From Bacillota bacterium (lineage in GTDB: Bacteria > Bacillota > Limnochordia > Darwinibacteriales > Darwinibacteriaceae), in the NCBI GenBank assembly GCA_012837385.1, contig DURH01000001.1, positions 65,349 to 129,348 on the forward strand: a stretch of 64,000 nt of DNA. The letters are read 5' to 3'. Position numbers and translations under genes: made by a program. This document shows positions 1 through 64,000 of the stretch, piece by piece. The notes under the pieces are model-generated. The model did no database searches and was not told the origin of the DNA. It saw only the letters and a list, made by a program, of their open reading frames with translations. Positions within the stretch are counted from its first letter, which is position 1. Every line of letters begins with the position of its first letter.

Positions 1-12
1 ATTAAGAAAAAA

Positions 13-58
13 GGCGGAGCTCTCGCCCTCTACGAGGGCGGGCCTCCGCACTTTTGTT
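13..58 (+). terminator. Intrinsic terminator/attenuator before the nucleoside-type ABC operon
   Basis: A two-tier hairpin is visible: GGCGGAG (13-19) pairs with CTCCGC near 44-49, and CGCCCTC (24-30) with GAGGGCG (34-40). It is followed by ACTTTTGTT. It sits just ahead of the ABC ATPase, where BMP-type operons usually carry the substrate-binding lipoprotein gene. The likely role is to end or attenuate that upstream gene so that it is made in excess of the permeases. The upstream gene lies outside the window, so this role is inferred. Confidence 0.7.
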
Positions 59-85
59 GAGGGGCAAATAGTGGAGGTGTTGTGG

Positions 86-1678
86 ATGAGTGTTCCTGTA
101 CTGGAGATGAAAGGGATCTCCAAGTCATTTTACGGCACTCAAGTGTTGAAGAATATCAATCTAACAGTCGGCAAAGGCGAAGTTCACTGTTTGGTTGGGG
201 AAAATGGTGCCGGCAAATCCACGCTCATGAACATTCTATTCGGCATGTCTGTGATCGTTCAAACGGGCGGGTTTGAGGGCAGTGTCCTGATCAATGGCAG
301 GGAAGTGGCCTTTGATTCGCCGAGGGCAGCCATTGATGCGGGGATCGGCATGGTGCACCAGGAGTTTATGCTCCTGCCTGGATTCTCCGTAACCGAGAAT
401 GTCAAGCTCAACCGGGAGATAACCAAGCCCAATCTATTCAGTGCTGTTTTTGGTAATAAAATGGAAACCCTCAACCGGAAGAAGATGGCTCAGGATACCA
501 GGACTGCCCTAGATAAGCTGGGGATGACCATCGATGAGTGGGTCCCTGTGGCAGGGCTGCCCGTGGGTTACCTGCAGTTCGTGGAAATTGCCAGGGAGAT
601 CGACAAGGAGAACCTCCAGCTGCTAGTTCTCGATGAACCCACCGCTGTGCTCACGGAAAGCGAGGCGGAGCAGTTTCTTGGGGTAATTCAGCGCTTAGCG
701 CAAAGCGGTATTTGTATTCTTTTTATTACTCACCGCCTTGATGAAGTTATGGCGGTAGCTGATCGGATTACTATCTTAAAAGACGGCGAGCTTGTGAGAT
801 CTGGGCCCAAGGAGGACTTCACCATCAGTCAGATCGCTGAGCTCATGGTGGGGCGCAAGATCGATACAGAATCCCGTAAGAAGAGAACTACCCGTCCCAA
901 CGATGAAGGCGCGGTGGTCCTGCAGGTTCGGGATCTCCGGGTGAACATGCCAGGCGAAGCCCTGCGGGGCATTGATCTGGATGTCTTCCGCGGCGAGATT
1001 TTGGGTATCGGAGGATTGGCGGGGCATGGCAAGGTGGGACTGGCCAACGGAATCATGGGCCTTTATCCCAGCCAGGGCAAGGTGCTCTATGAGGGTCAAG
1101 AGGTGCCCTTGAATGATACCCGGGCCGCACTTAAGTTGGGTTTGGCCTTTGTCTCCGAAGACCGCCGGGGCGTGGGCCTGGTTCTGGAGGATTCCATCGC
1201 CAATAACATCGTGCTCACCAGTATGCAGAGCCAAGAGAAGTTCCTTAAACCTGGGCTTCTCAAGCTCAAAGATGAGAAAAAGATCATGAGCCATGCCTTG
1301 GAGTCCATTGACAAGTTTGATATCCGCTGCACGGGGCCTGAGCAGATCGTGCGCAGGCTGAGCGGCGGTAACCAGCAGAAAGTCTGCTTAGCCAGGGCTT
1401 TTACCCAAGAGCCGAAGCTGCTCTTTGTTTCCGAACCTACGCGGGGCATTGACGTGGGGGCCAAGAGCAGGGTGCTGGAGCTCATTGTGGAACTCAACGA
1501 AATGGGAGTGACCGTGGTGATCACCTCCAGTGAGCTGGCGGAGCTGCGCAGCATTGCCGACCGCATCGCCATCATTTATGAAGGACGGCTGGCCGGCATT
1601 CTGCCTCCAGATGCTCCCGACGTGCAGTACGGCCTCTTGATGGCTGGGAAATCCTTAGAGGAGGTGGGGAGTCGATGA
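86..1678 (+). CDS. Nucleoside/simple-sugar (BMP-type) ABC transporter, double ATPase
   Basis: A 530-residue duplicated ABC ATPase that would power the two permeases encoded next. The first Walker A is GENGAGKST at residues 38-46 and the first Walker B is LVLDEPTAVL. The second half has LSGGNQQK near residue 425 and SEPTRGIDVGA near 450. The first signature motif is degenerate (PVGYLQFVEIARE instead of LSGGQ). Length and layout match YufO/RbsA-type proteins. The ATG at 86 is chosen because GGAGGT at 72-77 stands 8 bases before it; an in-frame GTG at 71 lies in the ribosome binding site itself. Its stop overlaps the next gene as ATGA. With paired permeases of this kind the family usually imports nucleosides bound by a BmpA lipoprotein; the substrate here is inferred. 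Confidence 0.9.
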   Translation: MSVPVLEMKGISKSFYGTQVLKNINLTVGKGEVHCLVGENGAGKSTLMNILFGMSVIVQTGGFEGSVLINGREVAFDSPRAAIDAGIGMVHQEFMLLPGFSVTENVKLNREITKPNLFSAVFGNKMETLNRKKMAQDTRTALDKLGMTIDEWVPVAGLPVGYLQFVEIAREIDKENLQLLVLDEPTAVLTESEAEQFLGVIQRLAQSGICILFITHRLDEVMAVADRITILKDGELVRSGPKEDFTISQIAELMVGRKIDTESRKKRTTRPNDEGAVVLQVRDLRVNMPGEALRGIDLDVFRGEILGIGGLAGHGKVGLANGIMGLYPSQGKVLYEGQEVPLNDTRAALKLGLAFVSEDRRGVGLVLEDSIANNIVLTSMQSQEKFLKPGLLKLKDEKKIMSHALESIDKFDIRCTGPEQIVRRLSGGNQQKVCLARAFTQEPKLLFVSEPTRGIDVGAKSRVLELIVELNEMGVTVVITSSELAELRSIADRIAIIYEGRLAGILPPDAPDVQYGLLMAGKSLEEVGSR

Positions 1679-2721
1679 AAGAAAGGCTTGTGGCGATTTA
1701 CCACGGTTTTGGGCTGCCGCGCCTGATCATCGCTGGTTTCCTACTTCTGCTGTTGATCATTGCTGGAGGCACAGAGCTGAGTGTGGCCGGGCTGCTTAGT
1801 GACGCCCTGGTGCGCATAGGCCAGAATGGAATCTATGTTTTGGCCATGGTGCCTTCCATCCAAGCCGGGGTGGGTTTGAACTTCGGACTGCCCGTGGGCG
1901 TAATCTGCGGCATTGTTGGCGTATTGGTGGCCATGGAGTTTAGCCTGTTGGGCTTTTCGGGCTTCCTGGTAGCCATCCTCCTGGCCGTTCCTCTGGCCAT
2001 CGGAGCGGGCTATCTCTATTCACTCTTGATTAACCGTGTGGCGGGGCAGGAGATGATGGTAGGTACCTATGTGGGCTTTTCCGTCGTGGCTGGCATGTGT
2101 ATTTTCTGGCTCATGGCTCCCTTCAAGAATCCTGCCCTGATCTGGCCTGTGGGCGGTCAGGGCCTGAGGGTGACCTTGACACTGGCGGACACCTTTGCTG
2201 GGGTGCTCAACGACTTTTTGGCCTTTGAGATCTCCGGACTTAAGGTGCCAACGGGGCTCCTCCTCTTTTACGGTTTCATCGCTTTCTTAGTTTGGGTTTT
2301 CTTCAGGACCAAAGCGGGCGTAGCCATGGAAGTGGTGGGGCGCAATCCCCGGTTCGCTGCAGCGTCTGGATTGAGCCTGAACAAGTATAGGACTTTGGGC
2401 ATCATTATGTCCACAGTCTTAGCGGCCATAGGCTATGCGGTTTACGCACAGAGCTTTGGTTTTGTACAGCTGTACAACGGGCCCTTGATGACCGCCTTTC
2501 CAGCGGTTGCCGGGGTGCTCATCGGCGGAGCTTCCACCAGGGAAGCCAAGGTGCGCCACGCCATCCTGGGCGTTGTGCTCTTTCAGACCCTGCTCACCGT
2601 GGCCATGCCCGTTACCAATCAGCTCATCGAGGGCAATATTTCTGAGATCGCCCGCGTAGTTGTGAGCAATGGCATGATTTTGTATGCCTTAACCAGGGCA
2701 ACAGGAGGTGACCAGGCGTGA
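1675..2721 (+). CDS. ABC transporter permease, BPD_transp_2 family (first of pair)
   Basis: A 348-residue polytopic membrane protein with about eight to ten hydrophobic segments, including the glycine-rich PSIQAGVGLNFGLPVG stretch typical of BMP/ribose-type permeases. The cytoplasmic loop EVVGRNPRFAAASG is the expected ATPase contact. It starts at an ATG overlapping the ATPase stop by four bases, so translation is probably coupled. It would form the translocation pore with the following permease. Specificity for nucleosides is inferred from family and operon order. Confidence 0.88.
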   Translation: MKERLVAIYHGFGLPRLIIAGFLLLLLIIAGGTELSVAGLLSDALVRIGQNGIYVLAMVPSIQAGVGLNFGLPVGVICGIVGVLVAMEFSLLGFSGFLVAILLAVPLAIGAGYLYSLLINRVAGQEMMVGTYVGFSVVAGMCIFWLMAPFKNPALIWPVGGQGLRVTLTLADTFAGVLNDFLAFEISGLKVPTGLLLFYGFIAFLVWVFFRTKAGVAMEVVGRNPRFAAASGLSLNKYRTLGIIMSTVLAAIGYAVYAQSFGFVQLYNGPLMTAFPAVAGVLIGGASTREAKVRHAILGVVLFQTLLTVAMPVTNQLIEGNISEIARVVVSNGMILYALTRATGGDQA

Positions 2722-3797
2722 ATCAAGTAAAACGGCTGATTTCAAGGAACGCTGTACCACTGCTGTTTGGCATCGTCTGTTTGCTGGGCGTATACTTTGC
2801 CAAGATGCCAGGCCAGTTTCTGCTCATGGAGATCGTGAAGAGGATGGCCCGCAACTCATTCCTCGTGCTGTCTCTGATTATCCCTGTGGCAGCGGGGATG
2901 GGCTTGAACTTCGGGATTGTCCTAGGAGCCTTGGCCGGGCAGATTGCCCTGATTCTCTCAACGCACTGGGAGTGGGCAGGGATCGGAGGTCTCCTCCTCA
3001 CGGCTCTGCTGGCAACACCCCTGGCCGTTCTTTTCGGATTTTTGGCTGGCATGCTATTGAACAAGGCCAAGGGCCGGGAGATGATCACAGGCATGGTCAT
3101 GGGGTTCTTCGCCAATGGTCTCTACCAGTTCGTGTTTCTGTTCCTCGTGGGTACGGTCATTCCCTTTGACAACCCGCGGCTGCGCATCTCCACCAGCCCG
3201 GGCCTGCGGAATACCATTGATCTGTCCAGGATCAAGGGTACCTTGGACGGGATTTGGGAAGTTCGCTATGGTTTCACTAAGTTCCCCATGGTCACCTTCC
3301 TGGTAATTGCAGTGTTGGCCTTGGCCATCTGGGCTTTCTTCCGGACTAAGCTGGGCCAGGAATTCCGGGCCGTCGGTCAGGATCGCCATATCGCCGGGGT
3401 TTCTGGAATCAACGTAGATCGCAACAGGATTTTGGCCATCGTCATTTCCACCGTGCTGGCAGCTTGGGGACAGTTGATCTTCCTGCAGAACATCGGTACT
3501 CTGAACACGTACAACAGCCATGAACAGGTGGGTACCTTTGCCATTGCTGCTCTGCTCATCGGTGGGGCAACTGTGACCAAGGCCACCATCGGCCAGGCCT
3601 TGATGGGAACATTTCTCTTCCACCTGCTCTTTGCCGTATCGCCCAACGCAGGGCAAACCATCTTCGGCAGTGCGCAAGTTGGTGAGTATTTCCGGGTGTT
3701 TGTGGCCTATGGAATCATCGCCATCAGCTTGGCGCTTCATGCTTGGCAGAGCAAGTCGCTAGCTCGAGCCAGCTTGGAAGAGGACCTATCCAGTTAA
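2718..3797 (+). CDS. ABC transporter permease, BPD_transp_2 family (second of pair)
   Basis: A 359-residue polytopic membrane protein, homologous in layout to the preceding permease (PVAAGMGLNFGIVLGALAG; loop RAVGQDRHIAGVSGINVDR). It starts at a GTG that overlaps the previous stop by four bases; AGGAGGTG at 2703-2710 serves as ribosome binding site. It is the last gene of the operon and a strong intrinsic terminator follows within ten bases. Together with the double ATPase it makes the membrane part of a BMP-type nucleoside importer. The binding protein is not in the window and probably lies just upstream. Confidence 0.88.
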   Translation: MNQVKRLISRNAVPLLFGIVCLLGVYFAKMPGQFLLMEIVKRMARNSFLVLSLIIPVAAGMGLNFGIVLGALAGQIALILSTHWEWAGIGGLLLTALLATPLAVLFGFLAGMLLNKAKGREMITGMVMGFFANGLYQFVFLFLVGTVIPFDNPRLRISTSPGLRNTIDLSRIKGTLDGIWEVRYGFTKFPMVTFLVIAVLALAIWAFFRTKLGQEFRAVGQDRHIAGVSGINVDRNRILAIVISTVLAAWGQLIFLQNIGTLNTYNSHEQVGTFAIAALLIGGATVTKATIGQALMGTFLFHLLFAVSPNAGQTIFGSAQVGEYFRVFVAYGIIAISLALHAWQSKSLARASLEEDLSS

Positions 3798-3801
3798 CTT
3801 A

Positions 3802-3827
3802 AGGGGCTGATTCAGCCCCTTTTTTTG
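3802..3827 (+). terminator. Intrinsic terminator of the nucleoside-type ABC operon
   Basis: AGGGGCTGA/TTCAGCCCCT forms a nine-pair hairpin with almost no loop, followed by seven T residues. It starts five bases after the permease stop codon. Confidence 0.92.
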
Positions 3828-4038
3828 CGCAAAACCGGGAATGAACTGGTCCAGGCAGGGAAAAGTTTACTGGCGCCGAATGTTTTATTGTCATGCAGCT
3901 TTTGGAAATGGACAGACGGTGTGCGAAGGAGGTGGGCATAAGGAATAGCGATTTGGGCCTCAACTGCTGATTCTGTGCCCTGATCCCAAAGAGCCTTTCG
4001 CTGGGACAACTTCAAATACTGTGGAGGTGCAGCAGAGA

Positions 4039-4416
4039 GTGAAGAGAAATTTGCTGATACTTACTGCCATCGTTGTTTTGGCCGTTATGCTTGCTGGCTG
4101 TGAGTATCTCCCCTGGAATTTTGGCAAGATCAAGGTAACTTACGAATACGACAAAGAGATTTTCCGTACAGTCAGCAATCCCGCCTGGGCTAAGAAGGGC
4201 GATCTGGTGGTCACCGCCTTCCCACTCCAAGAGAAGCACGTTGGCAAGTACGGTCCTCTTGATTTCACCATTGAGGTCAAGGATATCAACAAGACCGACG
4301 TTCCTGCATCAGTAGGCGACGTAATGAACGGTGACGTGTTTACAGGCTTCCAAATCGAAGTGCCTGATGTTGGTCAAAAGGGTATCACAATTAGCATTAC
4401 GTTGAATAAGGGATAG
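4039..4416 (+). CDS. Small predicted lipoprotein of unknown function
   Basis: A 125-residue protein with a clear lipoprotein signal: positively charged start, hydrophobic core, and lipobox LAGC with the cysteine at residue 21. The mature part is about 105 residues, rich in beta-type sequence (KIKVTYEYDKE, FTIEVKDINK, ITISITLNKG), and ends in alternating hydrophobic residues. I do not recognise the family. The GTG at 4039 is chosen because GGAGGTG at 4022-4028 precedes it by about ten bases; an in-frame GTG at 4021 is upstream of that site. It stands alone between two terminators, so it is probably a single-gene unit anchored to the outer face of the membrane. Confidence 0.75.
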   Translation: MKRNLLILTAIVVLAVMLAGCEYLPWNFGKIKVTYEYDKEIFRTVSNPAWAKKGDLVVTAFPLQEKHVGKYGPLDFTIEVKDINKTDVPASVGDVMNGDVFTGFQIEVPDVGQKGITISITLNKG

Positions 4417-4435
4417 TAGGATACCCTTCAGAAAA

Positions 4436-4467
4436 ACAGAACCCCACAACGCTGTGGGGTTCTGTTA
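4436..4467 (+). terminator. Bidirectional intrinsic terminator
   Basis: ACAGAACCCCACA (4436-4448) pairs with TGTGGGGTTCTGT (4453-4465), 13 pairs around a four-base loop. T residues follow on the plus strand, and the minus strand reads TGTTTTTCTG. It separates the convergent lipoprotein gene and the NatB-like permease gene. Confidence 0.88.
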
Positions 4468-4481
4468 TTCTATTTACTTTT

Positions 4482-5684
4482 TTAGCGTCCGTTCTCCTTG
4501 TAGCGCAGCCACCTCATGATTTCCTTGGGTGTAGCATTCTTTCCGTACATAAGCATGCCCACTCTAAAGATTTTGGCTGCTAAGCGCATAGTGGCGAGGG
4601 CAGTTACCAGGAGCAGGGCAGCAGAGGTGAGCATCTGCCAGAGGGGTACTGCCGTAAGGCCGCTACGCATCATCATTATGGCGGAGCTGGTAAAGGGAAA
4701 GATGCTGGCAAAGACAGCTATGCTCCCGTCAGGATTGCTTACCACTGGCCCGATAAAGAGGAAGGCCAGCATAGGTAGCATAATCACCATACCTTGGGAG
4801 TTGCCGGCACTCTGCAGATCCTCCATGGTGGCTCCCAGGCCCACAAAGAGGGCGCTGAACAGCAGATAGCCTCCTAAGCCGAAAAACAGGATCACAGGCA
4901 GATTGGCAGCCTGGAGGGCCTCCACAAGGGAGAAATCCAGGAAGTAGAGGGCGATGGGCAGGCCCAGGGCCAACCAGAAGCCCAGCTGGATCAGACCCAG
5001 CAGGAAATGACCGATGATCTTGCCCTGCATTAGAGTACTCGGTGGGATGGAGGAGAGCACCACCTCCGCCATACGGTCTCTTTTCTCCTGAAGGGCGCTC
5101 TGCATGAGCATGGCGCCAGAAGAGAAGACCAGGAAGAAGATTAATAAGGTGAACACCATGGACACAGTAATATGCATGGCCTGAGGCTCCAATTCTTCTT
5201 CTAGAGCGATCTGCCTCACTTGGGCGGGGGCAGTAACGAAGGCCAACTGCTCGGGACTCACCTCTGCCAACGCTAGGCGTAGGTGCTGCAGGAGGGCAGT
5301 TAGACCCTGCCGCAGAGCACTGGTACCTTCGCTGTTGCGGTCATTGTAGATCAGATCGATTTGGCCGCTGTTCACGAAGTCCTCCGTGAGCGTGAAGAAA
5401 CCACTGGCTTTGGTATCCCTCACAAGATCAGGAAGATTCGCACCAGCCTCTTCTTCCACCAGCACTACTCTGGGGGGCAGCAGGTCCCTGAGGACATCCA
5501 AAGCCCCCAACTCGTCCACAACATAGTAGGTGGTTTCAGCTGGCTGATTCCAGCGCTCCAATAAGACGGGCACCACAATAAACAAGGCCATAATCAGAGG
5601 AGTAATCAGCAAGCCGATGATAAACTGCTTGTTGGTGAGGTTACGCATAATTTCCCAGCGGGCTATCTTCCAGGTGTTCCGCAT
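4482..5684 (-). CDS. ABC-2 type permease, NatB/YhaP-like exporter subunit
   Basis: A 400-residue membrane protein with one N-terminal membrane segment (FIIGLLITPLIMALFIVVPV), a large extracytoplasmic domain of about 150 residues, and five or so clustered C-terminal segments. This is the usual layout of ABC-2 permeases of the NatB/YhaP group (COG1668). The start at 5684 has AAGGAGGT about seven bases before it and lies inside the ATPase gene, giving a 44-base overlap. It pairs with the upstream ATPase to form an exporter. NatAB of Bacillus expels Na+, but related pairs export other compounds, so the substrate is not assigned. Confidence 0.85.
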   Translation of the reverse strand: MRNTWKIARWEIMRNLTNKQFIIGLLITPLIMALFIVVPVLLERWNQPAETTYYVVDELGALDVLRDLLPPRVVLVEEEAGANLPDLVRDTKASGFFTLTEDFVNSGQIDLIYNDRNSEGTSALRQGLTALLQHLRLALAEVSPEQLAFVTAPAQVRQIALEEELEPQAMHITVSMVFTLLIFFLVFSSGAMLMQSALQEKRDRMAEVVLSSIPPSTLMQGKIIGHFLLGLIQLGFWLALGLPIALYFLDFSLVEALQAANLPVILFFGLGGYLLFSALFVGLGATMEDLQSAGNSQGMVIMLPMLAFLFIGPVVSNPDGSIAVFASIFPFTSSAIMMMRSGLTAVPLWQMLTSAALLLVTALATMRLAAKIFRVGMLMYGKNATPKEIMRWLRYKENGR

Positions 5685-6594
5685 GCTCTACACCTCCTTG
5701 AGCTACTTGCACGAAAATGTCATGTAGGGATGGCCGGCTGATCACTAGCTCGTGAACGGGCAGGTCAGCAGGGAGGCTGTGCACAAACTGAACAGGCTGT
5801 ACTCCCTCACGGAGGATATAGCGATACCGGGTGGCGTCCAACTGCCGGCCGCTCTCCACAAGACTGGAATCGACCAGGGGTTTCTGACCGGTGGGAGTGA
5901 GCACATCTACTCTGAGGTTTCCGTACCGCTCCTTAATGGAGTGCAGATCACCCTGCACAACCTCTCTGCCCTTGTAAATGAGGAAGATCTCGTCGCAGAG
6001 TTCCTCCACAATATTCATCTGATGGCTGGAGAGGAGTACCGCTGCCCCGGCGTTGGCTAACGCTTTGATTTCCGCCTTAAACACATCTTGACTCACCGGA
6101 TCTAAGCCCGAAAAGGGTTCATCCAGCACGACGAACTTGGGTTCATGGAGTACCGCGGCAGTAAACTGCACCTTCTGTGCCATTCCCTTGGAAAGCTGTT
6201 CCACCTTTTTGTCGGCATAGCCCTCTAGGTCGAACTTGCGCAGCCACTGCAGTGCCCTCCTTTTTGCTTCTCCGCGGGGCACATCCTTTAGGCCCGCCAG
6301 GAAGAGCAGGATGTTCATCACCCTTGCTTCCTTGTACAGCCCCCTCTCTTCAGGCAGGTAACCGATTTCTGTTAGGGGTACCCCCTTGGTCTGGACACTG
6401 CCGTGCCTGAAAAATACTGCGCCCCTGTCAGGAGCGGTGATGCCCATGATCATCCGTAAAATGGTGGTTTTCCCCGCTCCATTGGGGCCGAGCAGCCCTA
6501 AGATCTTACCCTGAGAAGCATGAAACGAGATATTATCCACCACCCTGGCGGATCCGTAGGTTTTCGTAATCCCTTCCACATACAAACCGTCCAT
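5641..6594 (-). CDS. ABC transporter ATPase, NatA/YhaQ-like
   Basis: A 317-residue ATPase with Walker A GPNGAGKTT at residues 36-44, signature LSKGMAQKV and Walker B VVLDEPFSGLDP. A C-terminal region of about 90 residues follows the ATPase domain, as in NatA-type exporters. The ATG at 6594 is chosen because GGGAGGA stands about seven bases before it; an in-frame extension of 27 residues upstream has no such site and runs through the preceding terminator. It overlaps the permease gene by 44 bases, so the two subunits are surely co-translated. Confidence 0.88.
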   Translation of the reverse strand: MDGLYVEGITKTYGSARVVDNISFHASQGKILGLLGPNGAGKTTILRMIMGITAPDRGAVFFRHGSVQTKGVPLTEIGYLPEERGLYKEARVMNILLFLAGLKDVPRGEAKRRALQWLRKFDLEGYADKKVEQLSKGMAQKVQFTAAVLHEPKFVVLDEPFSGLDPVSQDVFKAEIKALANAGAAVLLSSHQMNIVEELCDEIFLIYKGREVVQGDLHSIKERYGNLRVDVLTPTGQKPLVDSSLVESGRQLDATRYRYILREGVQPVQFVHSLPADLPVHELVISRPSLHDIFVQVAQGGVEHAEHLEDSPLGNYA

Positions 6595-6673
6595 GGAGTG
6601 TCCTCCCTTCTTGGCATTATCGTTTATTATAGCACAGAAGATAGTGTGTATGTGAAAAATTTCCTGATCTTCC

Positions 6674-6700
6674 AAAAAGAGCTGGACACGCGTCCAGCTC
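6674..6700 (-). terminator. Intrinsic terminator of the sigma/anti-sigma operon
   Basis: GAGCTGGAC (6679-6687) and GTCCAGCTC (6692-6700) form a nine-pair hairpin with a four-base loop. On the minus strand five T residues follow. It lies between the anti-sigma gene end and the NatA-like gene start. Confidence 0.87.
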
Positions 6701-6726
6701 CTGAGCTAGTTGAATACCAATAGGGA

Positions 6727-7296
6727 TTACGGCTGTTCAGTACTGCCGGCAACTACAAGGATCTGCTCCGCAGAAGCGCTGTACCACTGTCCGTGATCTT
6801 CGAACGTTCCCCGTACAACCAAACGGTAGGAACCTGGCTCTCCTGGCGCCTCCACCATGAGCATGCCGCTGCGCAGTTCCTCTCCCCTTAAGCCCCGCTC
6901 ATCTGCGAGGAGATCGCCTTCTTCATTCTGCTTCCAGATCTGCAGGAGGGGGGAGATTTGCTCCATGCTGGCTGCCGGGCTGACATCCACAAGAAGTTCA
7001 AACTCTTCACCTACTTGTACTGTCTTGGGATCTAGAGAGTCCGGCACAGCCAGAAAGGCCTTCATTTGGATGGGTTCTCCAACCTCAGGTACAGGGGGAG
7101 GGACGGGATTCCAAACAGTGTGCAGTAGGAAGGCCAAGGCCACTATAGCGGCGGCCGCGCTGCCCAGCCAGACGGGAACCCTCGCCCTCTTGGGCTTCTG
7201 TAGTTCGGTGGACACTTTCTCCCAGAGTGCGTCCGGGGAGCCCGGCCACTGGCTGTTTTCTCTCAGTGTCTTTCTGATCTGTTCATCTAAGTTCAT
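6727..7296 (-). CDS. Membrane-anchored anti-sigma factor for the adjacent ECF sigma
   Basis: A 189-residue protein with a cytoplasmic N-terminal part of about 45 residues, one membrane helix (VWLGSAAAAIVALAFLLHTV) and an external domain of about 115 residues of beta-rich sequence. The gene starts inside the 3' end of the sigma gene, which is the normal arrangement for ECF sigma/anti-sigma pairs. The ATG at 7296 is preferred because GGAGGT stands about seven bases upstream. The external domain (VPDSLDPKTVQVGEEFELLV...) looks like an immunoglobulin-like sensor domain. No zinc-binding HxxxCxxC motif is visible in the N-terminal part. The signal sensed is unknown. Confidence 0.78.
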   Translation of the reverse strand: MNLDEQIRKTLRENSQWPGSPDALWEKVSTELQKPKRARVPVWLGSAAAAIVALAFLLHTVWNPVPPPVPEVGEPIQMKAFLAVPDSLDPKTVQVGEEFELLVDVSPAASMEQISPLLQIWKQNEEGDLLADERGLRGEELRSGMLMVEAPGEPGSYRLVVRGTFEDHGQWYSASAEQILVVAGSTEQP

Positions 7297-7846
7297 CCCT
7301 GCCACCTCCTTCTAAGTTGGCCATGTCCCGACGGAGCCGCTGCCGTGCTGTGTAGAGCCTTGATTTCACAGTGGAGAGCGGAATCTGCAGTGCCTCGGCA
7401 ATCTCCGCTTCCTTCAGCTCAGAAACGTATTTGAGCAGTAAGGGCAGGCGGTGGTTCTCGTCCAGCGTGTTGATAGCTTGGAAGAGCTGCTTGAGTCCTT
7501 CCTTCTCCAGGGTGCTGCTCTCCGGGACATAAGCGCTGTGCCTGTTTTCCTCTTCTATTTCATAGGGCAGGTGCCCCCGATCTAAACGGCCCTTGGTTCT
7601 TTTAGCCTTGTTGATCACGATGCGCGTGAACCAGGGCTTAAAGGGCCGGTGATCCTGAAAGCTATGCAGTGAGCGGAAGGCTTGCACAAAAGCTTCTTGA
7701 ACCGCATCCTCAGCTGTGGCCCAGTTGCGGGTTACTAGGTAAGCCAGGCGGATGGCGCTGTCCAGATGCTGTCTAAAGATCTGCTCCAGGGCAGCTTCCT
7801 CGCCTTGCTTGGCCCGCTGTATCAGTTCTTGCTCTGTATAGTCCAC
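7283..7846 (-). CDS. ECF-type RNA polymerase sigma factor
   Basis: A 187-residue sigma-70 family protein with region 2 (AIRLAYLVTRNWATAEDAVQEAFVQAF, seen in parts) and region 4 (EAEIAEALQIPLSTVKSRLYTAR) and no region 3, which defines the ECF group. It starts at GTG 7846, five bases after GGGAGGA. The anti-sigma gene overlaps its end. An ECF-type promoter lies directly upstream at 7868-7894 and the same element precedes the SIMPL-domain gene at 13.4 kb, which suggests autoregulation and a small envelope-stress regulon. That regulon link is inferred from the shared promoter. Confidence 0.92.
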   Translation of the reverse strand: MDYTEQELIQRAKQGEEAALEQIFRQHLDSAIRLAYLVTRNWATAEDAVQEAFVQAFRSLHSFQDHRPFKPWFTRIVINKAKRTKGRLDRGHLPYEIEEENRHSAYVPESSTLEKEGLKQLFQAINTLDENHRLPLLLKYVSELKEAEIAEALQIPLSTVKSRLYTARQRLRRDMANLEGGGRDELR

Positions 7847-7867
7847 GGCAATCCTCCCTTCACTTGA

Positions 7868-7894
7868 TATACCCCTGATGTGAGGAAAAAGTTT
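7868..7894 (-). promoter_or_regulatory. ECF-type promoter of the sigma/anti-sigma operon
   Basis: On the minus strand AATAAACTTTTTCCTC carries a -35 core AAAC (7894-7891), and GGTATA (7873-7868) follows after a 17-base spacer. The AAAC/CGTATA-like layout is usual for ECF promoters. The same sequence and spacing recur at 13445-13471. Confidence 0.72.
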
Positions 7895-8058
7895 ATTGGT
7901 GCCCGCCTATTTGTTTGTGGAAAGTCCTTCCTCATGGGCCTTGAGGAAATAATTGACAAATTGCTCACAAAAGAGAGCGAATTGCAGGGTTTCCCAGGAC
8001 TCTGTCGAAGTCTATTTTGTATACGTTTTCAACCAATTGAATACCTTGCTCCGAGGGG

Positions 8059-8679
8059 GTGGCGGCTGTTTCTAGGCATGAACCCAAACTACCAGGTCTA
8101 GTAATACCAGAGTTCGAGCTGGAAGATCGCGTTATAACCGCACTAATGCATGTACTCTACGAAAAAAGCCCACGTGAAGAGGGACATTCCCGCCGAGTAA
8201 GCCAGCTGTGTTTTGCCATCGGCGCAGAACTTGGTATGGAGCACGATGACAGGATTGAGCTGGCCAAAGTTGGGCTGCTGCACGATATCGGCAAGATTTC
8301 CATCCCTAGTGAAATTCTCAATAAATCTCAACCGCTCCTGCCTTGGGAGTGGAAGGAGATCCATGGGCATCCCATCAACGGACATCGCTTTTTGAGTGCC
8401 GTGGTCGGCATGGCGGAGATTGCTGAGGCGACTTTAGCTCACCACGAACGCATGGATGGGACTGGCTATCCTTATGGACGCCGCGGTCAGCAGATTCCGT
8501 TCATGGCTAGAATCGTAGCGGTGGCCGATGCCTATGATGCTATGGTTAGTGCCCGCCCATATAGGCATGCCTATAGTCACAGCCAAGCCTTGCAGGAACT
8601 GCAGAGAGGCGCAGGTAAGCAGTTCGATGCGCAGGTCGTGAAAGCGTTTACCGGACTGGCATGCAGAGAAATCGCTTGA
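8059..8679 (+). CDS. HD-GYP domain protein
   Basis: A 206-residue protein that is almost only an HD-GYP domain. It has HDIGK (metal-binding His-Asp), a following GHP, AHHERMDGTGYP with the GYP signature, and VADAYDAM. HD-GYP domains with these residues usually hydrolyse c-di-GMP. There is no obvious sensor domain. The start is uncertain: the frame opens at 8041 and GTG 8059 is the first usable codon, but GAGGGG lies directly against it; ATG 8146 would remove 29 residues and has no ribosome binding site. A terminator follows. It may be a truncated or stand-alone phosphodiesterase. Confidence 0.85.
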   Translation: MAAVSRHEPKLPGLVIPEFELEDRVITALMHVLYEKSPREEGHSRRVSQLCFAIGAELGMEHDDRIELAKVGLLHDIGKISIPSEILNKSQPLLPWEWKEIHGHPINGHRFLSAVVGMAEIAEATLAHHERMDGTGYPYGRRGQQIPFMARIVAVADAYDAMVSARPYRHAYSHSQALQELQRGAGKQFDAQVVKAFTGLACREIA

Positions 8680-8717
8680 AAGCACCTTGCTTGGGTGTAA
8701 CCCAATCAGAATAATGG

Positions 8718-8746
8718 AAACGGCAGCCAAACGGCCGCCGTTTTTT
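8718..8746 (+). terminator. Intrinsic terminator after the HD-GYP gene
   Basis: AAACGGCAGCC pairs with GGCCGCCGTTT (one mismatch) around AAAC, followed by six T residues. The opposite strand has no T run, so it serves the plus-strand gene. Confidence 0.82.
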
Positions 8747-9224
8747 AGTAGCCCATTTCCTTCAGGATTCTCGCCAGGGTACTCAGTCTTTCGCCAATCA
8801 ACTCACCGTCCCGGGCCAGTGCATCCAGGAAGAGCTTGATATCTTCGTCAATCTGCTCATTTTCGGTGCACACTTCCACAGTCATGGCGTCGCCCTGCAA
8901 GCCGACCCTGTCAATAACGGGATTCTCAGGATCATAGAACTTTTCGAACCGATAGGCTCCGTCGAAATAGAGTTTGGCCCGGCAGACCAAAATAGCCAGA
9001 TCCAGCACCCTGTGCAGCGGCAGTTCCTCGGACTGGCGGGACCAGCGTTCACCTGTGTGGCGCCAGACCTTGGCTGAGATATCTACCCGGCCTCGATCAT
9101 TCCATTGAGCCAAGCCCAAAGACAAGCCTTTGGCATCGGAGTCGTAGGCACTCCTTCCGTCAATATTGCTGTAATCCTGGGCTACAACAACTGGTTTGTG
9201 CTTAAGCGTAGTTGGTATCTTCAT
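8745..9224 (-). CDS. Conserved hypothetical protein (possibly DUF6530)
   Basis: A 159-residue soluble protein with no signal peptide or membrane segment. It opens MKIPTTLKHKPVVVAQDYSN and contains the strongly conserved-looking stretch KGLSLGLAQWNDRG followed by DISAKVWRHTGERWSRQSEE. From memory this resembles a family of about 160 residues in Firmicutes (I believe DUF6530), but this is not certain and no activity is known to me. GAGGAGGATATAA precedes the ATG. It is a single gene with its own strong promoter and operator-like repeats, so it is probably switched by a dedicated regulator that is not next to it. Confidence 0.7.
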   Translation of the reverse strand: MKIPTTLKHKPVVVAQDYSNIDGRSAYDSDAKGLSLGLAQWNDRGRVDISAKVWRHTGERWSRQSEELPLHRVLDLAILVCRAKLYFDGAYRFEKFYDPENPVIDRVGLQGDAMTVEVCTENEQIDEDIKLFLDALARDGELIGERLSTLARILKEMGY

Positions 9225-9255
9225 TTATATCCTCCTCTAGACTTCGTAGTCTTCC

Positions 9256-9292
9256 AAATCAGTGATGTAGTAAATCAGTAAATCACTAATTT
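9256..9292 (-). promoter_or_regulatory. Operator-like inverted repeat downstream of the -10
   Basis: AAATCAGTGAT (9256-9266) and ATCACTAATTT (9282-9292) form an inverted repeat matching at 10 of 11 positions. The 15-base centre contains the direct repeat AGTAAATC AGTAAATC. It lies at the start of transcription of the minus-strand gene, a good place for a repressor. Confidence 0.6.
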
Positions 9293-9293
9293 C

Positions 9294-9322
9294 AGCATAA
9301 CCTGCCGTTGGATTCTTGTCAA
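9294..9322 (-). promoter_or_regulatory. Sigma-A promoter of the conserved hypothetical gene
   Basis: Minus strand: TTGACA (9322-9317), 17-base spacer, TATGCT (9299-9294). The -35 is perfect. Confidence 0.8.
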
Positions 9323-9420
9323 GCCCTCAAGTGCTGCTCCCTAGACCATTCGTTCTAGGCAGGAAGTGATGCCGAGTTAGAGAAGATATGTAGAAAATGA
9401 TTAGGGGAGTGATAAAAAAG

Positions 9421-9762
9421 ATGAAACAAATCGCAATCGTCAGCTTCCAAGGTGAGATGCCTTGCTTTGTTCATGCTCTCCTCAATACTTGGAACTACCA
9501 TGTTAAGGGGTATGAAGTGGCGCTGATCGTGGAAGGGGCTTCCACCGCGCGTCTGGCTGATATCGCCAAGTCACCCCAAGCGGGGCTGTGGGAGAAGATC
9601 AGAGGGCAGGGACTGATCAAGTCTGTCTGCAAAGCCTGCGCCGCCCAGATGGGAACGCTTCAGGAAGCTGAAGCCCAGGGTTTGCCCATCGATGCAGCCC
9701 TGTCAGGCCATTCTGATTTGGAGGCCTTCACCGCCCAAGGATTCGAGATCATTCTGTTCTAA
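9421..9762 (+). CDS. DsrE-like cytoplasmic protein
   Basis: A 113-residue protein of the DsrE/DsrF-like fold. It opens KQIAIVSFQGEMPCFVHALLN and has a conserved GLIKSVCKACAAQMGT segment with two cysteines, then ends GHSDLEAFTAQGFEIILF. Proteins of this subgroup are small, cytoplasmic and of unclear function; the cysteine could act in sulfur or redox transfer. The ATG at 9421 is taken as start, after AGGGGAG at 9403-9409; GTG 9409 or ATG 9397 are alternatives. It is twelve bases from the RocB-like gene and probably co-transcribed with it. Confidence 0.75.
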   Translation: MKQIAIVSFQGEMPCFVHALLNTWNYHVKGYEVALIVEGASTARLADIAKSPQAGLWEKIRGQGLIKSVCKACAAQMGTLQEAEAQGLPIDAALSGHSDLEAFTAQGFEIILF

Positions 9763-9774
9763 AGGGGGAAATCC

Positions 9775-11430
9775 ATGTACCTGCCTTGCTTCGATGATGT
9801 CAAAAAACTCACCGAGGAACTGGTCAAGATTCCCAGCATAGTGAAGACCAGCGGCGAAGCAGACTGCGCCCGTAGAATCCATCAGTTTTACCGCAGCCTT
9901 CCCTATTTTCAGCGGAATCCTGAATACCTGTGGCTGCAGCGCACAGAGGATGACGAGATCGAGAGGTACAATGTGCTGGCTATGGTCAAGGGGACGAAAG
10001 GAGGTTCCAGGCGCACAATCATCCTCATGGGCCACTTAGACACGGTGGGAGTGGATGATTTCGGGAACATAAAGGAGTACGCCTTCGAACCAGAGCGGCT
10101 GCCCCAACATTTGCGCCAGATGGACCTAGGGGAAGATGTCCAGAAAGACTTGGACTCTGGAGAGTATATGTTTGGGCGGGGAGCCTTGGATATGAAATCG
10201 GGTATAGCTGGGCATATGTGGCTCATGCGCTACTTCTCAGAACACCCCGAAGAGCTGGACGGTAACATCATTGCCATTGCCGAGTGTGATGAGGAAGACA
10301 ACTCCCATGGCATCATCTCTGCTTTAAAGGCCCTAAAACAGTGGAAGGCTGAGCATGATTTGGAGTTTGCTGCCGCCATCAACGCGGATTATTCTACACC
10401 CTATCACGATCTGGATCCCAACCGCTATGTCTACTTCGGCACCATTGGCAAGCTCCTGCCCACATTTTATGTGGTGGGGAAGGAGACCCATGTGGGGCAG
10501 GCCTTCGGAGGGCTGAACCCCAATCTGCTGGTGGCTGAACTCACTCGGCTTATTGAGCTGAATCCCGATCTCTGCGATGAAGCCCAGGGTGAAGTGACCA
10601 TTCCTCCTGCCACACTGAAACAGGGGGATTTTAAGGATACCTATACTGTGCAGACGCCCATTGCGGCATACGCTTATTATAATGTTTTCACCCACAGTAT
10701 GAGCCCTAGGGAGATCATGCTGAGAATGAAGGAGAAGGCGGTTGAGGCCTTCGATAATGTGGTTCGGTATACCAATGAGGCCTACCAGGCATTCTGCCAG
10801 CGCAGCGGGCATGTGTATACCCAGCTGCCCTGGAAAACCAGGGTGTACACTTGGGAGGAGTTCTACGCTGATTTGGCGCAGGCTCATGGCGACAAGTTTA
10901 TCCATTATCTGCAGGAATTCAGTCTGGATCTGCACAGGAAGAACCCTGCCATGGACCTCAGGGATTTCAATGTGAGGATTGTGGAGGAAGCCTGGAAGTG
11001 GGCAAAGGATCAGAGCCCGACCATTATTGTGTTCAACTCATCCACCTTCTTTGCTAGAATAGAGATGACCGGCCGGGACGAAGCGGAAAGAAAGCTGCTG
11101 GACAGCGTGGAGCAGGCGGTGGCGGAGGTGCAGCGGTATTCGGAGCGGCCCATAGTCACCAAGATGTTCTACCCCTATATCTCCGATGCCAGCTTTATGG
11201 CCCTCGGTGATCGAGAGGAAGAGCTTGACGCTTTGGAGAACAACACGCCTGCCTGGGGCATTAAGTACACTCATCCCATCGGGGATATTGCTGCCATCAA
11301 TGTGCCGGTAGTAAACATAGGGACCTACGGCAAAGACGGCCATAAGCTCACCGAACGGGTACACATGCGGCACACTTTCGAGATTGTGCCTAACATTACA
11401 TTCAACACGATCAAGAAGCTGCTGGGCTAA
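9775..11430 (+). CDS. RocB-like M20 family metallohydrolase
   Basis: A 551-residue M20/M25/M40 peptidase-fold enzyme. The metal ligands are visible in LMGHLDTVG, GRGALDMKSG and AECDEEDNSHG. Length and the large C-terminal part match RocB, an amidohydrolase linked to arginine use in Bacillus, more closely than the 380-residue amidohydrolases. AAAGGGGG precedes the ATG. It lies between a DsrE-like gene and an MFS transporter and is probably an operon with both. It likely hydrolyses a small amide or peptide in the cytoplasm; the true substrate is unknown and RocB itself is poorly characterised. Confidence 0.88.
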   Translation: MYLPCFDDVKKLTEELVKIPSIVKTSGEADCARRIHQFYRSLPYFQRNPEYLWLQRTEDDEIERYNVLAMVKGTKGGSRRTIILMGHLDTVGVDDFGNIKEYAFEPERLPQHLRQMDLGEDVQKDLDSGEYMFGRGALDMKSGIAGHMWLMRYFSEHPEELDGNIIAIAECDEEDNSHGIISALKALKQWKAEHDLEFAAAINADYSTPYHDLDPNRYVYFGTIGKLLPTFYVVGKETHVGQAFGGLNPNLLVAELTRLIELNPDLCDEAQGEVTIPPATLKQGDFKDTYTVQTPIAAYAYYNVFTHSMSPREIMLRMKEKAVEAFDNVVRYTNEAYQAFCQRSGHVYTQLPWKTRVYTWEEFYADLAQAHGDKFIHYLQEFSLDLHRKNPAMDLRDFNVRIVEEAWKWAKDQSPTIIVFNSSTFFARIEMTGRDEAERKLLDSVEQAVAEVQRYSERPIVTKMFYPYISDASFMALGDREEELDALENNTPAWGIKYTHPIGDIAAINVPVVNIGTYGKDGHKLTERVHMRHTFEIVPNITFNTIKKLLG

Positions 11431-11453
11431 AGCAGTGGGAAAAGGGGTTTGTT

Positions 11454-12641
11454 GTGACGGCTCTTCTCATCATCATCTATATCGCCTTTATCAGCCTGGG
11501 GCTGCCCGACTCTGTGCTGGGCAGTGCCTGGCCTGTCATCAGGCTTGATTTATCCGCGCCAGTGAGTTTAGTAGGATACGTGGCAATGACTATCAGCGCT
11601 GGCACAGTGGTTTCCAGTCTGCTCAGCAATAGGATGGTGGCACGTTTTGGCACTGCCAAGGTGACCACCGTTAGTGTGTTAATGACTGCCGTGGGCCTTG
11701 TAGGGTACTCCTTGGCAGGCCAAGCCGCCTGGCTTTTTCTCTGGGCTATACCCCTGGGGTTAGGGGCAGGAAGTGTGGATGCAGCTCTCAACAACTTCGT
11801 AGCCCTGCATTACAAGTCCATGCATATGAACTGGCTGCACTGCTTCTGGGGAGTGGGGGCGACCGCCGGCCCCATCATTATGTCTTTCTTCCTTGCCAAT
11901 GGCCGGGGCTGGCGCACGGGGTACGGGGTGATTGCTGGTCTGCAGTTCGCTTTGGTCTTGGTGCTGTTTGCATCCCTTCGGCTGTGGCAGGGCAGAGATC
12001 AGGCAGCCGGCTCTAAGGATGGCGGGAGTCCAGTTGTGTCCAATCGTGAGGCGCTGGGTGTGCCCCTTGTGAAGCTGGCACTGGTGTCCTTTGCCTGCTT
12101 TAGCATCACTGAAGCAACTACTGGGCTGTGGAGCAGCAGCTACCTGGTTGGGGTACACGGTATGGCACCCGCGGCAGCAGCCCGCTGGACCGCCTCATTC
12201 TATGGGGGCATTACCGTGGGGCGCCTGCTGTCTGGATTCCTATCTATGAAACTGAAGAACGCAGCCCTGATCCGCGGAGGGCAGCTGGTCTGCGTGGCAG
12301 GGGCAGTTCTGCTCATGCTGCCGGTCCCTGTTCAACTTTCTGCCTGCGGGATTGTTCTGATCGGTTTGGGGACAGCCCCTATCTTTCCAGCAATGCTCCA
12401 CGAAACGCCCAATCGCTTTGGAGCAGCCGCCTCTGGCGCCATTATGGGTCTGCAGATGGCCGTGGCTTATGCTGGGGGGACCCTAGGCTCTCCGCTCTTT
12501 GGGTTCTTGGCCTCCGTCACTTCGCTGAACCTGCTGCCCTATTATGTACTGGCAGCCGTGGTGACGATGCTGGCTGCCTCGGAGCTGCTCAATGGACGCC
12601 TAGAGGGCCGCAGACCAGTATGGATGACAGGCAAAAACTAA
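11454..12641 (+). CDS. Major facilitator superfamily transporter
   Basis: A 395-residue membrane protein with about twelve hydrophobic segments. The cytoplasmic loop SNRMVARFGTAKVTT between the second and third segments is the MFS motif region. It starts at GTG 11454 behind AAAGGGG, 23 bases after the RocB-like gene, and ends in an intrinsic terminator. The set resembles sugar/proton MFS members with the conserved GLGAGSVDAALNNF stretch (FucP/YfkF-like group). It may move the substrate or product of the neighbouring hydrolase; that is inferred from position only. Confidence 0.85.
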   Translation: MTALLIIIYIAFISLGLPDSVLGSAWPVIRLDLSAPVSLVGYVAMTISAGTVVSSLLSNRMVARFGTAKVTTVSVLMTAVGLVGYSLAGQAAWLFLWAIPLGLGAGSVDAALNNFVALHYKSMHMNWLHCFWGVGATAGPIIMSFFLANGRGWRTGYGVIAGLQFALVLVLFASLRLWQGRDQAAGSKDGGSPVVSNREALGVPLVKLALVSFACFSITEATTGLWSSSYLVGVHGMAPAAAARWTASFYGGITVGRLLSGFLSMKLKNAALIRGGQLVCVAGAVLLMLPVPVQLSACGIVLIGLGTAPIFPAMLHETPNRFGAAASGAIMGLQMAVAYAGGTLGSPLFGFLASVTSLNLLPYYVLAAVVTMLAASELLNGRLEGRRPVWMTGKN

Positions 12642-12667
12642 AGGAGAGCTGAACGCTCTCCTTTTTT
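12641..12667 (+). terminator. Bidirectional intrinsic terminator
   Basis: AAGGAGAGC and GCTCTCCTT form a nine-pair stem with a five-base loop, then TTTTTTG. The minus strand also runs into a T-rich stretch, so it probably ends both the MFS gene and the convergent SIMPL gene. Confidence 0.88.
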
Positions 12668-12681
12668 GTCTTATGCACGTT

Positions 12682-13401
12682 TTAGAACGTGAATTCCATT
12701 TGCACAGTGGCGCTGACCTCTACATCGCCGGCGGTAATGCTGGTTCCTGCTGAAGCCTCAGCCCTGTAAGCTACAGCGCTCACCAGGGGAGCATATGAGC
12801 TGTAGCTTTCGCTCATGTTTACCAGGGCGCCGAGGGTCAAGCCTGCAGCTTCTGCCATGGCCTCGGCTTTGGCCATTCCCTGGCGAACAGCATTCTTCAG
12901 GGCTTCTAGCTGCATGGCCTGCTTGTCCTCCACATCAAAGGTGATGCCCTGGACTTGGTTAGCCCCCGCCTTTACTGCTCGGTCCACGATCTCTCCGATG
13001 CTGTCCAGATCTCTAGTGGTGATGTTGATGCGGTTTGTCACCCAGTACGTGGTAACTGTTTCTTCTTTGTCTGTGCCGCGGTTGATCACCTGAGTGGAAC
13101 CGTAAATGTTGTAGCCGCTGGTGGCCAGTTCTTTTTCGGTCAGTCCCAGTTCCTCTAAGGCGGCCAGCACCTGTGCCATGAGGTTGGCGTTTTCTTGGGC
13201 AGCCTTGTCTGCTGAGAGATCTTGAGTCTCAACTCCTAAGGTGATGTAGGCGATATCGGGGGTGGCTGTAACTACCGCCGTACCAGTGACCTGGATGCTC
13301 GCCGGCTGCGAGTTGGCCAGAGCGGTGTGCGGCAGCAGGGCTCCCACAAGAAGCACCAGCAAGAGTACGGAGGCCATTCTTGGCAATAGGTATTTACGCA
13401 T
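12682..13401 (-). CDS. SIMPL-domain (DUF541) secreted or periplasm-side protein
   Basis: A 239-residue protein with an N-terminal signal peptide (RKYLLPRMASVLLLVLLVGA...ALA) and one SIMPL/DUF541 domain (SIQVTGTAVVTATPDIAYITLGVETQ ... VEVSATVQMEFTF, seen in parts). Family members are exported and have been linked to oxidative stress and to signalling partners; the biochemical role is unclear. The ATG at 13401 is chosen because GGAAG stands six bases before it. The ECF-type promoter upstream (13445-13471) is nearly identical to that of the ECF sigma operon at 7.9 kb, which makes this gene a likely envelope-stress target. Confidence 0.87.
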   Translation of the reverse strand: MRKYLLPRMASVLLLVLLVGALLPHTALANSQPASIQVTGTAVVTATPDIAYITLGVETQDLSADKAAQENANLMAQVLAALEELGLTEKELATSGYNIYGSTQVINRGTDKEETVTTYWVTNRINITTRDLDSIGEIVDRAVKAGANQVQGITFDVEDKQAMQLEALKNAVRQGMAKAEAMAEAAGLTLGALVNMSESYSSYAPLVSAVAYRAEASAGTSITAGDVEVSATVQMEFTF

Positions 13402-13444
13402 GTCCATCTTCCTTTCTTGGCAAGTTAAACTTGCTTTCACTTCA

Positions 13445-13471
13445 TATATCCTTCGAGGGAGGAAAAAGTTT
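13445..13471 (-). promoter_or_regulatory. ECF-type promoter of the SIMPL-domain gene
   Basis: Minus strand: AATAAACTTTTTCCTC with the -35 core AAAC at 13471-13468, 17-base spacer, then GATATA (13450-13445). It matches the sigma-operon promoter at 7868-7894 in sequence and spacing, including a downstream AAGTGAA. Confidence 0.72.
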
Positions 13472-13590
13472 ATTGATCCCAGAAGAATTTTTCGCCGCCA
13501 CAGGGGTGGAAGATAGCCAGAGGACAAGGCCGAAAAAACCGTTGTAAGCGGGAAAATATACTGATAAACTAGACTGAAGGGGTGAGGCCC

Positions 13591-14664
13591 ATGTCTACTG
13601 AGAAACGCAAGCAGTTCATCATCAACGTATCCTATTTTTTGATTATAATCGGCATTGCCTACATAGTGATTAAGTATCTGCTTGGTTTGGTCACCCCATT
13701 CTTGGTTGGTTTCGTGGTGGCCGTTATGCTGCAGAAGGTGATCAATACCCTTGCTGTCAAGCTCAGGCTGCCCAAAAAGCTATCCGCGGTCTTTTCGGTG
13801 TTGGTGTTTTACCTGGTGCTGGGTTTTCTCCTCTTCTGGCTGGCCATGAGTATTATCGCCGGGGCGAAAGATCTTGTGGAACGGCTGCCAGGGATCTATA
13901 CCAGGGATATCGAGCCCGTGATTATGGAGGTTTTTATGGCCATTGAACGGCTGATGGCCAGGTTTGACCTGACCATGGTGCAGTTCTTAGAGGACTTCCA
14001 TATCACTTTATCACAGTCCATCGGCAAAATTGTCTCTGAAATGTCCTCCGTAGCCATTGCCACGATAACCTCCGCGGTGTCACTGGTGCCCCGCATGTTC
14101 TTGGGCATAGTGCTGTCTGTGATTTCATCGGTGTTTTTCGCCATGGATTTTGAGATGGTGATGTCTTTCCTAACAGACCTGCTTCCCCAGAAATGGCGGA
14201 GTTACAGTGGGGAAATGCGCAGCTTTTCTTCAAACATTTTGGGCAAGTATATTAAGTCGTACATCCTCATTATGCTGATCACCTTTACAGAGGTGGCCAT
14301 CGGCCTTTCCATCCTCAGGGTCAATAATGCCATACCCATTGCTGCTTTTACTGCGGTGGTAGATATTCTGCCCGTTTTAGGCACAGGTGCCATTCTGATA
14401 CCCTGGGGATTGTTTAATCTGGCAAAAGGCAATCTCTTTTTGGGGCTGGGGCTGCTAGTGCTCTATGTAGTGATCACCATCATCCGCAATGTGCTCGAGC
14501 CCCGCTTGGTGGGGCAGCAGATCGGTCTCCATCCCATTGTGATGCTGCTCTGTATGTATGTAGGCGTGAGGCTTTTTGGAGTAGTGGGGTTGTTCGCCCT
14601 ACCCATCAGCATTTTGGTTGTTAAGTACTTCTATGAGCACGGAAGAATCGATCCAACGCCTTAG
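13591..14664 (+). CDS. AI-2E family membrane protein, YtvI-like
   Basis: A 357-residue polytopic protein of the AI-2E/UPF0118 family. The features match the sporulation-associated YtvI group: paired N-terminal helices (LVTPFLVGFVVAVMLQKVIN), the LPKKLSAVFSVLVFYLV stretch, a long amphipathic middle part and the C-terminal PRLVGQQIGLHPIVMLLCMY. The ATG at 13591 follows AAGGGGTG at 13576-13583; the GTG at 13582 is part of that site. YtvI is found in spore-formers, which supports a spore-forming lineage, but its function is unknown. It is 17 bases upstream of the drug-type ABC pair. Confidence 0.82.
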   Translation: MSTEKRKQFIINVSYFLIIIGIAYIVIKYLLGLVTPFLVGFVVAVMLQKVINTLAVKLRLPKKLSAVFSVLVFYLVLGFLLFWLAMSIIAGAKDLVERLPGIYTRDIEPVIMEVFMAIERLMARFDLTMVQFLEDFHITLSQSIGKIVSEMSSVAIATITSAVSLVPRMFLGIVLSVISSVFFAMDFEMVMSFLTDLLPQKWRSYSGEMRSFSSNILGKYIKSYILIMLITFTEVAIGLSILRVNNAIPIAAFTAVVDILPVLGTGAILIPWGLFNLAKGNLFLGLGLLVLYVVITIIRNVLEPRLVGQQIGLHPIVMLLCMYVGVRLFGVVGLFALPISILVVKYFYEHGRIDPTP

Positions 14665-14681
14665 GGTACAGGAGGTGTCCC

Positions 14682-15596
14682 GTGGAGAAGATCATTGAGG
14701 TTCGGGGTTTGGTTAAATCCTATGGTGAGATTGAAGCAGTGCGGGGTATCGACTTCTATGTGGAAAGGGGCAGGCTTTTCGCCTTTTTGGGGCCCAACGG
14801 GGCTGGGAAATCCACCACGGTGGAGATTCTGAGCACAGCACTCAAAAAGGATGCCGGGGAGGTAGTGATCAACGGTTTTACCCTGGGGAGAGAGGATGAT
14901 GAGATTCGTTCCTCCATGGGCGTAGTCTTCCAAGGGAACTTCCTAGACGATCGCCTCACAGTGCGGGGAAATTTGCTGACCAGGGGAAGCTTTTACGGAC
15001 TGAAGGGAAAAGAGCTGGAGGAGGCGGTGGAGCAGGCTGCGTATGAAGCAGCTGCCCTAGATTTCATGGAACAGCGCTATGGAAGCCTCTCTGGCGGACA
15101 GCGCAGGCGGGCGGATTTGGCCAGGGCCCTGGTTAACCGGCCCAAGATTCTGTTTCTTGATGAACCCACCACGGGCCTTGACGCCCAAACTCGGCGCAGC
15201 GTGTGGGAGTATATCCGCCGCATGCAGGAGCAAAGAGATATGACCGTTTTCCTTACCACCCACTACATGGAGGAAGCGGCACAGGCAGATTATGTACTTG
15301 TCATCGATCATGGGCTCATCGCGGCTAAAGGCACGCCTGCTCAGCTGAAGGAGGCCTATGCATCTGACCAGCTTAGGTTGTATTCCTCTAGGGTGGAAGA
15401 GATCACAGCTATCCTTAGGGAGATGGGCCTAAACTTTGAACAGCGGGCCGGTTTTGTGACCGCATCCATTCCCACAACGCTCCAGGCGCTGCCCATTGTA
15501 GAGCGCTGCCGAGATTACCTTTCTGGCTTTGAGGTCCTCCAGGGCACCATGGATGATGCGTTTCTCGCCATTACTGGGAAGGAGATCCGCTCATGA
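14682..15596 (+). CDS. ABC exporter ATPase, DrrA-like
   Basis: A 304-residue ATPase with Walker A LGPNGAGKSTT, signature LSGGQRRRADLARALV and Walker B LFLDEPTTGLDAQTRR. The extended C-terminal segment of about 80 residues is typical of DrrA/daunorubicin-type exporters. It starts at GTG 14682 behind AGGAGGTGTCCC, and its stop overlaps the permease start as ATGA. It should power export of a hydrophobic compound through the next gene product. The substrate is not evident. Confidence 0.88.
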   Translation: MEKIIEVRGLVKSYGEIEAVRGIDFYVERGRLFAFLGPNGAGKSTTVEILSTALKKDAGEVVINGFTLGREDDEIRSSMGVVFQGNFLDDRLTVRGNLLTRGSFYGLKGKELEEAVEQAAYEAAALDFMEQRYGSLSGGQRRRADLARALVNRPKILFLDEPTTGLDAQTRRSVWEYIRRMQEQRDMTVFLTTHYMEEAAQADYVLVIDHGLIAAKGTPAQLKEAYASDQLRLYSSRVEEITAILREMGLNFEQRAGFVTASIPTTLQALPIVERCRDYLSGFEVLQGTMDDAFLAITGKEIRS

Positions 15597-16441
15597 CTAC
15601 TTTGGCCATTCGCAATTTGAAGATCTTTTTTCGGGACCGGGCTTCGGTATTTTTTTCGCTTTTGGCGGTCTTGATCATCATTGGGCTTTACGCCGCGTTT
15701 TTGGGAGATACCTTGGTGAGAGGGATGCCGGATGTGCCAGGTGCCAGGTTTCTGATGGACAGCTGGATTATGGCTGGGCTCTTGGCGGTAACCTCCCTGA
15801 CTTCCACCATGGGAGCTGCCGGTGTGGTGGTGGAAGACCGAGCCCGCGGCATTGCTAAGGATTTTCAGTGCTCGCCCCTGAAGAAAAGCACTATAGTGGC
15901 AGGCTATCTTCTGGCCGCCATTTTGGTTGGGCTCATTATGACTACAGTCGCGCTTATCGCAGCCCAGGTTTATATAGTCGCCAGCGGTGGGAAGCTGCTG
16001 CCCCTGGCGGCTCTGCTTAAAACTGTGGGACTGATTGTGCTTTCCACCATAGCCAGCGGTAGTCTGGTCTTCTTCCTAACCTCCTTTCTGAAGACCCCCA
16101 ATGCCTTTGGAGTGGCCAGTACAGTAATTGGCACCCTGGCAGGTTTTCTAATGGGCATTTATGTGCCCGTCAGTGTTCTCCCCAGCACTGTTCAGGTTGT
16201 GGTGAAGGCCTTTCCCATCTCCCATGCCGCGGTGCTGCTGCGCCAAGTGATGATGGAGGTCCCCCTGGCGGAAACATTTGCAGCGGCCCCAGCTGGCACC
16301 GCAGCGCGCTTCCAGGAAGAACTGGGGGTAATCTACAAAGTCGGCGATTACACACTGAGTCCCGCGCACAGCGCGGCGGTTCTAGTGCTGAGCGCGGTGG
16401 TCTTTTTTGCCCTCGCGGTTCGGCGTATGATGAAAGAATGA
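15593..16441 (+). CDS. ABC-2 type permease, DrrB-like
   Basis: A 282-residue membrane protein with six predicted helices in the ABC-2 arrangement: an N-terminal cytoplasmic segment (AIRNLKIFFRDRASV), a first helix, then the conserved EDRARGIAKDFQCSPLK loop and later helices. It overlaps the ATPase gene by four bases. With the ATPase it forms a two-gene exporter. The monophosphatase gene follows after 22 bases, so the transcript may continue. Confidence 0.86.
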   Translation: MTTLAIRNLKIFFRDRASVFFSLLAVLIIIGLYAAFLGDTLVRGMPDVPGARFLMDSWIMAGLLAVTSLTSTMGAAGVVVEDRARGIAKDFQCSPLKKSTIVAGYLLAAILVGLIMTTVALIAAQVYIVASGGKLLPLAALLKTVGLIVLSTIASGSLVFFLTSFLKTPNAFGVASTVIGTLAGFLMGIYVPVSVLPSTVQVVVKAFPISHAAVLLRQVMMEVPLAETFAAAPAGTAARFQEELGVIYKVGDYTLSPAHSAAVLVLSAVVFFALAVRRMMKE

Positions 16442-16463
16442 GTGAATCTAGGAGGTACTGTAA

Positions 16464-17225
16464 TTGATCGAAGCTGTAAAGGAAATAGCTCTAGCCGCAG
16501 GAGAAATCCTAATGGAAAAACTGCTTACGGGAGTTTCGGTTCAGGCCAAGGGGAGCATAGACCTGGTTACAGATGCTGACCAGGCCTCAGAGGCGTTTGT
16601 CGTGAGAGAACTGCGCAAAAGATTCCCTGAGCATGGCATTCTCGCGGAGGAAGGTGCCCGCCGGGAAGGTGCAGGTGAGTATCTGTGGGTGATCGATCCC
16701 CTGGATGGCACCACCAATTTCGCCCACGGTTTCCCCTACTTCTGCGTCTCTATTGGGCTGGTCCAGGGAGATGAGACCGTTTTAGCAGTTGTTTACGACC
16801 CTGTGCGCAGGGAGTGTTTTGCTGCGGAAAAGGGAAGCGGCGCTTACTTGAACGGCAGACGGCTCACAGTGTCCAAGACCGACACTGTGCACAGGAGCCT
16901 ACTGGCCACAGGCTTCCCCTATGATATTGCAACAACGTCCCGGAACAACTTGGAAGCCTTCAGCAGGGTGAATAAGGCTTCCCAAGGAGTGCGCTCTTTG
17001 GGAGCGGCCGCGCTGGATCTCTGCCAGGTAGCGGCCGGGCGTCTGGATGCCTTTTGGGAACTCTCGCTGCGGCCCTGGGATCTGGCCGCGGGAAGCCTGA
17101 TGGTGCAGGAGGCTCAAGGTACAGTCACCGGATGCGCGGGGGAGAAATTCAGTCCCCTGGGCCATGACGTCTGTGCGTCCAATGGATTCATTCATGAGGA
17201 ACTTCTGCAGCTGATCAAGCTGTAG
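16464..17225 (+). CDS. Inositol monophosphatase family phosphatase
   Basis: A 253-residue Mg2+-dependent phosphatase of the IMPase/FIG superfamily. The metal-binding motifs are GILAEEG, VIDPLDGTTNFAHG and the C-terminal LRPWDLAAGSLMVQEAQG. Such enzymes act on inositol phosphate, 3'-phosphoadenosine phosphate or sugar phosphates, and the sequence does not decide between these. It starts at TTG 16464, eight bases after AGGAGGT. It lies between the ABC pair and the DNA methyltransferase in a close-packed plus-strand run. Confidence 0.9.
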   Translation: MIEAVKEIALAAGEILMEKLLTGVSVQAKGSIDLVTDADQASEAFVVRELRKRFPEHGILAEEGARREGAGEYLWVIDPLDGTTNFAHGFPYFCVSIGLVQGDETVLAVVYDPVRRECFAAEKGSGAYLNGRRLTVSKTDTVHRSLLATGFPYDIATTSRNNLEAFSRVNKASQGVRSLGAAALDLCQVAAGRLDAFWELSLRPWDLAAGSLMVQEAQGTVTGCAGEKFSPLGHDVCASNGFIHEELLQLIKL

Positions 17226-17248
17226 CCAGGTGAGAAAGGGGTGATGGG

Positions 17249-18178
17249 ATGGGTACCAAGACCCGCAGTTTCGGCGCTTCCAGCCGCGAAAGCCACGATT
17301 CTGCCCGATTCTACCGCCGTCGGCTGTACAGCGAGGTGGATGTGGAGCAGCTCGATGGAATCAGGCTAGGCGAAGTTGCTGAGGAACACCTGAATCAGGT
17401 CCACCACCATGACTCGAGGAATCTTGCTTTCCTTCCTGACAACTCCGTGCATCTTATGATCACTTCTCCCCCTTACAACGTGGGCAAGGAATATGATCTT
17501 GATCTTTCTCAGGATGAATACCTGGGTCTGCTCCGGGATGTTATGGAAGAGGTGTATCGGGTGCTGGTCCCTGGGGGCAGGGCGTGCATCAACATCGCCA
17601 ATGTGGGCCGCAAACCCTATATCCCCCTTAACAGCATGATCAACCAGCTCATGCTGGAGGTGGGTTATTTAATGAGGGGTGAGATTATCTGGAACAAGGG
17701 GGCCAGTGCCGGTGCATCCTGTGCCTGGGGCAGCTGGCGGTCCGCTTCCAACCCCGTTCTGCGTGATGCCCATGAGTACATCATGGTTTACTGCAAGCAG
17801 TCTTTTACCCGCAGGCCTGATCGGGAAGGAGCCGAGAGCACCATCAGCAGGGATGAGTTTTTGGAGTACACCAAGAGCGTGTGGACCTTCAACACTGAAT
17901 CGGCTAAGAGGGTTAACCATCCCGCTCCCTTTCCTGTGGAGCTTCCCTACCGCCTTATTCAGCTCTACTCTTTCCAAGGAGACATTGTTCTGGATCCCTT
18001 CTGCGGAAGCGGCACCACCTGCATTGCTGCTCTGCAAACCCAGAGGAACTTCATTGGGGTAGATAACGAGCTGAGTTACGTGGAGGGAGCCCGCCGGCGC
18101 CTTACTGCCTTCTTGGAATGCGGTGAAGATGTGGTGGAGCCGCATGCTGGCGGGAAGGCAGGTGGGGCAGATGGCTGA
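17249..18178 (+). CDS. Orphan site-specific DNA methyltransferase (beta-class, probably N4-cytosine)
   Basis: A 309-residue SAM-dependent DNA methyltransferase. The catalytic motif is TSPPYN at residues 72-77, and the SAM-binding DPFCGSGTT begins at residue 249. Catalytic motif before SAM motif gives the beta class, and SPPY rather than NPPY or DPPY favours N4-methylcytosine. The segment WNKGASAGASCAWGSW is conserved in a group I associate with CTAG-type methylases in archaea, from memory and with low certainty. No restriction endonuclease or specificity gene lies nearby, so it is probably an orphan regulator or protector. It shares eight bases with the CDF gene. Confidence 0.9.
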   Translation: MGTKTRSFGASSRESHDSARFYRRRLYSEVDVEQLDGIRLGEVAEEHLNQVHHHDSRNLAFLPDNSVHLMITSPPYNVGKEYDLDLSQDEYLGLLRDVMEEVYRVLVPGGRACINIANVGRKPYIPLNSMINQLMLEVGYLMRGEIIWNKGASAGASCAWGSWRSASNPVLRDAHEYIMVYCKQSFTRRPDREGAESTISRDEFLEYTKSVWTFNTESAKRVNHPAPFPVELPYRLIQLYSFQGDIVLDPFCGSGTTCIAALQTQRNFIGVDNELSYVEGARRRLTAFLECGEDVVEPHAGGKAGGADG

Positions 18179-19085
18179 GGGGTTTGGGAAAATGGTAGTT
18201 GATCCTGGAGAGAGGCACTTGTTGGGCAGTTCCGCCAGCTGGAAGGGTATTGCCGTAAACCTGCTTCTGGTAGTGGGTAAGGTGGCCGCCGGGGTGCTCT
18301 CTGGCAGTGTTTCAGTGTTGGCCGATGGGATCAACAACCTGATGGACGCGGCAGGTTCCATCATCACCTTCGCTGGTTTCAGAATGGCTGCGAAGAAAGC
18401 CGATAAAGAGCATCCCTTTGGGCACGGCCGCTACGAGTACTTGGCGGGCTTGGGGGCGTCAGTGCTGATCCTCATCGTAGGCATAGAGATGGCCCGAAGT
18501 GGAGTAGAGGAAATCCTCAGGCCCACCGATTTAGAGCTCAACCTCCTCACCTTCGCTGTACTGGGAATCTCTATTGTGGTTAAGATTTGGATGGCTTTAT
18601 CGTACGCGCGTTTGAGCAGGCGCATTGGCTCTTCGGCGTTGAAGGCCGTGTCAGTGGACAGCAGAAACGATGCCCTGGCCACAGGCGCCGTGCTGGCTAG
18701 TTTTGCTCTTCAGCGCTATACCGGTTTGCAGCTAGATGGCTGGGGGGCAGTGCTGGTAGCCCTTTTTATCCTCCATAACGGATTAGGGCTGGTTAGGGAA
18801 ACGATCAGCCCCCTAATCGGGGAAGCGCCTTCTCAAGAGCTGGTTGAGTACATCACAGACAAAATCGCCGAGCATGACCAGGTGCTGGGTATTCATGATC
18901 TGATCATCCACGACTATGGCCCAGGGCGCCGTTATGTAAGTGCCCATGTGGAAATGCCTGAAGACGAAGACCCTATAAAAACTCACGCCATTATTGATAC
19001 CATCGAGCAGGACTTTCTGGAGACCGATCAGATTCACCTGATCATTCACTATGACCCAGTTCCCCGCAACGCTCCGAGGCCCTAG
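18171..19085 (+). CDS. Cation diffusion facilitator (CDF) family metal exporter
   Basis: A 304-residue protein with about six membrane segments and a C-terminal cytoplasmic ferredoxin-like domain. The metal-site motifs are HPFGHGRYEYLAGL and DSRNDALATGAV, and ADGINNLMDAAG sits in the second helix. The C-terminal domain ends HLIIHYDP. These match zinc/manganese/iron efflux CDF proteins. The ATG at 18171 follows AGGTGGGG and overlaps the methyltransferase stop by eight bases. A terminator comes directly after its stop. The metal is not assigned. Confidence 0.9.
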   Translation: MAEGFGKMVVDPGERHLLGSSASWKGIAVNLLLVVGKVAAGVLSGSVSVLADGINNLMDAAGSIITFAGFRMAAKKADKEHPFGHGRYEYLAGLGASVLILIVGIEMARSGVEEILRPTDLELNLLTFAVLGISIVVKIWMALSYARLSRRIGSSALKAVSVDSRNDALATGAVLASFALQRYTGLQLDGWGAVLVALFILHNGLGLVRETISPLIGEAPSQELVEYITDKIAEHDQVLGIHDLIIHDYGPGRRYVSAHVEMPEDEDPIKTHAIIDTIEQDFLETDQIHLIIHYDPVPRNAPRP

Positions 19086-19097
19086 GGCCTCTTTTTT
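19076..19097 (+). terminator. Intrinsic terminator after the CDF gene
   Basis: GAGGCCC/GGGCCTC hairpin directly at the stop codon, followed by seven T residues. Confidence 0.88.
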
Positions 19098-19194
19098 TGA
19101 TCGATCTAGACGGATGCCAAAATCCAAAGCGCACTCAGCCCGTGCCTGCTTATCGTTTTGGGTGAAATATTTAATGATAAACATAAAATAGTTA

Positions 19195-19223
19195 TTGACT
19201 AGCATGAAACGGAGTGCTAGAAT
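19195..19223 (+). promoter_or_regulatory. Sigma-A promoter with internal palindromic operator
   Basis: TTGACT (19195-19200), 17-base spacer, TAGAAT (19218-19223). A perfect inverted repeat CTAGCA (19199-19204) / TGCTAG (19215-19220) fills the spacer and overlaps both boxes. A repressor bound there would block the promoter; the XRE protein encoded second in the operon is the natural candidate. Confidence 0.75.
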
Positions 19224-19254
19224 CTAACCAGAATAAACTTAAGGAGGCAGGGCA

Positions 19255-19860
19255 ATGGTGCACGTCAATGATGCCGGGCAGGCAGCAAGGTTGGCCCGGA
19301 CAGTAAACAAGGTGCTGAAAGTGTTCTATTTCGCAGGCCTAATCGGGCTGCTCCTGGTGGTGGGTATGCTGGTTTTGGCGACGCTGGGGCCAGAACGGTT
19401 TTTCGCTGTGGAGCGCTTTCGCTCTGGTGGCTTTTCCTTGGAACTGAACGGGCTTGTGCGCTACGAGCTTCGTTCGGCGAACCTCAGCGATGGGATGAGC
19501 CTGCGCAGTGTCTTTCAGAGTATCGCAGGGGCAGCTATTGTGTATGCGCTAGTGTTTGTCTATGTGCTCAGGAGGCTCAGGGAGGTTTTGGATACGGTGG
19601 TTATGGGCGAGCCTTTCCATCGCGATAATCCTAAAAGGATTCGAGATATTGGCCTCGGGGTAACGGCTGCCGCCTTTTTAGTTCCTGCGGCCAACAGTTG
19701 GGTGGCTCACCAGATGATCCAATCCTTTTCCCTGTCAGGCTTTTCCATAGTCTATTCCCCAGATGTTCAGATTATCTTCACAGGACTGCTCCTCCTAGTC
19801 CTGGCTGGGGTCTTCGCCTATGGATGCTATCTGCAGGAAGAAATGGATCAGACTGTATAG
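19255..19860 (+). CDS. DUF2975 family membrane protein
   Basis: A 201-residue protein with four hydrophobic segments (near residues 20-42, 85-105, 135-155 and 170-192). The cytoplasmic loop GEPFHRDNPKRIRDIG is the hallmark of DUF2975. In many Firmicutes this family is paired with a small YozG-like Cro/C1 regulator, as here. AAGGAGG precedes the ATG. The function is unknown; it could sense a membrane signal for the regulator. It is first in a two-gene operon with its own promoter and operator. Confidence 0.87.
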   Translation: MVHVNDAGQAARLARTVNKVLKVFYFAGLIGLLLVVGMLVLATLGPERFFAVERFRSGGFSLELNGLVRYELRSANLSDGMSLRSVFQSIAGAAIVYALVFVYVLRRLREVLDTVVMGEPFHRDNPKRIRDIGLGVTAAAFLVPAANSWVAHQMIQSFSLSGFSIVYSPDVQIIFTGLLLLVLAGVFAYGCYLQEEMDQTV

Positions 19861-19871
19861 GAGGTTGTCCC

Positions 19872-20087
19872 ATGCCAATTATTGTTAGACTCGATCGGGT
19901 ATTGGCAGATCGCAAAATGCCCCTCAACGTTCTGTCTGAGAAGGTTGGGATTTCCGTGGTCAACCTGTCGAACCTCAAGACAGGCAAAGCCAAGGCCATC
20001 CGTTTCAGTACTCTAGAGGCCATCTGCGCTGCCCTGGAGTGTCAACCTGGCGACCTGCTGGAATACGAGCAGGTACCAGAGGACTGA
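19872..20087 (+). CDS. YozG-like XRE/Cro-type transcriptional regulator
   Basis: A 71-residue helix-turn-helix protein. It opens MPIIVRLDRVLADRKM, contains the helix-turn-helix LNVLSEKVGISVVNLSNLKTG and ends in the family hallmark CAALECQPGDLLEY. The ATG at 19872 has AGGAGG about seven bases before it. It is the usual partner of DUF2975 proteins and probably represses its own operon through the palindrome at 19199-19220. A terminator follows at 20149. Confidence 0.9.
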   Translation: MPIIVRLDRVLADRKMPLNVLSEKVGISVVNLSNLKTGKAKAIRFSTLEAICAALECQPGDLLEYEQVPED

Positions 20088-20148
20088 GTGCAGTGCAGTT
20101 TACAAATAATTCACGAGAAGTTTCGGTTGAAAAAGCATAAGCCCAGGT

Positions 20149-20174
20149 AGGCAACCAGCTGTGGTTGCCTTTTT
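20149..20174 (+). terminator. Intrinsic terminator after the DUF2975/XRE operon
   Basis: AGGCAACCA (20149-20157) pairs with TGGTTGCCT (20162-20170), followed by TTTTT. Confidence 0.88.
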
Positions 20175-20313
20175 AAATTGCCAACTCAGCATTTTCAGAA
20201 CCCAGTTTGTTCGAAAAGCGTAATATTTTCCGCGTAGGGAGGATTTACCTGGGAAGCGTGGAAGTAAAGGACAACATTCGCGCGCGAAAAAAATATTAAA
20301 GGGGTGTTAAGAT

Positions 20314-21828
20314 GTGAAGAAACGCAGTGCGCTGGTTGCAGTTGTCATGCTCCTAGTATTGGCATTCAGCACGGCTGTCTGGGCTGACAATGACACGCTG
20401 GTTATCGGAAGCGGCGCAGAAGCTGTGGGCCTTGACCCTAGGCTGGAAACGGACGTACCCTCGTTTGAACGCATTAACGTTATTATGGAGCCGTTAGTGA
20501 AGTTCGCCACGAACATGGAGCTTGTACCTGCTCTAGCCACAGAGTGGGATGTAAGCGAAGATACCATGACCCTGTGGTTTAAGCTGCGTGAAGGCGTCAA
20601 GTGGCATGACGGCACGCCATTTACCGCCGAAGATGTGAAGTACACCTATGAATGGGTACTCAATCCTGACAACGGTGCTCCCAATATGGGGCTCTATGCC
20701 GCGATCAGTGAAATTGAGGTGGTAAATGATTACGAAATCATCTTCCGCCTGGGCGAGCCCAATGCCTTTTTGATGAACAACATCGCTCGTATGCCCATTA
20801 CTCCGAAACACGATGGTGACCGCTCTGATTTCCGCCAGAAGCCTCAAGGCACAGGACCCTACAAGTTCGTATCCTGGACCAGGGATGACCGTTTGGTTTT
20901 GGTGGAAAACGAAGAGTATTGGGGCGGCAGGCCGAATATCCCCAATCTGGTGTTTAGGGCAATTCCCGAGAACGCCACTAGGCTTCTGGCCTTTGAAGCC
21001 GGTGAAATCGACATCTACCAAGGTGGCGTAGTGCCTCAGGAAATCACCCGTTTGGAGCAGGATCCCAAGTACGTAGTGCAGAGGACTCCTGGTACAGGTT
21101 ACAACTACCTTGGTTTCAACACTAAGGTGGGAGCCCTCTCCGATGTGCGTGTGCGTCAGGCTTTGAGTTACGTCATTAACCGTGAAGGCATTGTGAAGAA
21201 CGTGCTCAACGGGATTGGAACTCCGGGTATTGGGCCTGTTTCCATGTCCCTGCCCTGGTTTAATCCTGATCTGCCGCGCTACGAGTACAGCCCTGAGAAG
21301 GCCAAGGAACTGCTGGCTGAAGCAGGGTACAAGCCAGGTGACATCAACATCAGGCTGTTTACCAATGAGAACCCGGATCGGATCCGCATAGCAGAGATCC
21401 TGCAGTACGAAGCCCAGCAGGTTGGTATCAATGTGGAAGTGTTCGTGGAGGAGTGGGGTGCCTACTTGGCCCGCATCCAAGAAACTGACGACTTCGACAT
21501 CTTCATCCTGGGCTGGTCTGGCCAGCTTGACCCTGACCGTGCTATGATCCGTCAGTTCCACACCAATGGTTCGAATAACTACGGCAAGTATTCCAATGAA
21601 CGCGTCGACTATCTGCTCGACCTGGGTCGCACCGTGCCTCAAGAGTCACAGGAATCCATCGATATTTACCGCGAAGCTCAATACATCGTGGTAAGTGAGG
21701 TTCCTTACGGCTTCATAAACTACACCGAAGAAGTGGGCCTCCTCCATCCTTACATCGGCAACTGGGAGGTACACCCCTACGGTGCAGCAGCATGGCAGGA
21801 TGCGCACCTCATGACTAAGAGCAAATAA
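20314..21828 (+). CDS. Peptide/nickel-type ABC substrate-binding protein (family 5)
   Basis: A 504-residue SBP_bac_5 protein with a signal peptide (KKRSALVAVVMLLVLAFS...WA). No lipobox cysteine is seen, so it may be released or held otherwise. Family landmarks include LVPALATEWDVSED, the REGVKWHDGTPFTAEDV stretch and the C-terminal NYGKYSNERVDYLLD. It starts at GTG 20314 behind AAAGGGGTG. It binds an oligopeptide or similar compound outside the cell and passes it to the two permeases that follow. A hairpin sits between it and the permeases, which usually gives more binding protein than permease. Confidence 0.92.
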   Translation: MKKRSALVAVVMLLVLAFSTAVWADNDTLVIGSGAEAVGLDPRLETDVPSFERINVIMEPLVKFATNMELVPALATEWDVSEDTMTLWFKLREGVKWHDGTPFTAEDVKYTYEWVLNPDNGAPNMGLYAAISEIEVVNDYEIIFRLGEPNAFLMNNIARMPITPKHDGDRSDFRQKPQGTGPYKFVSWTRDDRLVLVENEEYWGGRPNIPNLVFRAIPENATRLLAFEAGEIDIYQGGVVPQEITRLEQDPKYVVQRTPGTGYNYLGFNTKVGALSDVRVRQALSYVINREGIVKNVLNGIGTPGIGPVSMSLPWFNPDLPRYEYSPEKAKELLAEAGYKPGDINIRLFTNENPDRIRIAEILQYEAQQVGINVEVFVEEWGAYLARIQETDDFDIFILGWSGQLDPDRAMIRQFHTNGSNNYGKYSNERVDYLLDLGRTVPQESQESIDIYREAQYIVVSEVPYGFINYTEEVGLLHPYIGNWEVHPYGAAAWQDAHLMTKSK

Positions 21829-21850
21829 GAAGTAACGCAAACGCAGAGGC

Positions 21851-21888
21851 AGGATGCCAGGTGTTGCACACCTGGTATCCTCCATTTT
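21851..21888 (+). terminator. Intercistronic hairpin, partial terminator or stabiliser
   Basis: AGGATGCCAGGTG pairs with CACCTGGTATCCT around TTGCA, followed by CCATTTT. The weak T run and the position between the binding-protein and permease genes suggest partial termination or 3' protection of the upstream message. Confidence 0.7.
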
Positions 21889-21910
21889 AGTAAAGGGTGG
21901 GTTTGTCCAA

Positions 21911-22894
21911 ATGCTACGTTACATTATTCGGCGCCTTGTTCAGATGATACCCCTGCTGATCGGAGTTTCCATCATTGTATTCCTCCTCGGGCACCTGGCC
22001 CCTGGCGATCCAGTCCGTCTGCTCTTAGGAGAAGAAGCGACGGAAGAAGACGTGGCTAGACTGAATGCCATCTACGGCTTCGATCAGCCCCTTCCCGTGC
22101 AGTATCTGCGCTGGTTCACCAGGGCTATCACTGGGGATCTGGGTGTGTCTATTCGCCAAACCATGCCTGTGAGGGCTCTCATCTTCGAGCGGTTGGGGGC
22201 CACTCTGGAACTGGCCATCTTCTCTGTGGTCATTGCTGTTTTGTTGGGGATTCCAGTGGGAGTGTTTGCTGCTACGCGGCGGGGTTCCCTCTGGGACTAC
22301 GTCAGTATGATCGTTTCATTGATCGGCGTGTCCATGCCTGGCTTTTGGTTGGGGCTGGTGCTGCTCTCTTACGTGGCCCTACATGTGCCTTGGTTACCCA
22401 TGTTCGGCAGGGACGCTTCGGTTTTTCAAGGCCTGTGGGTGCTGCTCACCCAATTCCGAGCAGATGTCTTCCTGACCGGATTGCGCCACATCCTGCTTCC
22501 GGCCACAGCCCTAGGAGTGAGCATGATGGCCATTATTGCCAGGCTGACCAGGTCCAGTTTGCTGGAGGTCTTGGGTAAAGACTATATCCGCACTGCCCAG
22601 GCCAAGGGGCTTAAGTACAGTATGGTAGTGCTCAAACACGGCCTGCGCAACGCACTGCTTCCGGTGATCACCATCGTGGGCATCCAATTCGGTGCTATGC
22701 TGGGTGGTGCAGTGGTTACCGAAACAGTATTTGCCTGGCCGGGGGTTGGCCGCCTAGTGGTGAACGCCATCAGCCAACGTGACTTTCCCTTGGTACAGGG
22801 GGGTGTGTTGATGATGGCAGTAGTGTTTACTTTTGTGAACCTGCTGGTGGATATCAGCTATGCGTTGGTCAACCCTCGCATCCGCTACGAGTAA
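21911..22894 (+). CDS. Peptide-type ABC permease, DppB/OppB family
   Basis: A 327-residue membrane protein with about six helices. The N-terminal MLRYIIRRLVQMIPLLIGV is characteristic of DppB/OppB, as is the EAA-type loop GKDYIRTAQAKGL. The ATG at 21911 follows AAAGGGTGGG; an upstream in-frame extension of 19 residues runs through the intercistronic hairpin and is less likely. It forms the pore with the next permease. Confidence 0.9.
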   Translation: MLRYIIRRLVQMIPLLIGVSIIVFLLGHLAPGDPVRLLLGEEATEEDVARLNAIYGFDQPLPVQYLRWFTRAITGDLGVSIRQTMPVRALIFERLGATLELAIFSVVIAVLLGIPVGVFAATRRGSLWDYVSMIVSLIGVSMPGFWLGLVLLSYVALHVPWLPMFGRDASVFQGLWVLLTQFRADVFLTGLRHILLPATALGVSMMAIIARLTRSSLLEVLGKDYIRTAQAKGLKYSMVVLKHGLRNALLPVITIVGIQFGAMLGGAVVTETVFAWPGVGRLVVNAISQRDFPLVQGGVLMMAVVFTFVNLLVDISYALVNPRIRYE

Positions 22895-22906
22895 GGAGGC
22901 AGAAAC

Positions 22907-23737
22907 GTGAAATACTTGCTGCGCAGTAAAAGCGCTGTAACTGGACTTATTCTGATCGGCATCCTAATTATCGTGGCGATCCTCGCCGAGGTTATAGCTC
23001 CCCATGATCCTTACAGAATGGACATTTGGAACAGTTACCTGGCACCTGAAGGTTTCTCAGGCAAGTACATCTTAGGAACAGACGATATGGGTCGGGATGT
23101 GCTCAGCCGAATTCTAGTAGGCAGCAGGGTGTCACTCCTGGTGGCAGCCACAGCCACCGGTGTTTCCCTGGTTCTCGGCGTTATTCTGGGAGCGGTGGCT
23201 GGCTATGTTGGTGGTGCTGTGGACGCGTTCATAATGCGGGTTATGGATTTGATCCTCGCTTTTCCTTCCATATTGCTGGCCATCGCCATTGTGGCCACGG
23301 TGGGTCCTGGCGTGGTGAACGCCATGTTTGCCATTGCCATAGTGCGCATCCCAGCCATGGTGAGGGTGACCCGCAGTATGGTTCTGGCCCTTAAGGAAGA
23401 GGAGTTTGTTATGGCTGGCCAGGCCTTGGGCCTGTCTGATGTAAGAATCTTGTTTCGCCATATTCTGATCAACTGTTTTGCCCCCATTTTGGTGGTTGCT
23501 TCTCTGAACATGGGAACAGCCATTACAGTGGAAGCAACCCTGAGTTTCCTGGGTCTAGGGGCCCAGCCTCCAGTGATCAGCTGGGGACGCATGTTGGCCC
23601 TAGGCAGGGAGGCTATCAGGACTGCACCTCATATGACCCTTTATCCCGGTTTAGCCATTGTTTTTACGGTGCTTGGTTTTAACCTCTTGGGGGACGGACT
23701 GCGTGACATCGGTGACCCGCAGCTGCGGGGGAGGTAG
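22907..23737 (+). CDS. Peptide-type ABC permease, DppC/OppC family
   Basis: A 276-residue membrane protein with about six helices and the DppC signature LGTDDMGRDVLSRILVGSR. The EAA loop reads EEEFVMAGQALGLSD. It starts at GTG 22907 behind AAGGAGG. A terminator ends the unit directly after it, so the two ATPases (DppD/DppF type) that normally complete this transporter are not in this operon or window and must be supplied from elsewhere. Confidence 0.9.
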   Translation: MKYLLRSKSAVTGLILIGILIIVAILAEVIAPHDPYRMDIWNSYLAPEGFSGKYILGTDDMGRDVLSRILVGSRVSLLVAATATGVSLVLGVILGAVAGYVGGAVDAFIMRVMDLILAFPSILLAIAIVATVGPGVVNAMFAIAIVRIPAMVRVTRSMVLALKEEEFVMAGQALGLSDVRILFRHILINCFAPILVVASLNMGTAITVEATLSFLGLGAQPPVISWGRMLALGREAIRTAPHMTLYPGLAIVFTVLGFNLLGDGLRDIGDPQLRGR

Positions 23738-23742
23738 GGAAA

Positions 23743-23770
23743 CGCCCTTGACAGGGCGCTTTCTTTTTTC
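23743..23770 (+). terminator. Intrinsic terminator after the peptide-permease operon
   Basis: CGCCCT (23743-23748) and AGGGCG (23753-23758) hairpin followed by CTTTCTTTTTTC. Confidence 0.82.
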
Positions 23771-23847
23771 CAGCATTGCATGGGAAGGGGCTACCTGGTA
23801 CCATTAAAGGAAAAGAGCCTGGCAGGTGCTGAAATGAGGTTTGGGTA

Positions 23848-26457
23848 ATGCGCAGAGTTGTGGTAGGGATTCTAGCCCACGTAGATGCAGGAAAAACTAC
23901 ATTATCTGAGAGCATGCTCTATCTAAGCGGGAAAATTCAGCGCTTGGGCAGAGTGGACAAGAAAGACGCCTATCTGGACACCCATGATCTGGAGCGGGCC
24001 CGGGGCATAACCATTTTCTCCAAGCAGGCCATTTTTGAATTCGACGGCACCGAGTTCACCCTATTGGATACTCCTGGGCACGTGGATTTTTCCACCGAAA
24101 TGGAGCGGACTCTACAGGTTCTCGACTGCGCCATCTTGGTAATCAGCGGCGCGGATGGGGTGCAGGGGCATACCGCCACAATCTGGCGCCTTTTGTCTCT
24201 GTACAAAGTGCCTGTTTTTCTCTTTGTGAACAAAATGGATCAGCCCCAGGCTGATCGCCAAGCGCTGCTGGCGGATCTGAGAAGCGATTTGGATCACCGC
24301 TGCACCGATTTCGGCAGCCCTGATTTCCTGGAGCAGGTGGCCCTCTGTGACGAAGGTTTGATGGACGAGTATCTGGAGGAGGACACCATTTCCCACCAGA
24401 CTATTCAGCGCGCCATCGCGAAACGCCAGGTGTTCCCGGTCTATTTCGGCTCTGCCCTCAGGGTAGAGGGGGTAGAGGAGTTTCTGGAAGGTTTGGCCCA
24501 GTTCGTACAGCCTTCCGCCTATCCCCAGAGGTTCGGGGCCAGGGTGTTTAAAGTCTCCCGCGATGAACAGGGCAGCCGCCTCACCCATTTGAAAATCACA
24601 GGCGGAACCCTGAGGGTAAGAGATGCGGTTTCCAACGGTGAGTGGGAGGAGAAAGTGAACCAAATCCGCCTCTATTCTGGGGAAAAATATGAGGTTGTTC
24701 AAGAAATTGGAGCGGGGGCGGTGTGTGCCGTGGTGGGCCTGAGCCGCACCAAGCCCGGGGAGGGGCTGGGAGTGGATATGGGAGCCCGGCCTCCGGTCCT
24801 AGAACCAGTGCTGTCCTACCGCATCATCCTACCTGCGGGCTGCGATGCCCGTACCATGCTGGCCAAGCTGAGCGAACTAGAAGAAGAGGATCCTGAACTG
24901 AGGATCGTCTGGGATGAGCAGCTTCAGGAAATTCAGGCGCAGCTCATGGGCGATGTGCAGACTGAGGTGCTGCAGAGCCTGATTGAACAGCGCTTCGATG
25001 TCCAGGTGCAGTTCGACGAAGGCCGGATACTGTACAAAGAGACCATCGCCAATGTTGTGGAAGGAGTGGGCCATTTCGAGCCCCTCAGGCACTATGCCGA
25101 GGTTCATCTGCTGCTGGAGCCTGGAGAGCGAGGCAGCGGGCTGGAGTTTGCCCTGGACTGCAGTGAAGATCTGCTGGCCAAGAACTGGCAGCGGCTCATT
25201 CTGACTCATTTGCAGGAAAAAACCCATGTAGGGGTACTTACAGGGTCTCCCATTACCGATCTTAAGATCACGGTGGCAGCTGGGCGAGCCCATAAGTCCC
25301 ATACCGAGGGCGGCGATTTTCGGGAAGCTACCTACCGGGCCGTGCGCCAAGGACTGAAAGAAGCCCAATCAGTCCTTTTGGAACCCTATTATTCCTTCCG
25401 GCTGGAGATCCCAGAAAAACAGGTGGGCCGCGCCATGAGCGATATTGAGAAGATGCAGGGCGTGTGGGAAATAGCTTCCTCCCAGGGCCAGATGGCGGTT
25501 TTGGTGGGGAGTGCGCCAGTGGTGAATATGCGCAATTATCACAAAGAGGTGGCAGCCTACACCAGGGGTCTGGGCCGCCTCTCCTTGAGCCTTGAGGGTT
25601 ACAGGCCCTGTCACAATGCCCAGGAAGTGATTGCCTCCTTTAATTATGATTCCGAGCGTGATGTGGAAAATCCCACAGGCTCAATCTTTTGTGCCGGCGG
25701 CACCGGCTTTTATGTGCCCTGGGACGAAGTCAAGCGTTACATGCATGTGGAACCGGTGCTTCCTCCCGAAAAGCCTGTGGCGCCCCCGCGGGCTGCTGTT
25801 AGAGCAGCCAGGGACATCGCTGATGATGAGGATCTAAGGTATTGGGATACAACGGCCAACCGGGGGCGGAAGGTAAAATGGAAAAGACGTACAGGGGTCA
25901 AACAGCAGGAACAGACCTCCCTGGTATCACTTCCAGAGCCCAGGGAAGAGTACCTCTTGGTTGATGGGTACAATGTTATCCACGCTTGGCCGGAGCTGCA
26001 GGACCTGGCCCAGGGAAACATGGATGCTGCTCGCATGAGGCTGCTGGACGCCCTCAGCAGCTATCAGGGGATCAAGAAGAACAGGATTATTGTGGTATTT
26101 GACGCCTATCGGGTGCAAAACCGCGCCATGGAAGAAAGCCACGACTACCACAACATCCATGTGGTGTTTACCAAAGAGGCCCAGACTGCTGATGAGTACA
26201 TTGAAAAGTTCGCCCATGACCATAAGAAAAAGTACGACATCGTGGTAGCCACTAGCGACGCCCTGCAGCAGGTAATTATCAGGAGTGCCGGCTGCGCACT
26301 GCTTTCCGCCAGAGAGCTTAGGGAAGAGATCGAAGCCGCTAAGGAGCAGGTGATGAGAACCTATCTTAGGCTGCAGAGAATCCGCCGTTCTTCGCTGCAG
26401 GACAGCCTAGCCACTGATATCAAAAAGCGGTTGGAAGACCTCAGAAGAGACAGGTAG
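23848..26457 (+). CDS. TetM/EF-G-like translational GTPase fused to a YacP/Rae1-like NYN nuclease
   Basis: An 869-residue fusion. Residues 1 to about 640 follow the Tet(M)-type ribosomal protection GTPase: G1 GILAHVDAGKTT at 7-18, RGITI at 52-56, DTPGH at 74-78, NKMD at 128-131, then EF-G-like domains II to V. From about residue 695 a NYN/PIN-like domain of the YacP (Rae1) family begins (YLLVDGYNVIHAWPEL). Candidate acidic catalytic residues are D706, D752, D782 and D804. Rae1 of Bacillus cuts mRNA in the ribosomal A site, and Tet(M) also binds there, so the fusion suggests a GTPase that delivers a nuclease to the A site. That joint role is inference. It is a single gene after a terminator. 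Confidence 0.92.
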   Translation: MRRVVVGILAHVDAGKTTLSESMLYLSGKIQRLGRVDKKDAYLDTHDLERARGITIFSKQAIFEFDGTEFTLLDTPGHVDFSTEMERTLQVLDCAILVISGADGVQGHTATIWRLLSLYKVPVFLFVNKMDQPQADRQALLADLRSDLDHRCTDFGSPDFLEQVALCDEGLMDEYLEEDTISHQTIQRAIAKRQVFPVYFGSALRVEGVEEFLEGLAQFVQPSAYPQRFGARVFKVSRDEQGSRLTHLKITGGTLRVRDAVSNGEWEEKVNQIRLYSGEKYEVVQEIGAGAVCAVVGLSRTKPGEGLGVDMGARPPVLEPVLSYRIILPAGCDARTMLAKLSELEEEDPELRIVWDEQLQEIQAQLMGDVQTEVLQSLIEQRFDVQVQFDEGRILYKETIANVVEGVGHFEPLRHYAEVHLLLEPGERGSGLEFALDCSEDLLAKNWQRLILTHLQEKTHVGVLTGSPITDLKITVAAGRAHKSHTEGGDFREATYRAVRQGLKEAQSVLLEPYYSFRLEIPEKQVGRAMSDIEKMQGVWEIASSQGQMAVLVGSAPVVNMRNYHKEVAAYTRGLGRLSLSLEGYRPCHNAQEVIASFNYDSERDVENPTGSIFCAGGTGFYVPWDEVKRYMHVEPVLPPEKPVAPPRAAVRAARDIADDEDLRYWDTTANRGRKVKWKRRTGVKQQEQTSLVSLPEPREEYLLVDGYNVIHAWPELQDLAQGNMDAARMRLLDALSSYQGIKKNRIIVVFDAYRVQNRAMEESHDYHNIHVVFTKEAQTADEYIEKFAHDHKKKYDIVVATSDALQQVIIRSAGCALLSARELREEIEAAKEQVMRTYLRLQRIRRSSLQDSLATDIKKRLEDLRRDR

Positions 26458-26472
26458 GTAAAGTGCCCGGGG

Positions 26473-26501
26473 TTGACACTGCGCCCTTGTAGTGATATAT
26501 T
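26473..26501 (+). promoter_or_regulatory. Sigma-A promoter of the DUF3796/XRE operon
   Basis: TTGACA (26473-26478), 17-base spacer, TATATT (26496-26501). The -35 is perfect and the spacing ideal. Confidence 0.83.
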
Positions 26502-26528
26502 TATAACATGAAGTTAGATTTATATCAC
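26493..26528 (+). promoter_or_regulatory. Operator-like inverted repeat over the start region
   Basis: GTGATATA (26493-26500) and TATATCAC (26521-26528) are perfect inverted copies separated by 20 bases, spanning the -10 box and the expected transcription start. Probably the binding site of the XRE protein encoded second in this operon. Confidence 0.58.
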
Positions 26529-26543
26529 AAAGGAGGATGCGGC

Positions 26544-26876
26544 ATGAATCGACTCAGCCTGCTGGGTTTCTTGGGGCTTCTGGGCCTTTTAGGGTGGGCA
26601 ACCAAGAACCCCGGGTTTTACGGCTTCTTTGGTTTCTTTGGCTTTTTTGCTTGGCGCAGGACTCTGGAAGATGAGCGTTTTCACGATAATTTAGGGAAGG
26701 CGGCTAAGAACGCTCTTGTGGCGGGCATCGCCCTTTTTCCCCTGATTGTGGTCTGGGCAGCCTTTACCTCTTTTCAAGAGGCCTATGCCGTTGGATTCGC
26801 GGTGAATTTCACCCTTCAGCTCTTGGTCTTCACCATCAGCCTAGCCCGCTATGAACAAGGAGGTGGGGGCAGCTGA
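26544..26876 (+). CDS. DUF3796 family small membrane protein
   Basis: A 110-residue protein with an unusual repetitive N terminus ([32 protein letters not shown]), which is the mark of DUF3796, and two further membrane segments. The ATG at 26544 has AAAGGAGG before it; an in-frame ATG at 26508 overlaps the -10 region and operator and is unlikely. DUF3796 proteins commonly precede a small XRE regulator, as here. Function unknown, possibly a membrane sensor for that regulator. Confidence 0.84.
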
Positions 26877-27076
26877 AACTTGTAACCAAGATCAAGGAAT
26901 ACCGAGCGAAACAGGACATTACCCAGGAGCAGCTAGCGGCTATGGTTGGGGTGCGCAGGGAGACTATTGTCCACCTGGAGGGAGGGCGTTATAATCCGTC
27001 TCTGAGGTTAGCCATGGATATCGCTCGTGTCCTGGGTACCAGCGTTGAGGAGATCTTTACGTTTGTAGAGGATTAA
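26873..27076 (+). CDS. Small XRE-type transcriptional regulator with a CTG start
   Basis: A 67-residue helix-turn-helix protein that reads (M)[19 protein letters not shown], continues [18 protein letters not shown] and ends in the family-typical [14 protein letters not shown]. No ATG, GTG or TTG exists at the right place. The first codon is CTG at 26873, exactly eight bases after AAGGAGGT, and it overlaps the upstream stop as CTGA, the same geometry as ATGA couplings elsewhere in this window. The rare start probably keeps the level of the regulator low relative to the membrane protein. Confidence 0.85.
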
Positions 27077-27087
27077 GGGAGTGTGGG

Positions 27088-27804
27088 ATGGGGATTATGG
27101 TGGAGCAGATTAAGCAGGAATTGGCCAAGTATGTGATACCCGAAAAAGCAGAGTTCCTTCCTAAGTTCTTTCAAGCCCATCCAGGAGGCTATGGGGAGGG
27201 AGATATCTTCTTGGGAGTGACAGTGCCCATGCAGCGCAAGGTGGCCAAGATGTTCTACCGCCGCCTTTCTCTGGGAGAATTGGAGGCGCTGCTTCAGGAG
27301 CCTGTCCACGAGTACCGCTTTACCGCCTTGGCCATGCTGGTTTACATGTATGAAAAGGCAGAAACTGAGGAAAAACGCAGGGAGATCGTGGAGCTCTACT
27401 TAGCCAATACAGACTATATCAACAACTGGGATCTAGTTGATGCTTCAGCAGACAAGATCCTCGGTCCTTATCTGTATGACAAGGATAGGAGCGTGTTGTG
27501 GGAACTAGCCCAATCCGGCTGCCTTTGGCAGGAGAGGATTTCTGTGATAGCCACTTTCCATTTCATTAAACAAGGAGATTTTGCCGATACACTGAAGCTT
27601 GCTGAGTTCTTCTTGGACCATGAGCATGACCTTATTCACAAGGCAGTGGGGTGGATGCTCAGGGAAATCGGCAATCGAGATTTCCAGACCGAGTTCGCTT
27701 TCCTCAAGGAGCATTACCAGAGAATGCCCCGCACCATGCTGCGCTATGCCATCGAGAAGTTTGAACCACAGCTGCGTAGGGACTTCCTGCAGGGCTTGAT
27801 CTAA
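27088..27804 (+). CDS. AlkD-like DNA alkylation repair protein
   Basis: A 238-residue all-helical HEAT-like repeat protein of the DNA alkylation repair (AlkD) family. Landmarks are LGVTVPMQRKVAKMFYR, EYRFTALAMLVYMYEKA, the NTDYINNWDLVDASADKILG segment and LIHKAVGWMLREIG. The NWDLVD motif and the tryptophan/aspartate positions are those used by AlkD to flip and excise alkylated purines. It starts at ATG 27088 behind GGGAG, twelve bases after the XRE gene, and may be transcribed with it. Function in base-excision repair is assigned by family. Confidence 0.9.
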   Translation: MGIMVEQIKQELAKYVIPEKAEFLPKFFQAHPGGYGEGDIFLGVTVPMQRKVAKMFYRRLSLGELEALLQEPVHEYRFTALAMLVYMYEKAETEEKRREIVELYLANTDYINNWDLVDASADKILGPYLYDKDRSVLWELAQSGCLWQERISVIATFHFIKQGDFADTLKLAEFFLDHEHDLIHKAVGWMLREIGNRDFQTEFAFLKEHYQRMPRTMLRYAIEKFEPQLRRDFLQGLI

Positions 27805-27838
27805 CAAAAAGCCAGGCCCGATTGACCGGGCCTGGCTG
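27803..27838 (-). terminator. Bidirectional-type terminator between convergent genes
   Basis: GCCAGGCCCG (27811-27820) and CGGGCCTGGC (27827-27836), ten perfect pairs with a six-base loop. On the minus strand it is followed by TTTTTG, so it clearly ends the small cysteine-rich gene; on the plus strand it lies right after alkD but has no T run. Confidence 0.85.
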
Positions 27839-27849
27839 CTAGTTATGCT

Positions 27850-28056
27850 CTACAGCTGCGTTAAGCGAACGTAACAGACTTTGGTGCATTGGATGATGGT
27901 CAGTTCGAATCTGGGGTCCGTTTCTTCCACTTCTAGAAAGGTTTCCCCAAATGCTCGGAGAAATCCGTTGATCTCGCCGCACTTGGTAGCAACCGTAACC
28001 CTGCGATCCAAGAAAGGTACCAGCCCTTCTGGACACTGGCAGCATTCGCAGCGCAT
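27850..28056 (-). CDS. Small cysteine-rich protein, paralogue of the LysM protein's C-terminal module
   Basis: A 68-residue protein opening MRCECCQCPEG. Its remaining part (FLDRRVTVATKCG ... TIIQCTKVCYVRL) aligns with the C-terminal module of the upstream LysM protein: F..R.V.V.T.CG...G.L...G, then C...C.VR. All three module cysteines are conserved. The ATG at 28056 is chosen because GGGAGG stands seven bases upstream; an ATG at 28062 is too close. The gene lies directly after the LysM gene. I do not know the family. Small, cysteine-rich and next to a LysM protein fits a spore coat or cortex component, as inference only. Confidence 0.68.
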   Translation of the reverse strand: MRCECCQCPEGLVPFLDRRVTVATKCGEINGFLRAFGETFLEVEETDPRFELTIIQCTKVCYVRLTQL

Positions 28057-28058
28057 GG

Positions 28059-28502
28059 TCATTCCTCCCTCGGCCCGTATCTAGGCACACGCACAAAGCA
28101 GATCTCGCTGCAGCTAACAACGATGGGATTGCCAGATTTCCCCTGCTGCAGGGCGATTGAGCTGTCGCCCACGAAAACCAGTTTACCAGACACGGTCCCG
28201 CAGGAAGTAGTCACTTCCACAAAGCGGTTGACAAAATCCCTGAGTGTGGCAGGACAGGGGCACGGCTCTTTCTTCGGCGGTGGCGGTGGTGGAACAGGAG
28301 CGGGGACGCAGAGTACGTCTCCTGGAAAGATCAGGCTGGGATTGGTGATATGGGGATTAGCGGCGATCAAAGCGTCCAGAGAAACGCCAAAACGCTGGGC
28401 GACGAAGAACATGGTGTCCCCTGGCACAACGGTGTATCGTCCTGAAAACCCGGGCGGGCAGTGGCTGGGAACTCGGGGAAAACCTTGGTGGCTGGGAAAC
28501 AT
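28059..28502 (-). CDS. LysM-domain protein with cysteine-containing C-terminal module
   Basis: A 147-residue protein with a short hydrophilic N terminus, one LysM domain (about residues 22-67: RYTVVPGDTMFFVAQRFG ... NPSLIFPGDVLCVP), a proline-rich linker (PAPVPPPPPPKKE) and a C-terminal module of about 50 residues with CG and C...C positions. There is no signal peptide, which is usual for spore coat LysM proteins such as SafA. AGGAGGAG precedes the ATG. A CATATATT element upstream resembles a mother-cell sigma -10. A role at the spore surface is plausible but inferred. Confidence 0.78.
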   Translation of the reverse strand: MFPSHQGFPRVPSHCPPGFSGRYTVVPGDTMFFVAQRFGVSLDALIAANPHITNPSLIFPGDVLCVPAPVPPPPPPKKEPCPCPATLRDFVNRFVEVTTSCGTVSGKLVFVGDSSIALQQGKSGNPIVVSCSEICFVRVPRYGPREE

Positions 28503-28535
28503 AAAGGTTCTCCTCCTCTCTGATAACTAGCATTG

Positions 28536-28545
28536 ATAATATATG
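28536..28545 (-). promoter_or_regulatory. Possible mother-cell sporulation (sigma-E/K-like) -10 element
   Basis: The minus strand reads CATATATTAT 35 to 45 bases before the LysM gene, close to the CATACAnT / CATAnnnTA consensus of sigma-E and sigma-K. A matching -35 is not clear. Confidence 0.3.
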
Positions 28546-28597
28546 CGGGCACGTCTTAACCTGAACCAGGAACGGAGAGCCTGATTGCTGTGGGTTA

Positions 28598-30253
28598 TCA
28601 CTCTAGTTCCAAGGAGTACTGGCGGATCTGGCGGTACACCGCCTCTTTGTGCTGTCCCTGGAGGATCTTGGGCTGCACCCCGAAGATGTAGGCCGGGTAG
28701 ATAGTAATGTCCAATACTCCTTGGGGGCCGATGGTGCAAGCCAGCAAAATGGTTTCCCAGGTTTCAGGTAGGTTGAGGTCAAAAACGAAGTTGCCCAGGC
28801 TGTAGGCGATGACGCAGCCTTCGTAGAACTCGATCCCCTGTAGAACGTGGGGGTGGTGGCCCAGCACTAGATCGGCACCGGCAGCGGCAGCCGCCTGGGC
28901 CAGCTTTCTCTGCTCTGGAGTGGGTTCATGCACGTATTCTCTGCCCCAGTGTATGGACACAACGACCACGTCCACAAGCTCCCTGAGCTTGCTGACATCA
29001 TCCACAATATAATCCAGCTCCGCCGGGGCAACCCCCGGTTCGTTTTCCGTCGCCCTCCAGCTGATGGGCTCCCGGGCATGGACAAACCACATCTCAGTGT
29101 AGGCCACAAAGCCCACCGTGATCCCATCCACTTCCCTTATTACAGGAGCGCGGGCCTCGTCTAAATCGCGTCCTGCTCCAACCCAGTCAATGCCATATTC
29201 TCGCAGCAGCCGCATAGTCTCCAGCAGGCCCCCATGGTGATAGTCCAGGGCATGGTTGTTGGCGAGGGATACGACATCCACACCAGCAAAAGCCAGCCCT
29301 TCCACAGCCTTGGGGGGAGCTTGAAACATGTTGATAAAGCGGCCTTCAGAGCCGATGGGCGACTCCAGGTTAGCCACGGTGAGTTCTGCACTGCGCAGCA
29401 AGGGGCCTGTATCTGAGAAGATGAACTCCCAGCCCTGTTCTAACCCCGTTTTTTTCACCTCGCGATTCAGCATAATATCGCCAACAGCCAAAAGCTGGAA
29501 CTGCTGCCCCCAAGGATTGGCCCAGGTTGTCTCCTGGGTGGCGAGATGGAGCTTATGCACTGCGTTTCCCTGCCAGTTCTGCACCCAGTCCCGAAAAAGC
29601 TCAGGAAGGCTTTTCGGCCGCCTGCTCAGGAAAAGGCGGCGGGTAAGGGGATAGGTGATCCGCCCAGCAACTGGGTCTCTGGGATCGATGCCGTCCAGAG
29701 TCAACACTTTCACAGCAGGCCTGCGGTCTTGGAGGGGAATTATGCCCAGTCTTCCCCGGCCTTTCTGAAGTTCTTCCACTACCTCCGCGGCGGATAAGTA
29801 CGGTACTGGCTGTTCCCACCAGGGATATCCGTCCAGAGCCAGCTCTTCGGCCACCAGCACCTCTTGGGGCTCGGTGGAGATCAGGCGGATCAGACTCTCC
29901 AGCTCCAAATCAACCAGGGAATCCCAGAACGGGACCACAACTACAGGTACCAAGGAGGCCAGCTGCCAGCTGATCAGCCCGGGAGTAGGTTCCCCCAGTT
30001 CCACAAGGTAGTCGAGTTTGCCTTGTTCCAGCTGGACGGCAAGTTCTGAAGCCTGTTCCAGCATCGCTTCAGTGTACTCCTGGCCGGGAAAGAGCCTGTG
30101 AATCAGCTGGCTGGAACACCCTGCCCAGCCTATCCTGGGAGGTGGTGGTGGACCGGCCAGCCAAGCTAGAACGGTCAGGACTGTTCCCAAAGCCAATAGG
30201 ACCAAAAACGGAGTCAAAAGAAGTGCGCGTCTGCGCAGGACCACTACTACCAC
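28598..30253 (-). CDS. Membrane-anchored CapA-family protein with an N-terminal binding-protein-like domain
   Basis: A 551-residue protein. Residues 10-33 form one membrane anchor. Residues from about 40 to 240 look like part of a phosphate/sulfate-type substrate-binding domain (SWQLASLVPVVVVPFWDSLV, GRLGIIPLQDRRPAVKVL). From about residue 253 a CapA/PGA_cap calcineurin-like domain follows, with LAVGDIMLNREV (D259), VANLESP, SLANNHALDYHHGG near 330 and GHHPHVLQG near 465. CapA proteins serve poly-gamma-glutamate or capsule synthesis in some Bacilli, but most homologues are uncharacterised metallophosphatases. GTG 30253 is chosen because GGGAGG stands eight bases upstream. Confidence 0.85.
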   Translation of the reverse strand: MVVVVLRRRALLLTPFLVLLALGTVLTVLAWLAGPPPPPRIGWAGCSSQLIHRLFPGQEYTEAMLEQASELAVQLEQGKLDYLVELGEPTPGLISWQLASLVPVVVVPFWDSLVDLELESLIRLISTEPQEVLVAEELALDGYPWWEQPVPYLSAAEVVEELQKGRGRLGIIPLQDRRPAVKVLTLDGIDPRDPVAGRITYPLTRRLFLSRRPKSLPELFRDWVQNWQGNAVHKLHLATQETTWANPWGQQFQLLAVGDIMLNREVKKTGLEQGWEFIFSDTGPLLRSAELTVANLESPIGSEGRFINMFQAPPKAVEGLAFAGVDVVSLANNHALDYHHGGLLETMRLLREYGIDWVGAGRDLDEARAPVIREVDGITVGFVAYTEMWFVHAREPISWRATENEPGVAPAELDYIVDDVSKLRELVDVVVVSIHWGREYVHEPTPEQRKLAQAAAAAGADLVLGHHPHVLQGIEFYEGCVIAYSLGNFVFDLNLPETWETILLACTIGPQGVLDITIYPAYIFGVQPKILQGQHKEAVYRQIRQYSLELE

Positions 30254-30385
30254 GGCGGTCGCCTCCCAGTAATATATACGGGAATACGGGAGGTGGCATG
30301 CGTCGCTTGAGTGCTTGCATTTCAGCCTCGGTTTTATACAAAAAGGCAATTTCAGCCAATTTTGGGGTTGTCTTTGTGCAAACGT

Positions 30386-30394
30386 TGGTATAAA
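30386..30394 (+). promoter_or_regulatory. Extended -10 promoter of the zinc-ribbon gene
   Basis: TGGTATAAA is an extended -10 element 23 bases before the start codon. A weak -35 (TTGTCT, 30368-30373) lies at 15 bases. Confidence 0.5.
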
Positions 30395-30416
30395 ATAACA
30401 TGGGGAGATAGTCAAG

Positions 30417-30782
30417 ATGTTCTTCATCGGCGTTTTCGGCGTACAAGACAAAAGCGAAACCATCAAGACAGAACAGGCCGTAACCTGCCCGGTGTGCGGA
30501 GCCTATGATCGCTTCGAGGTTATCCGGGTCTTTAGATACTTCCATTTCTTCTTTATCCCTCTGTGGAAATGGAACAAGCGTTTCTTTGTACGTACTCGGT
30601 GCTGCCAAAGGCTGTGCGCTTTAGATGACGAGGTGGGCAGGCGCATCGAGGAAGGCCAGCAGGTGGTGATCACCTCAGAGCATGTCCACTGCGGTGAACC
30701 AGTGCAGGCGGCGTGTTCCCACTGCGGTGCACAGCTGCACAGCTCTTTCAGCTATTGCCCCTACTGCGGAAATCGGATTTAG
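30417..30782 (+). CDS. Zinc-ribbon protein of unknown function
   Basis: A 121-residue protein with an N-terminal ribbon pair (CPVCGAYDRF ... TRCCQRLCAL) around a hydrophobic aromatic stretch (FRYFHFFFIPLWKWNKRFF), and a C-terminal double-CxxC ribbon (CSHCGAQLHSSFSYCPYCG). Such proteins are found in many Firmicutes and have no assigned role; zinc binding is expected. GGGGAGA precedes the ATG. It reads away from the CapA gene, from an extended -10 promoter. The aromatic stretch could lie at the membrane surface. Confidence 0.75.
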   Translation: MFFIGVFGVQDKSETIKTEQAVTCPVCGAYDRFEVIRVFRYFHFFFIPLWKWNKRFFVRTRCCQRLCALDDEVGRRIEEGQQVVITSEHVHCGEPVQAACSHCGAQLHSSFSYCPYCGNRI

Positions 30783-30910
30783 GGGCAGGCAAAACTCTGG
30801 AATTGTTTACGTTTTATTACTGGTACAGTAACTTAATCGTTGTAAAATACATGATTGGTGTTCGATGATCGAGGAGCAGACGCCAACACACACATTTTCG
30901 TGACGTCTCA

Positions 30911-31003
30911 ACTGAATATTTGGCAAACCATGGGAAACCATGGGGCGCAAAGCTATAGGGGCTAAGCACTCTTGTGTATGCCAGCCAGTTGCGGTTATTT
31001 AGT
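30911..31003 (+). promoter_or_regulatory. c-di-GMP-I (GEMM-I) riboswitch aptamer
   Basis: All landmarks of the class are present. P1 is ACTGAATA (30911-30918) with TATTTAGT (30996-31003). GGCAAACC follows; P2 is CCATGG-GAAA-CCATGG with a GAAA tetraloop; then GCGCAAAGC and TATAGGGGCTAAG. P3 carries the tetraloop receptor, UAAG (30963-30966) opposite UAUG (30977-30980) with CAC/GTG, and the 3' strand GCCAGCCAGTTGC. A 12-pair intrinsic terminator follows at 31011. It should set read-through into the FapA-to-PP2C operon according to c-di-GMP. On or off behaviour cannot be read safely from sequence. Confidence 0.94.
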
Positions 31004-31010
31004 GGTGGAA

Positions 31011-31046
31011 ATACTTTCTAACTGCCTGGTTGGAGAGTATTTTTTT
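31011..31046 (+). terminator. Intrinsic terminator of the c-di-GMP riboswitch expression platform
   Basis: ATACTTTCTAAC (31011-31022) pairs with GTTGGAGAGTAT (31029-31040), 12 pairs including two G-U, with a six-base loop, followed by seven T residues. It lies 20 bases before the first start codon of the operon. Confidence 0.92.
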
Positions 31047-31065
31047 GCGTGTGAGGGGGTTCATA

Positions 31066-32943
31066 ATGGGGTTACTGCGCAGTTTGGTCAATGACGAAGT
31101 GGACGGGGAGCAGGAGACGGAAATACCTCAGGAGAACGGATTGCAGGATCAGCATGATCAGCCGGGGCGACTCGCCATAATCAATGGGCAGCTGCACATG
31201 GAGGAGCCCAAGGGCAGGGGAGCTTGGCCCGTGCTTGTACCTGGGCCAAGGGTGAAACTCTATGATGGCGAACAGCTGGTTACCAAGCCCATAGTGGTGG
31301 AAAACATCGAAGGATTGTCCATTACCGTCGATCAGGAGCCTCCTGCCAGCGCGTATGAGGTGATTGTGTCGCGCGATAAAATGGAGGTGCTGCTCAAAAC
31401 AAGTTTCAGAACGGGCAGGGCTTTTCGGTTGTGCGACGCAGATTTCGAGCAGCGCTTGGTGCTCAAAGCTGAACCAGCGGCGGATCTGCCTGCTAAGCCC
31501 ATTGATCCGAAACTGGTCTTGGCCCATTTGAAGAAAGAGGGCATTCAGACTGATCTGATTCATCCTGAAGCCATCATCGAGGCCTGCCTGGGGCGTCAGG
31601 ACACGGAGGTGGTGATCGCCAGGGGGGTGGCACCTGTGCCTCCAGTGGACGGCAGGATTGAGATTGTTTGCAGCCTGCAGACCAGGTTCAGCAGCGAAGC
31701 CCAAGGTGATCGGGTGGACTTCTTAGATCGGGGCAGCTTTAACGCAGTGAACGCCGGAGACGTTTTGGCCTGCCTGCATCATCCAGTCCCAGGTACACCA
31801 GGGAAAGATGTGTACGGCAAAGTGGTGCCGCCTCCTGCGGCACGGTCGCCCCGTTTGGTGGCTGGCTCTGGAGTGAAATTGGTCAAAAATGGAACCATGG
31901 CGGTAGCTGAAGTGACGGGGCGTCCCATCCTCAGGCGTGGTGTGCTCCAGGTCAACCCTCAGCTGGTAATTGGGCAGAACGTTGACTTGAGTACGGGCAA
32001 TGTAGAGTTCAGGGGAGACGTTGCCGTGTTGGGAGATGTTCAAGAGTCTCTTACTGTGAAGGCCGGCGGTTCGGTGGATGTCCGAGGTAGCGTCTTTCAT
32101 GCAGACATCGTGGCGGAGGAAGATGTGATTATCTCCGATAAGCTCATCGGCGGTTCTGTGGTTGCCGGAACTGATCAGCCCGGCCTCACCAAAGCTGTGC
32201 GCCTTCTGAAACTGCTGGACCGGGAGTTGGAACAGCTGCTGGCGGCATTTCGGCAGTTAAAAGCGCACCCCAGGCTTTCTGTGGCGGACCTGAGCGTGCG
32301 TGGTGACGGCTACTTAATCAAGCTGATCTTGGAGGCCCGCTTTTCCCACATTCCCAAGAAGTTCGCAGTGTTGGACGCTCTGCTGGCTGGAGAGGCTCAG
32401 TCCAGCGAAGAGGAGCTGCTGACCGTAATTAATGGTGTAAGGGCGGCGGCCAAGCGCTTTTTGGGTGCGGCGCCTTTGGAGTTTAAGCGTATCGAGGAAG
32501 TAGCGCGAGAGAAAATCCACTTGAGAGCTTACGGGGCAGAACTGGAGCAGGCGCTGGATTCCGCAGCCGATATCTATGTCTATTACTGCCAGAATGCTAA
32601 GCTGGAAGCCACCGGCAACATTACCATAACCGGTCCCCTCGCCTACGATTGTGAAGTTGTGGCTGGGGACACTTTGAGGGTGGCAGGCAACTGCCGGAGC
32701 GGGTTCTATGCCGCGACAACCGCCATCCTTGCCAAGACGGTGGGGGCCACGGGCATGGGTAAAACCGAACTCTGTGTGGGTGACAAAGGCGTCATTGGCG
32801 CGGACAAGTTCTGTCCGGGAGTGCGGCTGAGAATTGGCTCGGTGCAGACTGTGATCGAGCAGGAGTGTCTGACCACGCTCTTTTATGTGCAGGACGGAAA
32901 GCTGCACAGTAGGGAATTTCGGCAAGGAGGAGCAGTATGCTGA
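31066..32943 (+). CDS. FapA/DUF342 family protein
   Basis: A 625-residue FapA (DUF342) protein. A variable N-terminal part (about 1-150) precedes the conserved core (PPVDGRIEIV ... LACLHHPVPGTPGKDVYGK ... VTGRPILRRGVLQVNPQL) and a beta-helix-like repeat region (GNVEFRGDVAVLGDVQESL, AGGSVDVRGSVFHADIVAEED). It is soluble. The ATG at 31066 follows GAGGGGG. In Vibrio FapA links sugar uptake to flagellar assembly; most Firmicute homologues are unstudied. It is first in a five-gene overlapping operon downstream of a c-di-GMP riboswitch, which points to motility or surface control. Confidence 0.87.
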   Translation: MGLLRSLVNDEVDGEQETEIPQENGLQDQHDQPGRLAIINGQLHMEEPKGRGAWPVLVPGPRVKLYDGEQLVTKPIVVENIEGLSITVDQEPPASAYEVIVSRDKMEVLLKTSFRTGRAFRLCDADFEQRLVLKAEPAADLPAKPIDPKLVLAHLKKEGIQTDLIHPEAIIEACLGRQDTEVVIARGVAPVPPVDGRIEIVCSLQTRFSSEAQGDRVDFLDRGSFNAVNAGDVLACLHHPVPGTPGKDVYGKVVPPPAARSPRLVAGSGVKLVKNGTMAVAEVTGRPILRRGVLQVNPQLVIGQNVDLSTGNVEFRGDVAVLGDVQESLTVKAGGSVDVRGSVFHADIVAEEDVIISDKLIGGSVVAGTDQPGLTKAVRLLKLLDRELEQLLAAFRQLKAHPRLSVADLSVRGDGYLIKLILEARFSHIPKKFAVLDALLAGEAQSSEEELLTVINGVRAAAKRFLGAAPLEFKRIEEVAREKIHLRAYGAELEQALDSAADIYVYYCQNAKLEATGNITITGPLAYDCEVVAGDTLRVAGNCRSGFYAATTAILAKTVGATGMGKTELCVGDKGVIGADKFCPGVRLRIGSVQTVIEQECLTTLFYVQDGKLHSREFRQGGAVC

Positions 32944-33239
32944 GAGTAAAGGTGATTAAAGGGGTACCCGAGGTGGTTATTGCCTTGGAGGGATCCTTGG
33001 ATATGGGTACAGGCGAGGCGCTGCAGAGGGCGGTTGACGAGCTGAATCTGAACCGCATCCACAGCCTAACCTTCTCACTGAGCGGCTTGGAGATCATCGA
33101 TTCAACCGGGATTGGGCAGTTAATCGGCTACCACAGGGCTTTGAGCCAGCGGAATGGCCGGGTTTATCTTGAGAACGACAATGCAGAGATCGAGGAGATC
33201 CTTGGATTGATTGGCGTAAGGGAGATCTTGAGGTCATGA
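32937..33239 (+). CDS. STAS-domain anti-sigma factor antagonist (SpoIIAA/RsbV-like)
   Basis: A 100-residue single STAS domain. The phosphorylation motif LEIIDSTGIGQLIGYHRA carries the serine of DSTG that the partner kinase modifies. Opening VKVIKGVPEVVIALEGSLD is typical of the fold. AAGGAGGAG precedes the ATG, which overlaps the FapA stop by seven bases. In partner switching the dephosphorylated form binds the HATPase anti-sigma factor and frees its target. The kinase and phosphatase of the switch are encoded in the same operon. Confidence 0.92.
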   Translation: MLRVKVIKGVPEVVIALEGSLDMGTGEALQRAVDELNLNRIHSLTFSLSGLEIIDSTGIGQLIGYHRALSQRNGRVYLENDNAEIEEILGLIGVREILRS

Positions 33240-33976
33240 CGCTGCCGGGATTTGATCTGATTTCCGCCACAGGCGGGTGGGCTTTTCCCATCTTCGCGGT
33301 GCTGGGCTGCTATTTTTGCTACCGCCTGGGCCGTCGCGTGCAAAAGGCCAAAACCGAGCAGGCCAAGGATCAGGAGCTCTTTGCCGCCTATCAGGAAGTT
33401 ATCCCCCTGGTTACCTGCGGCACCTTGCGCTTGATTTCGCCTGAAGAATATCAGAACGCCTACTCCAAGGACAAGCCTCTTTTGGTGATCGACATTAAAC
33501 AGAAGGATGATGTGCGCCTCGTCCGCCAAACAGTGGATCAGTTTTTTTCCGGGGTGTTCACTACTTGGAGCGAAGTCCGCGGGGGGATTCTCACTGCCCT
33601 ATCAGAAGCAGTGACCAATGTGGTTAAGCACACACCTGGTGGCAGGCTGTTGGTGTATTTGGATCCGGCCGGCCCAAGATTTCATGTGGAGGATTACGGC
33701 AGCGGGATGGATCTGGCTAAGCTGCCTGCCATGTTTGTCAGTGGCTATTCCGAGAAATCCACCTTGGGAGCTGGTTTCACCATTATGATGCGCTATGTGG
33801 AGCAGATCGAAATCTGCACATCAGAGGCAGGGGTCTCCTTAGTTCTGAGGACCAATGTGGGGCAGATGCTGAGCCGAAAGCGTACCCGAAGGGAGGGCGG
33901 CGATTTCCATGCGCTTAGTTGCCGTGCAGCGGCTGAAGCCGGGAATGGTTGTGGGCAAAACCATCTTTGGCAGTAA
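33236..33976 (+). CDS. Membrane-anchored HATPase (anti-sigma/serine kinase, RsbW-like)
   Basis: A 246-residue protein with one N-terminal hydrophobic helix (WAFPIFAVLGCYFCYRLG), a linker and a GHKL ATPase domain: N box ALSEAVTNVVKH, G1 box EDYGSGMDL and a G2-type GAGFTIMM. This matches the RsbW/SpoIIAB kinases that phosphorylate STAS partners. The membrane anchor is unusual for that family. Its start overlaps the STAS stop as ATGA. The last 22 codons overlap the HD-GYP gene by 68 bases, and this tail is not conserved-looking. No sigma factor gene is adjacent, so the final target is unknown. Confidence 0.87.
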   Translation: MTLPGFDLISATGGWAFPIFAVLGCYFCYRLGRRVQKAKTEQAKDQELFAAYQEVIPLVTCGTLRLISPEEYQNAYSKDKPLLVIDIKQKDDVRLVRQTVDQFFSGVFTTWSEVRGGILTALSEAVTNVVKHTPGGRLLVYLDPAGPRFHVEDYGSGMDLAKLPAMFVSGYSEKSTLGAGFTIMMRYVEQIEICTSEAGVSLVLRTNVGQMLSRKRTRREGGDFHALSCRAAAEAGNGCGQNHLWQ

Positions 33977-34919
33977 CGGCCAAATCCTGCTCAAGCAGGG
34001 AGTTGAGCTTACTCAACGCTATATCAACCACCTCCAGGAGCACTTTATCGAGGTTGTGTACATCACTACAGGCAGTGATGTTTCTGCCGACGACGTGATC
34101 AGCGATCAAACCAGGATCAAGGCCCTGCGCGAGACCAAGAGAATTCTCAGCGCAGTTAAGCGCGGTGCGGAAGTGGAAATCGAGCAGGTGCGCCAAGCCC
34201 TAATCGGGATCATCGACGAGCTGCTGCTCCACGATGATGTCATGGTTAACCTGGTGGATATCCGCTCCCACAATGAGGAGCTTTTCCACCACAGCCTCAA
34301 TGTGTCCATCCTCTCGGTGATAGTAGGAATTGAACTGCAGTTCAGCCAGAATAGGTTGAAGGACTTGGCGGTAGCTGCCCTTCTCCATGACATGGGCAAA
34401 GTATTAGATGAAGACGAGAAGCAGCATTTGGTTGTCGGCCGCAGGATTCTGCGGGAGAACAAGAGGGTGGGGCGCAGGATACTCGATGCTATCTCCCAGC
34501 ACCATGAACGCTGGGATGGCCAGGGCTTTCCCGAGGGGCTGGCGGGGGAGGACATTTGTCGGGAGGCCCGAATATTACAGGTTACCAATGTTTTTGACTT
34601 GATGTCTGCCAACTCCAGGTATCCAGTGGAGGAGGTTATTGAGTTCCTCATGGCAGGGAGCGGTACCGCTTTTGAGCCTGCTGCCGTACGGGCGTTCCTC
34701 AACTGCGTATCCTTCTATCCAGTGGGAACACCAGTCGAACTAAATACGGGTGAGTCCGGGATCGTGACCAGGGCCAACCGGGGCTTTCCCACCAGGCCTG
34801 TGGTGCGGGTAACCAGCAATGCCTTTGGGCCTATTGAGCATTCCTATGAGCTGGATCTCACAGTGCATCCAACCCATTTCGTGCTCAAGACCTTGGAGAG
34901 TGAGGACTGGGACGAATGA
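33909..34919 (+). CDS. HD-GYP domain protein (possible c-di-GMP phosphodiesterase)
   Basis: A 336-residue protein. An N-terminal domain of about 110 residues resembles DUF3391-like modules (LKPGMVVGKTIFGSNGQILLKQGVEL). The HD domain follows: HNEELFHHSLNVS, LLHDMGKVLDEDE, then SQHHERWDGQGFPEGLAG. The GYP signature is GFP here, a conservative change seen in some members. A C-terminal segment of about 60 residues (GTPVELNTGESGIVTR) is typical. AGGGAGG lies twelve bases before the ATG. Encoded inside an operon switched by a c-di-GMP riboswitch, it could form a feedback loop on the ligand; activity is inferred. Confidence 0.88.
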   Translation: MRLVAVQRLKPGMVVGKTIFGSNGQILLKQGVELTQRYINHLQEHFIEVVYITTGSDVSADDVISDQTRIKALRETKRILSAVKRGAEVEIEQVRQALIGIIDELLLHDDVMVNLVDIRSHNEELFHHSLNVSILSVIVGIELQFSQNRLKDLAVAALLHDMGKVLDEDEKQHLVVGRRILRENKRVGRRILDAISQHHERWDGQGFPEGLAGEDICREARILQVTNVFDLMSANSRYPVEEVIEFLMAGSGTAFEPAAVRAFLNCVSFYPVGTPVELNTGESGIVTRANRGFPTRPVVRVTSNAFGPIEHSYELDLTVHPTHFVLKTLESEDWDE

Positions 34920-36100
34920 GACTGTCTGAGTACCATGGAGACTTTGTGCACAGTTTATATGAGGCTTGCCTGAGCTCTGAAACCGCGCCCTTTGAGGCCC
35001 TGGGCCGGGAGCTGATCAGGGGGCTTGAGGCTGTGGCTGTATCCATCTGGACAGAACATCCCCGGGTACCTGGAGCACTGTCCAGGATGGTTTACCAGCA
35101 GACTTTGAAGAATGACGAGCTGCCGCAGCAGGACTACTATGCTGCTCGGCGAGTTCAGTCAGCAGAAGGGCTGATCACAGACACCGTCACCCTGAAAGAT
35201 AGACGACGCCTCTCCTACTGCGCGCTTCCCCTTAGGGGCCGCAAAGCCCAGTTTTTCCTGGTCTTTTGGGCTTCGGAACCGTTTGGAGAGCAGGAGGCAC
35301 ATGTTCTCAGCGAGCTGGCTGGCAGGCTGTGCACCCTGCTGGATGTGGTCTTGTCCAGCGATCTCTTCCAGGTGCAGCGAGTGAGCAGTGAGCTTCAGGC
35401 TGCCCAGTTCCTGCAAAGACAGCTCATGCCCTGCCTAGACTGCCTGCCCTCCGAGTCGCAATTGGCCTACCGCAACCTCCCCGTCCATGAACTGGGTGGA
35501 GACTACCTCGATGTACTGCGCTATCCCAATGGCACTCTGGGATTAACGGTGGCTGATGCCATGGGATCCGGTGTGCCGGCAGCGTTCGTTATGGTTATGG
35601 CCAGAACCATATTCCGCTTGATCACCAAGGTGACTACAACTCCCAGCAGTGTACTCCACGAACTAAACAACCACTTCATCTCCGAAATTGCCGATGTAAA
35701 CACCTTTGTCACCCAGTTCTACGCCGTCTTTGATCCTGTCAGCAGGCGTTTGGAATACGCCAATGCCGGCCATAACGCCCCTGTCTTACTTAGGCGGGAA
35801 ACGGGGAAAGTGGCCTTTCTGCCTGGCAGAGGCATTGCCCTAGGCGGAGTGGGCGATTCTGAATACGTCCAAAAGAGCATTGACCTGGAGGAGGGCGACA
35901 TCTTGGTGATGTACACCGATGGCCTCAAAGAGGCCAGGGATGATCAAAATAACAGCTTTGGCCTCCAGGGGATTTCCCGTACTCTGCTCAATTACAAGGA
36001 ATACAGTGCTGAAGGAATCTGCGATGGGCTGATCAACAATGTGCTCCGCCACAGCAGTGTCCAGGTTGATGATCTGAGTTTTTTGGTGTTGAAGGCCTAA
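34916..36100 (+). CDS. PP2C-type serine phosphatase (SpoIIE/RsbU-like)
   Basis: A 394-residue protein with an N-terminal GAF-like sensor part (about 1-155), a short coiled linker (QVQRVSSELQAAQFLQRQLMP) and a C-terminal PP2C_2 phosphatase. The metal-site motifs are VHELGGDYLDV, VADAMGSGVPAA and VMYTDGLKEARD. This is the RsbU/SpoIIE class that dephosphorylates STAS antagonists. The ATG overlaps the HD-GYP stop as ATGA. It closes the partner-switch circuit, antagonist, kinase and phosphatase, and its sensor part is a second possible signal input beside the riboswitch. A terminator follows. Confidence 0.91.
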   Translation: MRLSEYHGDFVHSLYEACLSSETAPFEALGRELIRGLEAVAVSIWTEHPRVPGALSRMVYQQTLKNDELPQQDYYAARRVQSAEGLITDTVTLKDRRRLSYCALPLRGRKAQFFLVFWASEPFGEQEAHVLSELAGRLCTLLDVVLSSDLFQVQRVSSELQAAQFLQRQLMPCLDCLPSESQLAYRNLPVHELGGDYLDVLRYPNGTLGLTVADAMGSGVPAAFVMVMARTIFRLITKVTTTPSSVLHELNNHFISEIADVNTFVTQFYAVFDPVSRRLEYANAGHNAPVLLRRETGKVAFLPGRGIALGGVGDSEYVQKSIDLEEGDILVMYTDGLKEARDDQNNSFGLQGISRTLLNYKEYSAEGICDGLINNVLRHSSVQVDDLSFLVLKA

Positions 36101-36105
36101 CTACA

Positions 36106-36134
36106 AGGTGCGTCCGGGAGACGTGCCTTTTTTG
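36106..36134 (+). terminator. Intrinsic terminator of the partner-switching operon
   Basis: AAGGTGCGTC and GACGTGCCTT pair with two G-U/mismatch positions around CGGGA, followed by TTTTTTG. Confidence 0.75.
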
Positions 36135-36244
36135 TTACGGGGAAAAATCGGGCGCGTTAAGAGGATATTATCATTTTGAGCCGAAGATAACAAACAAGTG
36201 CAATAAAAACAACGGCGGCAAAATGAGCATAAGGAGTAATGGGG

Positions 36245-37045
36245 ATGAGCAAGCAGTTATATGACTTAGACTATCTCGATCTGGAAAGCGCAAAGCAGCG
36301 AATCCGTGAGCTTGAGGACAAGCTTGCCTGGGAAACACGCCTGCTGAGGGCCATCAAGGACAACTTCGACGTTGCCGTCTACGCCAAGGACTTGGAAGGC
36401 AGAAAAATCTTGACTAACCGTGTGGATTTGGAGAACCAGGGCCTAACCGATGAGTCCCAGGTTCTGGGGAAAACCGACTTCGACCTGTTTCCGCGCCATA
36501 TTGCTGAGCAGTTCTGGCGCGACGACTCCACAGTGCTTAAGCAGGGCAAATCCATAATCAATCGGGAAGAGCTTCTGGTTGAAAAGGCCACCGGTAAAGA
36601 GCGATGGCTGCGCACTTCCAAACTGCCCATCCATGATGAAAGTGGCCAGGTGATCGGCTTGGTGGGCTTCGGTCAGGACATCACCCTAGAGAAGCAGCTG
36701 GAAAGGGAGAATGTGGAGGCTGCTACCAGAATTAAAGAGCAGGAAGATGCGGTGGAAGAGATGATCTCGGAACTGGGCAAAATCCCTGAGAACATCGGCA
36801 AGCTCGTTAATGCCATCACCTACATCGCCAGGCAGACCAAGATGGTCTCCATCAATGCCACCATTGAAGCGGCTAGGCTGGGAGATTTGGGACGGGGCTT
36901 TGAAGTAGTGGCGGAAGAGGTGGGCCAGCTTTCGGATCGATCAAGCGAGGCGGCCACTCAGGTGAGAGATGCCATTGCCGAGGTTGAAACCTTGGTCACC
37001 AAAATACTAGAGGTCTGGAAGACACGCAACGGAGCGCACAAATAA
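36245..37045 (+). CDS. Soluble PAS-domain protein with a short methyl-accepting signalling core
   Basis: A 266-residue protein with no membrane segment: an N-terminal coiled stretch (LDLESAKQRIRELEDKLAWE), a PAS domain (about residues 35-155, DNFDVAVYAKDLEGRKI ... VGFGQDITLEKQ), and about 100 residues matching only the tip of an MCP signalling domain (TKMVSINATIEAARLGDLG and RGFEVVAEEVGQLSDRSSEAA). The long methylation helices are missing. It could couple a cytoplasmic signal to CheW/CheA arrays or act outside chemotaxis. The ATG at 36245 lies eight bases after AAGGAG. It stands alone. Confidence 0.85.
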   Translation: MSKQLYDLDYLDLESAKQRIRELEDKLAWETRLLRAIKDNFDVAVYAKDLEGRKILTNRVDLENQGLTDESQVLGKTDFDLFPRHIAEQFWRDDSTVLKQGKSIINREELLVEKATGKERWLRTSKLPIHDESGQVIGLVGFGQDITLEKQLERENVEAATRIKEQEDAVEEMISELGKIPENIGKLVNAITYIARQTKMVSINATIEAARLGDLGRGFEVVAEEVGQLSDRSSEAATQVRDAIAEVETLVTKILEVWKTRNGAHK

Positions 37046-37098
37046 GTCATTCTTGTGATGATGTCCCGTTTCTCACAGTCGTATAGATATAGCAAAGG

Positions 37099-37120
37099 AG
37101 CTCAGCATATGCTGAGCTCT
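37099..37120 (-). terminator. Palindromic bidirectional terminator
   Basis: GAGCTCAGCAT and ATGCTGAGCTC are perfect inverted halves (11 bases each). Modest T content follows on both strands (TCTTGG plus, CTTTGCT minus). It separates the PAS/MCP gene and the convergent 55-residue gene. Confidence 0.65.
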
Positions 37121-37136
37121 CTTGGTATCCGTACGG

Positions 37137-37304
37137 TTAGGCCCTGCGCAGACTCCACAGCTGGATTGGCACCCGACGGGGCCTTTTCTTGGTGATCCTT
37201 ATGGAATAGTAGGGTACATCGCTCCGGGTCAGCTGTCCAGAGCACTTCTGGCAGTAAGAAACATAGGAAGGATTAGCAGTAAAGCAGTCGCGGCAGATTC
37301 TCAT
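37137..37304 (-). CDS. 55-residue zinc-ribbon protein under a c-di-AMP riboswitch
   Basis: A short gene on the minus strand encoding 55 residues. The first half is a four-cysteine zinc ribbon (C4-x2-C7-x10-C18-x2-C21: CRDCFTANPSYVSYCQKC) and the second half is strongly basic (RITKKRPRRVPIQLWSLRRA), which suggests contact with nucleic acid or ribosome. AAAGGAGAT lies six bases before the ATG at 37304. It is the only gene between the upstream c-di-AMP riboswitch, with its terminator and promoter, and the downstream palindromic terminator, so it is a dedicated riboswitch target. I do not recognise the family. Confidence 0.82.
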   Translation of the reverse strand: MRICRDCFTANPSYVSYCQKCSGQLTRSDVPYYSIRITKKRPRRVPIQLWSLRRA

Positions 37305-37335
37305 ACGAACATCTCCTTTACCAGTATTTTGGGAA

Positions 37336-37375
37336 CAAAAAAACGCATGCCTCTACCATGAGATAACATACGCTT
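37336..37375 (-). terminator. Intrinsic terminator of the c-di-AMP riboswitch expression platform
   Basis: On the minus strand GCGTATG and CATGCGT pair (G-U tolerated) around an AT-rich loop, followed by seven T residues, between the aptamer and the zinc-ribbon gene. Confidence 0.78.
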
Positions 37376-37380
37376 GGTGT

Positions 37381-37494
37381 ACTCCTACGGGGTTAGCTGA
37401 CGGATTAGGACACCCAAGTTGCCCCTCCTGCTCTGCCGGAGCAGGATTCACCCCAAGAGATGGTTCCCCCGCTGACTGTGCTATTCGGAGATGT
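37381..37494 (-). promoter_or_regulatory. c-di-AMP (ydaO/yuaA) riboswitch aptamer
   Basis: The minus strand carries the conserved blocks of the ydaO/yuaA class in order: CTCCGAAT, GCGGGGGAACCA, TTGGGGTGAATCC, an internal hairpin CCTGCTC/GAGCAGG, GGGGCAACTT, and the highly conserved CCGTCAGCTAACCCCGTAGG at the 3' end. CTCC and GGAG close P1. A terminator follows, and known members switch expression off when c-di-AMP binds. Usual targets are potassium or osmolyte transporters and cell wall hydrolases; here the target is a 55-residue zinc-ribbon protein. Confidence 0.93.
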
Positions 37495-37501
37495 CACTTA
37501 T

Positions 37502-37529
37502 ATTATACCAGTTCTTCCAGGGAAATCAA
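37502..37529 (-). promoter_or_regulatory. Sigma-A promoter of the c-di-AMP riboswitch transcript
   Basis: Minus strand: TTGATT (37529-37524), 16-base spacer, TATAAT (37507-37502). Transcription would begin at the 5' edge of the aptamer. Confidence 0.82.
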
Positions 37530-37652
37530 GGGATTTAACGCAAACTGCTGGGGTCTTGTCATCTCACTCTTTGGCATCCTCCAAAAGCGAAGGGCTGCAG
37601 GGCCATGCCCTCAGGTGTCCGGAATTCGCCGCATTGCTCAGCTTAAGCCTAA

Positions 37653-37674
37653 TAAATGTATAATAGAACATTTA
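37653..37674 (+). repeat. Inverted repeat upstream of the hydrogenase promoter
   Basis: TAAATGT (37653-37659) and ACATTTA (37668-37674), seven perfect pairs with an eight-base AT-rich centre that contains TAATAG. Possible regulator site 34 bases before the -35 box. Confidence 0.45.
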
Positions 37675-37707
37675 TATATATCCCACAAAGATTTGACACC
37701 GAAGTCG

Positions 37708-37736
37708 TTGACAGGGTGCAGAGGCCCCAGTATAAT
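37708..37736 (+). promoter_or_regulatory. Consensus sigma-A promoter of the hydrogenase operon
   Basis: TTGACA (37708-37713), 17-base spacer, TATAAT (37731-37736). Both boxes and the spacing are perfect. Confidence 0.9.
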
Positions 37737-37744
37737 GAAGTTGC

Positions 37745-37762
37745 TCGTGAAAAAAATAACGA
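37745..37762 (+). promoter_or_regulatory. Possible Rex-type redox operator
   Basis: TCGTGA-AAAAAA-TAACGA, an 18-base partial palindrome at the expected transcription start. It resembles the Rex consensus TTGTGA-N6-TCACAA in length and centre but differs in each half-site. Rex senses NADH/NAD+, which fits an NADH-linked hydrogenase. Confidence 0.35.
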
Positions 37763-37855
37763 ACTCTCGTAAGTGCAGTGTTATGCCTCTTTTTTTGCAC
37801 TAATTTAGAGGTGAAGCTGTCAACTCGCTACGATACTTGCAAAGGAGCGGAGAAC

Positions 37856-38374
37856 ATGGGATGCCCTTGTGGTCATGATGGATCGGGTTTGGAAAGATAT
37901 CTCCAGCCGCTGCAGGAGGTATTGGCTAAGTACCCCTCTGAAGAACGCTACTTAGTTCCCATTCTGCAGGATGCGCAGGAAGCCTACGGCTACCTTCCCC
38001 AGGAAGTACTGCGCGAGGTTGCTGTGAAGTTAAACATCTCGTTCAGTAAGGTGTACGGTGTTGCCACTTTTTACACTCAATTTCACCTCCAGCCTCGAGG
38101 GAAGAACGTCATCAAGGTGTGTACAGGAACTGCTTGTCATGTGAGGGGCGCTGGAGAGGTGCTGAAAGCCATCGAAGAGGAACTGGGCATCCAAAGCGGA
38201 CAAACCACTCCGGACCTGGAGTTCACACTGGAAACCGTTGCCTGCATCGGTGCTTGCGGTTTGGCACCGGTAATCATGATTAACGACGATACCCATGGAC
38301 GGTTGACCAAAAGCAGTGTGAAGACTGTGTTGGAGGGCTATAAAAACCAGTCAGGCGGAGGTGTGGTGGCGTGA
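37856..38374 (+). CDS. hydC: NAD-linked [FeFe] hydrogenase, NuoE-like [2Fe-2S] subunit
   Basis: A 172-residue thioredoxin-like ferredoxin of the NuoE/HydC family. The [2Fe-2S] ligands are in CTGTACHVRGA and CIGACGLAP, and the N-terminal helical part (PILQDAQEAYGYLPQEVLREVA) is the usual NuoE bundle. The ATG at 37856 follows AAAGGAG; an upstream in-frame extension of 26 residues overlaps the leader. It is the smallest subunit of the three-subunit hydrogenase encoded by this operon and takes part in electron transfer to or from NADH. Its stop overlaps the next start as GTGA. Confidence 0.93.
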   Translation: MGCPCGHDGSGLERYLQPLQEVLAKYPSEERYLVPILQDAQEAYGYLPQEVLREVAVKLNISFSKVYGVATFYTQFHLQPRGKNVIKVCTGTACHVRGAGEVLKAIEEELGIQSGQTTPDLEFTLETVACIGACGLAPVIMINDDTHGRLTKSSVKTVLEGYKNQSGGGVVA

Positions 38375-40239
38375 AGTCATTGTCTGAGTTTCGAGAAATG
38401 AAGAAGGCCATTTCGGACAGGTTGCTCTCTGAGAGGCAGGATGGAAAGCCCAGGATCATCATTGGGATGGGGACCTGCGGAATCGCCGCGGGCGCCCGCG
38501 AGATCCTGCGCGCTGTACAGAGCCAGGTGGAGAGCCGAAAACTTGATCTGGCCATCTCCCAGACGGGATGCATCGGCATGTGCCAGTATGAGCCTCTGAT
38601 GGACGTGGAGATGCCCAACGGGCAGCGCATCACCTATGGCGGCGTTACTGCTGCAGATATACCCAGGATTATTTCCGAGCATGTCCTAAATGGTAAGGTT
38701 GTGGAGGAGTTAGCCATTGCCAGTTATGGTGAAGGGGTGGGGAATGTCCCTTCCTACAGCGAGCTAGGGTTTTTCCAGAAGCAGCACAGGCTTGCTCTAG
38801 CTAACTGCGGACGCATCGATCCGGAGAGTATAGACGAATACATTGCCAACGGCGGTTACGGAGCCTGCGTCAAGACTTTGACAGAGATGACCCCTGAGGA
38901 AGTGATTGCCGAAGTTAAACAGGCGGGCCTGCGGGGGCGGGGCGGTGCTGGTTTTCCCACGGGTTTGAAATGGGAGCTCACCCGCAAAACCCCCAGTGAT
39001 AAAAAGTACCTGATCTGCAACGCCGATGAAGGAGACCCAGGGGCGTTTATGGATCGCAGCCTGCTCGAGGGCGATCCTCATCTGGTAATCGAAGGTATGA
39101 TTATTGGTGCCTATGCCATTGGCGCAGACGAAGGCTATATCTACGTACGAGCTGAGTATCCCTTAGCGATTAAGCGCCTGGAAACAGCCTTGACTCAGGC
39201 CAGAGAGTATGGGTTCTTAGGTGAGAACATCTTTGGCAGCGGGTTCAACTTTGACCTGCACATCAAGAAGGGTGCCGGAGCATTTGTCTGTGGAGAAGAA
39301 ACAGCCCTGATGGCTTCCATCGAAGGTAAGCGGGGTATGCCCAGGCCGAAGCCGCCCTTCCCATCCGTTTCTGGGCTGTGGGGCAAACCCACCAATATTA
39401 ACAATGTAGAGACCTTTGGCAACGTGGCCCATATCCTGCGCGGCGGTGCCGAACAGTACCGGTCCATTGGCACCGAGACCAGCACTGGCACCAAGGTGTT
39501 TGCCCTTACAGGGAAAATCGCCAACACCGGTTTGGTGGAGGTACCCATGGGCATGTCCCTGCGGGAAGTTATCTATGACATTGGCGGTGGCCTGTCTGCT
39601 GGCGCTGAGCTGAAAGCAGTACAGATCGGCGGCCCCTCTGGAGGCTGTATTCCTGTCCACCTCCTGGATCTGCCCATTGACTATGAATCTCTCCAGGAAG
39701 TGGGAGCAATGATGGGTTCAGGCGGCATGGTGGTCATGGACCAGGGCACCTGTATGGTGGATGTAGCTCGCTTTTTCCTGAAGTTTACCCAGAATGAATC
39801 CTGCGGTAAGTGTACCCCCTGCAGAGAGGGCACCATGCGCATGCTGGAGATTCTGGATCGTATCTGCTCTGGTGAAGGGGAGGAAGGCGATCTGGAGCTC
39901 TTGGAGGACCTGGGCCGTCACATCCGAGAGACATCCCTCTGCCAGCTGGGAGGCTCTGCGCCTAACCCGGTCTTGAGCACCCTGCACTATTTCCGAGATG
40001 AATATGAGGCCCATATCAAGGAGAAGCGTTGTCCAGCCAATGTCTGTGCAGGCATGAGTGCCCCTTATCAAATCGATACTGCGGCCTGCGTTGGCTGCGG
40101 TGCGTGCGTACGGATCTGTCCCACTGGAGCCATCAGCGGTGAGCGGCGCCAGCCCCACAGCATTGATGCCGATGCCTGTGTGATCTGCGGTGCCTGTGCT
40201 GCCAAATGTCCAGTCCACGCCATTGCCCAAGGTGCTTAG
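38371..40239 (+). CDS. hydB: NAD-linked [FeFe] hydrogenase, NuoF-like flavoprotein subunit
   Basis: A 622-residue subunit. The N-terminal thioredoxin-like [2Fe-2S] domain has GTCGIAAGA and CIGMCQYEPL. The NuoF core carries GLRGRGGAGFPTGLKWE (FMN/NADH site) and GAGAFVCGEETALMASIEG, and ESCGKCTPCREGT binds a [4Fe-4S] cluster. Two C-terminal ferredoxin clusters follow (CVGCGACVRICPTGAI and CVICGACAAKCPVHAI). This is the standard layout of HydB in electron-bifurcating hydrogenases, which couple NADH and reduced ferredoxin to H2. GTG start overlaps the HydC stop by four bases. Confidence 0.94.
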   Translation: MKSLSEFREMKKAISDRLLSERQDGKPRIIIGMGTCGIAAGAREILRAVQSQVESRKLDLAISQTGCIGMCQYEPLMDVEMPNGQRITYGGVTAADIPRIISEHVLNGKVVEELAIASYGEGVGNVPSYSELGFFQKQHRLALANCGRIDPESIDEYIANGGYGACVKTLTEMTPEEVIAEVKQAGLRGRGGAGFPTGLKWELTRKTPSDKKYLICNADEGDPGAFMDRSLLEGDPHLVIEGMIIGAYAIGADEGYIYVRAEYPLAIKRLETALTQAREYGFLGENIFGSGFNFDLHIKKGAGAFVCGEETALMASIEGKRGMPRPKPPFPSVSGLWGKPTNINNVETFGNVAHILRGGAEQYRSIGTETSTGTKVFALTGKIANTGLVEVPMGMSLREVIYDIGGGLSAGAELKAVQIGGPSGGCIPVHLLDLPIDYESLQEVGAMMGSGGMVVMDQGTCMVDVARFFLKFTQNESCGKCTPCREGTMRMLEILDRICSGEGEEGDLELLEDLGRHIRETSLCQLGGSAPNPVLSTLHYFRDEYEAHIKEKRCPANVCAGMSAPYQIDTAACVGCGACVRICPTGAISGERRQPHSIDADACVICGACAAKCPVHAIAQGA

Positions 40240-40260
40240 GTGGGAGAAAGGAGATGCGAC

Positions 40261-41979
40261 ATGAACAAGATCGCTTTGACCATAGATGACCAGAGAGTTG
40301 AAGTGGAACCAGGGACAACCCTTCTGGAAGCGGCACGTCAGATTGGGATTGAGATTCCCACCCTCTGCTACCATCCCGATCTGTCTCTCCATGGTTCCTG
40401 CCGGGTGTGCGTAGTGGAGGATGTGAATACCAAAAGGCTCTTGGCTTCCTGTGTAGTGGAAGCGGCAGAGGGCATGGTGATCAGCACCCGCAGCAGCCAC
40501 GCTCGCCGGGCGAGGCGGCGCAATGTTGAGCTTCTGCTGGCTAACCACCCCAACGACTGCCTCAGCTGTGAACGCAACGGCAGCTGCGAATTGCAGGAAA
40601 TCACCCACAAGCTGGGCGTTACTAAGGAGGACGTGGAAAGGTTCCGCGGCAAACAGAGGGACTTTCCCCTGGACGAACGGGGGCCGGCTCTCAGGCGAGA
40701 ACCCAACAAGTGTATTCTCTGCGGCCGCTGTGTGCGGGTATGTGAGGAAGTACAGGGTTTAGCAGCTGTGGATTTTGCCGGAAGGGGCTTTAACTCCATT
40801 GTCACTACCGCGTTTGACCTCCCCTTAAGCGAAATCAACTGTGCCAGCTGCGGCCAATGTGCCACGGTGTGCCCCACTGGCGCCATCACGGAAGTACGGG
40901 AAGTTGATGCGGTGTGGAGGGCATTAGAAGACGAAGACAAGTTCGTGGTGGTTCAGACCGCACCAGCCATCCAGGCAAGTATTGGCGAGGAGTTCGGCCT
41001 GCCAGCTGGGACCGTGGTCACCGGCAAGCTGGTTACTGCCCTGAGGATGCTGGGCTTTGACGGTGTCTTTTCCACAGAGTTCACTGCGGATTTGACCATT
41101 ATTGAAGAGGGCTGGGAGTTCATTGATAGGATCCAGGGCAATAAGCGTCTGCCCATTATCACTTCCTGCTGCCCAGGCTGGATTAAGTATGCGGAGCATA
41201 ACTACCCTGACCTGCTAGAGCATCTTTCCACAGCCAAATCGCCGCAGCAGATGTTTTCCACCCTGGCCAAAACTTACTACGCAGAACGCATTGGTGTGGA
41301 TCCTGAGAAAATCTACACAGTATCCATCATGCCCTGTACAGCCAAGAAGTTCGAGAAAAACCGGATCGAACACCGAGACAGCGGCTTCCAGGATACCGAT
41401 GCTGTGCTAACCACCAGGGAACTGGCGGATATGATTAAGGAAGTGGGCATAGATCTAGCTCATCTCCACGAAGAAGACTATGATTCCATCATGGGCAGCC
41501 TCTCCGGTGCAGCCACCATCTTCGGCACCACAGGCGGTGTTACCGAAGCGGCTCTCCGTACTGTGAAGGAACTGCTCACAGGAGAACCTCTAGACCGGCT
41601 CAACCTAGGTATCTTGGGCAATCGCGAGGCCGAGGTAGAAATCGCGGGGCGCACTTACAGGATTGCCATGGTGAGCGGGCTGGCCAACGCCGCTGAAGTG
41701 CTGAACCAGGTGCGGGCGGGAACCTGTGACCTGGATTGGATTGAAGTTATGGCCTGTCCCCATGGCTGTGTCGGCGGAGGCGGGCAGCCCCTACCCAACA
41801 GCAGGGAGCAGAAGGAAAAACGGGCCCAAGCCTTGGCCAGTATCGATGAGCATAAGTCCATCCGGAAATCCCATGAGAATCCAGCTATAAAGAAACTGTA
41901 CGAGGACTTCCTAGGCGAGCCCCTGGGAGGCAGAGCCCACGAGCTTCTGCACACTTCCTATCAGGCTCGTCCGCGCTAG
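40261..41979 (+). CDS. hydA: NAD-linked [FeFe] hydrogenase catalytic subunit
   Basis: A 572-residue iron-only hydrogenase. The N-terminal clusters are [2Fe-2S] (CYHPDLSLHGSCRVC), His-Cys [4Fe-4S] (HPNDCLSCERNGSC) and two ferredoxin clusters (CILCGRCVRVC, CASCGQCATVC). H-cluster motifs are L1 TSCCPGW at 301-307, L2 MPCTAKK from 357 and L3 MACPHGCVGGGG from 497. All essential cysteines are present. The ATG at 40261 follows GAAAGGAG. The three-gene HydCBA set without membrane subunits is the soluble bifurcating type. The maturases HydE, HydF and HydG are not in the window. Confidence 0.96.
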   Translation: MNKIALTIDDQRVEVEPGTTLLEAARQIGIEIPTLCYHPDLSLHGSCRVCVVEDVNTKRLLASCVVEAAEGMVISTRSSHARRARRRNVELLLANHPNDCLSCERNGSCELQEITHKLGVTKEDVERFRGKQRDFPLDERGPALRREPNKCILCGRCVRVCEEVQGLAAVDFAGRGFNSIVTTAFDLPLSEINCASCGQCATVCPTGAITEVREVDAVWRALEDEDKFVVVQTAPAIQASIGEEFGLPAGTVVTGKLVTALRMLGFDGVFSTEFTADLTIIEEGWEFIDRIQGNKRLPIITSCCPGWIKYAEHNYPDLLEHLSTAKSPQQMFSTLAKTYYAERIGVDPEKIYTVSIMPCTAKKFEKNRIEHRDSGFQDTDAVLTTRELADMIKEVGIDLAHLHEEDYDSIMGSLSGAATIFGTTGGVTEAALRTVKELLTGEPLDRLNLGILGNREAEVEIAGRTYRIAMVSGLANAAEVLNQVRAGTCDLDWIEVMACPHGCVGGGGQPLPNSREQKEKRAQALASIDEHKSIRKSHENPAIKKLYEDFLGEPLGGRAHELLHTSYQARPR

Positions 41980-42013
41980 TGGCATTCTTATCTAGGTTGG
42001 AGGAGGCACCAAC

Positions 42014-42970
42014 ATGCGTAGGTTAAGGTATCTCATTTTGATTCTAGTGATTTTCTCCGTGTTGTCTCCATCCCCCTGGGCTAGGGCCGAAGAAGGGAGA
42101 AAGATTTTCATCCAAAGCCCGCCTACTGTGGGGGTACTTCCTCTGATCTGGGTTCAAGAGCAGGGTGTACTGCCCAGAGGAATTGATTTGGAGATTATCA
42201 TCTCCCAAGACCATCAGCGGGGCCTCTCCCTCATATCCAGTGGAGATCTGGATCTGCTGGTGACCGGCGTTAACGTGGGCGCTAAAGCCTACAATCGCGG
42301 CATAGATCTGCAGTTGGTGAACACCAACATCTGGGGTATTGATTACCTGCTTACTTCCGGCTTTCAAGCTGAGAGTTGGAAGGACCTAGAGGGAAGAACC
42401 CTCAGCCTACCGCTGCAGGGTGGCCCCCTGGATTTTTTGGCCCGCTACTTCCTGCACAACCACGGGGTGGATTTAGATCAAATCGACTTTGCCTACCTTC
42501 CTTCCAATAATGGAGCTCGAGCTTTCCAGCTGGGCAGGCTGGACGCGATCATCCTTCCCGAGCCCATGGTTACGATTACTCTCAACAACTACGATCAGGC
42601 GGTTTTGTCCTTGGATATTCAAGAAGAATGGGGCAAACTCCATGCTGGTGAGGAGCGCATTCCTTTTGTGGGCTTGTTTGTGCAGGGGGGCTTTGCCAAA
42701 GAGAATTCTGAGTTGGTGGATCTGCTCCATCAGTACTATCAGGAGGGAGTGGACTGGGTGCAGTCCCACCCAGAAGCGGCCGCAGAGTTGGCCGCCCAGC
42801 ACTTTGGCCAGCCTGCTGCCTTGGTGCAGGAATCCTTGGGTAGGATCCATCTCCAGGTGTATCCCCAGGATGAAGCCAGGGAGCTGATTGAGCTTCTCTT
42901 CACTGAAATCATGGACTACTACCCAGAGATGATAGGGGGGAGGTTGCCCGATGGCGATTTCTATTTCTAG
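42014..42970 (+). CDS. NitT/TauT-type ABC substrate-binding protein
   Basis: A 318-residue NMT1/SsuA-like binding protein with a signal peptide (RRLRYLILILVIFSVLS...ARA) and no lipobox. The fold landmarks are VGVLPLIWVQEQGVL, LLVTGVNVGAKAYNRGID and RTLSLPLQGGPLDFLARYFL. Related proteins bind sulfonates, pyrimidine precursors of thiamine or other anions; no thiamine riboswitch is present, so thiamine is not supported. It follows the hydrogenase catalytic gene after 34 bases with no terminator, and is followed by its permease and ATPase, so it is probably part of the hydrogenase transcript. Confidence 0.86.
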   Translation: MRRLRYLILILVIFSVLSPSPWARAEEGRKIFIQSPPTVGVLPLIWVQEQGVLPRGIDLEIIISQDHQRGLSLISSGDLDLLVTGVNVGAKAYNRGIDLQLVNTNIWGIDYLLTSGFQAESWKDLEGRTLSLPLQGGPLDFLARYFLHNHGVDLDQIDFAYLPSNNGARAFQLGRLDAIILPEPMVTITLNNYDQAVLSLDIQEEWGKLHAGEERIPFVGLFVQGGFAKENSELVDLLHQYYQEGVDWVQSHPEAAAELAAQHFGQPAALVQESLGRIHLQVYPQDEARELIELLFTEIMDYYPEMIGGRLPDGDFYF

Positions 42971-43727
42971 ACGCAAAGGTGAGTTTCAAAAGCTAGCCAT
43001 AGGCACTGCAGGACTCTTGGTGGTCTTCGCCTGTTGGAGCCGCTTGGCAGAAAACTATCATCCCCTGATCCTCCCTTCACCCCACGAGACCGGGAAAGCC
43101 CTGCTCGCGCTGTGGAAGGAGGGCAGCCTGGTCTCCAATGTCTTGGTTACCCTGAGCCGCACTCTCTGTGGTTGTTCGTTGGCTCTTTTCAGCGGGTTTG
43201 CTCTCGCTGTGCTCACGAAAGGCACCACCTTCTGGCAGGCCCTGGTCAGGCCGATCCTCACATTGATCCAGATCATCCCGCCTGTGGTCTGGACGGTGTT
43301 GGCTGTGATCTGGTTCGGCATCGCCGATCATGTGGCCCCTGTTTTTCTGATTTTCGTTGTTACCCTTCCCGTTGCTTTTGTCAGCTTTTTTTCCGGCTTG
43401 GACAGCATCGATGGGCAGCTGGTGGAGATGGCTGCAGTGTACCGCTGCAGCAGGCTCAAGACCATCACAGAGATCTATCTTCCGGCCTTGATCCCCCATT
43501 TTGTGTCCACGGTGAGTGTGGGCATCTCCTTCGCCTGGAAGGCAGCGATTTTCGCAGAGTTTATGGGCAGCACCACTGGCGTGGGCTTCGCCCTCAGCAC
43601 CGCCAACAGTAACTTGCAGACAGAGAAGGTGTTTGCCTGGGTGTTAGTACTGATTGCGGTGATGCTCGTGTGTGAGTACGGGCTCCTCACTCCCCTGAGG
43701 CGTCGGGCGGCGAGGTGGTCTGCTTGA
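42951..43727 (+). CDS. NitT/TauT-type ABC permease
   Basis: A 258-residue membrane protein with about six helices of the SsuC/TauC type. The EAA-like loop MAAVYRCSRLKTITEIYLPALIP is the ATPase contact. GGGGGGAGG precedes the ATG, which lies inside the 3' end of the binding-protein gene (20-base overlap). With the binding protein and ATPase it forms a complete importer. Confidence 0.88.
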   Translation: MAISISRRKGEFQKLAIGTAGLLVVFACWSRLAENYHPLILPSPHETGKALLALWKEGSLVSNVLVTLSRTLCGCSLALFSGFALAVLTKGTTFWQALVRPILTLIQIIPPVVWTVLAVIWFGIADHVAPVFLIFVVTLPVAFVSFFSGLDSIDGQLVEMAAVYRCSRLKTITEIYLPALIPHFVSTVSVGISFAWKAAIFAEFMGSTTGVGFALSTANSNLQTEKVFAWVLVLIAVMLVCEYGLLTPLRRRAARWSA

Positions 43728-44461
43728 GAGTAGTCGTTCTGGAGTATGTTGGCGTCACCAAGGAGTTTGCCGGCGACGAAGGCATACTCCAAGTAGTGGA
43801 TGATTTGTCGTTGACCATAAAACGGGGTGAGATTGTAGCCCTCCTGGGTCCTTCCGGCTGCGGTAAGACCACCCTGCTGAACATGGGAGCACAACTGCTG
43901 AAACCAACTCGGGGCCGCGTGGTTTGTCCTAAAGGCACCCGGGTTGCTTACGCGTTTCAGGAGCCACGGCTTCTGCCATGGAAGACAGTGGAGGAAAACA
44001 TCCGTTTTGTGCAGGATAATTTCCTGCCTGAACCCCTCGGTGGCGAGATTCGGGAGAGGATCTTGGTCCAGACTCAGCTATCCGACTTCCGCAATGCCTA
44101 CCCCGATGAGCTCAGCGGCGGGATGAAGCAGAGGGTGGAAATCGCCCGGGCCCTGTCCATCCAGCCCGACCTCTTGTTGATGGACGAGCCCTTCAAATCC
44201 CTGGACCCAGCTTTGAAGCTGGAGCTCCGCAGTCTCCTCCTGGCAGAGCACAGCAGGCAGCAGTTTGCCCTTCTGCTGGTTACGCACGATCCAGGGGAGG
44301 CCGTACTCCTCGCCGATCGGGTGATCTTGCTTTCCCGGCGGCCGGCACAGATTCGTACAGAGATTGCCTTAAAGGCTCCCCAAGAGCTCCGCACCCTAGC
44401 AGATCCTCTGCTCGCGGGCTGGCTGGACGAAATCCATGGGCTCATGGTGGGGGCGCAGTAA
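43724..44461 (+). CDS. NitT/TauT-type ABC ATPase
   Basis: A 245-residue ATPase with Walker A LLGPSGCGKTT, Q loop AYAFQEPRLLPWKT, signature ELSGGMKQRVEIARAL and Walker B LLLMDEPFKSLDP. TTG 43724 is chosen: it overlaps the permease stop as TTGA and GAGGTGG stands eight bases upstream; an in-frame GTG at 43715 is in that site. It completes the transporter that follows the hydrogenase genes. No clear terminator is seen after it. Confidence 0.88.
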   Translation: MRVVVLEYVGVTKEFAGDEGILQVVDDLSLTIKRGEIVALLGPSGCGKTTLLNMGAQLLKPTRGRVVCPKGTRVAYAFQEPRLLPWKTVEENIRFVQDNFLPEPLGGEIRERILVQTQLSDFRNAYPDELSGGMKQRVEIARALSIQPDLLLMDEPFKSLDPALKLELRSLLLAEHSRQQFALLLVTHDPGEAVLLADRVILLSRRPAQIRTEIALKAPQELRTLADPLLAGWLDEIHGLMVGAQ

Positions 44462-44558
44462 CCCTTTCCCCGCTTGCTTCTGTTTCCAAAGGGAATAGAA
44501 TCTCTCTTTCCCCGGGACACTAGAAGAGAGTGAAATTCAGTGGAAAGGGTTGAACACT

Positions 44559-45305
44559 ATGCCGAGCAATTTGCAGCCACCCACCCCAACCATGCAAGAT
44601 ATGGAGATTGTATCCCAGGATCTCAAGGCCTTTGATGGCAGGTTCAAACTGGATAAGTACGGCTTTGACCCTAAAATGCCGGGTCATGCCACAGAGCACA
44701 AGATGATTGTTCGTCAGCAGCCCCGCACGGCCAAGAAAGTGGGCTGCGGCATCAGCCTGCCTCTGGAAGTACGCCAGGAGATAGCCCTTATGCTGGATGA
44801 ACATCAATGTGCGCTAACGGTTGCTCTGCACCAGTACAACAAACATCACTGGTTGAGCGAAGGGGCGGAGGGCTTTATAAGCCTGCACCACTTGCTGGAG
44901 GAACACATTGAAAAGACTATGAAACACATTGATGATGTGGGGGAGCGAGTGGCCAGGTTGGGAATGGTTCCCACTGCCCACCCTGTGGCACAGCACGAGC
45001 TGTCCTATATCAAATGTGAGCCAGAAGGCCGGTATTCGATTAGGGACTTCCTGCGCAATGATCTGGAGCATGAGCTGAAGATCCAGCAGATGCTGCGCAA
45101 AACCATCGAACGTGCCCATCAACTCAAAGACTATGGCACAGTGGAGGTACTAGAGGATATTCTGGTTGAGCGGGAAGACCTGGGTTATCACCTCTACAGT
45201 GTTCTGGAAGATGATACGCTGGTGCGGGGTATGGAGCACCTCATCTCCCAATCAGGCAACATCGCGGGTGACCGTCCCATGGATCCCAGCACTCCCCTTC
45301 AGTAG
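44559..45305 (+). CDS. Dps/ferritin-like protein
   Basis: A 248-residue protein whose central 150 residues read as a four-helix ferritin-like Dps domain: LTVALHQYNKHHWLSEGAEG, then LHHLLEEHIEKTMKHIDDVGERVARLG, matching the H...W...F..LHE.FEE.Y pattern of Dps. It is longer than classical Dps (about 160-180), with about 70 extra N-terminal residues and a C-terminal tail. Such proteins store iron and protect DNA from peroxide. AAAGGG precedes the ATG at 44559. A terminator follows at 45343. It stands alone between the ABC operon and the LacI gene. Confidence 0.8.
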   Translation: MPSNLQPPTPTMQDMEIVSQDLKAFDGRFKLDKYGFDPKMPGHATEHKMIVRQQPRTAKKVGCGISLPLEVRQEIALMLDEHQCALTVALHQYNKHHWLSEGAEGFISLHHLLEEHIEKTMKHIDDVGERVARLGMVPTAHPVAQHELSYIKCEPEGRYSIRDFLRNDLEHELKIQQMLRKTIERAHQLKDYGTVEVLEDILVEREDLGYHLYSVLEDDTLVRGMEHLISQSGNIAGDRPMDPSTPLQ

Positions 45306-45342
45306 TGGGAAAACTGCAAGACCTTTTTCCCGGTTAAAGTGG

Positions 45343-45373
45343 GCCAATCTCCCAGGAGGTTGGCTCTTTTTTT
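45343..45373 (+). terminator. Intrinsic terminator after the Dps-like gene
   Basis: GCCAATCTCC (45343-45352) pairs with GGAGGTTGGC (45355-45364) with one G-U, followed after TC by seven T residues. Confidence 0.86.
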
Positions 45374-45497
45374 GCTGCCCAGGATTGCAATTCGGAAACA
45401 TTCATGAAAAAAATGAAAAGGGAAGGAGAAGAGCTGGAGAATCAAGAAGAAAACCAATAAGAGTATGAAGGTGTATCCCACAGCAAGGAGCGAGTCC

Positions 45498-46532
45498 ATG
45501 GCTACTCTGAGAGACATTGCGATCCGCGCGGGAACTTCCATAGCTACCGTCAGCCGGGTGTTAAACGGGCATCAGACGGTAAATGCGGCGGTGGCATCCC
45601 GGGTGCTGGAAGCCGCCGCAGAACTAGGCTATGAGAAAAGCAAGGGAAACAAGCTGAAACAGACCCTGGCAGTCCTTGTCACCTGGCCCAGCACGTCGCC
45701 CACTCAGACGCTAAGGGACAGCCAGTACGCCATGATGTTTCTGCACCCCATCTATGTGGCGGCAGAGCGGCTTGGTTACCATCTGGTGTTCCACTTTGGC
45801 ACTGAAGAGGGCAAGCTTTCCTCCTCCCTGCGCTGGGAGATCTCCACCAAACAGTTCGAAGGCGCCCTAATTGTGGGCAGCTATCAGTCTATGGAACGCA
45901 CCTATATCAAGCATCTCCATACTGCAGGCATTCCCTTTTTCCATTTGTCCAAGCCCCCTATGGATGCTGACGGTTCCCTGAGCTATGTGGCTGTAGATGA
46001 CTACGCTGGAGGGTACCGGGCTGGGGAGCATCTGGTGAAGGCGGGCTGTGAAAAAGTGCTGCATATAGCTGGCCCCAAGTATTCCAGGGACGCCCTGGAG
46101 CGCCAAAAGGGGTTTATCCAAGCGTGCCGGGATTATGGACTGGAGGATCGCTGTATCACAGTGTTTCAAGGAGACTTCCATGAGCCAGCCGGCGAGCGCT
46201 GCGCCCAGTACCTGCTGAAAAAAGGCAATCTTCCCCATGGAATTTTTGCAGCCAATGACATGATGGCCATTGGCTGTCTGCGTGCCCTGCAGGAGGGGGG
46301 AGTTAAGGTACCTGGAGACACGCGCATGGTGGGGTTTGACGATATTGTCCTTGCTTCCTATGTTGACCCCAGCCTGACCACCATCCGTGTGCCCTACGAA
46401 GATTTGGCCCGCATTGCCACAGAGGAATTGGTGAAGCAGATCGAGTATCCAGTACGGAAGACGATAAAGGTGCGGTTAGAGGCGGAGCTGGTGGTGAGGC
46501 GCTCTTGTGGTGCGCAACCAACCGCGAGCTGA
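45498..46532 (+). CDS. LacI-family transcriptional regulator
   Basis: A 344-residue regulator. The N-terminal LacI helix-turn-helix and hinge read ATLRDIAIRAGTSIATVSRVLNG and ASRVLEAAAELGYE; a sugar-binding type effector domain follows (GIFAANDMMAIGCLRALQEGG, VGFDDIVLASYVDPSLTTI). The ATG at 45498 follows AAGGAG; an upstream extension of 11 residues has no site. Its effector is probably a sugar or nucleoside. A 12-base word in its upstream region (45394-45405) recurs in the leader of the ribose-type ABC operon at 49882, so that operon is a candidate target. Confidence 0.9.
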   Translation: MATLRDIAIRAGTSIATVSRVLNGHQTVNAAVASRVLEAAAELGYEKSKGNKLKQTLAVLVTWPSTSPTQTLRDSQYAMMFLHPIYVAAERLGYHLVFHFGTEEGKLSSSLRWEISTKQFEGALIVGSYQSMERTYIKHLHTAGIPFFHLSKPPMDADGSLSYVAVDDYAGGYRAGEHLVKAGCEKVLHIAGPKYSRDALERQKGFIQACRDYGLEDRCITVFQGDFHEPAGERCAQYLLKKGNLPHGIFAANDMMAIGCLRALQEGGVKVPGDTRMVGFDDIVLASYVDPSLTTIRVPYEDLARIATEELVKQIEYPVRKTIKVRLEAELVVRRSCGAQPTAS

Positions 46533-46544
46533 CCGTCTCCATAG

Positions 46545-46573
46545 TTGAGCATCTGTCAATTTTGTGATAGTAT
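46545..46573 (+). promoter_or_regulatory. Candidate promoter of the hemerythrin gene
   Basis: TTGAGC (46545-46550), 17-base spacer, TAGTAT (46568-46573), 43 bases before the start codon. Confidence 0.55.
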
Positions 46574-46616
46574 TACATTACCTGTTTACATAACATCTCT
46601 CGAGGGAGGTCAACCC

Positions 46617-47012
46617 ATGCCGTGGAGTCCGTCGTTGTCCGTTGGTATTGAGCTGATTGATGAGCAGCACAAGGAGTGGTTTGACAGGGCGGAGCGCCTT
46701 TTTGAAGCAGGAAAGAAGGGACAAGCCAAGGAGTACATTGGAGAACTTCTGGAGTTCCTGGACAGCTACACCAGGAAGCATTTTGCCGATGAAGAGAAGT
46801 ACATGGCTCAGATGGGCTACCCGGGCCTGGAGGAACAGAAGAAGGCCCATGCATCCTTCATTGCCCAGCTGGCTGAGCTGCGCCAGAACTACGATTCTTC
46901 AGGCGGCAGTATCAGTGTGATTATCAATGCCAACAAGATTGTAATTGATTGGCTGACCAAACACATCTCTCAAATGGATAGGAAGATTGGGGAGTTTGTG
47001 AACAAGAAATAG
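46617..47012 (+). CDS. Bacteriohemerythrin with one substituted iron ligand
   Basis: A 131-residue single-domain hemerythrin. Iron ligands are seen at H18 (IDEQH), H55 and E59 (HFADEEKYM), H78, H116 and D121 (HISQMD). The position that is usually the first histidine of the H-x3-H motif is glutamine (Q74 in EEQKKAH). GGGAGG precedes the ATG at 46617. Hemerythrins bind O2 and in anaerobes may deliver or sense it. With the substitution, oxygen binding could be altered or the site could have another role. A terminator follows. Confidence 0.9.
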   Translation: MPWSPSLSVGIELIDEQHKEWFDRAERLFEAGKKGQAKEYIGELLEFLDSYTRKHFADEEKYMAQMGYPGLEEQKKAHASFIAQLAELRQNYDSSGGSISVIINANKIVIDWLTKHISQMDRKIGEFVNKK

Positions 47013-47035
47013 TGTAGGCCCTGAGAGGGAATCGC

Positions 47036-47063
47036 GGAACGCTGCCGAGGCGTTCCCTTTTTT
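47036..47063 (+). terminator. Intrinsic terminator after the hemerythrin gene
   Basis: GGAACGC (47036-47042) and GCGTTCC (47050-47056) hairpin followed by CTTTTTT. Confidence 0.87.
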
Positions 47064-47144
47064 GTTTCCAAAAGTTGGGGCAGGAGTCTTTGGGGAAAAG
47101 CTTAATTAGTATATCCAAAAGCAGTTCGACGGGGGTTTGGACCG

Positions 47145-48275
47145 ATGAAGCGGGCTGTTCTTAGATCAAAGGGTTACCTAGTACTGCTTATGCTGGCCCT
47201 GCTTGGGGTTGGATGTACAAATAGTGTCGATTCGGGCCCACAGATGCTGTATATACCGATTCTGGCTGATGCCTCTTGGCTTTTGGCTGATGGCACCTTT
47301 ATCAGCGGTGTCGATATGGCCGTGGAGGAGCTGAATCGGGAGTATGCAGACAAGGGGTTCACCGTGAGGACTGAAGTTATCGATGACCAGGCCAGCTATG
47401 AGCTGGGTGTGGAAAAGGCTGCGGAGCTGGCTGGGGATGCGGCAGTGACCGCTGTGCTGAACCTGCAGAACTTCGATGTGTCCAAGACTACAGGGGATAT
47501 GCTGGCCAGTGCTGGTAAAGTAGTCCTCTTTCCCTATGGAGCCTATGACTCCCTCTTTACTAGGGATAACCCCTACCTCTTCTGCGGTGTTCCTTCCTTC
47601 GCAGTTTTAGGTGAGGCCATGGCCCGCTATGTTGATGAGGCAGGCTATCGGCGCGCCGCCGTCTACTACAACGGGGTTCAATCCCAGAACGAACTCGTTA
47701 CCGCCTTTGAGCGGGCTCTGCTGCATCGTGAGGCTAAAGTGGTTGACTATGTGTCCTCCATAGTTTCCGCCAGCCATTTCAGCACTATTGATGCCCGCTG
47801 GAAAGCTTTAGGGGTGGATGCGGTGGTGATAGCCCAATACGGGCTGGAACCTGCCTTTCGTGTGCTGGAGATTATCCGGGGCAGCAGCAGTGAGTTGGCC
47901 ATAATTGGGGAGCCCATCTTCAACCGCGCCAACGCACTGGCAGTGCACAAAGACATCGCAGAAGGGATGGTAGTTCCCTCCACCTTGGTCCTGGAAGAGA
48001 GTGAGAGGTTGTCCTCCTTCCAAGAGCGCTATCGGGGCAAATATGGACATGATGCGGACACTTGGGCGGTGCAGGGTTATGACATGGTGCGCCTCATCGT
48101 TGATACCGCGGTGGAGCTTGGCACCACTGATCCAGCCCTTATCGCTCAAGGGCTCCATGCAGAAGGGGGCTACACTGGAGTAGGGCGCAGCATTCAATTT
48201 GAGCCTGGAGGGGCCTTGGCTGTGGATGTCACTCAGCTGCCTATGTTGACCTGTAGGGATGGACAGTTCCGTTAA
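47145..48275 (+). CDS. Branched-chain-amino-acid-type binding lipoprotein (Peripla_BP_6)
   Basis: A 376-residue lipoprotein with lipobox LGVGC (cysteine at residue 24) and a two-lobed type I periplasmic-binding fold (DGTFISGVDMAVEELNREY, DDQASYELGVEKAAEL, TWAVQGYDMVRLIVDTAVELG). It resembles LivJ/amide-type binding proteins. No permease or ATPase genes of that transporter lie nearby, so it may act as a sensor or supply a distant transporter. It is followed after 19 bases by a small exported protein and the nucleoside hydrolase, which suggests a common operon. Confidence 0.83.
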   Translation: MKRAVLRSKGYLVLLMLALLGVGCTNSVDSGPQMLYIPILADASWLLADGTFISGVDMAVEELNREYADKGFTVRTEVIDDQASYELGVEKAAELAGDAAVTAVLNLQNFDVSKTTGDMLASAGKVVLFPYGAYDSLFTRDNPYLFCGVPSFAVLGEAMARYVDEAGYRRAAVYYNGVQSQNELVTAFERALLHREAKVVDYVSSIVSASHFSTIDARWKALGVDAVVIAQYGLEPAFRVLEIIRGSSSELAIIGEPIFNRANALAVHKDIAEGMVVPSTLVLEESERLSSFQERYRGKYGHDADTWAVQGYDMVRLIVDTAVELGTTDPALIAQGLHAEGGYTGVGRSIQFEPGGALAVDVTQLPMLTCRDGQFR

Positions 48276-48294
48276 GATGGGGAGGGAGCGGTCG

Positions 48295-48729
48295 ATGAAG
48301 AGGTATCCAACAGTAGTGGTAGTGCTGGCCTTGGTTTTGGCCTTGCCCAGCTGGGGCATAGTGCATGCCCAGAGTGAGAGCGTGGTAAGATACACACTCT
48401 ATATAGGACTAAATGACAAAGACACCTATCAGCAGGAGATTACAACTCTAGAAGCAGAAGAGATCGTAACGGAAATCGCCTTAAAGTACGTGGATGGGTT
48501 TACTCGAGTACTGGCCAAGGGTGCGTACACAGATGATCAGGGGGTTGTCACCTATGAAAACACCCTGATCTATGAGTTCATCTATGTGAGCGAAGAGCAG
48601 ATCAACCAGATCATGGATGAGGTGTTGTTGGCCCTGAACCAAAACTCCATCCTGGTGGTCCGGGAGGAAGTGGATTGTCAGTTTTATACCGGGGCCTGGG
48701 AGGCTGCAGCCCAGCCCAGTGGGAGGTAA
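48295..48729 (+). CDS. Small exported protein, DUF3574-like
   Basis: A 144-residue protein with a signal peptide (KRYPTVVVVLALVLALPSWGIVHA) and a mature domain of about 115 residues. The stretch VRYTLYIGLNDKDTYQQEIT with ALKYVDGFTRVLAKGAY recalls the DUF3574 family, which has no known activity; this is a memory-based match and moderate. The ATG at 48295 follows GGGAGGGAG. It lies between a binding lipoprotein and the nucleoside hydrolase, three bases from the latter, and is probably co-transcribed. Confidence 0.7.
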   Translation: MKRYPTVVVVLALVLALPSWGIVHAQSESVVRYTLYIGLNDKDTYQQEITTLEAEEIVTEIALKYVDGFTRVLAKGAYTDDQGVVTYENTLIYEFIYVSEEQINQIMDEVLLALNQNSILVVREEVDCQFYTGAWEAAAQPSGR

Positions 48730-48732
48730 TCT

Positions 48733-49659
48733 ATGGAAAAGATCAAAGTAATTCTAGACGTAGATCCAGGCCATGACGATGCCGTAGCTATTCTGCTAGC
48801 TGGCAGGCACCCCAAGCTGGAGGTGAGGGGGATCACTGTGGTAGCCGGCAATCAGGTGCTGGACAAAACCCTGCAAAATGCCCTGAATATCTGTGAGTAT
48901 GCCGGGCTGGACATTCCTGTGTATGCCGGCATGAGCAGGCCGCTCCTCAGGGAGCAGGTCATTTCCACAGTGCATGGAGAATCGGGTTTGGACGGAGTGG
49001 AGTTTGGCACGGTCGCCAAACGAGCTGAGGATCAGCACGCAGTTGATTTTATAATTAAGGAAGCGCTGGCCAGCCAGGGGGACTTGGTGCTGATTCCGGT
49101 GGGACCCCTGACCAATATCGCAATGGCCCTGCTGAAAGAGCCTAGGATCACCAAGGGCATCAAGGAGATCGTCCTGATGGGTGGTGCCTGTGGACAGGGC
49201 AACTACACGGCATCGGCAGAGTTCAACATCTTTGCTGATCCTGAGGCGGCCCACATAGTGTTCAGCAGCGGGCTGCCCCTGACCATGGTGGGACTGGATG
49301 TAACTAACCAGGCCATCGCCTATCCCCATGTCTTGGACAGGATCAAGGGCTTGGGCAGCAGGGTGAGCAGGATGGTGGTGGACTCCATGCAGTCCTACTA
49401 CGCTGCTTACCTTACTCTGGGAGACTGGCCGGGGCCGGCTGTGCACGATGTGTGTGCCGTGGCCTATGTAATTGACCCCAGTATTCTGCAGGTGAAGAAG
49501 GCCCGTGTGGATGTGGAAACGAACGGGGGGCTGACCTATGGCAGGACTGTGTGCGACTTTCGAGCCGCTCCTGACAGGCCAGCTAACGCTCAGGTGGCGG
49601 TGGGGATTGACCAGGAGAAGCTGTGGGATCTGCTGATCTCAGTCTTGGAACAGTACTAA
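48733..49659 (+). CDS. Nucleoside hydrolase (inosine/uridine-preferring family)
   Basis: A 308-residue nucleoside hydrolase. The family signature DVDPGHDDAVAI supplies the Ca2+-binding aspartates, and HGESGLDGVEF, GPLTNIAMAL, EFNIFADPEAAHIVF and AVHDVCAVAYVID follow at the expected spacings. It splits ribonucleosides into base and ribose in the cytoplasm. Its place before a ribose-type ABC operon and in a window with a nucleoside-type importer supports nucleoside/ribose salvage. Specificity (purine or pyrimidine) cannot be read safely. It ends in an intrinsic terminator. Confidence 0.93.
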   Translation: MEKIKVILDVDPGHDDAVAILLAGRHPKLEVRGITVVAGNQVLDKTLQNALNICEYAGLDIPVYAGMSRPLLREQVISTVHGESGLDGVEFGTVAKRAEDQHAVDFIIKEALASQGDLVLIPVGPLTNIAMALLKEPRITKGIKEIVLMGGACGQGNYTASAEFNIFADPEAAHIVFSSGLPLTMVGLDVTNQAIAYPHVLDRIKGLGSRVSRMVVDSMQSYYAAYLTLGDWPGPAVHDVCAVAYVIDPSILQVKKARVDVETNGGLTYGRTVCDFRAAPDRPANAQVAVGIDQEKLWDLLISVLEQY

Positions 49660-49685
49660 GCAGTACAAAATACTAAGGAATTCTT

Positions 49686-49717
49686 GAGGGGTGCAAACTT
49701 GCTTGCACCTCTTTTTT
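49686..49717 (+). terminator. Intrinsic terminator after the nucleoside hydrolase gene
   Basis: GAGGGGTGCAA and TTGCACCTC pair with one bulge around ACTTGC, followed by TTTTTTG. Confidence 0.87.
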
Positions 49718-50040
49718 GCGTGCTCTGCTCTAAGAGGTGTCTGAAATAAACCTGGTAACGGAGCGAAGCTGTAAAATAGGAACTAGTCTTATAAATGTGT
49801 GAAAATAGTAATTGCCGACTTAGAACGGCAATCAAGTGAAATTAAGGAGGATTTCACAATCAGGCATAGAAATATGCAAGTGGAAACATTCATAACTATA
49901 CAGCTGTAATTTTCTAGCTGGCGTTATGAATGTTTTCGGTGAAGAGGCGCTTTTTTCGCGATCTGCAAAGGGACAGATGGGCAGTAAGGTATCTAGAACT
50001 GCAGCTGTATGGGTCGAATCTTTGGATGGGAGTGGTGAGT
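49718..50040. other. Leader region of the ribose-type ABC operon with three hairpins
   Basis: About 320 bases without a supported gene. A TATAAA at 49790 could be a -10 but no good -35 is seen. Three successive inverted repeats follow: TTGCCG/CGGCAA (49812-49831); GTGAAAT/ATTTCAC (49836-49857), which encloses TAAGGAGG with no start codon after it; and the 13-base AAACATTCATAAC/GTTATGAATGTTT (49884-49935). Known riboswitch classes were not recognised. Confidence 0.55.
49884..49935 (+). repeat. Thirteen-base perfect inverted repeat in the sugar operon leader
   Basis: AAACATTCATAAC (49884-49896) and GTTATGAATGTTT (49923-49935) with a 26-base centre that itself has CAGCT/AGCTG. It could be an RNA stem or a paired operator; one arm shares GGAAACATTCAT with the LacI-gene upstream region. 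Confidence 0.7.
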
Positions 50041-51531
50041 TTGGATCAAGGCTATGTTGTACAGATGCAAGGAATCACCAAAGAGTTCCCCGGTGTTGTA
50101 GCGCTGAACGGTGTTGATTTCAACTTGAAGAGGGGAGAAGTCCATGCCTTGGTGGGTGAAAACGGGGCAGGTAAGTCCACTCTGATCAAAATTCTCTCTG
50201 GAGCTTACCAAATGGATCGCGGCGAAATCCGCATCAATGGGCAAAAGGTGAACATCTCCAGCCCCAGGCACTCTCAGGAACTTGGCATCAGCGTGATCTA
50301 TCAGGAGTTCAACCTGGTTCCCTATCTTTCCGTGGCAGAAAACATCTTCCTAGGCCGAGAGTCCATGAGCAACGGCGTCTTCATCAATAACAAGGAGAAC
50401 AGGGCCAAGGCCCAGGAGCTCTTGGACCGCTTGGAACTAGAGATCAGTATCGACGACACTGTTGCCGATTTGGGAGTTGCTCAGCAGCAGATGGTAGAGG
50501 TGGCCAAGGCCCTTTCCATGCAGGCCAGTATTATCGTAATGGATGAGCCCACCTCAGCCCTGGGCAACCGCGAAATTGAGCAGCTGTTTCGGACCATCGA
50601 AAAAATGAAATCCGAAGGGATTTCCATTATATATATCTCTCATCGGTTGGAGGAGTTGTGGCAGATTGCAGACCGGGTCACGGTCCTCAGGGATGGGCAA
50701 TTCATTACCACCTCAGATATGGAGACCATGGACAAGGATCAGCTGATCAAGTACATGGTGGGAAGGGATCTCACTGAACAGTTCCCGGAACGGAATGTAT
50801 CGTTGGGAGAAGAGATTCTGAGAGTCGAGAACCTGAGCAAAAAAGGGGTTCTGGAGAACATCTCCTTCAACCTCAGGAAGGGCGAAGTAGTGGGCTTTGC
50901 CGGACTGGTTGGCTCTGGCCGCACTGAGCTGATGCGCTGCCTTTTCGGGGCAGATCGCTTCGAACAAGGAAAGATCTATCTCGAGGGCAGGGAAATCGAG
51001 ATCAAGTCACCGCGGGATGCCATTGGCCATGGCATAGGCTTTATCACTGAAGACCGTCAGCGGCAGGGTTTGATGCTGGTAAGGCCTGTTAAGGAGAACA
51101 TCACCGTCACTGCCCTAGACAGGGTAATCAGCAACCTCTTGATCGACCACAGCGAAGAAAGGCGCATCGCCGAGGACTTAGTTGACAAGCTGCGGATTAG
51201 GACTCCTGGTTTAGAACAGGAGGTAAGATACCTAAGCGGCGGAAACCAGCAGAAGGTAGTTATCTCCAAATGGTTGTTGGAAAAAGCCAAAATCCTCATT
51301 TTTGACGAGCCTACGCGGGGAATCGATGTGGGAGCTAAGAAAGAGGTGTACAGCCTCATCAACGAACTAGTGGGCCAGGGGGTGGGCGTTATTATGGTAT
51401 CTTCTGAGCTCCCAGAGATCTTGGGGATGAGCGACAGGATCTATGTGATGAGCGAAGGGAGGATCACTGGTGAGTTAGGATCACAAGAAGCTACCCAGGA
51501 AAAAATCCTGCAATATGCCACAGAGGAGTGA
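50041..51531 (+). CDS. Ribose-type sugar ABC transporter, double ATPase (RbsA-like)
   Basis: A 496-residue duplicated ATPase. The first half has Walker A VGENGAGKST, signature-region LGVAQQQMVEVAKAL and MDEPTSALGNREIEQLF. The second half has a degenerate Walker A (GLVGSGRTEL), signature LSGGNQQKVVISKWL and DEPTRGIDVGAK. This is the RbsA/MglA pattern. TTG 50041 is taken as start because GGGAG lies eight bases upstream and the length then equals the family's; GTG 50035 or ATG 50026 are possible. First gene of a three-gene ATPase-permease-binding-protein operon. Confidence 0.9.
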   Translation: MDQGYVVQMQGITKEFPGVVALNGVDFNLKRGEVHALVGENGAGKSTLIKILSGAYQMDRGEIRINGQKVNISSPRHSQELGISVIYQEFNLVPYLSVAENIFLGRESMSNGVFINNKENRAKAQELLDRLELEISIDDTVADLGVAQQQMVEVAKALSMQASIIVMDEPTSALGNREIEQLFRTIEKMKSEGISIIYISHRLEELWQIADRVTVLRDGQFITTSDMETMDKDQLIKYMVGRDLTEQFPERNVSLGEEILRVENLSKKGVLENISFNLRKGEVVGFAGLVGSGRTELMRCLFGADRFEQGKIYLEGREIEIKSPRDAIGHGIGFITEDRQRQGLMLVRPVKENITVTALDRVISNLLIDHSEERRIAEDLVDKLRIRTPGLEQEVRYLSGGNQQKVVISKWLLEKAKILIFDEPTRGIDVGAKKEVYSLINELVGQGVGVIMVSSELPEILGMSDRIYVMSEGRITGELGSQEATQEKILQYATEE

Positions 51532-51536
51532 GTGAA

Positions 51537-52526
51537 ATGATCAAATCATCGCCAAGAAAGCTTGCACCGCAGAGAAGGCTGGACTCTTTCAGGAAGGAAT
51601 TGGGGGCTCTCACCGGTTTGATCCTCTTGTGCATTGTGATGTCTTTTGCCTCTCCTTACTTCCTTTCTTTGACCAACCTGATGAATGTCCTGCGGCAGTC
51701 CACCCTAATTGGTATAGTTGCCGCAGGCATGACCATGATCATTATCACCGGCGGAATTGATCTGTCCGTGGGGTCGGTTCTCAGCCTGTCCAGCTGTTTG
51801 ACCGCTGGAATGATCATTTGGTATGGCTGGAACGTGTGGTTATCCGTGGCGCTGGGCATTATTATCGGTGCTGTATTTGGCCTGCTGAACGGCTTGCTTA
51901 TCACCCAGATCCCGCTGCCTCCCTTTATTGCCACCCTGGGCATTATGGGAGTAGCCAGAGGTTTGGCCTTTGTTTACACAGGCGGGGCACCCATTTACAC
52001 CTTCCCTAAATCCTTTAGGTATCTTGGTCAGGGCATGATCGGACCTGTTCCTTTTCCCGTAATTCTCATGCTGATCATTTATGTGCTCTTCTACATCCTC
52101 CTGAAGCGCACGAAACTGGGGCGCTACACATATGCCATTGGAGGCAATGAAGAGGCGGCCATTCTCTCAGGAATCCAGGTGGGCAAGTTCAAGACCGTGG
52201 TGTACGCCTTAACAGGGGCTTTAGCAGCTCTGGCAGGCATGATCCTGGCAGCCCGGCTGGACGCCGCTACCTCGGTGGCAGGGGATGGCTTTGAGCTAGA
52301 CGTAATTGCCGCTGTAGTAATCGGAGGAACCAGTCTGAGCGGGGGACAAGGCGGAGTAATCGGATCCCTCATCGGTGCCCTGATCATGGGCGTGGTGAGA
52401 AACGGCCTCAACCTGCTCTTAGTATCCTCCCACTGGCAGAGGGTGATCTTGGGAGTTATTATCCTGGTTGCTGTTACCGTTGACGTATTGCGGAAGAGAG
52501 GAGTGTTTGTAAAGAGCAGGGGGTGA
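51537..52526 (+). CDS. Ribose-type sugar ABC transporter permease (RbsC-like)
   Basis: A 329-residue membrane protein with about ten helices. Landmarks are GMTMIIITGGIDLSVGSVLSLSS, the YAIGGNEEAAILSGI loop and VIGGTSLSGGQGGVIGSLIGAL, all characteristic of RbsC. ATG 51537 is preferred with GAGGAG nine bases upstream; GTG 51528 overlapping the ATPase stop is too close to that site. It forms the pore for the sugar bound by the third gene product. Confidence 0.92.
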   Translation: MIKSSPRKLAPQRRLDSFRKELGALTGLILLCIVMSFASPYFLSLTNLMNVLRQSTLIGIVAAGMTMIIITGGIDLSVGSVLSLSSCLTAGMIIWYGWNVWLSVALGIIIGAVFGLLNGLLITQIPLPPFIATLGIMGVARGLAFVYTGGAPIYTFPKSFRYLGQGMIGPVPFPVILMLIIYVLFYILLKRTKLGRYTYAIGGNEEAAILSGIQVGKFKTVVYALTGALAALAGMILAARLDAATSVAGDGFELDVIAAVVIGGTSLSGGQGGVIGSLIGALIMGVVRNGLNLLLVSSHWQRVILGVIILVAVTVDVLRKRGVFVKSRG

Positions 52527-52588
52527 TATGGGCTAAGGGAGTGTAGTTTGTAGACTAACCACAATTAAGACAAAAGGAGGACTACAGC

Positions 52589-53512
52589 ATGAAGAAGTTA
52601 GTTGTGTTGGTAATGGCTCTTCTGATGGTGACCGGTGGTGCCATGGCCGCTGACAAGATCGAGGTTGCTATGATCTCTCCCGCATTGACAAGCACCTTCT
52701 ATCTGGCCACAAATGCAGGTGCTACTGAGGTAGCTGAAGAGCTCGGCTGGCAGCTGCATAAGCTAGCTCCCGATAGAGAGACCAACTTTATGGCACAGGT
52801 GGGTATGGTAGAAGACATGATCCAGCGGAACGTGGACGCCATTGCCATTTGCGCCATCAATGACAAGGCGGTTGTCGGTGCTGTGGAGAAGGCTAATGAA
52901 GCTGGTATTCCCGTTTTCGTCTTCAACTCCCTAACCGAGCTGCCTGGCGGCGAAGTAGTAGCCTACGTAGGTTATGACCAAAGGGCTGGCGGCCGCAAGT
53001 GCGGCCTGGCGGCAGTTGAGATGCTGCACAGCAAGTATGGTGAGTTCAAGGGTAAGATCGCCATCCTAGAAGGCGTACCTGGCTACCACACCACTGAGCG
53101 CAAGGGTGGGTTCATGGAAGTTCTCGAGAAGTTCCCCGAGATCGAAATCGTAGCTTCTCAGCCTGCTGACTGGGAGCGCGAAAAGGGCATGAATGTAACC
53201 GAGAACCTCCTGCAGGCCATTCCCGATCTCGATCTGGTCTTTGGCTGCAGCGACGCCATGGCCCAAGGCGCAGCCCAAGCTGCCCGTTCCATGGGTAAAG
53301 ATATCTTTACCATTGGTATCGACGGCAACCCCGATGCCATCGAAGATGTGGCCAACGGCAGACTAACTGCTACTCTGGCTGTATTCCCAGTTGAGATGGG
53401 ACGCCTGACCATTAGGGCCATCAAGGATTACTTTGATGGAAAAGACGTTCCCTACATGATCAAGACCCCAACTGAAATCGTTGATTTGGACAACTGGGAA
53501 AGGATTGAGTAA
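52589..53512 (+). CDS. Sugar ABC transporter binding protein (Peripla_BP_4, ribose-type)
   Basis: A 307-residue binding protein with a signal peptide (KKLVVLVMALLMVTGGAMA) and no lipobox. The ribose-type fold shows ALTSTFYLATNAGATEVAEELG, VDAIAICAINDKAVVGAVEKA, the KIAILEGVPGYHTTERKGGF segment and DLVFGCSDAMAQGAAQAA. AAAGGAGG precedes the ATG. It is last in the operon and probably the most abundant product; the gap of 62 bases before it has its own ribosome binding site but no terminator. The nearby nucleoside hydrolase suggests ribose or a related pentose, by inference. Confidence 0.91.
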   Translation: MKKLVVLVMALLMVTGGAMAADKIEVAMISPALTSTFYLATNAGATEVAEELGWQLHKLAPDRETNFMAQVGMVEDMIQRNVDAIAICAINDKAVVGAVEKANEAGIPVFVFNSLTELPGGEVVAYVGYDQRAGGRKCGLAAVEMLHSKYGEFKGKIAILEGVPGYHTTERKGGFMEVLEKFPEIEIVASQPADWEREKGMNVTENLLQAIPDLDLVFGCSDAMAQGAAQAARSMGKDIFTIGIDGNPDAIEDVANGRLTATLAVFPVEMGRLTIRAIKDYFDGKDVPYMIKTPTEIVDLDNWERIE

Positions 53513-53532
53513 TCATCTAGACCCTTTAGAGC

Positions 53533-53567
53533 AGAACCTCCCCGCCAAGCGGGGAGGTTCTATTTTT
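53533..53567 (+). terminator. Intrinsic terminator of the ribose-type ABC operon
   Basis: AGAACCTCCCCGC and GCGGGGAGGTTCT, 13 perfect pairs around CAA, followed by ATTTTTAA. Confidence 0.93.
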
Positions 53568-53571
53568 AAGG

Positions 53572-53585
53572 CACTGTGATACAAT
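53572..53585 (+). promoter_or_regulatory. Extended -10 promoter of the DMT transporter gene
   Basis: CACTGTGATACAAT contains TGA-TACAAT, an extended -10. The same 14 bases occur before pyrG at 63761-63774. Confidence 0.55.
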
Positions 53586-53618
53586 AGTGGTGGACAATCT
53601 AGATAAGGAATGAACATA

Positions 53619-54560
53619 TTGGTAGAAAGCAAGCTTTGGACGAACAAGTACTTCGCAGCACTAATGGCGGTTCTAGCCTGCATTTTGTGGGGCAGTGCCT
53701 TTCCTGTGCTCAAGGTTACCTATGCCGAGCTGCAGATCGCACCTGATGACATCTCAGCCCGTATGTTAATCGCTGGAGCCAGGTTTCTTTTAGCAGGTCT
53801 GATGGTGTTTGCAGCGCAGCGCTTCCTAATGGGCGAGGGGGTGGGGGTGCCCCGGGATAGGCTGCCTTCCCTGTTTTTACTGGGGCTGGCCCAAACTGGA
53901 CTGCAATACTTCTTTTTCTATAACGGAGTGGCGGTAGTAAGCGGGATCAAAAGCGCCATCCTCAATGCCGTGGGGAACTTCTTCGTGGTTCTCTTGGCCC
54001 ATTTCATTTACACCAACGACAGACTGAACTGGGGAAAGGTAGTGGGCTTAATCGCTGGGTTCGCAGGGATTGCCACTGCCAACTGGGTCCCCGGTACGGC
54101 GTTGACCTGGGACTTTCGCTTGCGCGGTGAGGGCTTTATGGTTCTCGCTGGGCTCACCAGCGCCTTTGGTACATTTTACGCGAAACGACTGGGCAGGAGC
54201 TTAAACCCCATTGCAGTGAATGCCTACCAGCTCTCTCTGGGCTCACTCCTGCTCTTACTTCTCGGCGGACCGGCACTGGCCGAGGGCACCCTGCGTCCCA
54301 GCCCCCTCTTTTGGGTTCTGTTCATTTACTCCGCCTTTCTCTCAGCAGCTGCCTTTTCCATCTGGTACATCCTGTTGAAGCACAACAAAGCGGGGGAGAT
54401 CACAATCTACCGTTTTGTGATCCCCATCTCTGGAGCGGTTTTGTCAGTCCTGGTGCTGCCTGAGGAGCAGTTCACCTCCTCCATTTTGGCAGCGCTGCTC
54501 CTGGTTACTGCGGGGATCATTGCCGTGAACTACTGGCAGAGGAGTGGCTCGAAGAGATAG
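53619..54560 (+). CDS. DMT-superfamily (EamA) membrane exporter
   Basis: A protein of 313 residues (316 if ATG 53610 is used) with ten hydrophobic segments in two EamA repeats. Landmarks are MAVLACILWGSAFPVLKV, GVAVVSGIKSAILNAVGNFFVVLLAH and, in the second repeat, LTSAFGTFYAKRL. The start is ambiguous: AAGGA is one base from ATG 53610 but nine bases from TTG 53619, so TTG is preferred. DMT/EamA proteins export amino acids or metabolites; the substrate is unknown. It stands alone and is convergent with the DeoR gene, seven bases away. Confidence 0.86.
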   Translation: MVESKLWTNKYFAALMAVLACILWGSAFPVLKVTYAELQIAPDDISARMLIAGARFLLAGLMVFAAQRFLMGEGVGVPRDRLPSLFLLGLAQTGLQYFFFYNGVAVVSGIKSAILNAVGNFFVVLLAHFIYTNDRLNWGKVVGLIAGFAGIATANWVPGTALTWDFRLRGEGFMVLAGLTSAFGTFYAKRLGRSLNPIAVNAYQLSLGSLLLLLLGGPALAEGTLRPSPLFWVLFIYSAFLSAAAFSIWYILLKHNKAGEITIYRFVIPISGAVLSVLVLPEEQFTSSILAALLLVTAGIIAVNYWQRSGSKR

Positions 54561-54566
54561 CGTTCT

Positions 54567-55331
54567 TCACTCTGGGAAGATAACCTCCACGCCTGCCGAC
54601 TCCAGATGATGGAGCCATTTATCTGAGGGCCGCTGATCCGTCACCAAGTAATCAAGGTCCTGGACGGGGCAGACCAAGCGGTAGGAGATTTCATCAAACT
54701 TCGTGTGGTCGCATAGAAAGACCGATTTGCGTGTTCCTCTGATCATTTGCTGCTTTAAGTAGGCATCTTCTTCATTGACATCGGTTACGCCTTCCTCCAG
54801 GGAGATGGAGCGGGCGGAAAAGAAGAGGATGTCTGTACGGTATTCGGAGATGCGCAGCCTAGTGGTTTCGCCTATGAAGCCTCGGGAAAAGGAGCTCATC
54901 CAGCCCCCCGTGCAGAATATCCGTGCGGAATGGAGCTGATCCAAGCAGTCCAAGGCTAACTGCGCGCTGTTAGTGAGGATTTTCAGGTTCTCCTTGTCCT
55001 TGAGGTAACGGGGCAGATAAGCCACGGTACTGGTGGTGTCCAAGGCGACAAACTGATTATCGGTGACTAAGTCTGTGGCAAGTTCCGCAATGATCTCTTT
55101 TGCTGCTCGATTTCTCTCTTTCCGCATGAAAAAGGGAATTTCATTGCTCGGATGCTCGATTAGCTTTGCCCCACCGTAAAAACGGCGTACCAGGCCTTCC
55201 TGCTCCAACTGGGCGAGATCCCTCCTAATGGTGGAGCGGCTGACATACAGCTTGTCTGCTAGGTGGTGGACATAGACCACCTTTTTTGTCTTCAGCTCTT
55301 CTCTAATCAGTTCAACTCTGTCTATACCCAA
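54567..55331 (-). CDS. DeoR-family transcriptional regulator
   Basis: A 254-residue regulator. The DeoR helix-turn-helix reads VHHLADKLYVSRSTIRRDLAQLEQEGLVRR with the following YGGA, and the C-terminal sugar-phosphate sensor domain has FVALDTTSTVAYLPRYL, IFCTGGWMSSFSRGFIG and KSVFLCDHTKFDEISY. Start TTG 55331 is chosen behind GAGGAG; upstream in-frame codons lack a site. It is divergent from the Fe3+/phosphonate-type ABC operon, whose binding and permease genes it may regulate. An imperfect inverted repeat upstream (55369-55401) is a likely autoregulatory operator. Confidence 0.9.
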   Translation of the reverse strand: MGIDRVELIREELKTKKVVYVHHLADKLYVSRSTIRRDLAQLEQEGLVRRFYGGAKLIEHPSNEIPFFMRKERNRAAKEIIAELATDLVTDNQFVALDTTSTVAYLPRYLKDKENLKILTNSAQLALDCLDQLHSARIFCTGGWMSSFSRGFIGETTRLRISEYRTDILFFSARSISLEEGVTDVNEEDAYLKQQMIRGTRKSVFLCDHTKFDEISYRLVCPVQDLDYLVTDQRPSDKWLHHLESAGVEVIFPE

Positions 55332-55368
55332 TCTCGTACCACTCCTCTGCGTGTTCGCGCTCAACTTC

Positions 55369-55401
55369 GAGCAAATGAGCACCTAGTCGTGCGCTTTGCT
55401 C
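55369..55401. promoter_or_regulatory. Operator-like inverted repeat upstream of the DeoR gene
   Basis: GAGCAAA (55369-55375), GCAC (55379-55382), then GTGC (55389-55392) and TTTGCTC (55395-55401) form a two-part inverted repeat centred on CTAGTC, 38 bases before the TTG start. Confidence 0.55.
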
Positions 55402-55418
55402 ATTTTACCATGTTCCCC

Positions 55419-55447
55419 TTCAAAGTGCAAGAACTTTACTCTATAAT
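55419..55447 (+). promoter_or_regulatory. Candidate sigma-A promoter of the Fe3+/phosphonate-type ABC operon
   Basis: TTCAAA (55419-55424), 17-base spacer, TATAAT (55442-55447). The -10 is perfect and the -35 weak; it lies about 300 bases before the ATPase gene. Confidence 0.5.
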
Positions 55448-55750
55448 AACAAGAGGGTCACTATATGCCGGCAGCAGCGATACTTCAGCCCCAAAGCCGC
55501 AACTCTGGGGCGTCTTGTGTTGGGGGGGAGAACCTGTTGTGACTTGCCTGCAGGCGTTCAAGCTGGTAAAATCAATGGGGTGTTCTGATTGGTCATTGGT
55601 TTCCAGAAAAAGCGTGGCAGAAGTTTGTTAAAGGTGTTTGGCTGTGGATGGCGAATCTGTGAATGCTGCGTTCAAATTGCTCAATTGGTGAACCTAGGCT
55701 GTTCAGATCACCGATTACGGTGCCGCAGTAAGGGATAAGGAGTGAGTAGT

Positions 55751-56905
55751 ATGAGTGTGGGTATTTCTATTAGGAATGCATTCAAGAAGTTCGGGGAAAA
55801 TGTGATTATCCCTGACCTCAGCCTCGATGTCCAAAAGGGTGAGTTCTTTACTCTCTTGGGGCCATCAGGTTGTGGCAAAACGACTCTGCTCAGGATGATA
55901 GCCGGGTTTAACACTATTGATGGCGGTGAGTTTTATTTTGACGATCGTATGATCAATGATCTCAACCCCGCCAAGCGGAATATCGGTATGGTGTTCCAAA
56001 ACTACGCGATTTTCCCCCACATGAGCGTTCGCAAGAACGTGGAGTTTGGTTTGACCAATAGGAACATGTCCAAGACGGAAATCCGCCAAAGGGCAGAGCG
56101 GTTCTTGGATCTCATGCAAATTGGGGAGCTGGCTGATCGTATGCCTAACAGCCTGTCAGGCGGACAGCAGCAGCGGGTAGCCTTGGCCCGAGCGCTGTGC
56201 ATTGAGCCAGATGTTCTGTTGATGGACGAGCCTTTGTCCAACTTAGACGCAAAACTGCGTGTGGAAATGCGCACGGTGATTAAGCATATTCAGCAGACGA
56301 TCGGGATCACCACTATCTATGTGACCCATGACCAAGAGGAGGCCATGGCAGTATCTGATCGCATAGCGGTTATGAACAAGGGTGTAATCCAGCATGTGGG
56401 AACTCCTAAGAACATCTATCAGCGCCCTGCCAACACATTTGTGGCCACCTTTATCGGCCGCAGCAACCTGCTGGAAGGCGAACTGACCATGAAGGATGGC
56501 TTGCCTCACCTCAAGTTTGCCAACTATGAAGCAGCCATTCCCAATGTGAAGGAAGAATTCAAGACTCCTCAAAAGATCGTCATTTCCATCAGGCCTGAAG
56601 AGCTGGTTGTCAGCCGCCGTTCGCAGGAGGGCTTTAAGGCTGTGATCGAGGACAGCGTCTTCTTGGGCTTAAACACACATTACTTTATCCGCCTAGAAAA
56701 CGGGACTCAGGTGGAGTCGGTAACTGAGTCTACCATTGAAAGCATTATTGAACCAGGGACAGAGGTGTCCCTCACAGTGAAGACTGAGAAGGTGAATCTG
56801 TTTACTGCAGATGGAACGGTGAACATTCTCGAAGGTGTTCAAAACGACGTCATCAGCTCCACTAAGGCCGGGGGCAGAGCTCAAAAGCGCCTGGCAGTAG
56901 GATAA
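55751..56905 (+). CDS. ABC transporter ATPase, PotA/FbpC-type
   Basis: A 384-residue importer ATPase with Walker A LLGPSGCGKTTLLR, signature NSLSGGQQQRVALARAL, Walker B VLLMDEPLSNLDAKLR and H loop TIYVTHDQEEAMAVSD, followed by a C-terminal regulatory TOBE-type domain of about 140 residues (KIVISIRPEELVVS). This is the CUT1/polyamine/iron ATPase class. AAGGAG lies eight bases before ATG 55751. First gene of the ATPase, fused permease and binding-protein operon. Confidence 0.9.
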   Translation: MSVGISIRNAFKKFGENVIIPDLSLDVQKGEFFTLLGPSGCGKTTLLRMIAGFNTIDGGEFYFDDRMINDLNPAKRNIGMVFQNYAIFPHMSVRKNVEFGLTNRNMSKTEIRQRAERFLDLMQIGELADRMPNSLSGGQQQRVALARALCIEPDVLLMDEPLSNLDAKLRVEMRTVIKHIQQTIGITTIYVTHDQEEAMAVSDRIAVMNKGVIQHVGTPKNIYQRPANTFVATFIGRSNLLEGELTMKDGLPHLKFANYEAAIPNVKEEFKTPQKIVISIRPEELVVSRRSQEGFKAVIEDSVFLGLNTHYFIRLENGTQVESVTESTIESIIEPGTEVSLTVKTEKVNLFTADGTVNILEGVQNDVISSTKAGGRAQKRLAVG

Positions 56906-56929
56906 TAGCAGGAAGGGAGGTAGAAGATC

Positions 56930-58582
56930 ATGGGAGCAAAACGCAGGTTTGATATGTGGACAGTGGTGTCATTGACGCTGCTGGGATTGTTTGCCCTTTT
57001 CTTGCTGTACCCGCTGTGGGGCCTGCTGCGGCAGTCTGTTCTAAACGCTCAGGGCGAGTTCACTCTGGAGTATTTCCAGCGTTTCTTCTCCTATCGTTAT
57101 TACACGATTACTATCGTTAACAGCCTTAAGGTGTCGGCGGCCATCACCCTCGTCACACTGATCTTGGGTATCCCCATTTCTTACTTTTATTCCTTTTATC
57201 AGCTCAAGGGTGCCAAGGTCCTGTTTGTGGTGAGCCTGCTCTGTGCCATGTCGGCGCCTTTTATCGGAGCGTACTCCTGGATCCTGCTGCTGGGACGTCA
57301 AGGGGTGATCACGAAGTTCTTAGGCGACTACTTGGGCATCAATATAGGCAGCATCTACGGCTTTGGTGGCATCTTGTTTGTTCAATCCTTGAAGCTTTTC
57401 CCCTTGGTTTTCATCTATATGAATGGTGCCTTCAAAGATATTGACAACTCGCTGCTAGAGGCTTCCGCCAATATGGGTATAGTTGGCGTGCGGAGACTGT
57501 TCCGGGTAATTCTGCAGTTGACCATGCCCACAATTCTTGCAGCCTCATTGGTTGTGTTCATGAGGGCGTTTGCAGACTTCGGAACTCCCCTCTTGATCGG
57601 CGAAGGCTATCGGACCTTCCCGGTTGAGATTTACAACCAGTACCTGGGAGAACATGGACAAGACTACCGCTTTGCAGCAGCCATCAGTGTGCTGGCCGTT
57701 ATCATGACCACTGCTGTCTTCTTGCTGCAGAAGTGGGCAACGAGCAGGTATGATTTCTCCATCAGTGCCATGAACCCAGTGGAGAAGAAGAAGCCTACGG
57801 GTATTGGCGGCGTCTTGATGCACCTGTATTCCTACATCTTGGTGGGCATCGCCTTCCTGCCGCAGGCGTACATTGTGTACCTGTCCTTCCGGAACTCGTC
57901 CGGGGCAGTATTCCTGCCAGGCTTTTCCCTGGACAACTACCGCATGGCTGCCAACCGGCTGTTAGGTAGGTCCATCAATAACACGGTGTTCTTGGGACTG
58001 GGTGCTTTGGCCGTGATCGTTGTGGTGGCCATGATCATCGCCTACCTGGTAGTGAGGCGCTCCAATGTGCTGAACAACACCATTGACACATTGTCCATGA
58101 TACCCTACGTCATGCCTGGCTCGGTCATCGGTATTGCCTTGGTCATTGCTTTCAGCAATAGGCCCTTTGCCTTGACCGGTACGGCGGCGATCATGATGAT
58201 TGCCTGGGTAATCCGCCGTATGCCCTATACCATCAGGTCCGCCACGGCTACACTGCAGCTGGTGCCCTTGAGTGTTGAGGAAGCAGCTACCAGTTTAGGG
58301 GCTTCGAAACCCAAAACCTTCGCCAGAATCACCGTGCCCATGATGCGAAACGGTATTCTGTCAGGGGCCATCCTGAGTTGGATTACCATTGTCACTGAGC
58401 TGTCCAGTGCCATCATCCTGTACAATAACAGAACGATTACTCTGACCATGTCCACCTACGTGGCCATTTCCAGAGGCAACGACGGGTTGGCCGCAGCCTT
58501 TGCCGCCATTACCACAGCGGTGACAGCCATCTCCATCATCATTTACCTCGCGGTGAGCAAGACGGAGGATGTGCAGATCTAA
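56930..58582 (+). CDS. Two-domain ABC permease (FbpB/PhnV-like, fused)
   Basis: A 550-residue membrane protein made of two permease units, with about six helices each. Both units carry an EAA loop: LEASANMGIVGVRRLFRVILQ in the first and EEAATSLGASKPKTFARITVP in the second. Such fused permeases serve Fe3+ (FbpB) and 2-aminoethylphosphonate uptake, so one polypeptide makes the entire pore. GGAAGGGAGG precedes the ATG. It is 24 bases after the ATPase gene and 57 before the binding-protein gene. Confidence 0.9.
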   Translation: MGAKRRFDMWTVVSLTLLGLFALFLLYPLWGLLRQSVLNAQGEFTLEYFQRFFSYRYYTITIVNSLKVSAAITLVTLILGIPISYFYSFYQLKGAKVLFVVSLLCAMSAPFIGAYSWILLLGRQGVITKFLGDYLGINIGSIYGFGGILFVQSLKLFPLVFIYMNGAFKDIDNSLLEASANMGIVGVRRLFRVILQLTMPTILAASLVVFMRAFADFGTPLLIGEGYRTFPVEIYNQYLGEHGQDYRFAAAISVLAVIMTTAVFLLQKWATSRYDFSISAMNPVEKKKPTGIGGVLMHLYSYILVGIAFLPQAYIVYLSFRNSSGAVFLPGFSLDNYRMAANRLLGRSINNTVFLGLGALAVIVVVAMIIAYLVVRRSNVLNNTIDTLSMIPYVMPGSVIGIALVIAFSNRPFALTGTAAIMMIAWVIRRMPYTIRSATATLQLVPLSVEEAATSLGASKPKTFARITVPMMRNGILSGAILSWITIVTELSSAIILYNNRTITLTMSTYVAISRGNDGLAAAFAAITTAVTAISIIIYLAVSKTEDVQI

Positions 58583-58639
58583 ATCGGTTTTTGCAGCGGG
58601 AGCTGTAAAAATAAAAACCAAAGAAAAGGAGATGTAAAG

Positions 58640-59674
58640 ATGAAGAATCGCCTAGTCTTACTGCTTGCACTTGTCATGTCGCTGTCGCTCTTCGTTTCAT
58701 CGGTCGCACTCGGGTCTTCAGATTTTTCCAGTGATCTCGTTCTTTATTCCAGTATGACCGATAACGACCTGAACAACTTGGTAAGCTTGTTCAACAAGAA
58801 GTATCCCAACATCCGCATTGAGATCGTCAATGGTTCTGCTGGCGAACTCACAGCCCGGATCAGAGCTGAGAAGAACAATCCCCAAGGTGACGTAATGTGG
58901 GGCGGCCTCAGCAACAGTGACGGAGCAATGTATGATGATCTGTTTGAGCACTATCTGTCGCCATATGAAGATGAAATCTATCCAGCCTACAGATCCAACA
59001 ACGGCTTCTACAACCTCGACCATCTCTCCACCATCGTGTTCTGCGTGAACACAGATCTGGAGAAAGAGCTGGGCATGAACATCACCAGTTACAAAGACCT
59101 CCTCGACCCCAGACTCAAGGGTAAGATCGTTATGCCCGATCCTAACTCCTCGTCTTCTGCTTGGAACCATGTCTGCAACATTTTTGCAGTGTTCGGCAAT
59201 GACACCAAGGAAGCATGGGATTTCATGGAAGGTCTCCTGAGAAACGACGTAGTCATTTCCACCTCTTCTTCCGTAGCGTTCAAGAGCGTGCACTCCGGTG
59301 AATACGTTGTTGGGCTCTCCTATGAAGACGGCGCTTCTACCTTGCTCAAATCTGGTGCAACCAACATCAAGATCGTTTACCCAGAAGAGGGTGCTTCCGC
59401 TTCCGCTTTCGGCGTTGCTGTAATTAAGGGCGCCAAGAACGCAGAAGCCGCGAAGTTGATGGTGGATTACCTGATGAGCCCTGAAGGGCAATCCGAACTG
59501 GGTACAGCCCTGGGTACACTGCGCTTCACCAACTCTAAGGCCAAGTACGACACACCTTATCTGCCAGCAACCGAAGAAATCACTTGGGCAGAGAGAGACG
59601 TTGATTGGCTCATCGAGAACAAAGACGCAGTTCTCAGAAAGTGGAACGATCTCTACATGCGCATTAAATACTAA
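58640..59674 (+). CDS. ABC binding protein, Fe3+/phosphonate-type (SBP_bac family)
   Basis: A 344-residue binding protein with a signal peptide (KNRLVLLLALVMSLSLFVSSVALG) and no lipobox. The fold reads LVLYSSMTDNDLNNLVSLFNKKYP, PQGDVMWGGLSNSDGAMYDD, LLDPRLKGKIVMPDPNSSSS and MVDYLMSPEGQSELG. The double tyrosine typical of FbpA iron binding is not apparent, so iron is doubtful; a phosphonate, phosphate ester or sugar phosphate would fit the divergent DeoR regulator. It ends in a terminator. Confidence 0.87.
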   Translation: MKNRLVLLLALVMSLSLFVSSVALGSSDFSSDLVLYSSMTDNDLNNLVSLFNKKYPNIRIEIVNGSAGELTARIRAEKNNPQGDVMWGGLSNSDGAMYDDLFEHYLSPYEDEIYPAYRSNNGFYNLDHLSTIVFCVNTDLEKELGMNITSYKDLLDPRLKGKIVMPDPNSSSSAWNHVCNIFAVFGNDTKEAWDFMEGLLRNDVVISTSSSVAFKSVHSGEYVVGLSYEDGASTLLKSGATNIKIVYPEEGASASAFGVAVIKGAKNAEAAKLMVDYLMSPEGQSELGTALGTLRFTNSKAKYDTPYLPATEEITWAERDVDWLIENKDAVLRKWNDLYMRIKY

Positions 59675-59689
59675 GCGCGGCAAGGCTTC

Positions 59690-59720
59690 AAGGTGCTGGG
59701 TTCAACCCGGCACCTTTTTT
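59690..59720 (+). terminator. Intrinsic terminator of the Fe3+/phosphonate-type ABC operon
   Basis: AGGTGCTGGG and CCCGGCACCT pair (one G-U) around TTCAA, followed by six T residues. Confidence 0.9.
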
Positions 59721-59834
59721 GATCTGCCAATGAGCCCCTTCAGGGAAGGTTCTTTCATGATGGCCTCTAAGGTAGAAGGATTTTGCTCAAGCTAAGGGAA
59801 GAGTAATCGGAAAACTGATAGATGGAGGCTGGGT

Positions 59835-60980
59835 ATGGAGATAAGAGGTTACTTGCAGAGAGTTTATCAAGAACTGCACGCCCATCCAGAGCTGTCCCAA
59901 GAGGAAGTGCAGACTGCGCAGTATGTGGAAGCAGAGCTGAGAAGGATGGGCTTTTCCGTATGGACCCAGGTAGGCGGACACGGCGTGGTGGGGGTCTTGG
60001 ACCTGGGCGGTCCTGGCCTGACCCTAGCGCTGCGCTGCGATATGGATGCCCTGCCAATTAAGGAAGAAACGGGGGTACCCTTTGCTTCCAGGAATCCTGG
60101 AGTGATGCACGCCTGTGGGCATGACAGCCATATGACAGTTGTGCTTGGCACCTGCCTCTTTGCTGCTCAAAACAAAGAGGAGTTAAAAGGGCGACTGGTA
60201 GCCGTCTTTCAGCCCGCCGAGGAAACGGTGGGCGGTGCCCAGGGTATGATTGAGGACGGACTTTTTGACCAGTTCCCGCCTGATCGCTTAGTGGGCGTTC
60301 ACAACTTGCCCAGTTTGCCTGTTGGCTGCTTGGGCCTCCAGGCTGGCCCCATTACTGCCAATGCAGATAGTTTCAGGGCTGTTTTCCATGGAGCTGGTGG
60401 CCACGGCGCCCTGCCGCACCGCACCAAGGATGCCATCGCCATGGCAGCCGCTGGGGTGCAGAATGCCTTTGCAGTGACGCAGCGTCGCACCGAAGCCAAC
60501 TATCCCCAGGTGCTCTCCTTTGGCATCATTCAAGGGGGGACCAGCTTCAACATTATCCCGGAGAAAGTGGTGCTGGAAGGGACGGTGCGTACTGTACGCA
60601 ACGAGGATCAGGAGCAGATGATCAGCCTTTTGCACCAAGCCTTTGGATCCGCGGCGGGCCTCTACGGCGGAACGTACGAGCTGGAGTACAGTAAGGGTGT
60701 TCCAGCAGTGGTCAATGACGAACAGGTTGTGCGAGAACTGGCCCAGTTCTTTGCCTCCCAGATCCCTGAGATTAAAGTGGTTTCAGAGGGCTTAGCCAGC
60801 CTGATTGGGGAAGATGTCTCCCTATTCTTACAGCAAGTGCCTGGTGTTCTGCTCTATATTGGGTCGGGGCAGGAAGGTGCAGTCAATGAGCTGCATAATC
60901 CCCGCTTTGTGGTACCCCAGGAGTGTCTAAACACTGGATGGAAAGCCTTAACGAGCATTGTAAAGGGATACTTAGGATGA
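59835..60980 (+). CDS. M20D-family amidohydrolase (N-acyl amino acid hydrolase type)
   Basis: A 381-residue metal-dependent amidohydrolase of the IAA-amino acid/hippurate hydrolase group. Metal-binding motifs are LRCDMDALPI, HACGHDSHM, QPAEETVGGAQ and, in the dimer domain, GGHGALPHRTKDAIAMA. It should release a free amino acid or acid from an N-acyl conjugate, in the cytoplasm (no signal peptide). GGAGG lies seven bases before the ATG. It is a single gene after the ABC operon's terminator and is convergent with the ABC-2 exporter genes. Confidence 0.92.
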   Translation: MEIRGYLQRVYQELHAHPELSQEEVQTAQYVEAELRRMGFSVWTQVGGHGVVGVLDLGGPGLTLALRCDMDALPIKEETGVPFASRNPGVMHACGHDSHMTVVLGTCLFAAQNKEELKGRLVAVFQPAEETVGGAQGMIEDGLFDQFPPDRLVGVHNLPSLPVGCLGLQAGPITANADSFRAVFHGAGGHGALPHRTKDAIAMAAAGVQNAFAVTQRRTEANYPQVLSFGIIQGGTSFNIIPEKVVLEGTVRTVRNEDQEQMISLLHQAFGSAAGLYGGTYELEYSKGVPAVVNDEQVVRELAQFFASQIPEIKVVSEGLASLIGEDVSLFLQQVPGVLLYIGSGQEGAVNELHNPRFVVPQECLNTGWKALTSIVKGYLG

Positions 60981-61007
60981 CGGGGCGAGGCAGATCAGGC
61001 GCGGCTG

Positions 61008-61811
61008 CTAATCAGCCGCGTTGATCACCACCAGGTTACCTGACTCGTAGCGCTGTAGGCCTCGGTAAAACACAAAACGGGCCAGGAGCGAAATGCTCAG
61101 CGCGAAAAAGGCCATAAGGGCCGCATGGGCCAAGGTAAACTCACTGAGGATTCTCACTGGCAGATAGGAAACGAAGCCCGCGGGAATCAGGGTATACAGC
61201 ACAAGGCGGGTGACGGCTGAGAAAATCCCTTCTGGGTACAGGGAAAAGGAGAGCAGGGCTTCCGTTAACTGGGAAGCCAGCCCAACACTGTTTCCCAACC
61301 AGAAACTCAATGAATGGGCGAGCACGGAAAAACTGGTGGACACGAACCCACCCGCCAAGCAGAGAGCCAGAAAACCCAGCATCATACTTGGGGAAGGAGA
61401 AGCGGCCATGATGAAGATGGTCAGGGCAAAGGCCAGATCTCCCCAGGCTGCCGCTGAGGAGCGGGATACCAGAACATGGAACAGCACTGGCCTGGGCATG
61501 GTCAGGTAGAAATCCAGCCGACCTTCCGCGATGGTGGAGCTTAACGAAAAGGATCCGGCAAAGAACAGGGCTTGGAAGGCGTACGCGCCCGCGGCCAGGG
61601 CATACAAGAGCAGGATCTGCTGAAAACTCCAGCCATTTAGGGAGTCAATTTTCGTAAACAGCACCCACCAGAAAAAGAGCAGCATGAGGTTGTTGAGGAA
61701 CATAAAGATGATCTGGCTGATAAAGGCACCGCGGTACTCCATGGCTGACTGGAGATTGGCGGAGAAGTACTGTAATAGGAATCTGACTGTTCGCTTAACC
61801 TCCATGAACAT
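61008..61811 (-). CDS. ABC-2 family permease (COG3694-like), second of pair
   Basis: A 267-residue membrane protein with six predicted helices. Residues near ALAAGAYAFQALFFAGSFSLS and the conserved GRLDFYLTMPRPVLFHVLVSR motif belong to the ABC-2 group that works in pairs (COG4587/COG3694). It starts at ATG 61811 inside the preceding permease gene (17-base overlap), behind AAAGGGGTG. ATG 61805 is an alternative. With its partner and the COG4586-type ATPase it forms an exporter of unknown substrate, often found in Firmicutes and Actinobacteria. Confidence 0.85.
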   Translation of the reverse strand: MFMEVKRTVRFLLQYFSANLQSAMEYRGAFISQIIFMFLNNLMLLFFWWVLFTKIDSLNGWSFQQILLLYALAAGAYAFQALFFAGSFSLSSTIAEGRLDFYLTMPRPVLFHVLVSRSSAAAWGDLAFALTIFIMAASPSPSMMLGFLALCLAGGFVSTSFSVLAHSLSFWLGNSVGLASQLTEALLSFSLYPEGIFSAVTRLVLYTLIPAGFVSYLPVRILSEFTLAHAALMAFFALSISLLARFVFYRGLQRYESGNLVVINAAD

Positions 61812-62595
61812 GTACTTGACGCACCCCTTTCCTGAACAGGGCAGAAACCAAGAGCGAGAGCAGCAAGGCCCACACGATCTGGCCCCCTAGCATCTGCCAG
61901 AGAAAGCCGTATTCGAAGTTCACAATCAACCGGGCAGGAGCCGAAACACCGTAGCGCAGGGGCAGCAGGTAGGATATAAACCTAAGGCCCGCTGGATACG
62001 CTTCTACCGGTACAAACAATCCACCGAAGATAAAGACCAGCTTGTTGAAGATCCAGAAAAAGGGCCTGTTGTCTTCCAGCCAGAAGGCCAGTAAGGCCAG
62101 GGAAAAGTTCATGAGAAAGTTGATGGCGACTGCTAAGGCCAAACCCAGGATCATCCAGCCGAGCTTATCCCACTCCACGGCCAAAGACCCCATGGTGAGA
62201 TAGGCAAAGGCTGCCCCAACTAGCAGGTTGGTGAGGAGGCGGACCAAAAACTCGCCACAGTGTACAGCTAAGTAGTAGAGAATGTAGGAATAAGGGCGGC
62301 TCAGCTTATAGGCTAGGTCGCCACTTTTCACATCATTGCTCACTGTCCGATGGGTTGCCGGGGTGGAGAGGGTGATTACTTCGGTGAACACCATGTACCA
62401 GAGCATGCCAGTGGCGTTCAGGCCGGCGATCTGACCTCCTCCCAGAACCGTTTTCCACAGTTGGGAGAAAATGAACAGAATCAGGATGAGGAACATGCTG
62501 CTGGTGAAGTGATCAGCTAGATAGACCACTCTATTGGTTAAGCTGATTTCAGCAATTCGAAGGTATTTGCCCAGAGAGCCTCTAACCAGCTGCAT
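61795..62595 (-). CDS. ABC-2 family permease (COG4587-like), first of pair
   Basis: A 266-residue membrane protein with six predicted helices. The segment VSNDVKSGDLAYKLSRPYSYILYYLA corresponds to the GRLDFYL motif of its partner. ATG 62595 is chosen because AGGAAGG lies eight to nine bases upstream; GTG 62604 is in that site. It overlaps the ATPase gene by 14 bases and the second permease by 17 bases, so the three are co-translated. Confidence 0.85.
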   Translation of the reverse strand: MQLVRGSLGKYLRIAEISLTNRVVYLADHFTSSMFLILILFIFSQLWKTVLGGGQIAGLNATGMLWYMVFTEVITLSTPATHRTVSNDVKSGDLAYKLSRPYSYILYYLAVHCGEFLVRLLTNLLVGAAFAYLTMGSLAVEWDKLGWMILGLALAVAINFLMNFSLALLAFWLEDNRPFFWIFNKLVFIFGGLFVPVEAYPAGLRFISYLLPLRYGVSAPARLIVNFEYGFLWQMLGGQIVWALLLSLLVSALFRKGVRQVHVHGG

Positions 62596-63589
62596 CCTGA
62601 TCACCTTCCTGTACGGGACGTGCGTAGATATCCCGGATGATTACTTCCATGGCAGGTTCTTCCACGCTGATATCCTCAGCCTTCACTTGGGCGAAGAGTT
62701 CTGTAAGGACACTTTCCACGGCAGTGAGTTTAGTGTTCATCCGGAATTTGACGCCTTTCTCCGTATGTTTCAGGATTTCCACATTGGTGAGGGAAAGGCT
62801 GGGACAGGGTGCCCCAAATTTGACGTTTACCAGCTTCGTGGTGAGGTAGTTATGCCGCAGATGAGAGGTCGTTGTATCCAGGATGATTTCGCCATGGTTG
62901 ACCACGATCACGCGCCTGCAGAGCTGTTCAATGTCCCCAGCGTCATGGGAGGTGAGGAAAATCGTGGTTTTCTCTTCTTCATTGAGCCGCTTGATCAGTT
63001 CACGGATCTTCAGTTTGGCCACCACATCCAGGCCGATAGTGGGTTCATCCAGAAAGATTACCTTAGGTTTGTGCAGCATACTAGCCGCGATTTCGCAGCG
63101 CATGCGCTGCCCCAGGGAGAGCTTTCTCACCGGGGTCTTGATGAACTCCTCCAGCTCAAATAACTCCACCAACCGATGGAGCCGTTCTTTGTAGACCCTG
63201 GTGTCGATCTCGTAAATGCTCGCCAGCAGGCGGAAGCTGTCCAGAGCAGGAAGGTGGTACCACAGCTGGGATTTCTGGCCAAAGACCGAGCCTATGTTGT
63301 AGGCAAGCTGGCGGCGAGCTTCCCATGGTACCAGCCCCAGAACCTGAGCGCTGCCCCCTGTGGGGTTGAGGATTCCCGTGAGCATTTTGATTGTTGTGCT
63401 CTTTCCAGCGCCATTCGGTCCGATGAACGCCAACAGCTCTCCCTCTTCCACCTGGAAGCTGATTCCTTTCACCGCAGTCACTTCACTGTAGGTTGGGCGC
63501 AGCACAGCCTGCAAACTGCCCCACAATCCTGGCTCCTTAGATTTGGTGCGAAACACTTTGCACAGGCCATCAACCTCGATCACCGCCAA
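62582..63589 (-). CDS. ABC exporter ATPase (COG4586-like)
   Basis: A 335-residue ATPase with Walker A FIGPNGAGKSTTIK, signature KLSLGQRMRCEIAASML and Walker B IFLDEPTIGLDV. The N-terminal insertion RTKSKEPGLWGSLQAVLRPTY, seen in parts, is typical of the COG4586 subgroup that partners the paired ABC-2 permeases encoded next. Start TTG 63589 is chosen: GAGGAGG stands eight bases upstream, and an upstream extension of 14 residues has no site. The substrate is unknown. Confidence 0.9.
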   Translation of the reverse strand: MAVIEVDGLCKVFRTKSKEPGLWGSLQAVLRPTYSEVTAVKGISFQVEEGELLAFIGPNGAGKSTTIKMLTGILNPTGGSAQVLGLVPWEARRQLAYNIGSVFGQKSQLWYHLPALDSFRLLASIYEIDTRVYKERLHRLVELFELEEFIKTPVRKLSLGQRMRCEIAASMLHKPKVIFLDEPTIGLDVVAKLKIRELIKRLNEEEKTTIFLTSHDAGDIEQLCRRVIVVNHGEIILDTTTSHLRHNYLTTKLVNVKFGAPCPSLSLTNVEILKHTEKGVKFRMNTKLTAVESVLTELFAQVKAEDISVEEPAMEVIIRDIYARPVQEGDQDAAG

Positions 63590-63760
63590 GGCGGAACCCT
63601 CCTCACGTGAATATTTGCACAAGCATACCACTGTCTTTATGCAGTGTCAAGGTGGATTCTTGCTGAAACTTTCAGGACAGGCTAAGTGGTCAGTGCCGCG
63701 TTCAGGCTGTGGGGGAAAAATTTACATTCTGGGAAAAAAAGGATTCGCCTGGCTGGCTGT

Positions 63761-63774
63761 CACTGTGATACAAT
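63761..63774 (+). promoter_or_regulatory. Extended -10 promoter before pyrG
   Basis: CACTGTGATACAAT with TGA-TACAAT, about 55 bases before the GTG start. Identical to the element at 53572-53585. Confidence 0.55.
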
Positions 63775-63829
63775 TTTTGGCAGAAAAGTTGCAGGGAACG
63801 ATGTTTCAGCATGAAAAGGGGGGCTTGTA

Positions 63830-64000
63830 GTGACAAGTAGAACGAAGTTCATCTTTATCACAGGCGGTGTTGTATCTGGGCTGGGCAAGGGGATTACCGC
63901 GGCCAGCCTAGGTCGTTTGCTCAAGCAGAGGGGTCTGAAAGTTGCAGCCCAAAAACTCGATCCGTATATGAACGTAGATCCTGGAACCATGAGCCCCTTT
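63830..64000 (+). CDS. pyrG: CTP synthase, N-terminal part (cut by the window end)
   Basis: The first 57 residues of CTP synthase, which aminates UTP to CTP using glutamine and ATP. The opening [20 protein letters not shown] and [17 protein letters not shown] are nearly invariant in the family: the P-loop-like [10 protein letters not shown] and the UTP/ATP site DPYxNxDPGTMSP. GTG 63830 follows AAAAGGGGGG. The gene is open at the window edge and so only partial here. Upstream there is an extended -10 but no obvious attenuator. Confidence 0.95.

Follow-up and report, generated by a model that had tools for sequence, protein, structure and literature searches.

The window (the whole 64,000-nucleotide stretch of Bacillota DNA analysed here) carries an operon headed by an ECF sigma factor gene and, apart from it, a gene for a SIMPL-domain protein, and raises the question of what ties the two together. 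SIMPL (DUF541) proteins are widespread and, to our knowledge, have no agreed role. Our best reading, to which we give a probability of roughly 87%, is an autoregulated envelope-stress ECF switch with the SIMPL protein as its dedicated exported effector. What the computation shows directly is the pair of promoters and how far it is conserved, how it goes with the sigma gene, and the two arrangements of SIMPL, within the operon or standing alone.

A shared element upstream of the sigma operon and the SIMPL gene

Two sites on the minus strand of the window sequence, each running from AAAC to TATA (7894-7868 and 13471-13445), share an exact 16-mer, AATAAACTTTTTCCTC, and are identical at 32 of 39 bases. 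At both, AAAC is followed after 17 bases by GGTATA or GATATA, and AAGTGAA comes after this -10 block; the positions, spacing, -10 type and trailing AAGTGAA given in the preliminary description are thus borne out. The conserved element exceeds the length given there, its full form being AAACTTTT-N12-GG(A/G)TATATnnAGTGAA (7894-7859 and 13471-13436). In the promoter through which the sigma operon is predicted to be autoregulated (7859..7894, minus strand), AAACTTTT (-35 region) is followed by 12 variable bases and then by GGGTATATCAAGTGAA (-10 to start region); in the one predicted to put the SIMPL gene under the sigma factor (13436..13471, minus strand), AAACTTTT and 12 variable bases precede GGATATATGAAGTGAA.

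A scoring matrix derived from 20 sigma promoters, all in other genomes and with no SIMPL site among them, ranked the SIMPL promoter at the top of the window (43.4 bits) and the sigma promoter second (40.3 bits), followed by a site at 16.0 bits, the maximum in 200 Markov sequences being 21.3 bits. The third-ranking site, at 50662, lies within an ORF (49930-51531) and below the Markov maximum, and was rejected as a further promoter. The search of the window's own genome (2.13 Mb, 71 contigs) for the two-box motif, proposed in the preliminary description, matched only the sigma-operon and SIMPL sites, both with AAACTTTTTCCTC and with AAACTTTTN{10,15}GNTATA, and a less strict pattern of 35 bases, allowing up to three mismatches, again recovered these two alone. 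Together with the class-wide scan below, at up to three mismatches, these searches gave no third target in this genome.

Conservation of the element with the sigma gene

The pattern AAACTTTT-N12-GGATATATAAAGTGAA, with up to three mismatches, was searched in 72 genomes of the class. Of the 42 matches, 26 lie before the sigma gene and the other 16 before a SIMPL gene, and they fall in exactly the 27 genomes that have a sigma ortholog; the 45 class genomes without the ortholog gave no match, nor did a reversed control pattern in the class genomes. The sigma promoter of one genome (G016) has more than three mismatches and was therefore missed by the pattern. The motif precedes all 27 sigma orthologs, 22/22 in the family of the window and 5/5 in a second family, so that the proposed autoregulation of the ECF sigma factor through its own predicted promoter is strongly supported by sequence comparison. 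The proposal of a very small regulon that would include SIMPL receives equally strong support, the motif being kept before the 16 standalone sigma-linked SIMPL genes (15/15 in the family and 1/1 in the second) and found in none of the sigma-less genomes.

The sigma operon

The first gene (7283..7846, minus strand) encodes a protein of 187 aa that consists of sigma regions 2 and 4 alone, joined by a short linker (Pfam Sigma70_r2, 9.6e-15, residues 23-87; Sigma70_r4_2, 1.2e-12, residues 120-171), and its family profile matches SigW in the PDB (5wuq, 5.4e-28, over 1-177). In the accessible part of PMC8103513, CGT is given as the usual ECF form of the -10 element, and the defining features of ECF factors are said to have later been narrowed to the presence of regions 2 and 4 only. 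The missing CGT is therefore no bar to membership.

The following gene (6727..7305, minus strand) begins before the sigma gene has ended and encodes a putative anti-sigma factor, an activity that we infer from its position and membrane helix, both kept in the family. Among 27 loci examined, the next gene starts at -40 to +8 bases from sigma in 26 (G001 had no gene within the limits set for distance and length; the locus of G007, which stops at a contig edge, stands outside the count). The protein combines a short N-terminal part, in which two helices are predicted, with a single membrane helix and a beta-rich outer domain (helices 6-17, 24-35 and 49-65 in a low-confidence single-sequence model, pLDDT 46), and a Pfam search returned no family and no recognised anti-sigma domain.

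An ABC transporter ATP-binding protein (5641..6594, minus strand; Pfam ABC_tran, 3.9e-28) is probably encoded by the third gene of the operon, as it shares the strand and the list of terminator-like sites has none separating it from the anti-sigma gene. The ABC-2 type permease gene (4482..5684, minus strand; Pfam ABC2_membrane_3, 6.4e-41) is probably the last, a terminator-like palindrome (4435-4466) being located after it.

The SIMPL gene and its arrangements

The SIMPL gene of the window (12682..13407, minus strand, 241 aa) has its start codon at 13407 or 13401; the ORF beginning at 13527 is a product of mechanical ORF calling and reads through the promoter. The Pfam domain SIMPL (PF04402) covers the mature protein with an E-value of 2.9e-52 (178.3 bits against a curated cut-off of 25.2), and the sequence matches BP26 in the PDB (4hvz, 2.7e-25). 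The N-terminus is hydrophobic and ends in ALA-N, which, as read from the sequence, points to a putative export signal. A terminator-like palindrome (12640..12664, no strand assigned) separates the gene from a convergent transporter gene, suggesting that SIMPL is probably transcribed alone. The genome of the window has a second SIMPL gene, which belongs to the distant group described below.

At least one SIMPL gene, in the operon or standalone, is present in all 27 sigma-bearing genomes. It lies within the sigma operon in 19 of the 27, directly after sigma and anti-sigma (14/22 genomes of the family and 5/5 of the second family), and 16 of the 27 have a separate SIMPL gene with its own copy of the promoter. 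Eight genomes (G010-G013 and G028-G031) have one predicted operon of sigma, anti-sigma and SIMPL and no further target, with the strict motif once per genome and the gene past SIMPL on the opposite strand; this three-gene operon as sole target argues for SIMPL as the conserved output. In G031, a second operon of this kind is truncated where the contig stops.

The 16 standalone SIMPL proteins form one side of a branch (support 92/81) in a tree of 36 sigma-linked rows, from which G033 and four distant rows were omitted and in which the window protein was trimmed to its likely start; an earlier tree with distant outgroups required three label changes. G033 encodes a SIMPL protein of the same subfamily (46% identical) with neither a sigma match nor the motif, indicating that SIMPL can exist without the switch. 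More distant SIMPL genes (at most 41% identical) had no adjoining ECF sigma factor detectable by blastp with the sigma factor of the window at 17 loci, which came from 20 retrieved, several ending at contig edges; more such genes exist.

A proposed model of the switch and its competing outputs

In the mechanism that we propose, the putative single-pass anti-sigma factor, product of the overlapping next gene, would hold the ECF sigma factor at the membrane until an envelope signal frees it. The freed sigma factor would read one stringent promoter type, the element defined above, which would serve the operon of sigma and anti-sigma, joined in the genus of the window by the ABC exporter, as well as the separate SIMPL gene. 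The SIMPL protein, a predicted exported member of the BP26/YggE family, would be the one conserved output, with a role outside the membrane that may be either protective or one of feedback. SIMPL may originally have been located in the sigma operon and then been duplicated to a second site together with a copy of the promoter, only the second-site copy surviving in the genus of the window.

In all the sigma-bearing genomes found, one SIMPL subfamily is linked to this one sigma factor, by operon or by copied promoter, and the link spans two bacterial families known mostly from draft assemblies. SIMPL would thereby be placed downstream of a probable envelope-stress switch, where its role becomes testable; the ECF group would gain a precise promoter, and the locus would offer a clear case of a gene outside its operon that keeps its regulator through a promoter copy. 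A narrower version, which we regard as possible but doubtful, is a self-contained three-gene switch with a regulon of sigma, anti-sigma and SIMPL, in which SIMPL, as the extracytoplasmic effector, would close the loop by acting on the outer domain of the anti-sigma factor.

Alternatively, the regulation could be real and the working output be the ABC exporter, for efflux of a drug or lantibiotic-type compound, with SIMPL merely assisting. The ABC pair does adjoin sigma in 13 of the 22 genomes of the family, 10 with the pair downstream and codirectional, 3 with it divergent (unseen in 1). However, it is absent nearby in 8/22 and in all five genomes of the second family, which led us to reject the exporter as a constant partner, whereas SIMPL is coupled to sigma in 27/27; we consider this alternative unlikely.

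Identity of the element

Column counts were taken from 36 sites, leaving out the G005 sigma site, whose gap is 11. The AAC of the -35 element and the next T are invariant (36/36), and the -10 block reads GGAT in 32, GGGT in three and GAAT in one, where CGT would be usual. The GGAT/GGGT block and the conserved start region depart from the textbook ECF form.

The right-hand block extends over 16 bases, with strong conservation that carries on into the presumed start of transcription, exceeding the need of most ECF promoters, as might be expected if both genes were controlled by some other DNA-binding regulator with the element as its operator, or if the element acted in a leader RNA. The element nevertheless consists of two blocks set apart by 12 variable bases, the spacing of an ECF promoter, with no clear dyad, and its co-occurrence with the sigma gene is perfect (27/27 genomes with sigma, 0/45 without). 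Moreover, distant homologs of the sigma factor that occur in other classes, with different neighbours, are preceded by the same element, so that we judge such an identity quite improbable. A sigma-28 (flagellar) promoter, with the consensus TAAA-N15-GCCGATAA, is rejected as hardly credible: TAAA and GATA do lie at the correct sigma-28 spacing, and phylum-wide pattern matches in G077 and G189 are upstream of flagellar-type genes, but the GCC of its -10 is missing (G 3/36, C 0/36 and C 0/36 in these columns) and the genome has two sites only, before the sigma and SIMPL genes.

Returning to the ECF promoter, four of the eight distant sigma homologs checked in other classes have it before their own gene, without SIMPL, and the other four have no clear copy of the motif. 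A survey of 80 contig loci, in which loci where short blastp failed to recover sigma were skipped and uncounted, found the motif at 18/24 or better only in L113, which is the G007 contig, and no SIMPL at the loci scanned. A scan of the phylum with up to three mismatches matched 32 places, compared with 12 when the pattern was reversed as a control, and 23 matching loci were read; with this ratio, matches at three mismatches are near chance and were given no weight.

Comparison with known systems

The predicted switch resembles systems of the SigW/RpoE kind in its sigma factor of 187 aa with regions 2 and 4 only, the AAC of the -35 element, the overlapping downstream gene for a single-pass membrane protein and a promoter type of its own upstream of the sigma gene. 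It differs from them in its -10 element, GG(A/G)TATA instead of CGT, in the conserved block that extends to AGTGAA, in a putative anti-sigma factor without known domain and in having SIMPL as target. As far as the accessible text of PMC3397946 goes, Tt-RpoE1 of Thermoanaerobacter tengcongensis is an autoregulated ECF factor (-35 TGTTAC, spacing 18, -10 TCTATA), and the N-terminus of its anti-sigma factor Tt-TolB, about 39 residues, binds sigma ahead of the membrane helix. Autoregulation (predicted here), a TATA-like -10 and the N-terminus of an anti-sigma factor (putative here) before a membrane helix are common to both systems; the -35 sequence, the spacing and the TolB-type outer domain set Tt-RpoE1/Tt-TolB apart, and that text does not mention SIMPL. 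The pair of short helices ahead of the single membrane helix also recalls the CnrY-type anti-sigma factors, described as two-helix proteins in the available portion of PMC7406223; this likeness is one of layout and possible working, with no evident sequence relation, and the model is too weak for a fold comparison.

The open-licence PMC literature yielded nothing tying SIMPL/DUF541, BP26 or YggE to an ECF sigma or anti-sigma factor. The SIMPL protein of the window shares with Brucella BP26 (PDB 4HVZ) and Escherichia coli YggE the PF04402 domain over the mature protein. BP26, to which the SIMPL protein of the window is related by the sequence match to 4HVZ, forms a 16-mer barrel, according to the excerpted text of PMC6884894. 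The yggE gene is under sigma-S in the available sections of PMC4447067, an alternative sigma factor as predicted here, but not an ECF one.

Predicted promoters of the sigma and SIMPL genes

The ECF sigma gene of the window (7283-7846, minus strand) and a SIMPL (DUF541) gene (12682-13407, minus strand) are each preceded by a 39-base minus-strand stretch; the two stretches share 32 of 39 bases with equal spacing, so that the preliminary description was right in reporting a duplicated promoter before both genes. The genome-wide motif search that it proposed, carried out with three patterns of differing looseness, detected no sites in the 2.13 Mb of this genome beyond these two (two-block elements at 7859-7894 and 13436-13471). 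A matrix derived from sigma promoters in 20 further genomes of the family, excluding SIMPL sites and the window's genome, ranked the SIMPL site of the window first (43.4 bits), the sigma site second (40.3 bits) and the next site at 16.0 bits (maximum of 21.3 bits in 200 first-order Markov sequences of window length). Since this sigma-only matrix places the SIMPL site first, the SIMPL promoter is predicted here by the sigma promoters of other species.

The predicted -35 element contains the AAC typical of ECF promoters; the -10 block carries GGAT or GGGT in place of the CGT of usual ECF promoters. Tt-RpoE1, with a reported TCTATA, offers a precedent for a TATA-like -10 (PMC3397946). The conserved bases extend to AGTGAA, which would correspond to the transcript start, at ECF spacing.

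Conservation and regulon

Orthologs of the sigma factor are present in 22/22 genomes of the family. Elsewhere in the order they occur in five of 14 genomes, which belong to a single further family; weaker matches among these 14 correspond to other ECF factors. Altogether, 27 of the 72 class genomes encode the ortholog, and one (G039) encodes a weaker relative with neither SIMPL gene nor motif nearby. The element AAACTTTT-N12-GGATATATAAAGTGAA lies upstream of every sigma gene in the family (22/22, matching at 19 to 24 of 24 positions) and of every standalone SIMPL gene (15/15, 21 to 24 of 24); for SIMPL genes within the sigma operon, scores stay at background (12 to 16). In one genome, G005, the sigma site gave its best score with an 11-base gap, and the 36-site profile omits it. 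In the second family, the element precedes 5/5 sigma genes (22 or 23 of 24) and one standalone SIMPL gene (21).

A 35-base pattern allowing up to three mismatches matched 42 places in the 72 class genomes, corresponding to 26 sigma and 16 standalone SIMPL promoters and confined to exactly the 27 sigma-bearing genomes; the sigma promoter of G016, with more than three mismatches, was missed. No match was found in the 45 class genomes without the sigma gene, nor with the reversed pattern in all 72. These counts omit weaker sites and come mostly from draft assemblies (75 to 100% complete). The earlier reading of an autoregulated ECF factor with a small regulon including SIMPL is strongly supported by the element before sigma and SIMPL genes across 27 genomes.

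Eight genomes (G010-G013, G028-G031) have a single site, followed by an operon of sigma, putative anti-sigma and SIMPL genes and then by a gene on the opposite strand; SIMPL is therefore the only constant output predicted for this sigma factor. A second such operon, ended by the contig edge, occurs in one genome (locus L229, G031:C15).

History of the SIMPL copies

The SIMPL gene directly follows the sigma and anti-sigma genes in 14/22 family genomes and 5/5 of the second family, and a separate copy with its own promoter is present in 15/22 and 1/5, respectively. Seven family genomes have only the operon copy, seven have both and eight have only the separate copy (all six of the window's genus and two others); in the second family, four have only the operon copy and one has both. 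None of the 27 sigma-bearing genomes lacks SIMPL altogether.

When 36 SIMPL proteins were placed in a tree, all 16 separate copies fell on one side of a branch (support 92/81); 500 label shuffles produced no clustering as strong. This pattern, as expected from one duplication that carried a copy of the promoter along, moderately supports such an event; transfer between the two families is an alternative possibility. The separate copy usually adjoins a divergent AI-2E family permease gene, including in G032 of the second family. One genome (L228, G033:C190) encodes a SIMPL protein of the sigma-linked subfamily with no motif and no sigma match in the genome, next to a gene read from sequence as glycoside-hydrolase-like; here SIMPL seems to have been kept and the switch lost or unassembled.

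Proposed mechanism and novelty

ECF factors paired with membrane anti-sigma proteins are released by envelope signals. The putative anti-sigma protein (6727-7305, minus strand) combines a short N-terminus, in which a W.GS...LW stretch is conserved, with a single membrane helix and an outer part rich in beta structure, and matches no Pfam family. SIMPL, exported as judged by its sequence, is probably the outer-side effector of the switch, and may protect the envelope or report back to the anti-sigma protein. It would be periplasmic if the class is Limnochordia, in which case the cell would have an outer membrane (PMC11456536). SIMPL is related to BP26, itself reported as a 16-mer barrel (PMC6884894), and the Escherichia coli SIMPL gene yggE is described as under sigma-S control and listed with oxidative stress (PMC4447067).

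Autoregulated ECF switches are a known kind; autoregulation is thought to apply to about 55% of ECF factors (PMC8103513). New here are SIMPL as the constant output and the promoter's form; we found nothing on an ECF switch with SIMPL output in the open-licence papers searched.

Origin of the promoter

Eight distant sigma homologs from other classes were compared. In four of them (G097, G292, G160 and G428; 33-37% identical), the sigma gene is itself preceded by AAACTTTT-N12 plus a block resembling GGTATATA..AGTGA (18 to 21 of 24 positions); downstream comes a gene for a membrane protein whose outer domain differs, and SIMPL is absent. G299 has a variant of the element, and G341, G407 and G074 have none before their own gene. 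The element thus resembles an autoregulatory promoter shared by a broader ECF group; its link to SIMPL was observed in this order alone. Other, more distant ECF sigma genes of the phylum (L266 in G214, L268 in G352) are likewise preceded by sites resembling AAACTTTTT..TATATAGTG, which may extend the range of this promoter type further.

Neighbouring genes

An HD-domain gene (8059-8679) runs opposite to the sigma gene, its start about 200 bases away, and is found beside it in 6/6 genomes of the window's genus and 7/8 of a second genus. At three loci (L085, L112 and L086, in G001, G002 and G009), the two ABC exporter genes are transcribed divergently from the sigma gene instead of following it, and the sigma promoter lies within or close to the short intergenic stretch. 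A small lipoprotein-like gene (4021-4416) follows the sigma operon, and the same site contains two and three diverged lipoprotein-like copies in a row in G004 and G005, respectively.

Follow-up and report, generated by a model that had tools for sequence, protein, structure and literature searches.

In Bacillus subtilis, free Rae1 (YacP) works on ribosomes that have paused: an efp mutant is suppressed when rae1 is lost and also by the loss-of-function variant R166P (PMC6613710). Rae1 is listed among the nucleases that cleave the mRNA within the A site of the ribosome ahead of tmRNA action (PMC12320835). Proteins that join a YacP-like NYN ribonuclease to a GTPase of the Tet type were noted by Atkinson 2015 in ten Clostridiales species, with antibiotic resistance as the guessed role (PMC4342817). 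The fusion itself is thus already published and not new; a functional study of it was not found in the open-access papers searched.

Here, we analyzed such a fusion located on a stretch of 64,000 nucleotides, referred to as the window, which provides all coordinates of the fusion gene and its parts. Lineages that carry the nuclease on a GTPase and have the operon copy of rae1 deleted constitute a natural experiment on how Rae1 picks its ribosomes and on what the GTPase contributes.

Gene and domain architecture

The fusion gene is defined by its open reading frame, Pfam matches, and comparison with relatives. It occupies exactly positions 23848-26457 of the forward strand, starts with ATG and encodes 869 amino acids. 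A complete EF-G/Tet-type GTPase at residues 1-634 is followed by a linker (residues 641-697) and an NYN nuclease (residues 703-867), and all Pfam domain matches exceed their cut-offs. A previous interpretation made from the letters alone, the sequence-only reading, had assigned the N-terminal two thirds to the GTPase. A GTPase is present, but its share is nearer three quarters, since it includes a subfamily-specific C-terminal piece that extends to about residue 634.

All parts of the gene described in the following are encoded on the forward strand. The G domain (residues 3-221, 23854-24510; Pfam GTP_EFTU, 1e-51) contains the P-loop AHVDAGKT and the motifs DTPGH and NKMD, and its G' insert is short. 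Next come domain II (residues 229-306, 24532-24765; EF-G_D2), domain III (residues 319-390, 24802-25017; EFG_III), domain IV (residues 392-507, 25021-25368; EFG_IV) and domain V (residues 509-591, 25372-25620; EFG_C). In an alignment of 55 rows the GTPase motifs are invariant, bar single near-invariant positions, e.g., H11 and A14 of the P-loop, and the motif core of the G domain shows no variation across 107 fused rows. The C-terminal piece (residues 588-634, 25609-25749; C588 ... SxFC ... W625 ... MH633) was delimited by column counts and alignment; it is present in fused and unfused members of the subfamily and absent from Tet(M) and EF-G. A candidate zinc site, C588/H589/C615/H617/H633, was dropped, as residue 617 is a glycine in the window and variable in the family.

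The AlphaFold2 model of the whole protein, built with the 55-row alignment, has a mean pLDDT of 79.4 and a pTM of 0.61. With a pLDDT below 50, the linker (25768-25938) is predicted to be disordered, and it is slightly basic across the family (statistics on residues 637-699, 55 rows). The nuclease mostly reaches a pLDDT of 80-89, with weaker stretches near residue 760, at 800-810 and at the C-terminal end.

Directly upstream of the fusion gene lie genes (20314-23737) which we take to encode a dipeptide-type ABC transporter, and which precede the fusion at 6 loci only. Between the last of them and the fusion, a pattern scan of the sequence revealed a terminator-like hairpin with a T run (23743-23765, forward strand), and hence the fusion is probably transcribed on its own. 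Clustering of flanking open reading frames from 80 named loci and the window yielded no partner present in more than 11 loci. In an Rfam search covering positions 20000-31000, the fusion showed no leader element; besides one sub-threshold chance match, the search reported a c-di-GMP-I riboswitch (30912-30996, forward strand; 69.1 bits against a cut-off of 35) just upstream of a large open reading frame (31030-32943).

Distribution and origin of fused and unfused forms

Forty relatives were searched for the fusion. By our reading of the search output, 25 of them contain it at full length in a single frame. In 4 others it is broken up across contigs or frames, and 11 are devoid of it. Furthermore, 553 loci encode a relative, of which 80 named ones from other assemblies were retained. 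These loci, with 53-71% identity, originate from Bacillota MAGs, Desulfosporosinus, Acetivibrio, Clostridium manihotivorum, Eubacterium and many Lachnospiraceae. A one-frame fusion in 25 of 40 relatives, together with the 80 named loci, shows that neither read-through by chance nor a joining error in the assembly explains the gene; the fusion of GTPase and nuclease in the window is real. The statement in the sequence-only reading that similar fusions exist in Clostridia turned out to be right, their occurrence being Clostridia-wide.

An even draw from the phylum comprised 398 genomes, and 33 of them gave a match to the GTPase at E ≤ 1e-80. Twenty-five of these are fused, six are unfused members of the same subfamily, and two are more distant. 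The 25 fusion genomes fall into 11 families. Unfused GTPases were also found in Paenibacillus, Lactobacillaceae, and Subdoligranulum. Four of the six genomes with an unfused GTPase encode a free YacP, a proportion close to the background of 189 in 373, and co-occurrence of the two was therefore dropped as proof of a partnership. The remaining two, G354 and G403, have no YacP, so that in these genomes the GTPase has a role without Rae1. G403 (locus L159) belongs to the class of the window.

Some individual loci deserve mention. At G015:C3:31655-34397, GTPase and nuclease appear as two matches about 226 bases apart, which may reflect a frameshift, a split gene or an assembly error. Nearly the whole fusion is also contained in MT835514.1 (15276-17792) and MT835563.1 (5421-7958), two records of human faecal origin that are named 'Bacteriophage sp.' and carry no annotation, with 51-52% identity over 97% and 94% of the query, respectively; it may be phage cargo or bacterial DNA there. 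On the megaplasmid pMP118 of L. salivarius UCC118, the unfused GTPase (locus L120, 3529-5920) adjoins rpsN (S14) and a small putative metal homeostasis gene.

In a tree of the NYN domain with 52 fused and 44 free sequences, the fused label needs 2 changes, compared to 31.9 in shuffles. The nodes grouping the fused rows reach 86 and 90 (not starred), and a free YacP on a long branch stands beside them. The GTPase tree of 69 rows places unfused rows of the Paenibacillus type (97) as sister to the fused rows (98), while the unfused GTPase of L. salivarius nests inside the fused clade; this lineage has probably lost the nuclease part. On the basis of these trees, the simplest reading is that the fusion arose once, with subsequent losses and transfers.

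Replacement of the free rae1 gene

YacP matches were obtained in 214 of the 398 phylum genomes, 3 of them below the family cut-off; 189 of the 214 belong to the 373 genomes without fusion, and two genomes without fusion list two matches. Fusion genomes encode exactly one YacP, the fused copy, in 25 of 25 cases. Under independence, the chance of 25 misses is about 0.49^25 (2e-8), or about 4e-4 when calculated by the 11 families, both values being hand calculations in which kinship is handled just by the family-level count.

The genomic context points in the same direction. Free yacP is located directly 3' of rlmB in all seven genomes inspected for it, and yacP was found behind rlmB in none of the eight fusion genomes examined. 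In six of these eight, including the genome of the window, rlmB is directly followed by sigH, whereas in G103 and G389 rlmB has other neighbours. The name rlmB rests on the rlmB model; the surrounding genes, such as sigH, mrnC, and cysS, are named from cluster membership and from recognition of the operon.

Two families contain both forms. In family f57, one genome (G256) has the fused form and four have a free yacP; in family f71, two genomes have the fused form and one has the free gene. Both forms never occur together in one genome of these families. The nuclease of G256 clusters with the fused NYN domains and apart from the free copies of its own family, which looks as though a fused gene had arrived and the resident rae1 had been lost afterwards. 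The fusion takes the place of the housekeeping Rae1 gene, whose usual slot between rlmB and sigH is empty. The sequence-only reading had envisaged a GTP-driven device loading a nuclease onto stalled or drug-bound ribosomes; as the fusion replaces rae1, stalled ribosomes are the better half of this idea.

Nuclease domain

The C-terminal part (residues 703-867, 25954-26448) matches PF05991 (NYN_YacP) over the whole profile (positions 1-166 of 166) at 2.1e-52, with 177.9 bits against a cut-off of 24.6. Its only matches among PDB sequences are the B. subtilis YacP entries 5mq9 (1.5e-28) and 5mq8 (6.4e-28). Because the list of structure matches for the full-length protein was filled by EF-G chains and thus uninformative on the nuclease, the domain was folded alone (mean pLDDT 84.8). 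Foldseek matches of this model at E ≤ 0.001 are solely Rae1 chains, with an rmsd of 1.6 over 143 columns and TM values of 0.71/0.76 for 5mq9_B. The YacP/Rae1-like NYN domain predicted at first sight is hence established by profile and fold, and the fold other than NYN/PIN that would have spoken against it did not appear.

Four aspartates, D706 (25963-25965), D752 (26101-26103), D782 (26191-26193) and D804 (26257-26259), were assigned to the catalytic site by their invariance. As the sequence-only reading had stated for the window, all four acidic positions are in place, and each is an aspartate in all 106 distinct fused and all 44 standalone NYN domains, as well as throughout the 55-row alignment.

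Other parts of the domain differ between both forms. Position 818 is an arginine in 44 of 44 free Rae1 sequences, while the 106 fused ones have Leu in 82 cases, Arg in 15 and Val in 9, the window having L818. A tryptophan within the last 25 residues occurs in 27 of 44 free and in 1 of 106 fused sequences, counted on untrimmed frames, as columns after 866 are unreliable in NYN sequences trimmed to the profile match. The window nuclease lacks both Arg-818 and the C-terminal W/R tail, two features of free Rae1 that were observed here and are not published defining features. The mean net charge of the NYN domain is -1.9 in free and -7.9 in fused copies; positions 743, 744, 755, and 812, however, are more basic in the fused domains, so that the surface did not change in one direction only. 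As the free and the fused set are each internally related, few independent events stand behind these residue counts. Residues kept in free Rae1 have eroded in the fused domain, and the active site is intact. The site of R166P, the B. subtilis loss-of-function mutation introduced above, falls within the W/R tail. Taking Arg-818 and the tail as docking residues, on the basis of their conservation and this one mutant, we infer that docking to the ribosome may have passed from the nuclease to the GTPase.

These data also bear on the idea of a loose fusion, in which Rae1 acts freely and is just tethered, so that GTP hydrolysis and cutting have neither a mechanical nor a timing link. The long, disordered linker and the probable loss of the nuclease in the L. 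salivarius lineage would fit such an arrangement. We consider it improbable, given that free Rae1 has been displaced in 25 of 25 fusion genomes from 11 families and that the fused NYN domain is altered in parts which free Rae1 keeps.

GTPase domain and its relation to Tet proteins

The sequence-only reading had described the GTPase as Tet(M)-like. It does share domains I-V of the EF-G/Tet type and intact GTPase motifs; the best PDB match of the fusion by sequence is TetO (7e-72), and a structure search with the GTPase part retrieves EF-G structures and TetM 3j9y (Z 30.6, rmsd 11.0, 599 aligned). Nevertheless, it scores 418.5 bits against the cut-off of 775 for the NCBIfam model tet_protect, and likewise 302.3 bits against the cut-off of 659.4 for the EF-G equivalog TIGR00484. 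In the quick tree of 69 rows, fused and unfused members form a branch of their own (96), and the Tet/Otr proteins stand apart (99).

Differences are also found at the tip of domain IV. Loop III (residues 479-492, 25282-25323) has the length of that in Tet(M) but other residues: L505, S508, P509, and V510 of Tet(M), numbered after PMC4750697, align to R480, K483, S484, and H485. Loop III is central to Tet(M), yet the triple alanine mutant S508A/P509A/V510A stays active (PMC4750697), and because of this tolerance the differences are still compatible with drug protection. Column counts over 107 fused and 9 unfused rows (one fusion cut by a contig end, labelled unfused in the tree, being counted as fused) reveal a signature of H409, H415, E418, H460, H482, H485, GGDFR, R497, and R500. 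It is largely common to fused and unfused members, and neither Tet(M)/Tet(W) nor EF-G has the set as a whole; the EF-G columns are partly empty due to trimming of the rows to the matched part. Single positions do occur elsewhere, namely H409 and DFR in Tet(M) and H482 in EF-G.

By the tests run, the GTPase is not a Tet protein, and its sequence places it in a group that is sister to the ribosomal protection proteins of the Tet type. Of the earlier description, the translational GTPase with intact motifs holds, whereas clade, cut-off, and domain IV tip argue against a Tet-like function, which makes drug-bound ribosomes the weaker half of the proposed target.

A ribosomal protection protein against tetracycline or another drug, with an RNase added, would be the reading along the lines of Atkinson 2015, where a role in resistance was proposed (PMC4342817). 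The domain layout of Tet(M)/Tet(O), the TetO match and the RefSeq naming of many relatives as 'TetM/TetW/TetO/TetS family' are in favor of it. We regard it as having a slim chance in view of the score and tree position reported above, the deviating loop III, with the reservation that Tet(M) tolerates substitutions there, and the fact that a single-copy chromosomal gene replaces rae1. Moreover, two fusion genomes (G103, G167) encode a separate Tet-type protein besides the fusion, matching at 33% identity.

RefSeq and plasmid records label fused and unfused members either as 'TetM/TetW/TetO/TetS family tetracycline resistance' or as 'translation factor GTPase family protein'. Resistance is likely over-called in these annotations, and housekeeping genes labelled as tetracycline resistance may lead to inflated resistome counts.

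Another explanation assigns the main role to the GTPase, as a non-Tet factor for stall relief or recycling that frees blocked A sites, while the nuclease cuts elsewhere via the linker, e.g., at a trailing or collided ribosome, in rRNA or in tRNA. Consistent with this are the unfused GTPases in 6 of 398 phylum genomes, two of them devoid of YacP, and in Paenibacillus, Lactobacillaceae, and Subdoligranulum, the conserved domain IV tip of its own kind, and a linker whose low pLDDT would permit a reach past the A site. On the other hand, the NYN domain is the only YacP of the genome and retains every active-site residue, which makes it likely that it fulfils the mRNA role of Rae1; we therefore judge this explanation unlikely.

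Proposed mechanism

Our preferred reading, to which we assign a probability of roughly 0.6, is a GTP-driven delivery factor for an A-site mRNA endonuclease, in which the sole Rae1 of the genome is carried by a GTPase of the Tet sister group and in which cutting would be coupled to GTP. Judging from the architecture, the GTP-bound factor would bind to paused ribosomes whose A site is either open or blocked, with domain IV extending to the decoding centre like its counterparts in EF-G and Tet(M). GTP hydrolysis may then shift or free domain IV, whereupon the NYN domain, attached through about 60-70 disordered linker residues, the first of which lie at the position of the Tet(M) C-terminal helix, would enter the vacated A site and, by homology, cut the mRNA like free Rae1 of B. 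subtilis. Domain IV and nuclease probably act in turn, since both cannot fill one A site. After the cut, the A site would be empty and accessible to tmRNA or other rescue factors. Should delivery be GTP-driven, a large group of gut and sediment bacteria would possess a new type of ribosome rescue.

More tentatively, and doubtful in its full extent, the GTPase could be a dedicated motor that loads the mRNA endonuclease into the A site, with hydrolysis gating the cut. The fusion would then have displaced free Rae1 in anaerobic Bacillota, and free Rae1 would have an unrecognised partner in the unfused GTPase found in Paenibacillus and its relatives.

Comparison with known systems

RelE-type nucleases have a fold unrelated to that of Rae1 and are under toxin-antitoxin control. 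They resemble the fusion in cutting A-site mRNA before rescue, being named beside Rae1 (PMC12320835), and differ from it in having no GTPase. Tet(M) and Tet(O) share with the fusion a GTPase with domains I-V, a short G' insert and a C-terminal extension. The identity to the fusion GTPase is limited to 29-31%, however, the domain IV tip is a different one and the clade is separate; compared to Tet(M), the fusion GTPase has an extra piece of about 25 residues ahead of the C-terminal helix. Rae1/YacP of B. subtilis (5mq8, 5mq9) has the same fold, belongs to the same family and possesses all active-site aspartates, but it is a free protein of about 170 amino acids, encoded next to rlmB, which keeps the arginine at the position of residue 818 and the W/R tail and has no GTPase.

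In the open-access papers searched, we found no mention that the fusion replaces rae1, that its GTPase forms a separate subfamily with unfused members, or that the nuclease has changed. The closest described proteins are the fusions of Atkinson 2015, composed of the same Tet-type GTPase and YacP-like NYN RNase (PMC4342817). There, they are counted as Tet proteins with a possible role in resistance, whereas the present analysis reveals a separate subfamily with unfused relatives, a vacated rae1 locus and a changed nuclease surface.

Follow-up and report, generated by a model that had tools for sequence, protein, structure and literature searches.

In the window, that is, the whole 64,000-nucleotide stretch of DNA under analysis, a c-di-GMP-I riboswitch stands directly ahead of an operon for a FapA-family protein, a complete partner switch and an HD-GYP-like protein, and the assembly is best read, with a probability of roughly 60%, as a partner switch that is turned off by c-di-GMP, with an HD-GYP protein that is probably non-catalytic and FapA as its likely output. 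The usual view is that partner switches respond to protein signals and that c-di-GMP-I riboswitches control genes for motility, adhesion and c-di-GMP turnover; a riboswitch gating a whole partner switch in a conserved operon links two types of control. FapA itself is poorly understood, and its association with a STAS protein, kinase and phosphatase as well as a degraded HD-GYP protein, seen in two lineages that differ in gene order, provides a testable hypothesis on how a FapA paralogue is controlled. The arrangement is real and conserved, and no described counterpart was found in the searchable literature (c-di-GMP riboswitch combined with partner switching, STAS or FapA; most subscription journals were beyond the reach of this search). 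A survey of the features is given below.

30912–30996, + strand: c-di-GMP-I (GEMM-I) riboswitch aptamer (Rfam RF01051, 69.1 bits, gathering score 35, E 1.9e-11)
30981–31033, + strand: predicted antiterminator, 30981–30997 pairing with 31019–31033
31007–31050, + strand: intrinsic terminator between aptamer and fapA, hairpin 31007–31044 plus U-tract
31066–32943, + strand: FapA-family protein, 625 aa (PF20250 2.9e-33, PF03961 6.9e-24)
32937–33239, + strand: STAS antagonist with the D-S-[T/S]-G phosphorylation site (PF01740 1.3e-12; TIGR02886 2.8e-14, under its cut-off)
33236–33976, + strand: GHKL HATPase of the SpoIIAB/RsbW type (PF02518 6.4e-09, PF13581 4.6e-07)
33909–34919, + strand: HD-GYP-like protein, degraded, with a gap behind HDMGK (PF13487 2.7e-20; alignments)
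34916–36100, + strand: PP2C phosphatase of the SpoIIE/RsbU type (PF07228 1.9e-48)
36105–36133, + strand: intrinsic terminator ending the operon, 10-pair hairpin, -13.4 kcal/mol, followed by T6

The aptamer, which a first-pass annotation had recognized by its GAAA tetraloop, receptor and P1, passed the covariance test, and the RF01051 alignment places the tetraloop, P1 and the conserved core. The terminator behind it had been described as a 12-pair hairpin at 31011–31046; a terminator is indeed present, its extent having been drawn slightly short, with 17 pairs at 31007–31044, -17.6 kcal/mol and z = -5.5 upon direct folding, and none of 200 shuffled sequences was as stable. A simple pattern scan for terminators found none despite this strong hairpin, probably because the T run is consumed by the long A-U stem. 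The terminator lies wholly downstream of the aptamer, with no overlap, and the other copies that were folded likewise carry a terminator hairpin 3' of the aptamer. The segment 30981–30997, the 3' side of the aptamer (P3/P1), is predicted to pair with 31019–31033, which comprises the left arm, the loop and the start of the right arm of the terminator, in a local fold of -23.3 kcal/mol (z -4.0). The minimum-energy nascent folds of the window and of the copies G002, G025, G052, G007 and L049 contain comparable pairing, and that of G006 contains part of it; the near-identical pair G019/G017 has a weaker antiterminator pairing, and its nascent fold retains the aptamer. The shuffle p-values of the individual copies range from 0.003 to 0.097 and were not formally combined, the copies being related. 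Across the copies the aptamer core is invariant, and the terminator arms vary in sequence yet remain paired. Because the terminator is situated outside the aptamer, and the 3' strand of the aptamer is able to pair with it, the anatomy of the platform looks like that of a c-di-GMP OFF switch, the ligand dependence being predicted from folding. In C. difficile, transcription at c-di-GMP-I switches is terminated at high c-di-GMP (PMC3649979).

The operon of overlapping genes for FapA, STAS, HATPase, HD-GYP and PP2C proteins, as originally proposed, was borne out by family matches and coordinates, successive genes overlapping by 7, 4, 68 and 4 bases. A PAS-MCP gene further downstream was considered as part of the operon and rejected, as a terminator intervenes; a homologue occurs near the operon in only two other loci, at differing positions. 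The partner-switch proteins appear intact in their motifs. The DS[T/S]G motif with its phosphorylatable serine is retained in 12 copies of the STAS protein, the N-box E/N and the G1 and G2 boxes expected of a GHKL kinase are conserved among the HATPases, and so are the metal-binding aspartates of the SpoIIE-type phosphatase among the PP2C proteins. The best matches of the HATPase among solved structures are to the anti-sigma F factor SpoIIAB. The predicted model of the PP2C protein gave fold-search matches to RssB, SiaA-PP2C and RsbU domains, and its N-terminal region is, in our reading of the secondary structure of the model, GAF-like. The designation of the HATPase as a membrane protein did not hold: the window protein has a weak N-terminal hydrophobic segment, with a best 19-residue hydropathy of 1.46, and anchoring is not conserved across the copies: G025, G011 and L049 have clear membrane segments, the window and G002 weak ones, and several other copies none.

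The HD-GYP-like protein is degraded. In alignments with PmGH (PDB 4mcw) and with paralogues from outside the operon, every copy from the window's lineage is missing 14–17 residues after HDxG and four in the RPY region; the segment following HDIGK (IPxxILxKPGxLTxxE) is present in the non-operon paralogues and is not intact in the operon proteins. In the window copy, Asn stands where PmGH has D183 and D305, the latter replacement being found in most copies, and the remaining PmGH residues are kept (E185, H189, H221, D222, K225, H250, H276 and H277); the K225 position is replaced in many copies. For PmGH it was reported that D183A and K225A abolish activity and that D305A strongly lowers it (PMC4159591), and DvhD, an HD-GYP protein without metal ligands, binds c-di-GMP but does not cut it (PMC13090378). 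VCA0681, on the other hand, is active although it has no aspartate at D308 (PMC4212101), and therefore the loss of one residue is no proof of inactivity. As judged from sequence, the HD-GYP-like protein is not a convincing phosphodiesterase and is probably non-catalytic. The earlier suggestions that it may be an enzyme for c-di-GMP and that a closed feedback loop is likely are thus unsupported, every copy of the lineage lacking features of active phosphodiesterases; any activity of the protein under an OFF switch would, moreover, result in positive rather than negative feedback.

Membership of the first protein in the FapA family is given by its FapA_N and beta-solenoid domains (115.2 and 85.3 bits). 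The same genome holds a separate FapA in a chemotaxis/flagellar cluster on contig C65, and the operon FapA resides outside that cluster. Operon FapAs share ≈ 46% mean identity among themselves and ≈ 26% with the chemotaxis-cluster FapA of the same genome. No sequence match for the operon FapA was obtained in the PDB, and its predicted model gave weak MinC-like fold matches only. FapA may be the output of the switch, given that the two occur together in both gene orders.

Within the class to which the window belongs, the operon-type HD-GYP protein, separated from other HD-GYP proteins of the class by E < 1e-100 against 8e-78 and weaker, was found in 13 of 73 genomes; of the six genomes from the window's genus, only two carry it. 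The order FapA-STAS-HATPase-HD-GYP-PP2C is retained wherever the contigs are long enough, and RF01051 is located directly ahead of fapA in 10/10 copies with upstream DNA, window included. Because the riboswitch is present in all of these, its linkage to the operon is not a matter of chance, and the idea that a whole partner switch sits behind a second-messenger RNA switch was upheld in the window's lineage. The nine other copies (G002, G019, G010, G017, G025, G006, G052, G007 and L049) amount to fewer than nine independent cases, as G010 and G017 are near copies and L049 is close to G011. The riboswitch-bearing copies extend from the window's own genus to a different family within the class. 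At large, c-di-GMP-I riboswitches occur in 58 of the 73 genomes, mostly a few per genome; among the first genes behind the others are those for a flagellar basal-body component, a leader peptidase, a Tad protein, a chemoreceptor and an HD-GYP protein. Flagella are uninformative as a correlate of operon presence, with FliM/FliN in 72 of the 73 genomes.

A phylum sample together with genome regions revealed the five families in Bacillota of other classes as well, in a different order. Five genomes carry (GAF-HD-GYP-HATPase fusion)-HD-GYP-PP2C-FapA-STAS-HATPase, and G194 and G324 show as much of it as their contigs allow. The HD-GYP part of the fusion appears intact. The stand-alone HD-GYP is degraded in most, with Ala or a Thr-Ala context at the D305 position and Val, Ile or Thr at the K225 position, G194 being an exception that retains both residues; this pattern suggests a non-catalytic role here as well. 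Of the five copies with upstream DNA, L169 and L170 carry RF01051 ahead of the operon and L171–L173 do not. The riboswitch thus accompanies the gene set in both lineages, though it is not obligatory in the second. Relatives that keep the operon without a riboswitch had been named beforehand as evidence against the proposal: among copies with upstream DNA, the window's lineage has none of this kind, and the second lineage has three. A common ancestral operon behind the two gene orders is a possibility only, the FapA tree having a single outgroup sequence, which sits on a long branch.

The following mechanism can be proposed. At low c-di-GMP, the 3' strand of the free aptamer would pair with the left arm and loop of the terminator, and RNA polymerase would read through; at high c-di-GMP, the bound aptamer would hold this strand, the terminator would form and the operon would be off, as predicted from the anatomy. 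The intact motifs suggest a cycle in which the conserved serine of the STAS protein receives phosphate from the GHKL kinase and loses it through the action of the PP2C phosphatase with its GAF-like sensory region, upon which the unphosphorylated STAS protein would bind a target. The HD-GYP-like protein probably serves as a non-catalytic receptor of c-di-GMP or as a partner regulated by STAS. The best candidate for the end effector is FapA, the sole non-regulatory protein always encoded with the switch. In this scheme the RNA would give c-di-GMP control over the making of the module, and the degraded HD-GYP protein might let it influence the state of the module too. A more far-reaching version, a dual-input switch in which c-di-GMP sets both synthesis (riboswitch) and state (HD-GYP receptor), FapA rather than a sigma factor is the output, and STAS phosphorylation directly governs the assembly or placement of FapA, can be put forward only tentatively.

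A classical anti-sigma switch must be weighed against this OFF-switched, FapA-directed reading. There, the HATPase would act as kinase and anti-sigma factor holding an unlinked sigma factor, the STAS protein would free the latter, and FapA and HD-GYP would merely be co-expressed. The kinship of the HATPase to SpoIIAB fits such a role; 11 Sigma70_r2 matches in the genome leave room for a distant sigma factor as target, and the only other strong SpoIIAB-type match of the genome adjoins a sigma factor gene, as in a SigF operon. Yet FapA and HD-GYP accompany the switch in two lineages with two gene orders, and no sigma factor is adjacent to the operon in the window, as had been noted at the outset, the nearest one found being 23 kb away (about 7583–7780 of the window). 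This makes the anti-sigma explanation rather unlikely.

The residues E124, H128, H160-D161, H173 and H198-H199 of the HD-GYP-like protein, which correspond to the metal-ligand positions of PmGH, speak for a working phosphodiesterase of c-di-GMP (or a related compound) under STAS control, and so does a second riboswitch of the genome, which precedes an HD-GYP gene with intact motifs. There is precedent for STAS control of c-di-GMP enzymes, since STAS or STAS-like proteins act on diguanylate cyclases in the pairs HsbA-HsbD, BgrV-BgrR and SiaC-SiaD (PMC8457831). Under an OFF riboswitch, low c-di-GMP would then give more phosphodiesterase, and thus positive feedback and a bistable circuit. Given the missing residues after HDxG, the altered D183 and D305 positions of the window copy and the altered K225 position of many copies, such a circuit is improbable. 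A riboswitch that is constitutive, an ON element or decayed, its linkage reflecting common descent only, would agree with the relatedness of the copies within the lineage and with the three second-lineage copies devoid of it; it is, however, very unlikely in view of an invariant aptamer core, terminator arms that change yet stay paired, and a terminator outside the aptamer.

The closest counterpart of the RNA element is Cdi1_3, which stands before the flgB operon of C. difficile and is likewise a c-di-GMP-I aptamer with a terminator-type platform; there transcription ends prematurely at high c-di-GMP (PMC3649979), as is predicted for the window. The genes controlled there are flagellar or adhesin genes, in contrast to the partner-switching operon of the window. 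With regard to the proteins, the sets SpoIIAA/SpoIIAB/SpoIIE and RsbV/RsbW/RsbU share the phosphoserine STAS protein, the GHKL kinase and the PP2C phosphatase with the window, which differs from them by the lack of an adjacent sigma gene, the extra genes for FapA and the HD-GYP-like protein, and the riboswitch upstream. DvhD from Desulfovibrio vulgaris (PMC13090378) is an HD-GYP protein with replaced metal ligands that binds c-di-GMP without hydrolysing it; it carries a periplasmic sensory domain and works in a LapD-like manner, whereas the window protein is without a domain of this kind and is truncated behind its HD motif. The flagellar FapA of Borrelia (bb0267, PMC11607428) and that on C65 share the FapA family domains with the operon FapA, which has no N-terminal extension when compared with the flagellar protein of its own genome. 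The proteobacterial systems HsbA-HsbD, BgrSTUWV-BgrR and SiaABCD (PMC8457831) also tie a phosphatase, a kinase and a STAS(-like) protein to c-di-GMP metabolism. In these systems the target of the STAS(-like) protein is a diguanylate cyclase and the output is c-di-GMP; in the window, c-di-GMP would control expression, and the operon also encodes FapA and, as the linked protein, a degraded HD-GYP.

The c-di-GMP feedback loop that the first-pass annotation had considered likely for the operon, by way of its HD-GYP protein, finds a better candidate elsewhere in the same genome, where a second c-di-GMP-I riboswitch (L041 7367-7453, contig C68; 82.8 bits) lies immediately upstream of a gene for an HD-GYP protein with intact motifs and of a CheW-like gene.

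The features located around the operon within the window are the following:

about 7583-7780, minus strand: Sigma70_r2 match in a 207-aa open frame
36239-37045, plus strand: short protein of 268 aa with PAS and MCP-signalling domains, downstream of the operon terminator
37304-37137, minus strand: Cys-rich, zinc-ribbon-like protein of 55 aa, the first ORF downstream of the ydaO riboswitch
37366-37500, minus strand: c-di-AMP (ydaO) riboswitch, 80.6 bits

The Sigma70_r2 match represents the closest sigma factor found, at a distance of 23 kb from the operon. Homologues of the PAS/MCP protein are encoded close to the operon in the genomes G002 and G025, and the ydaO riboswitch, on the strand opposite to the operon, is situated 1.3 kb past the operon end. 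Among the operon copies, the one in L049 (DUTM01000097.1) is near-identical to that of the Bacillota genome G011; the record title of L049, 'Mycobacteriales bacterium', probably reflects a mislabelled bin.

In L169 and L170 of the second lineage, a single protein combines GAF, HD-GYP (with intact motifs) and SpoIIAB-type HATPase domains, its gene being the first of the operon and immediately 3' of a c-di-GMP-I riboswitch:

L169 8353-10992, minus strand: GAF/HD-GYP/HATPase fusion
L170 185-2383, plus strand: GAF/HD-GYP/HATPase fusion
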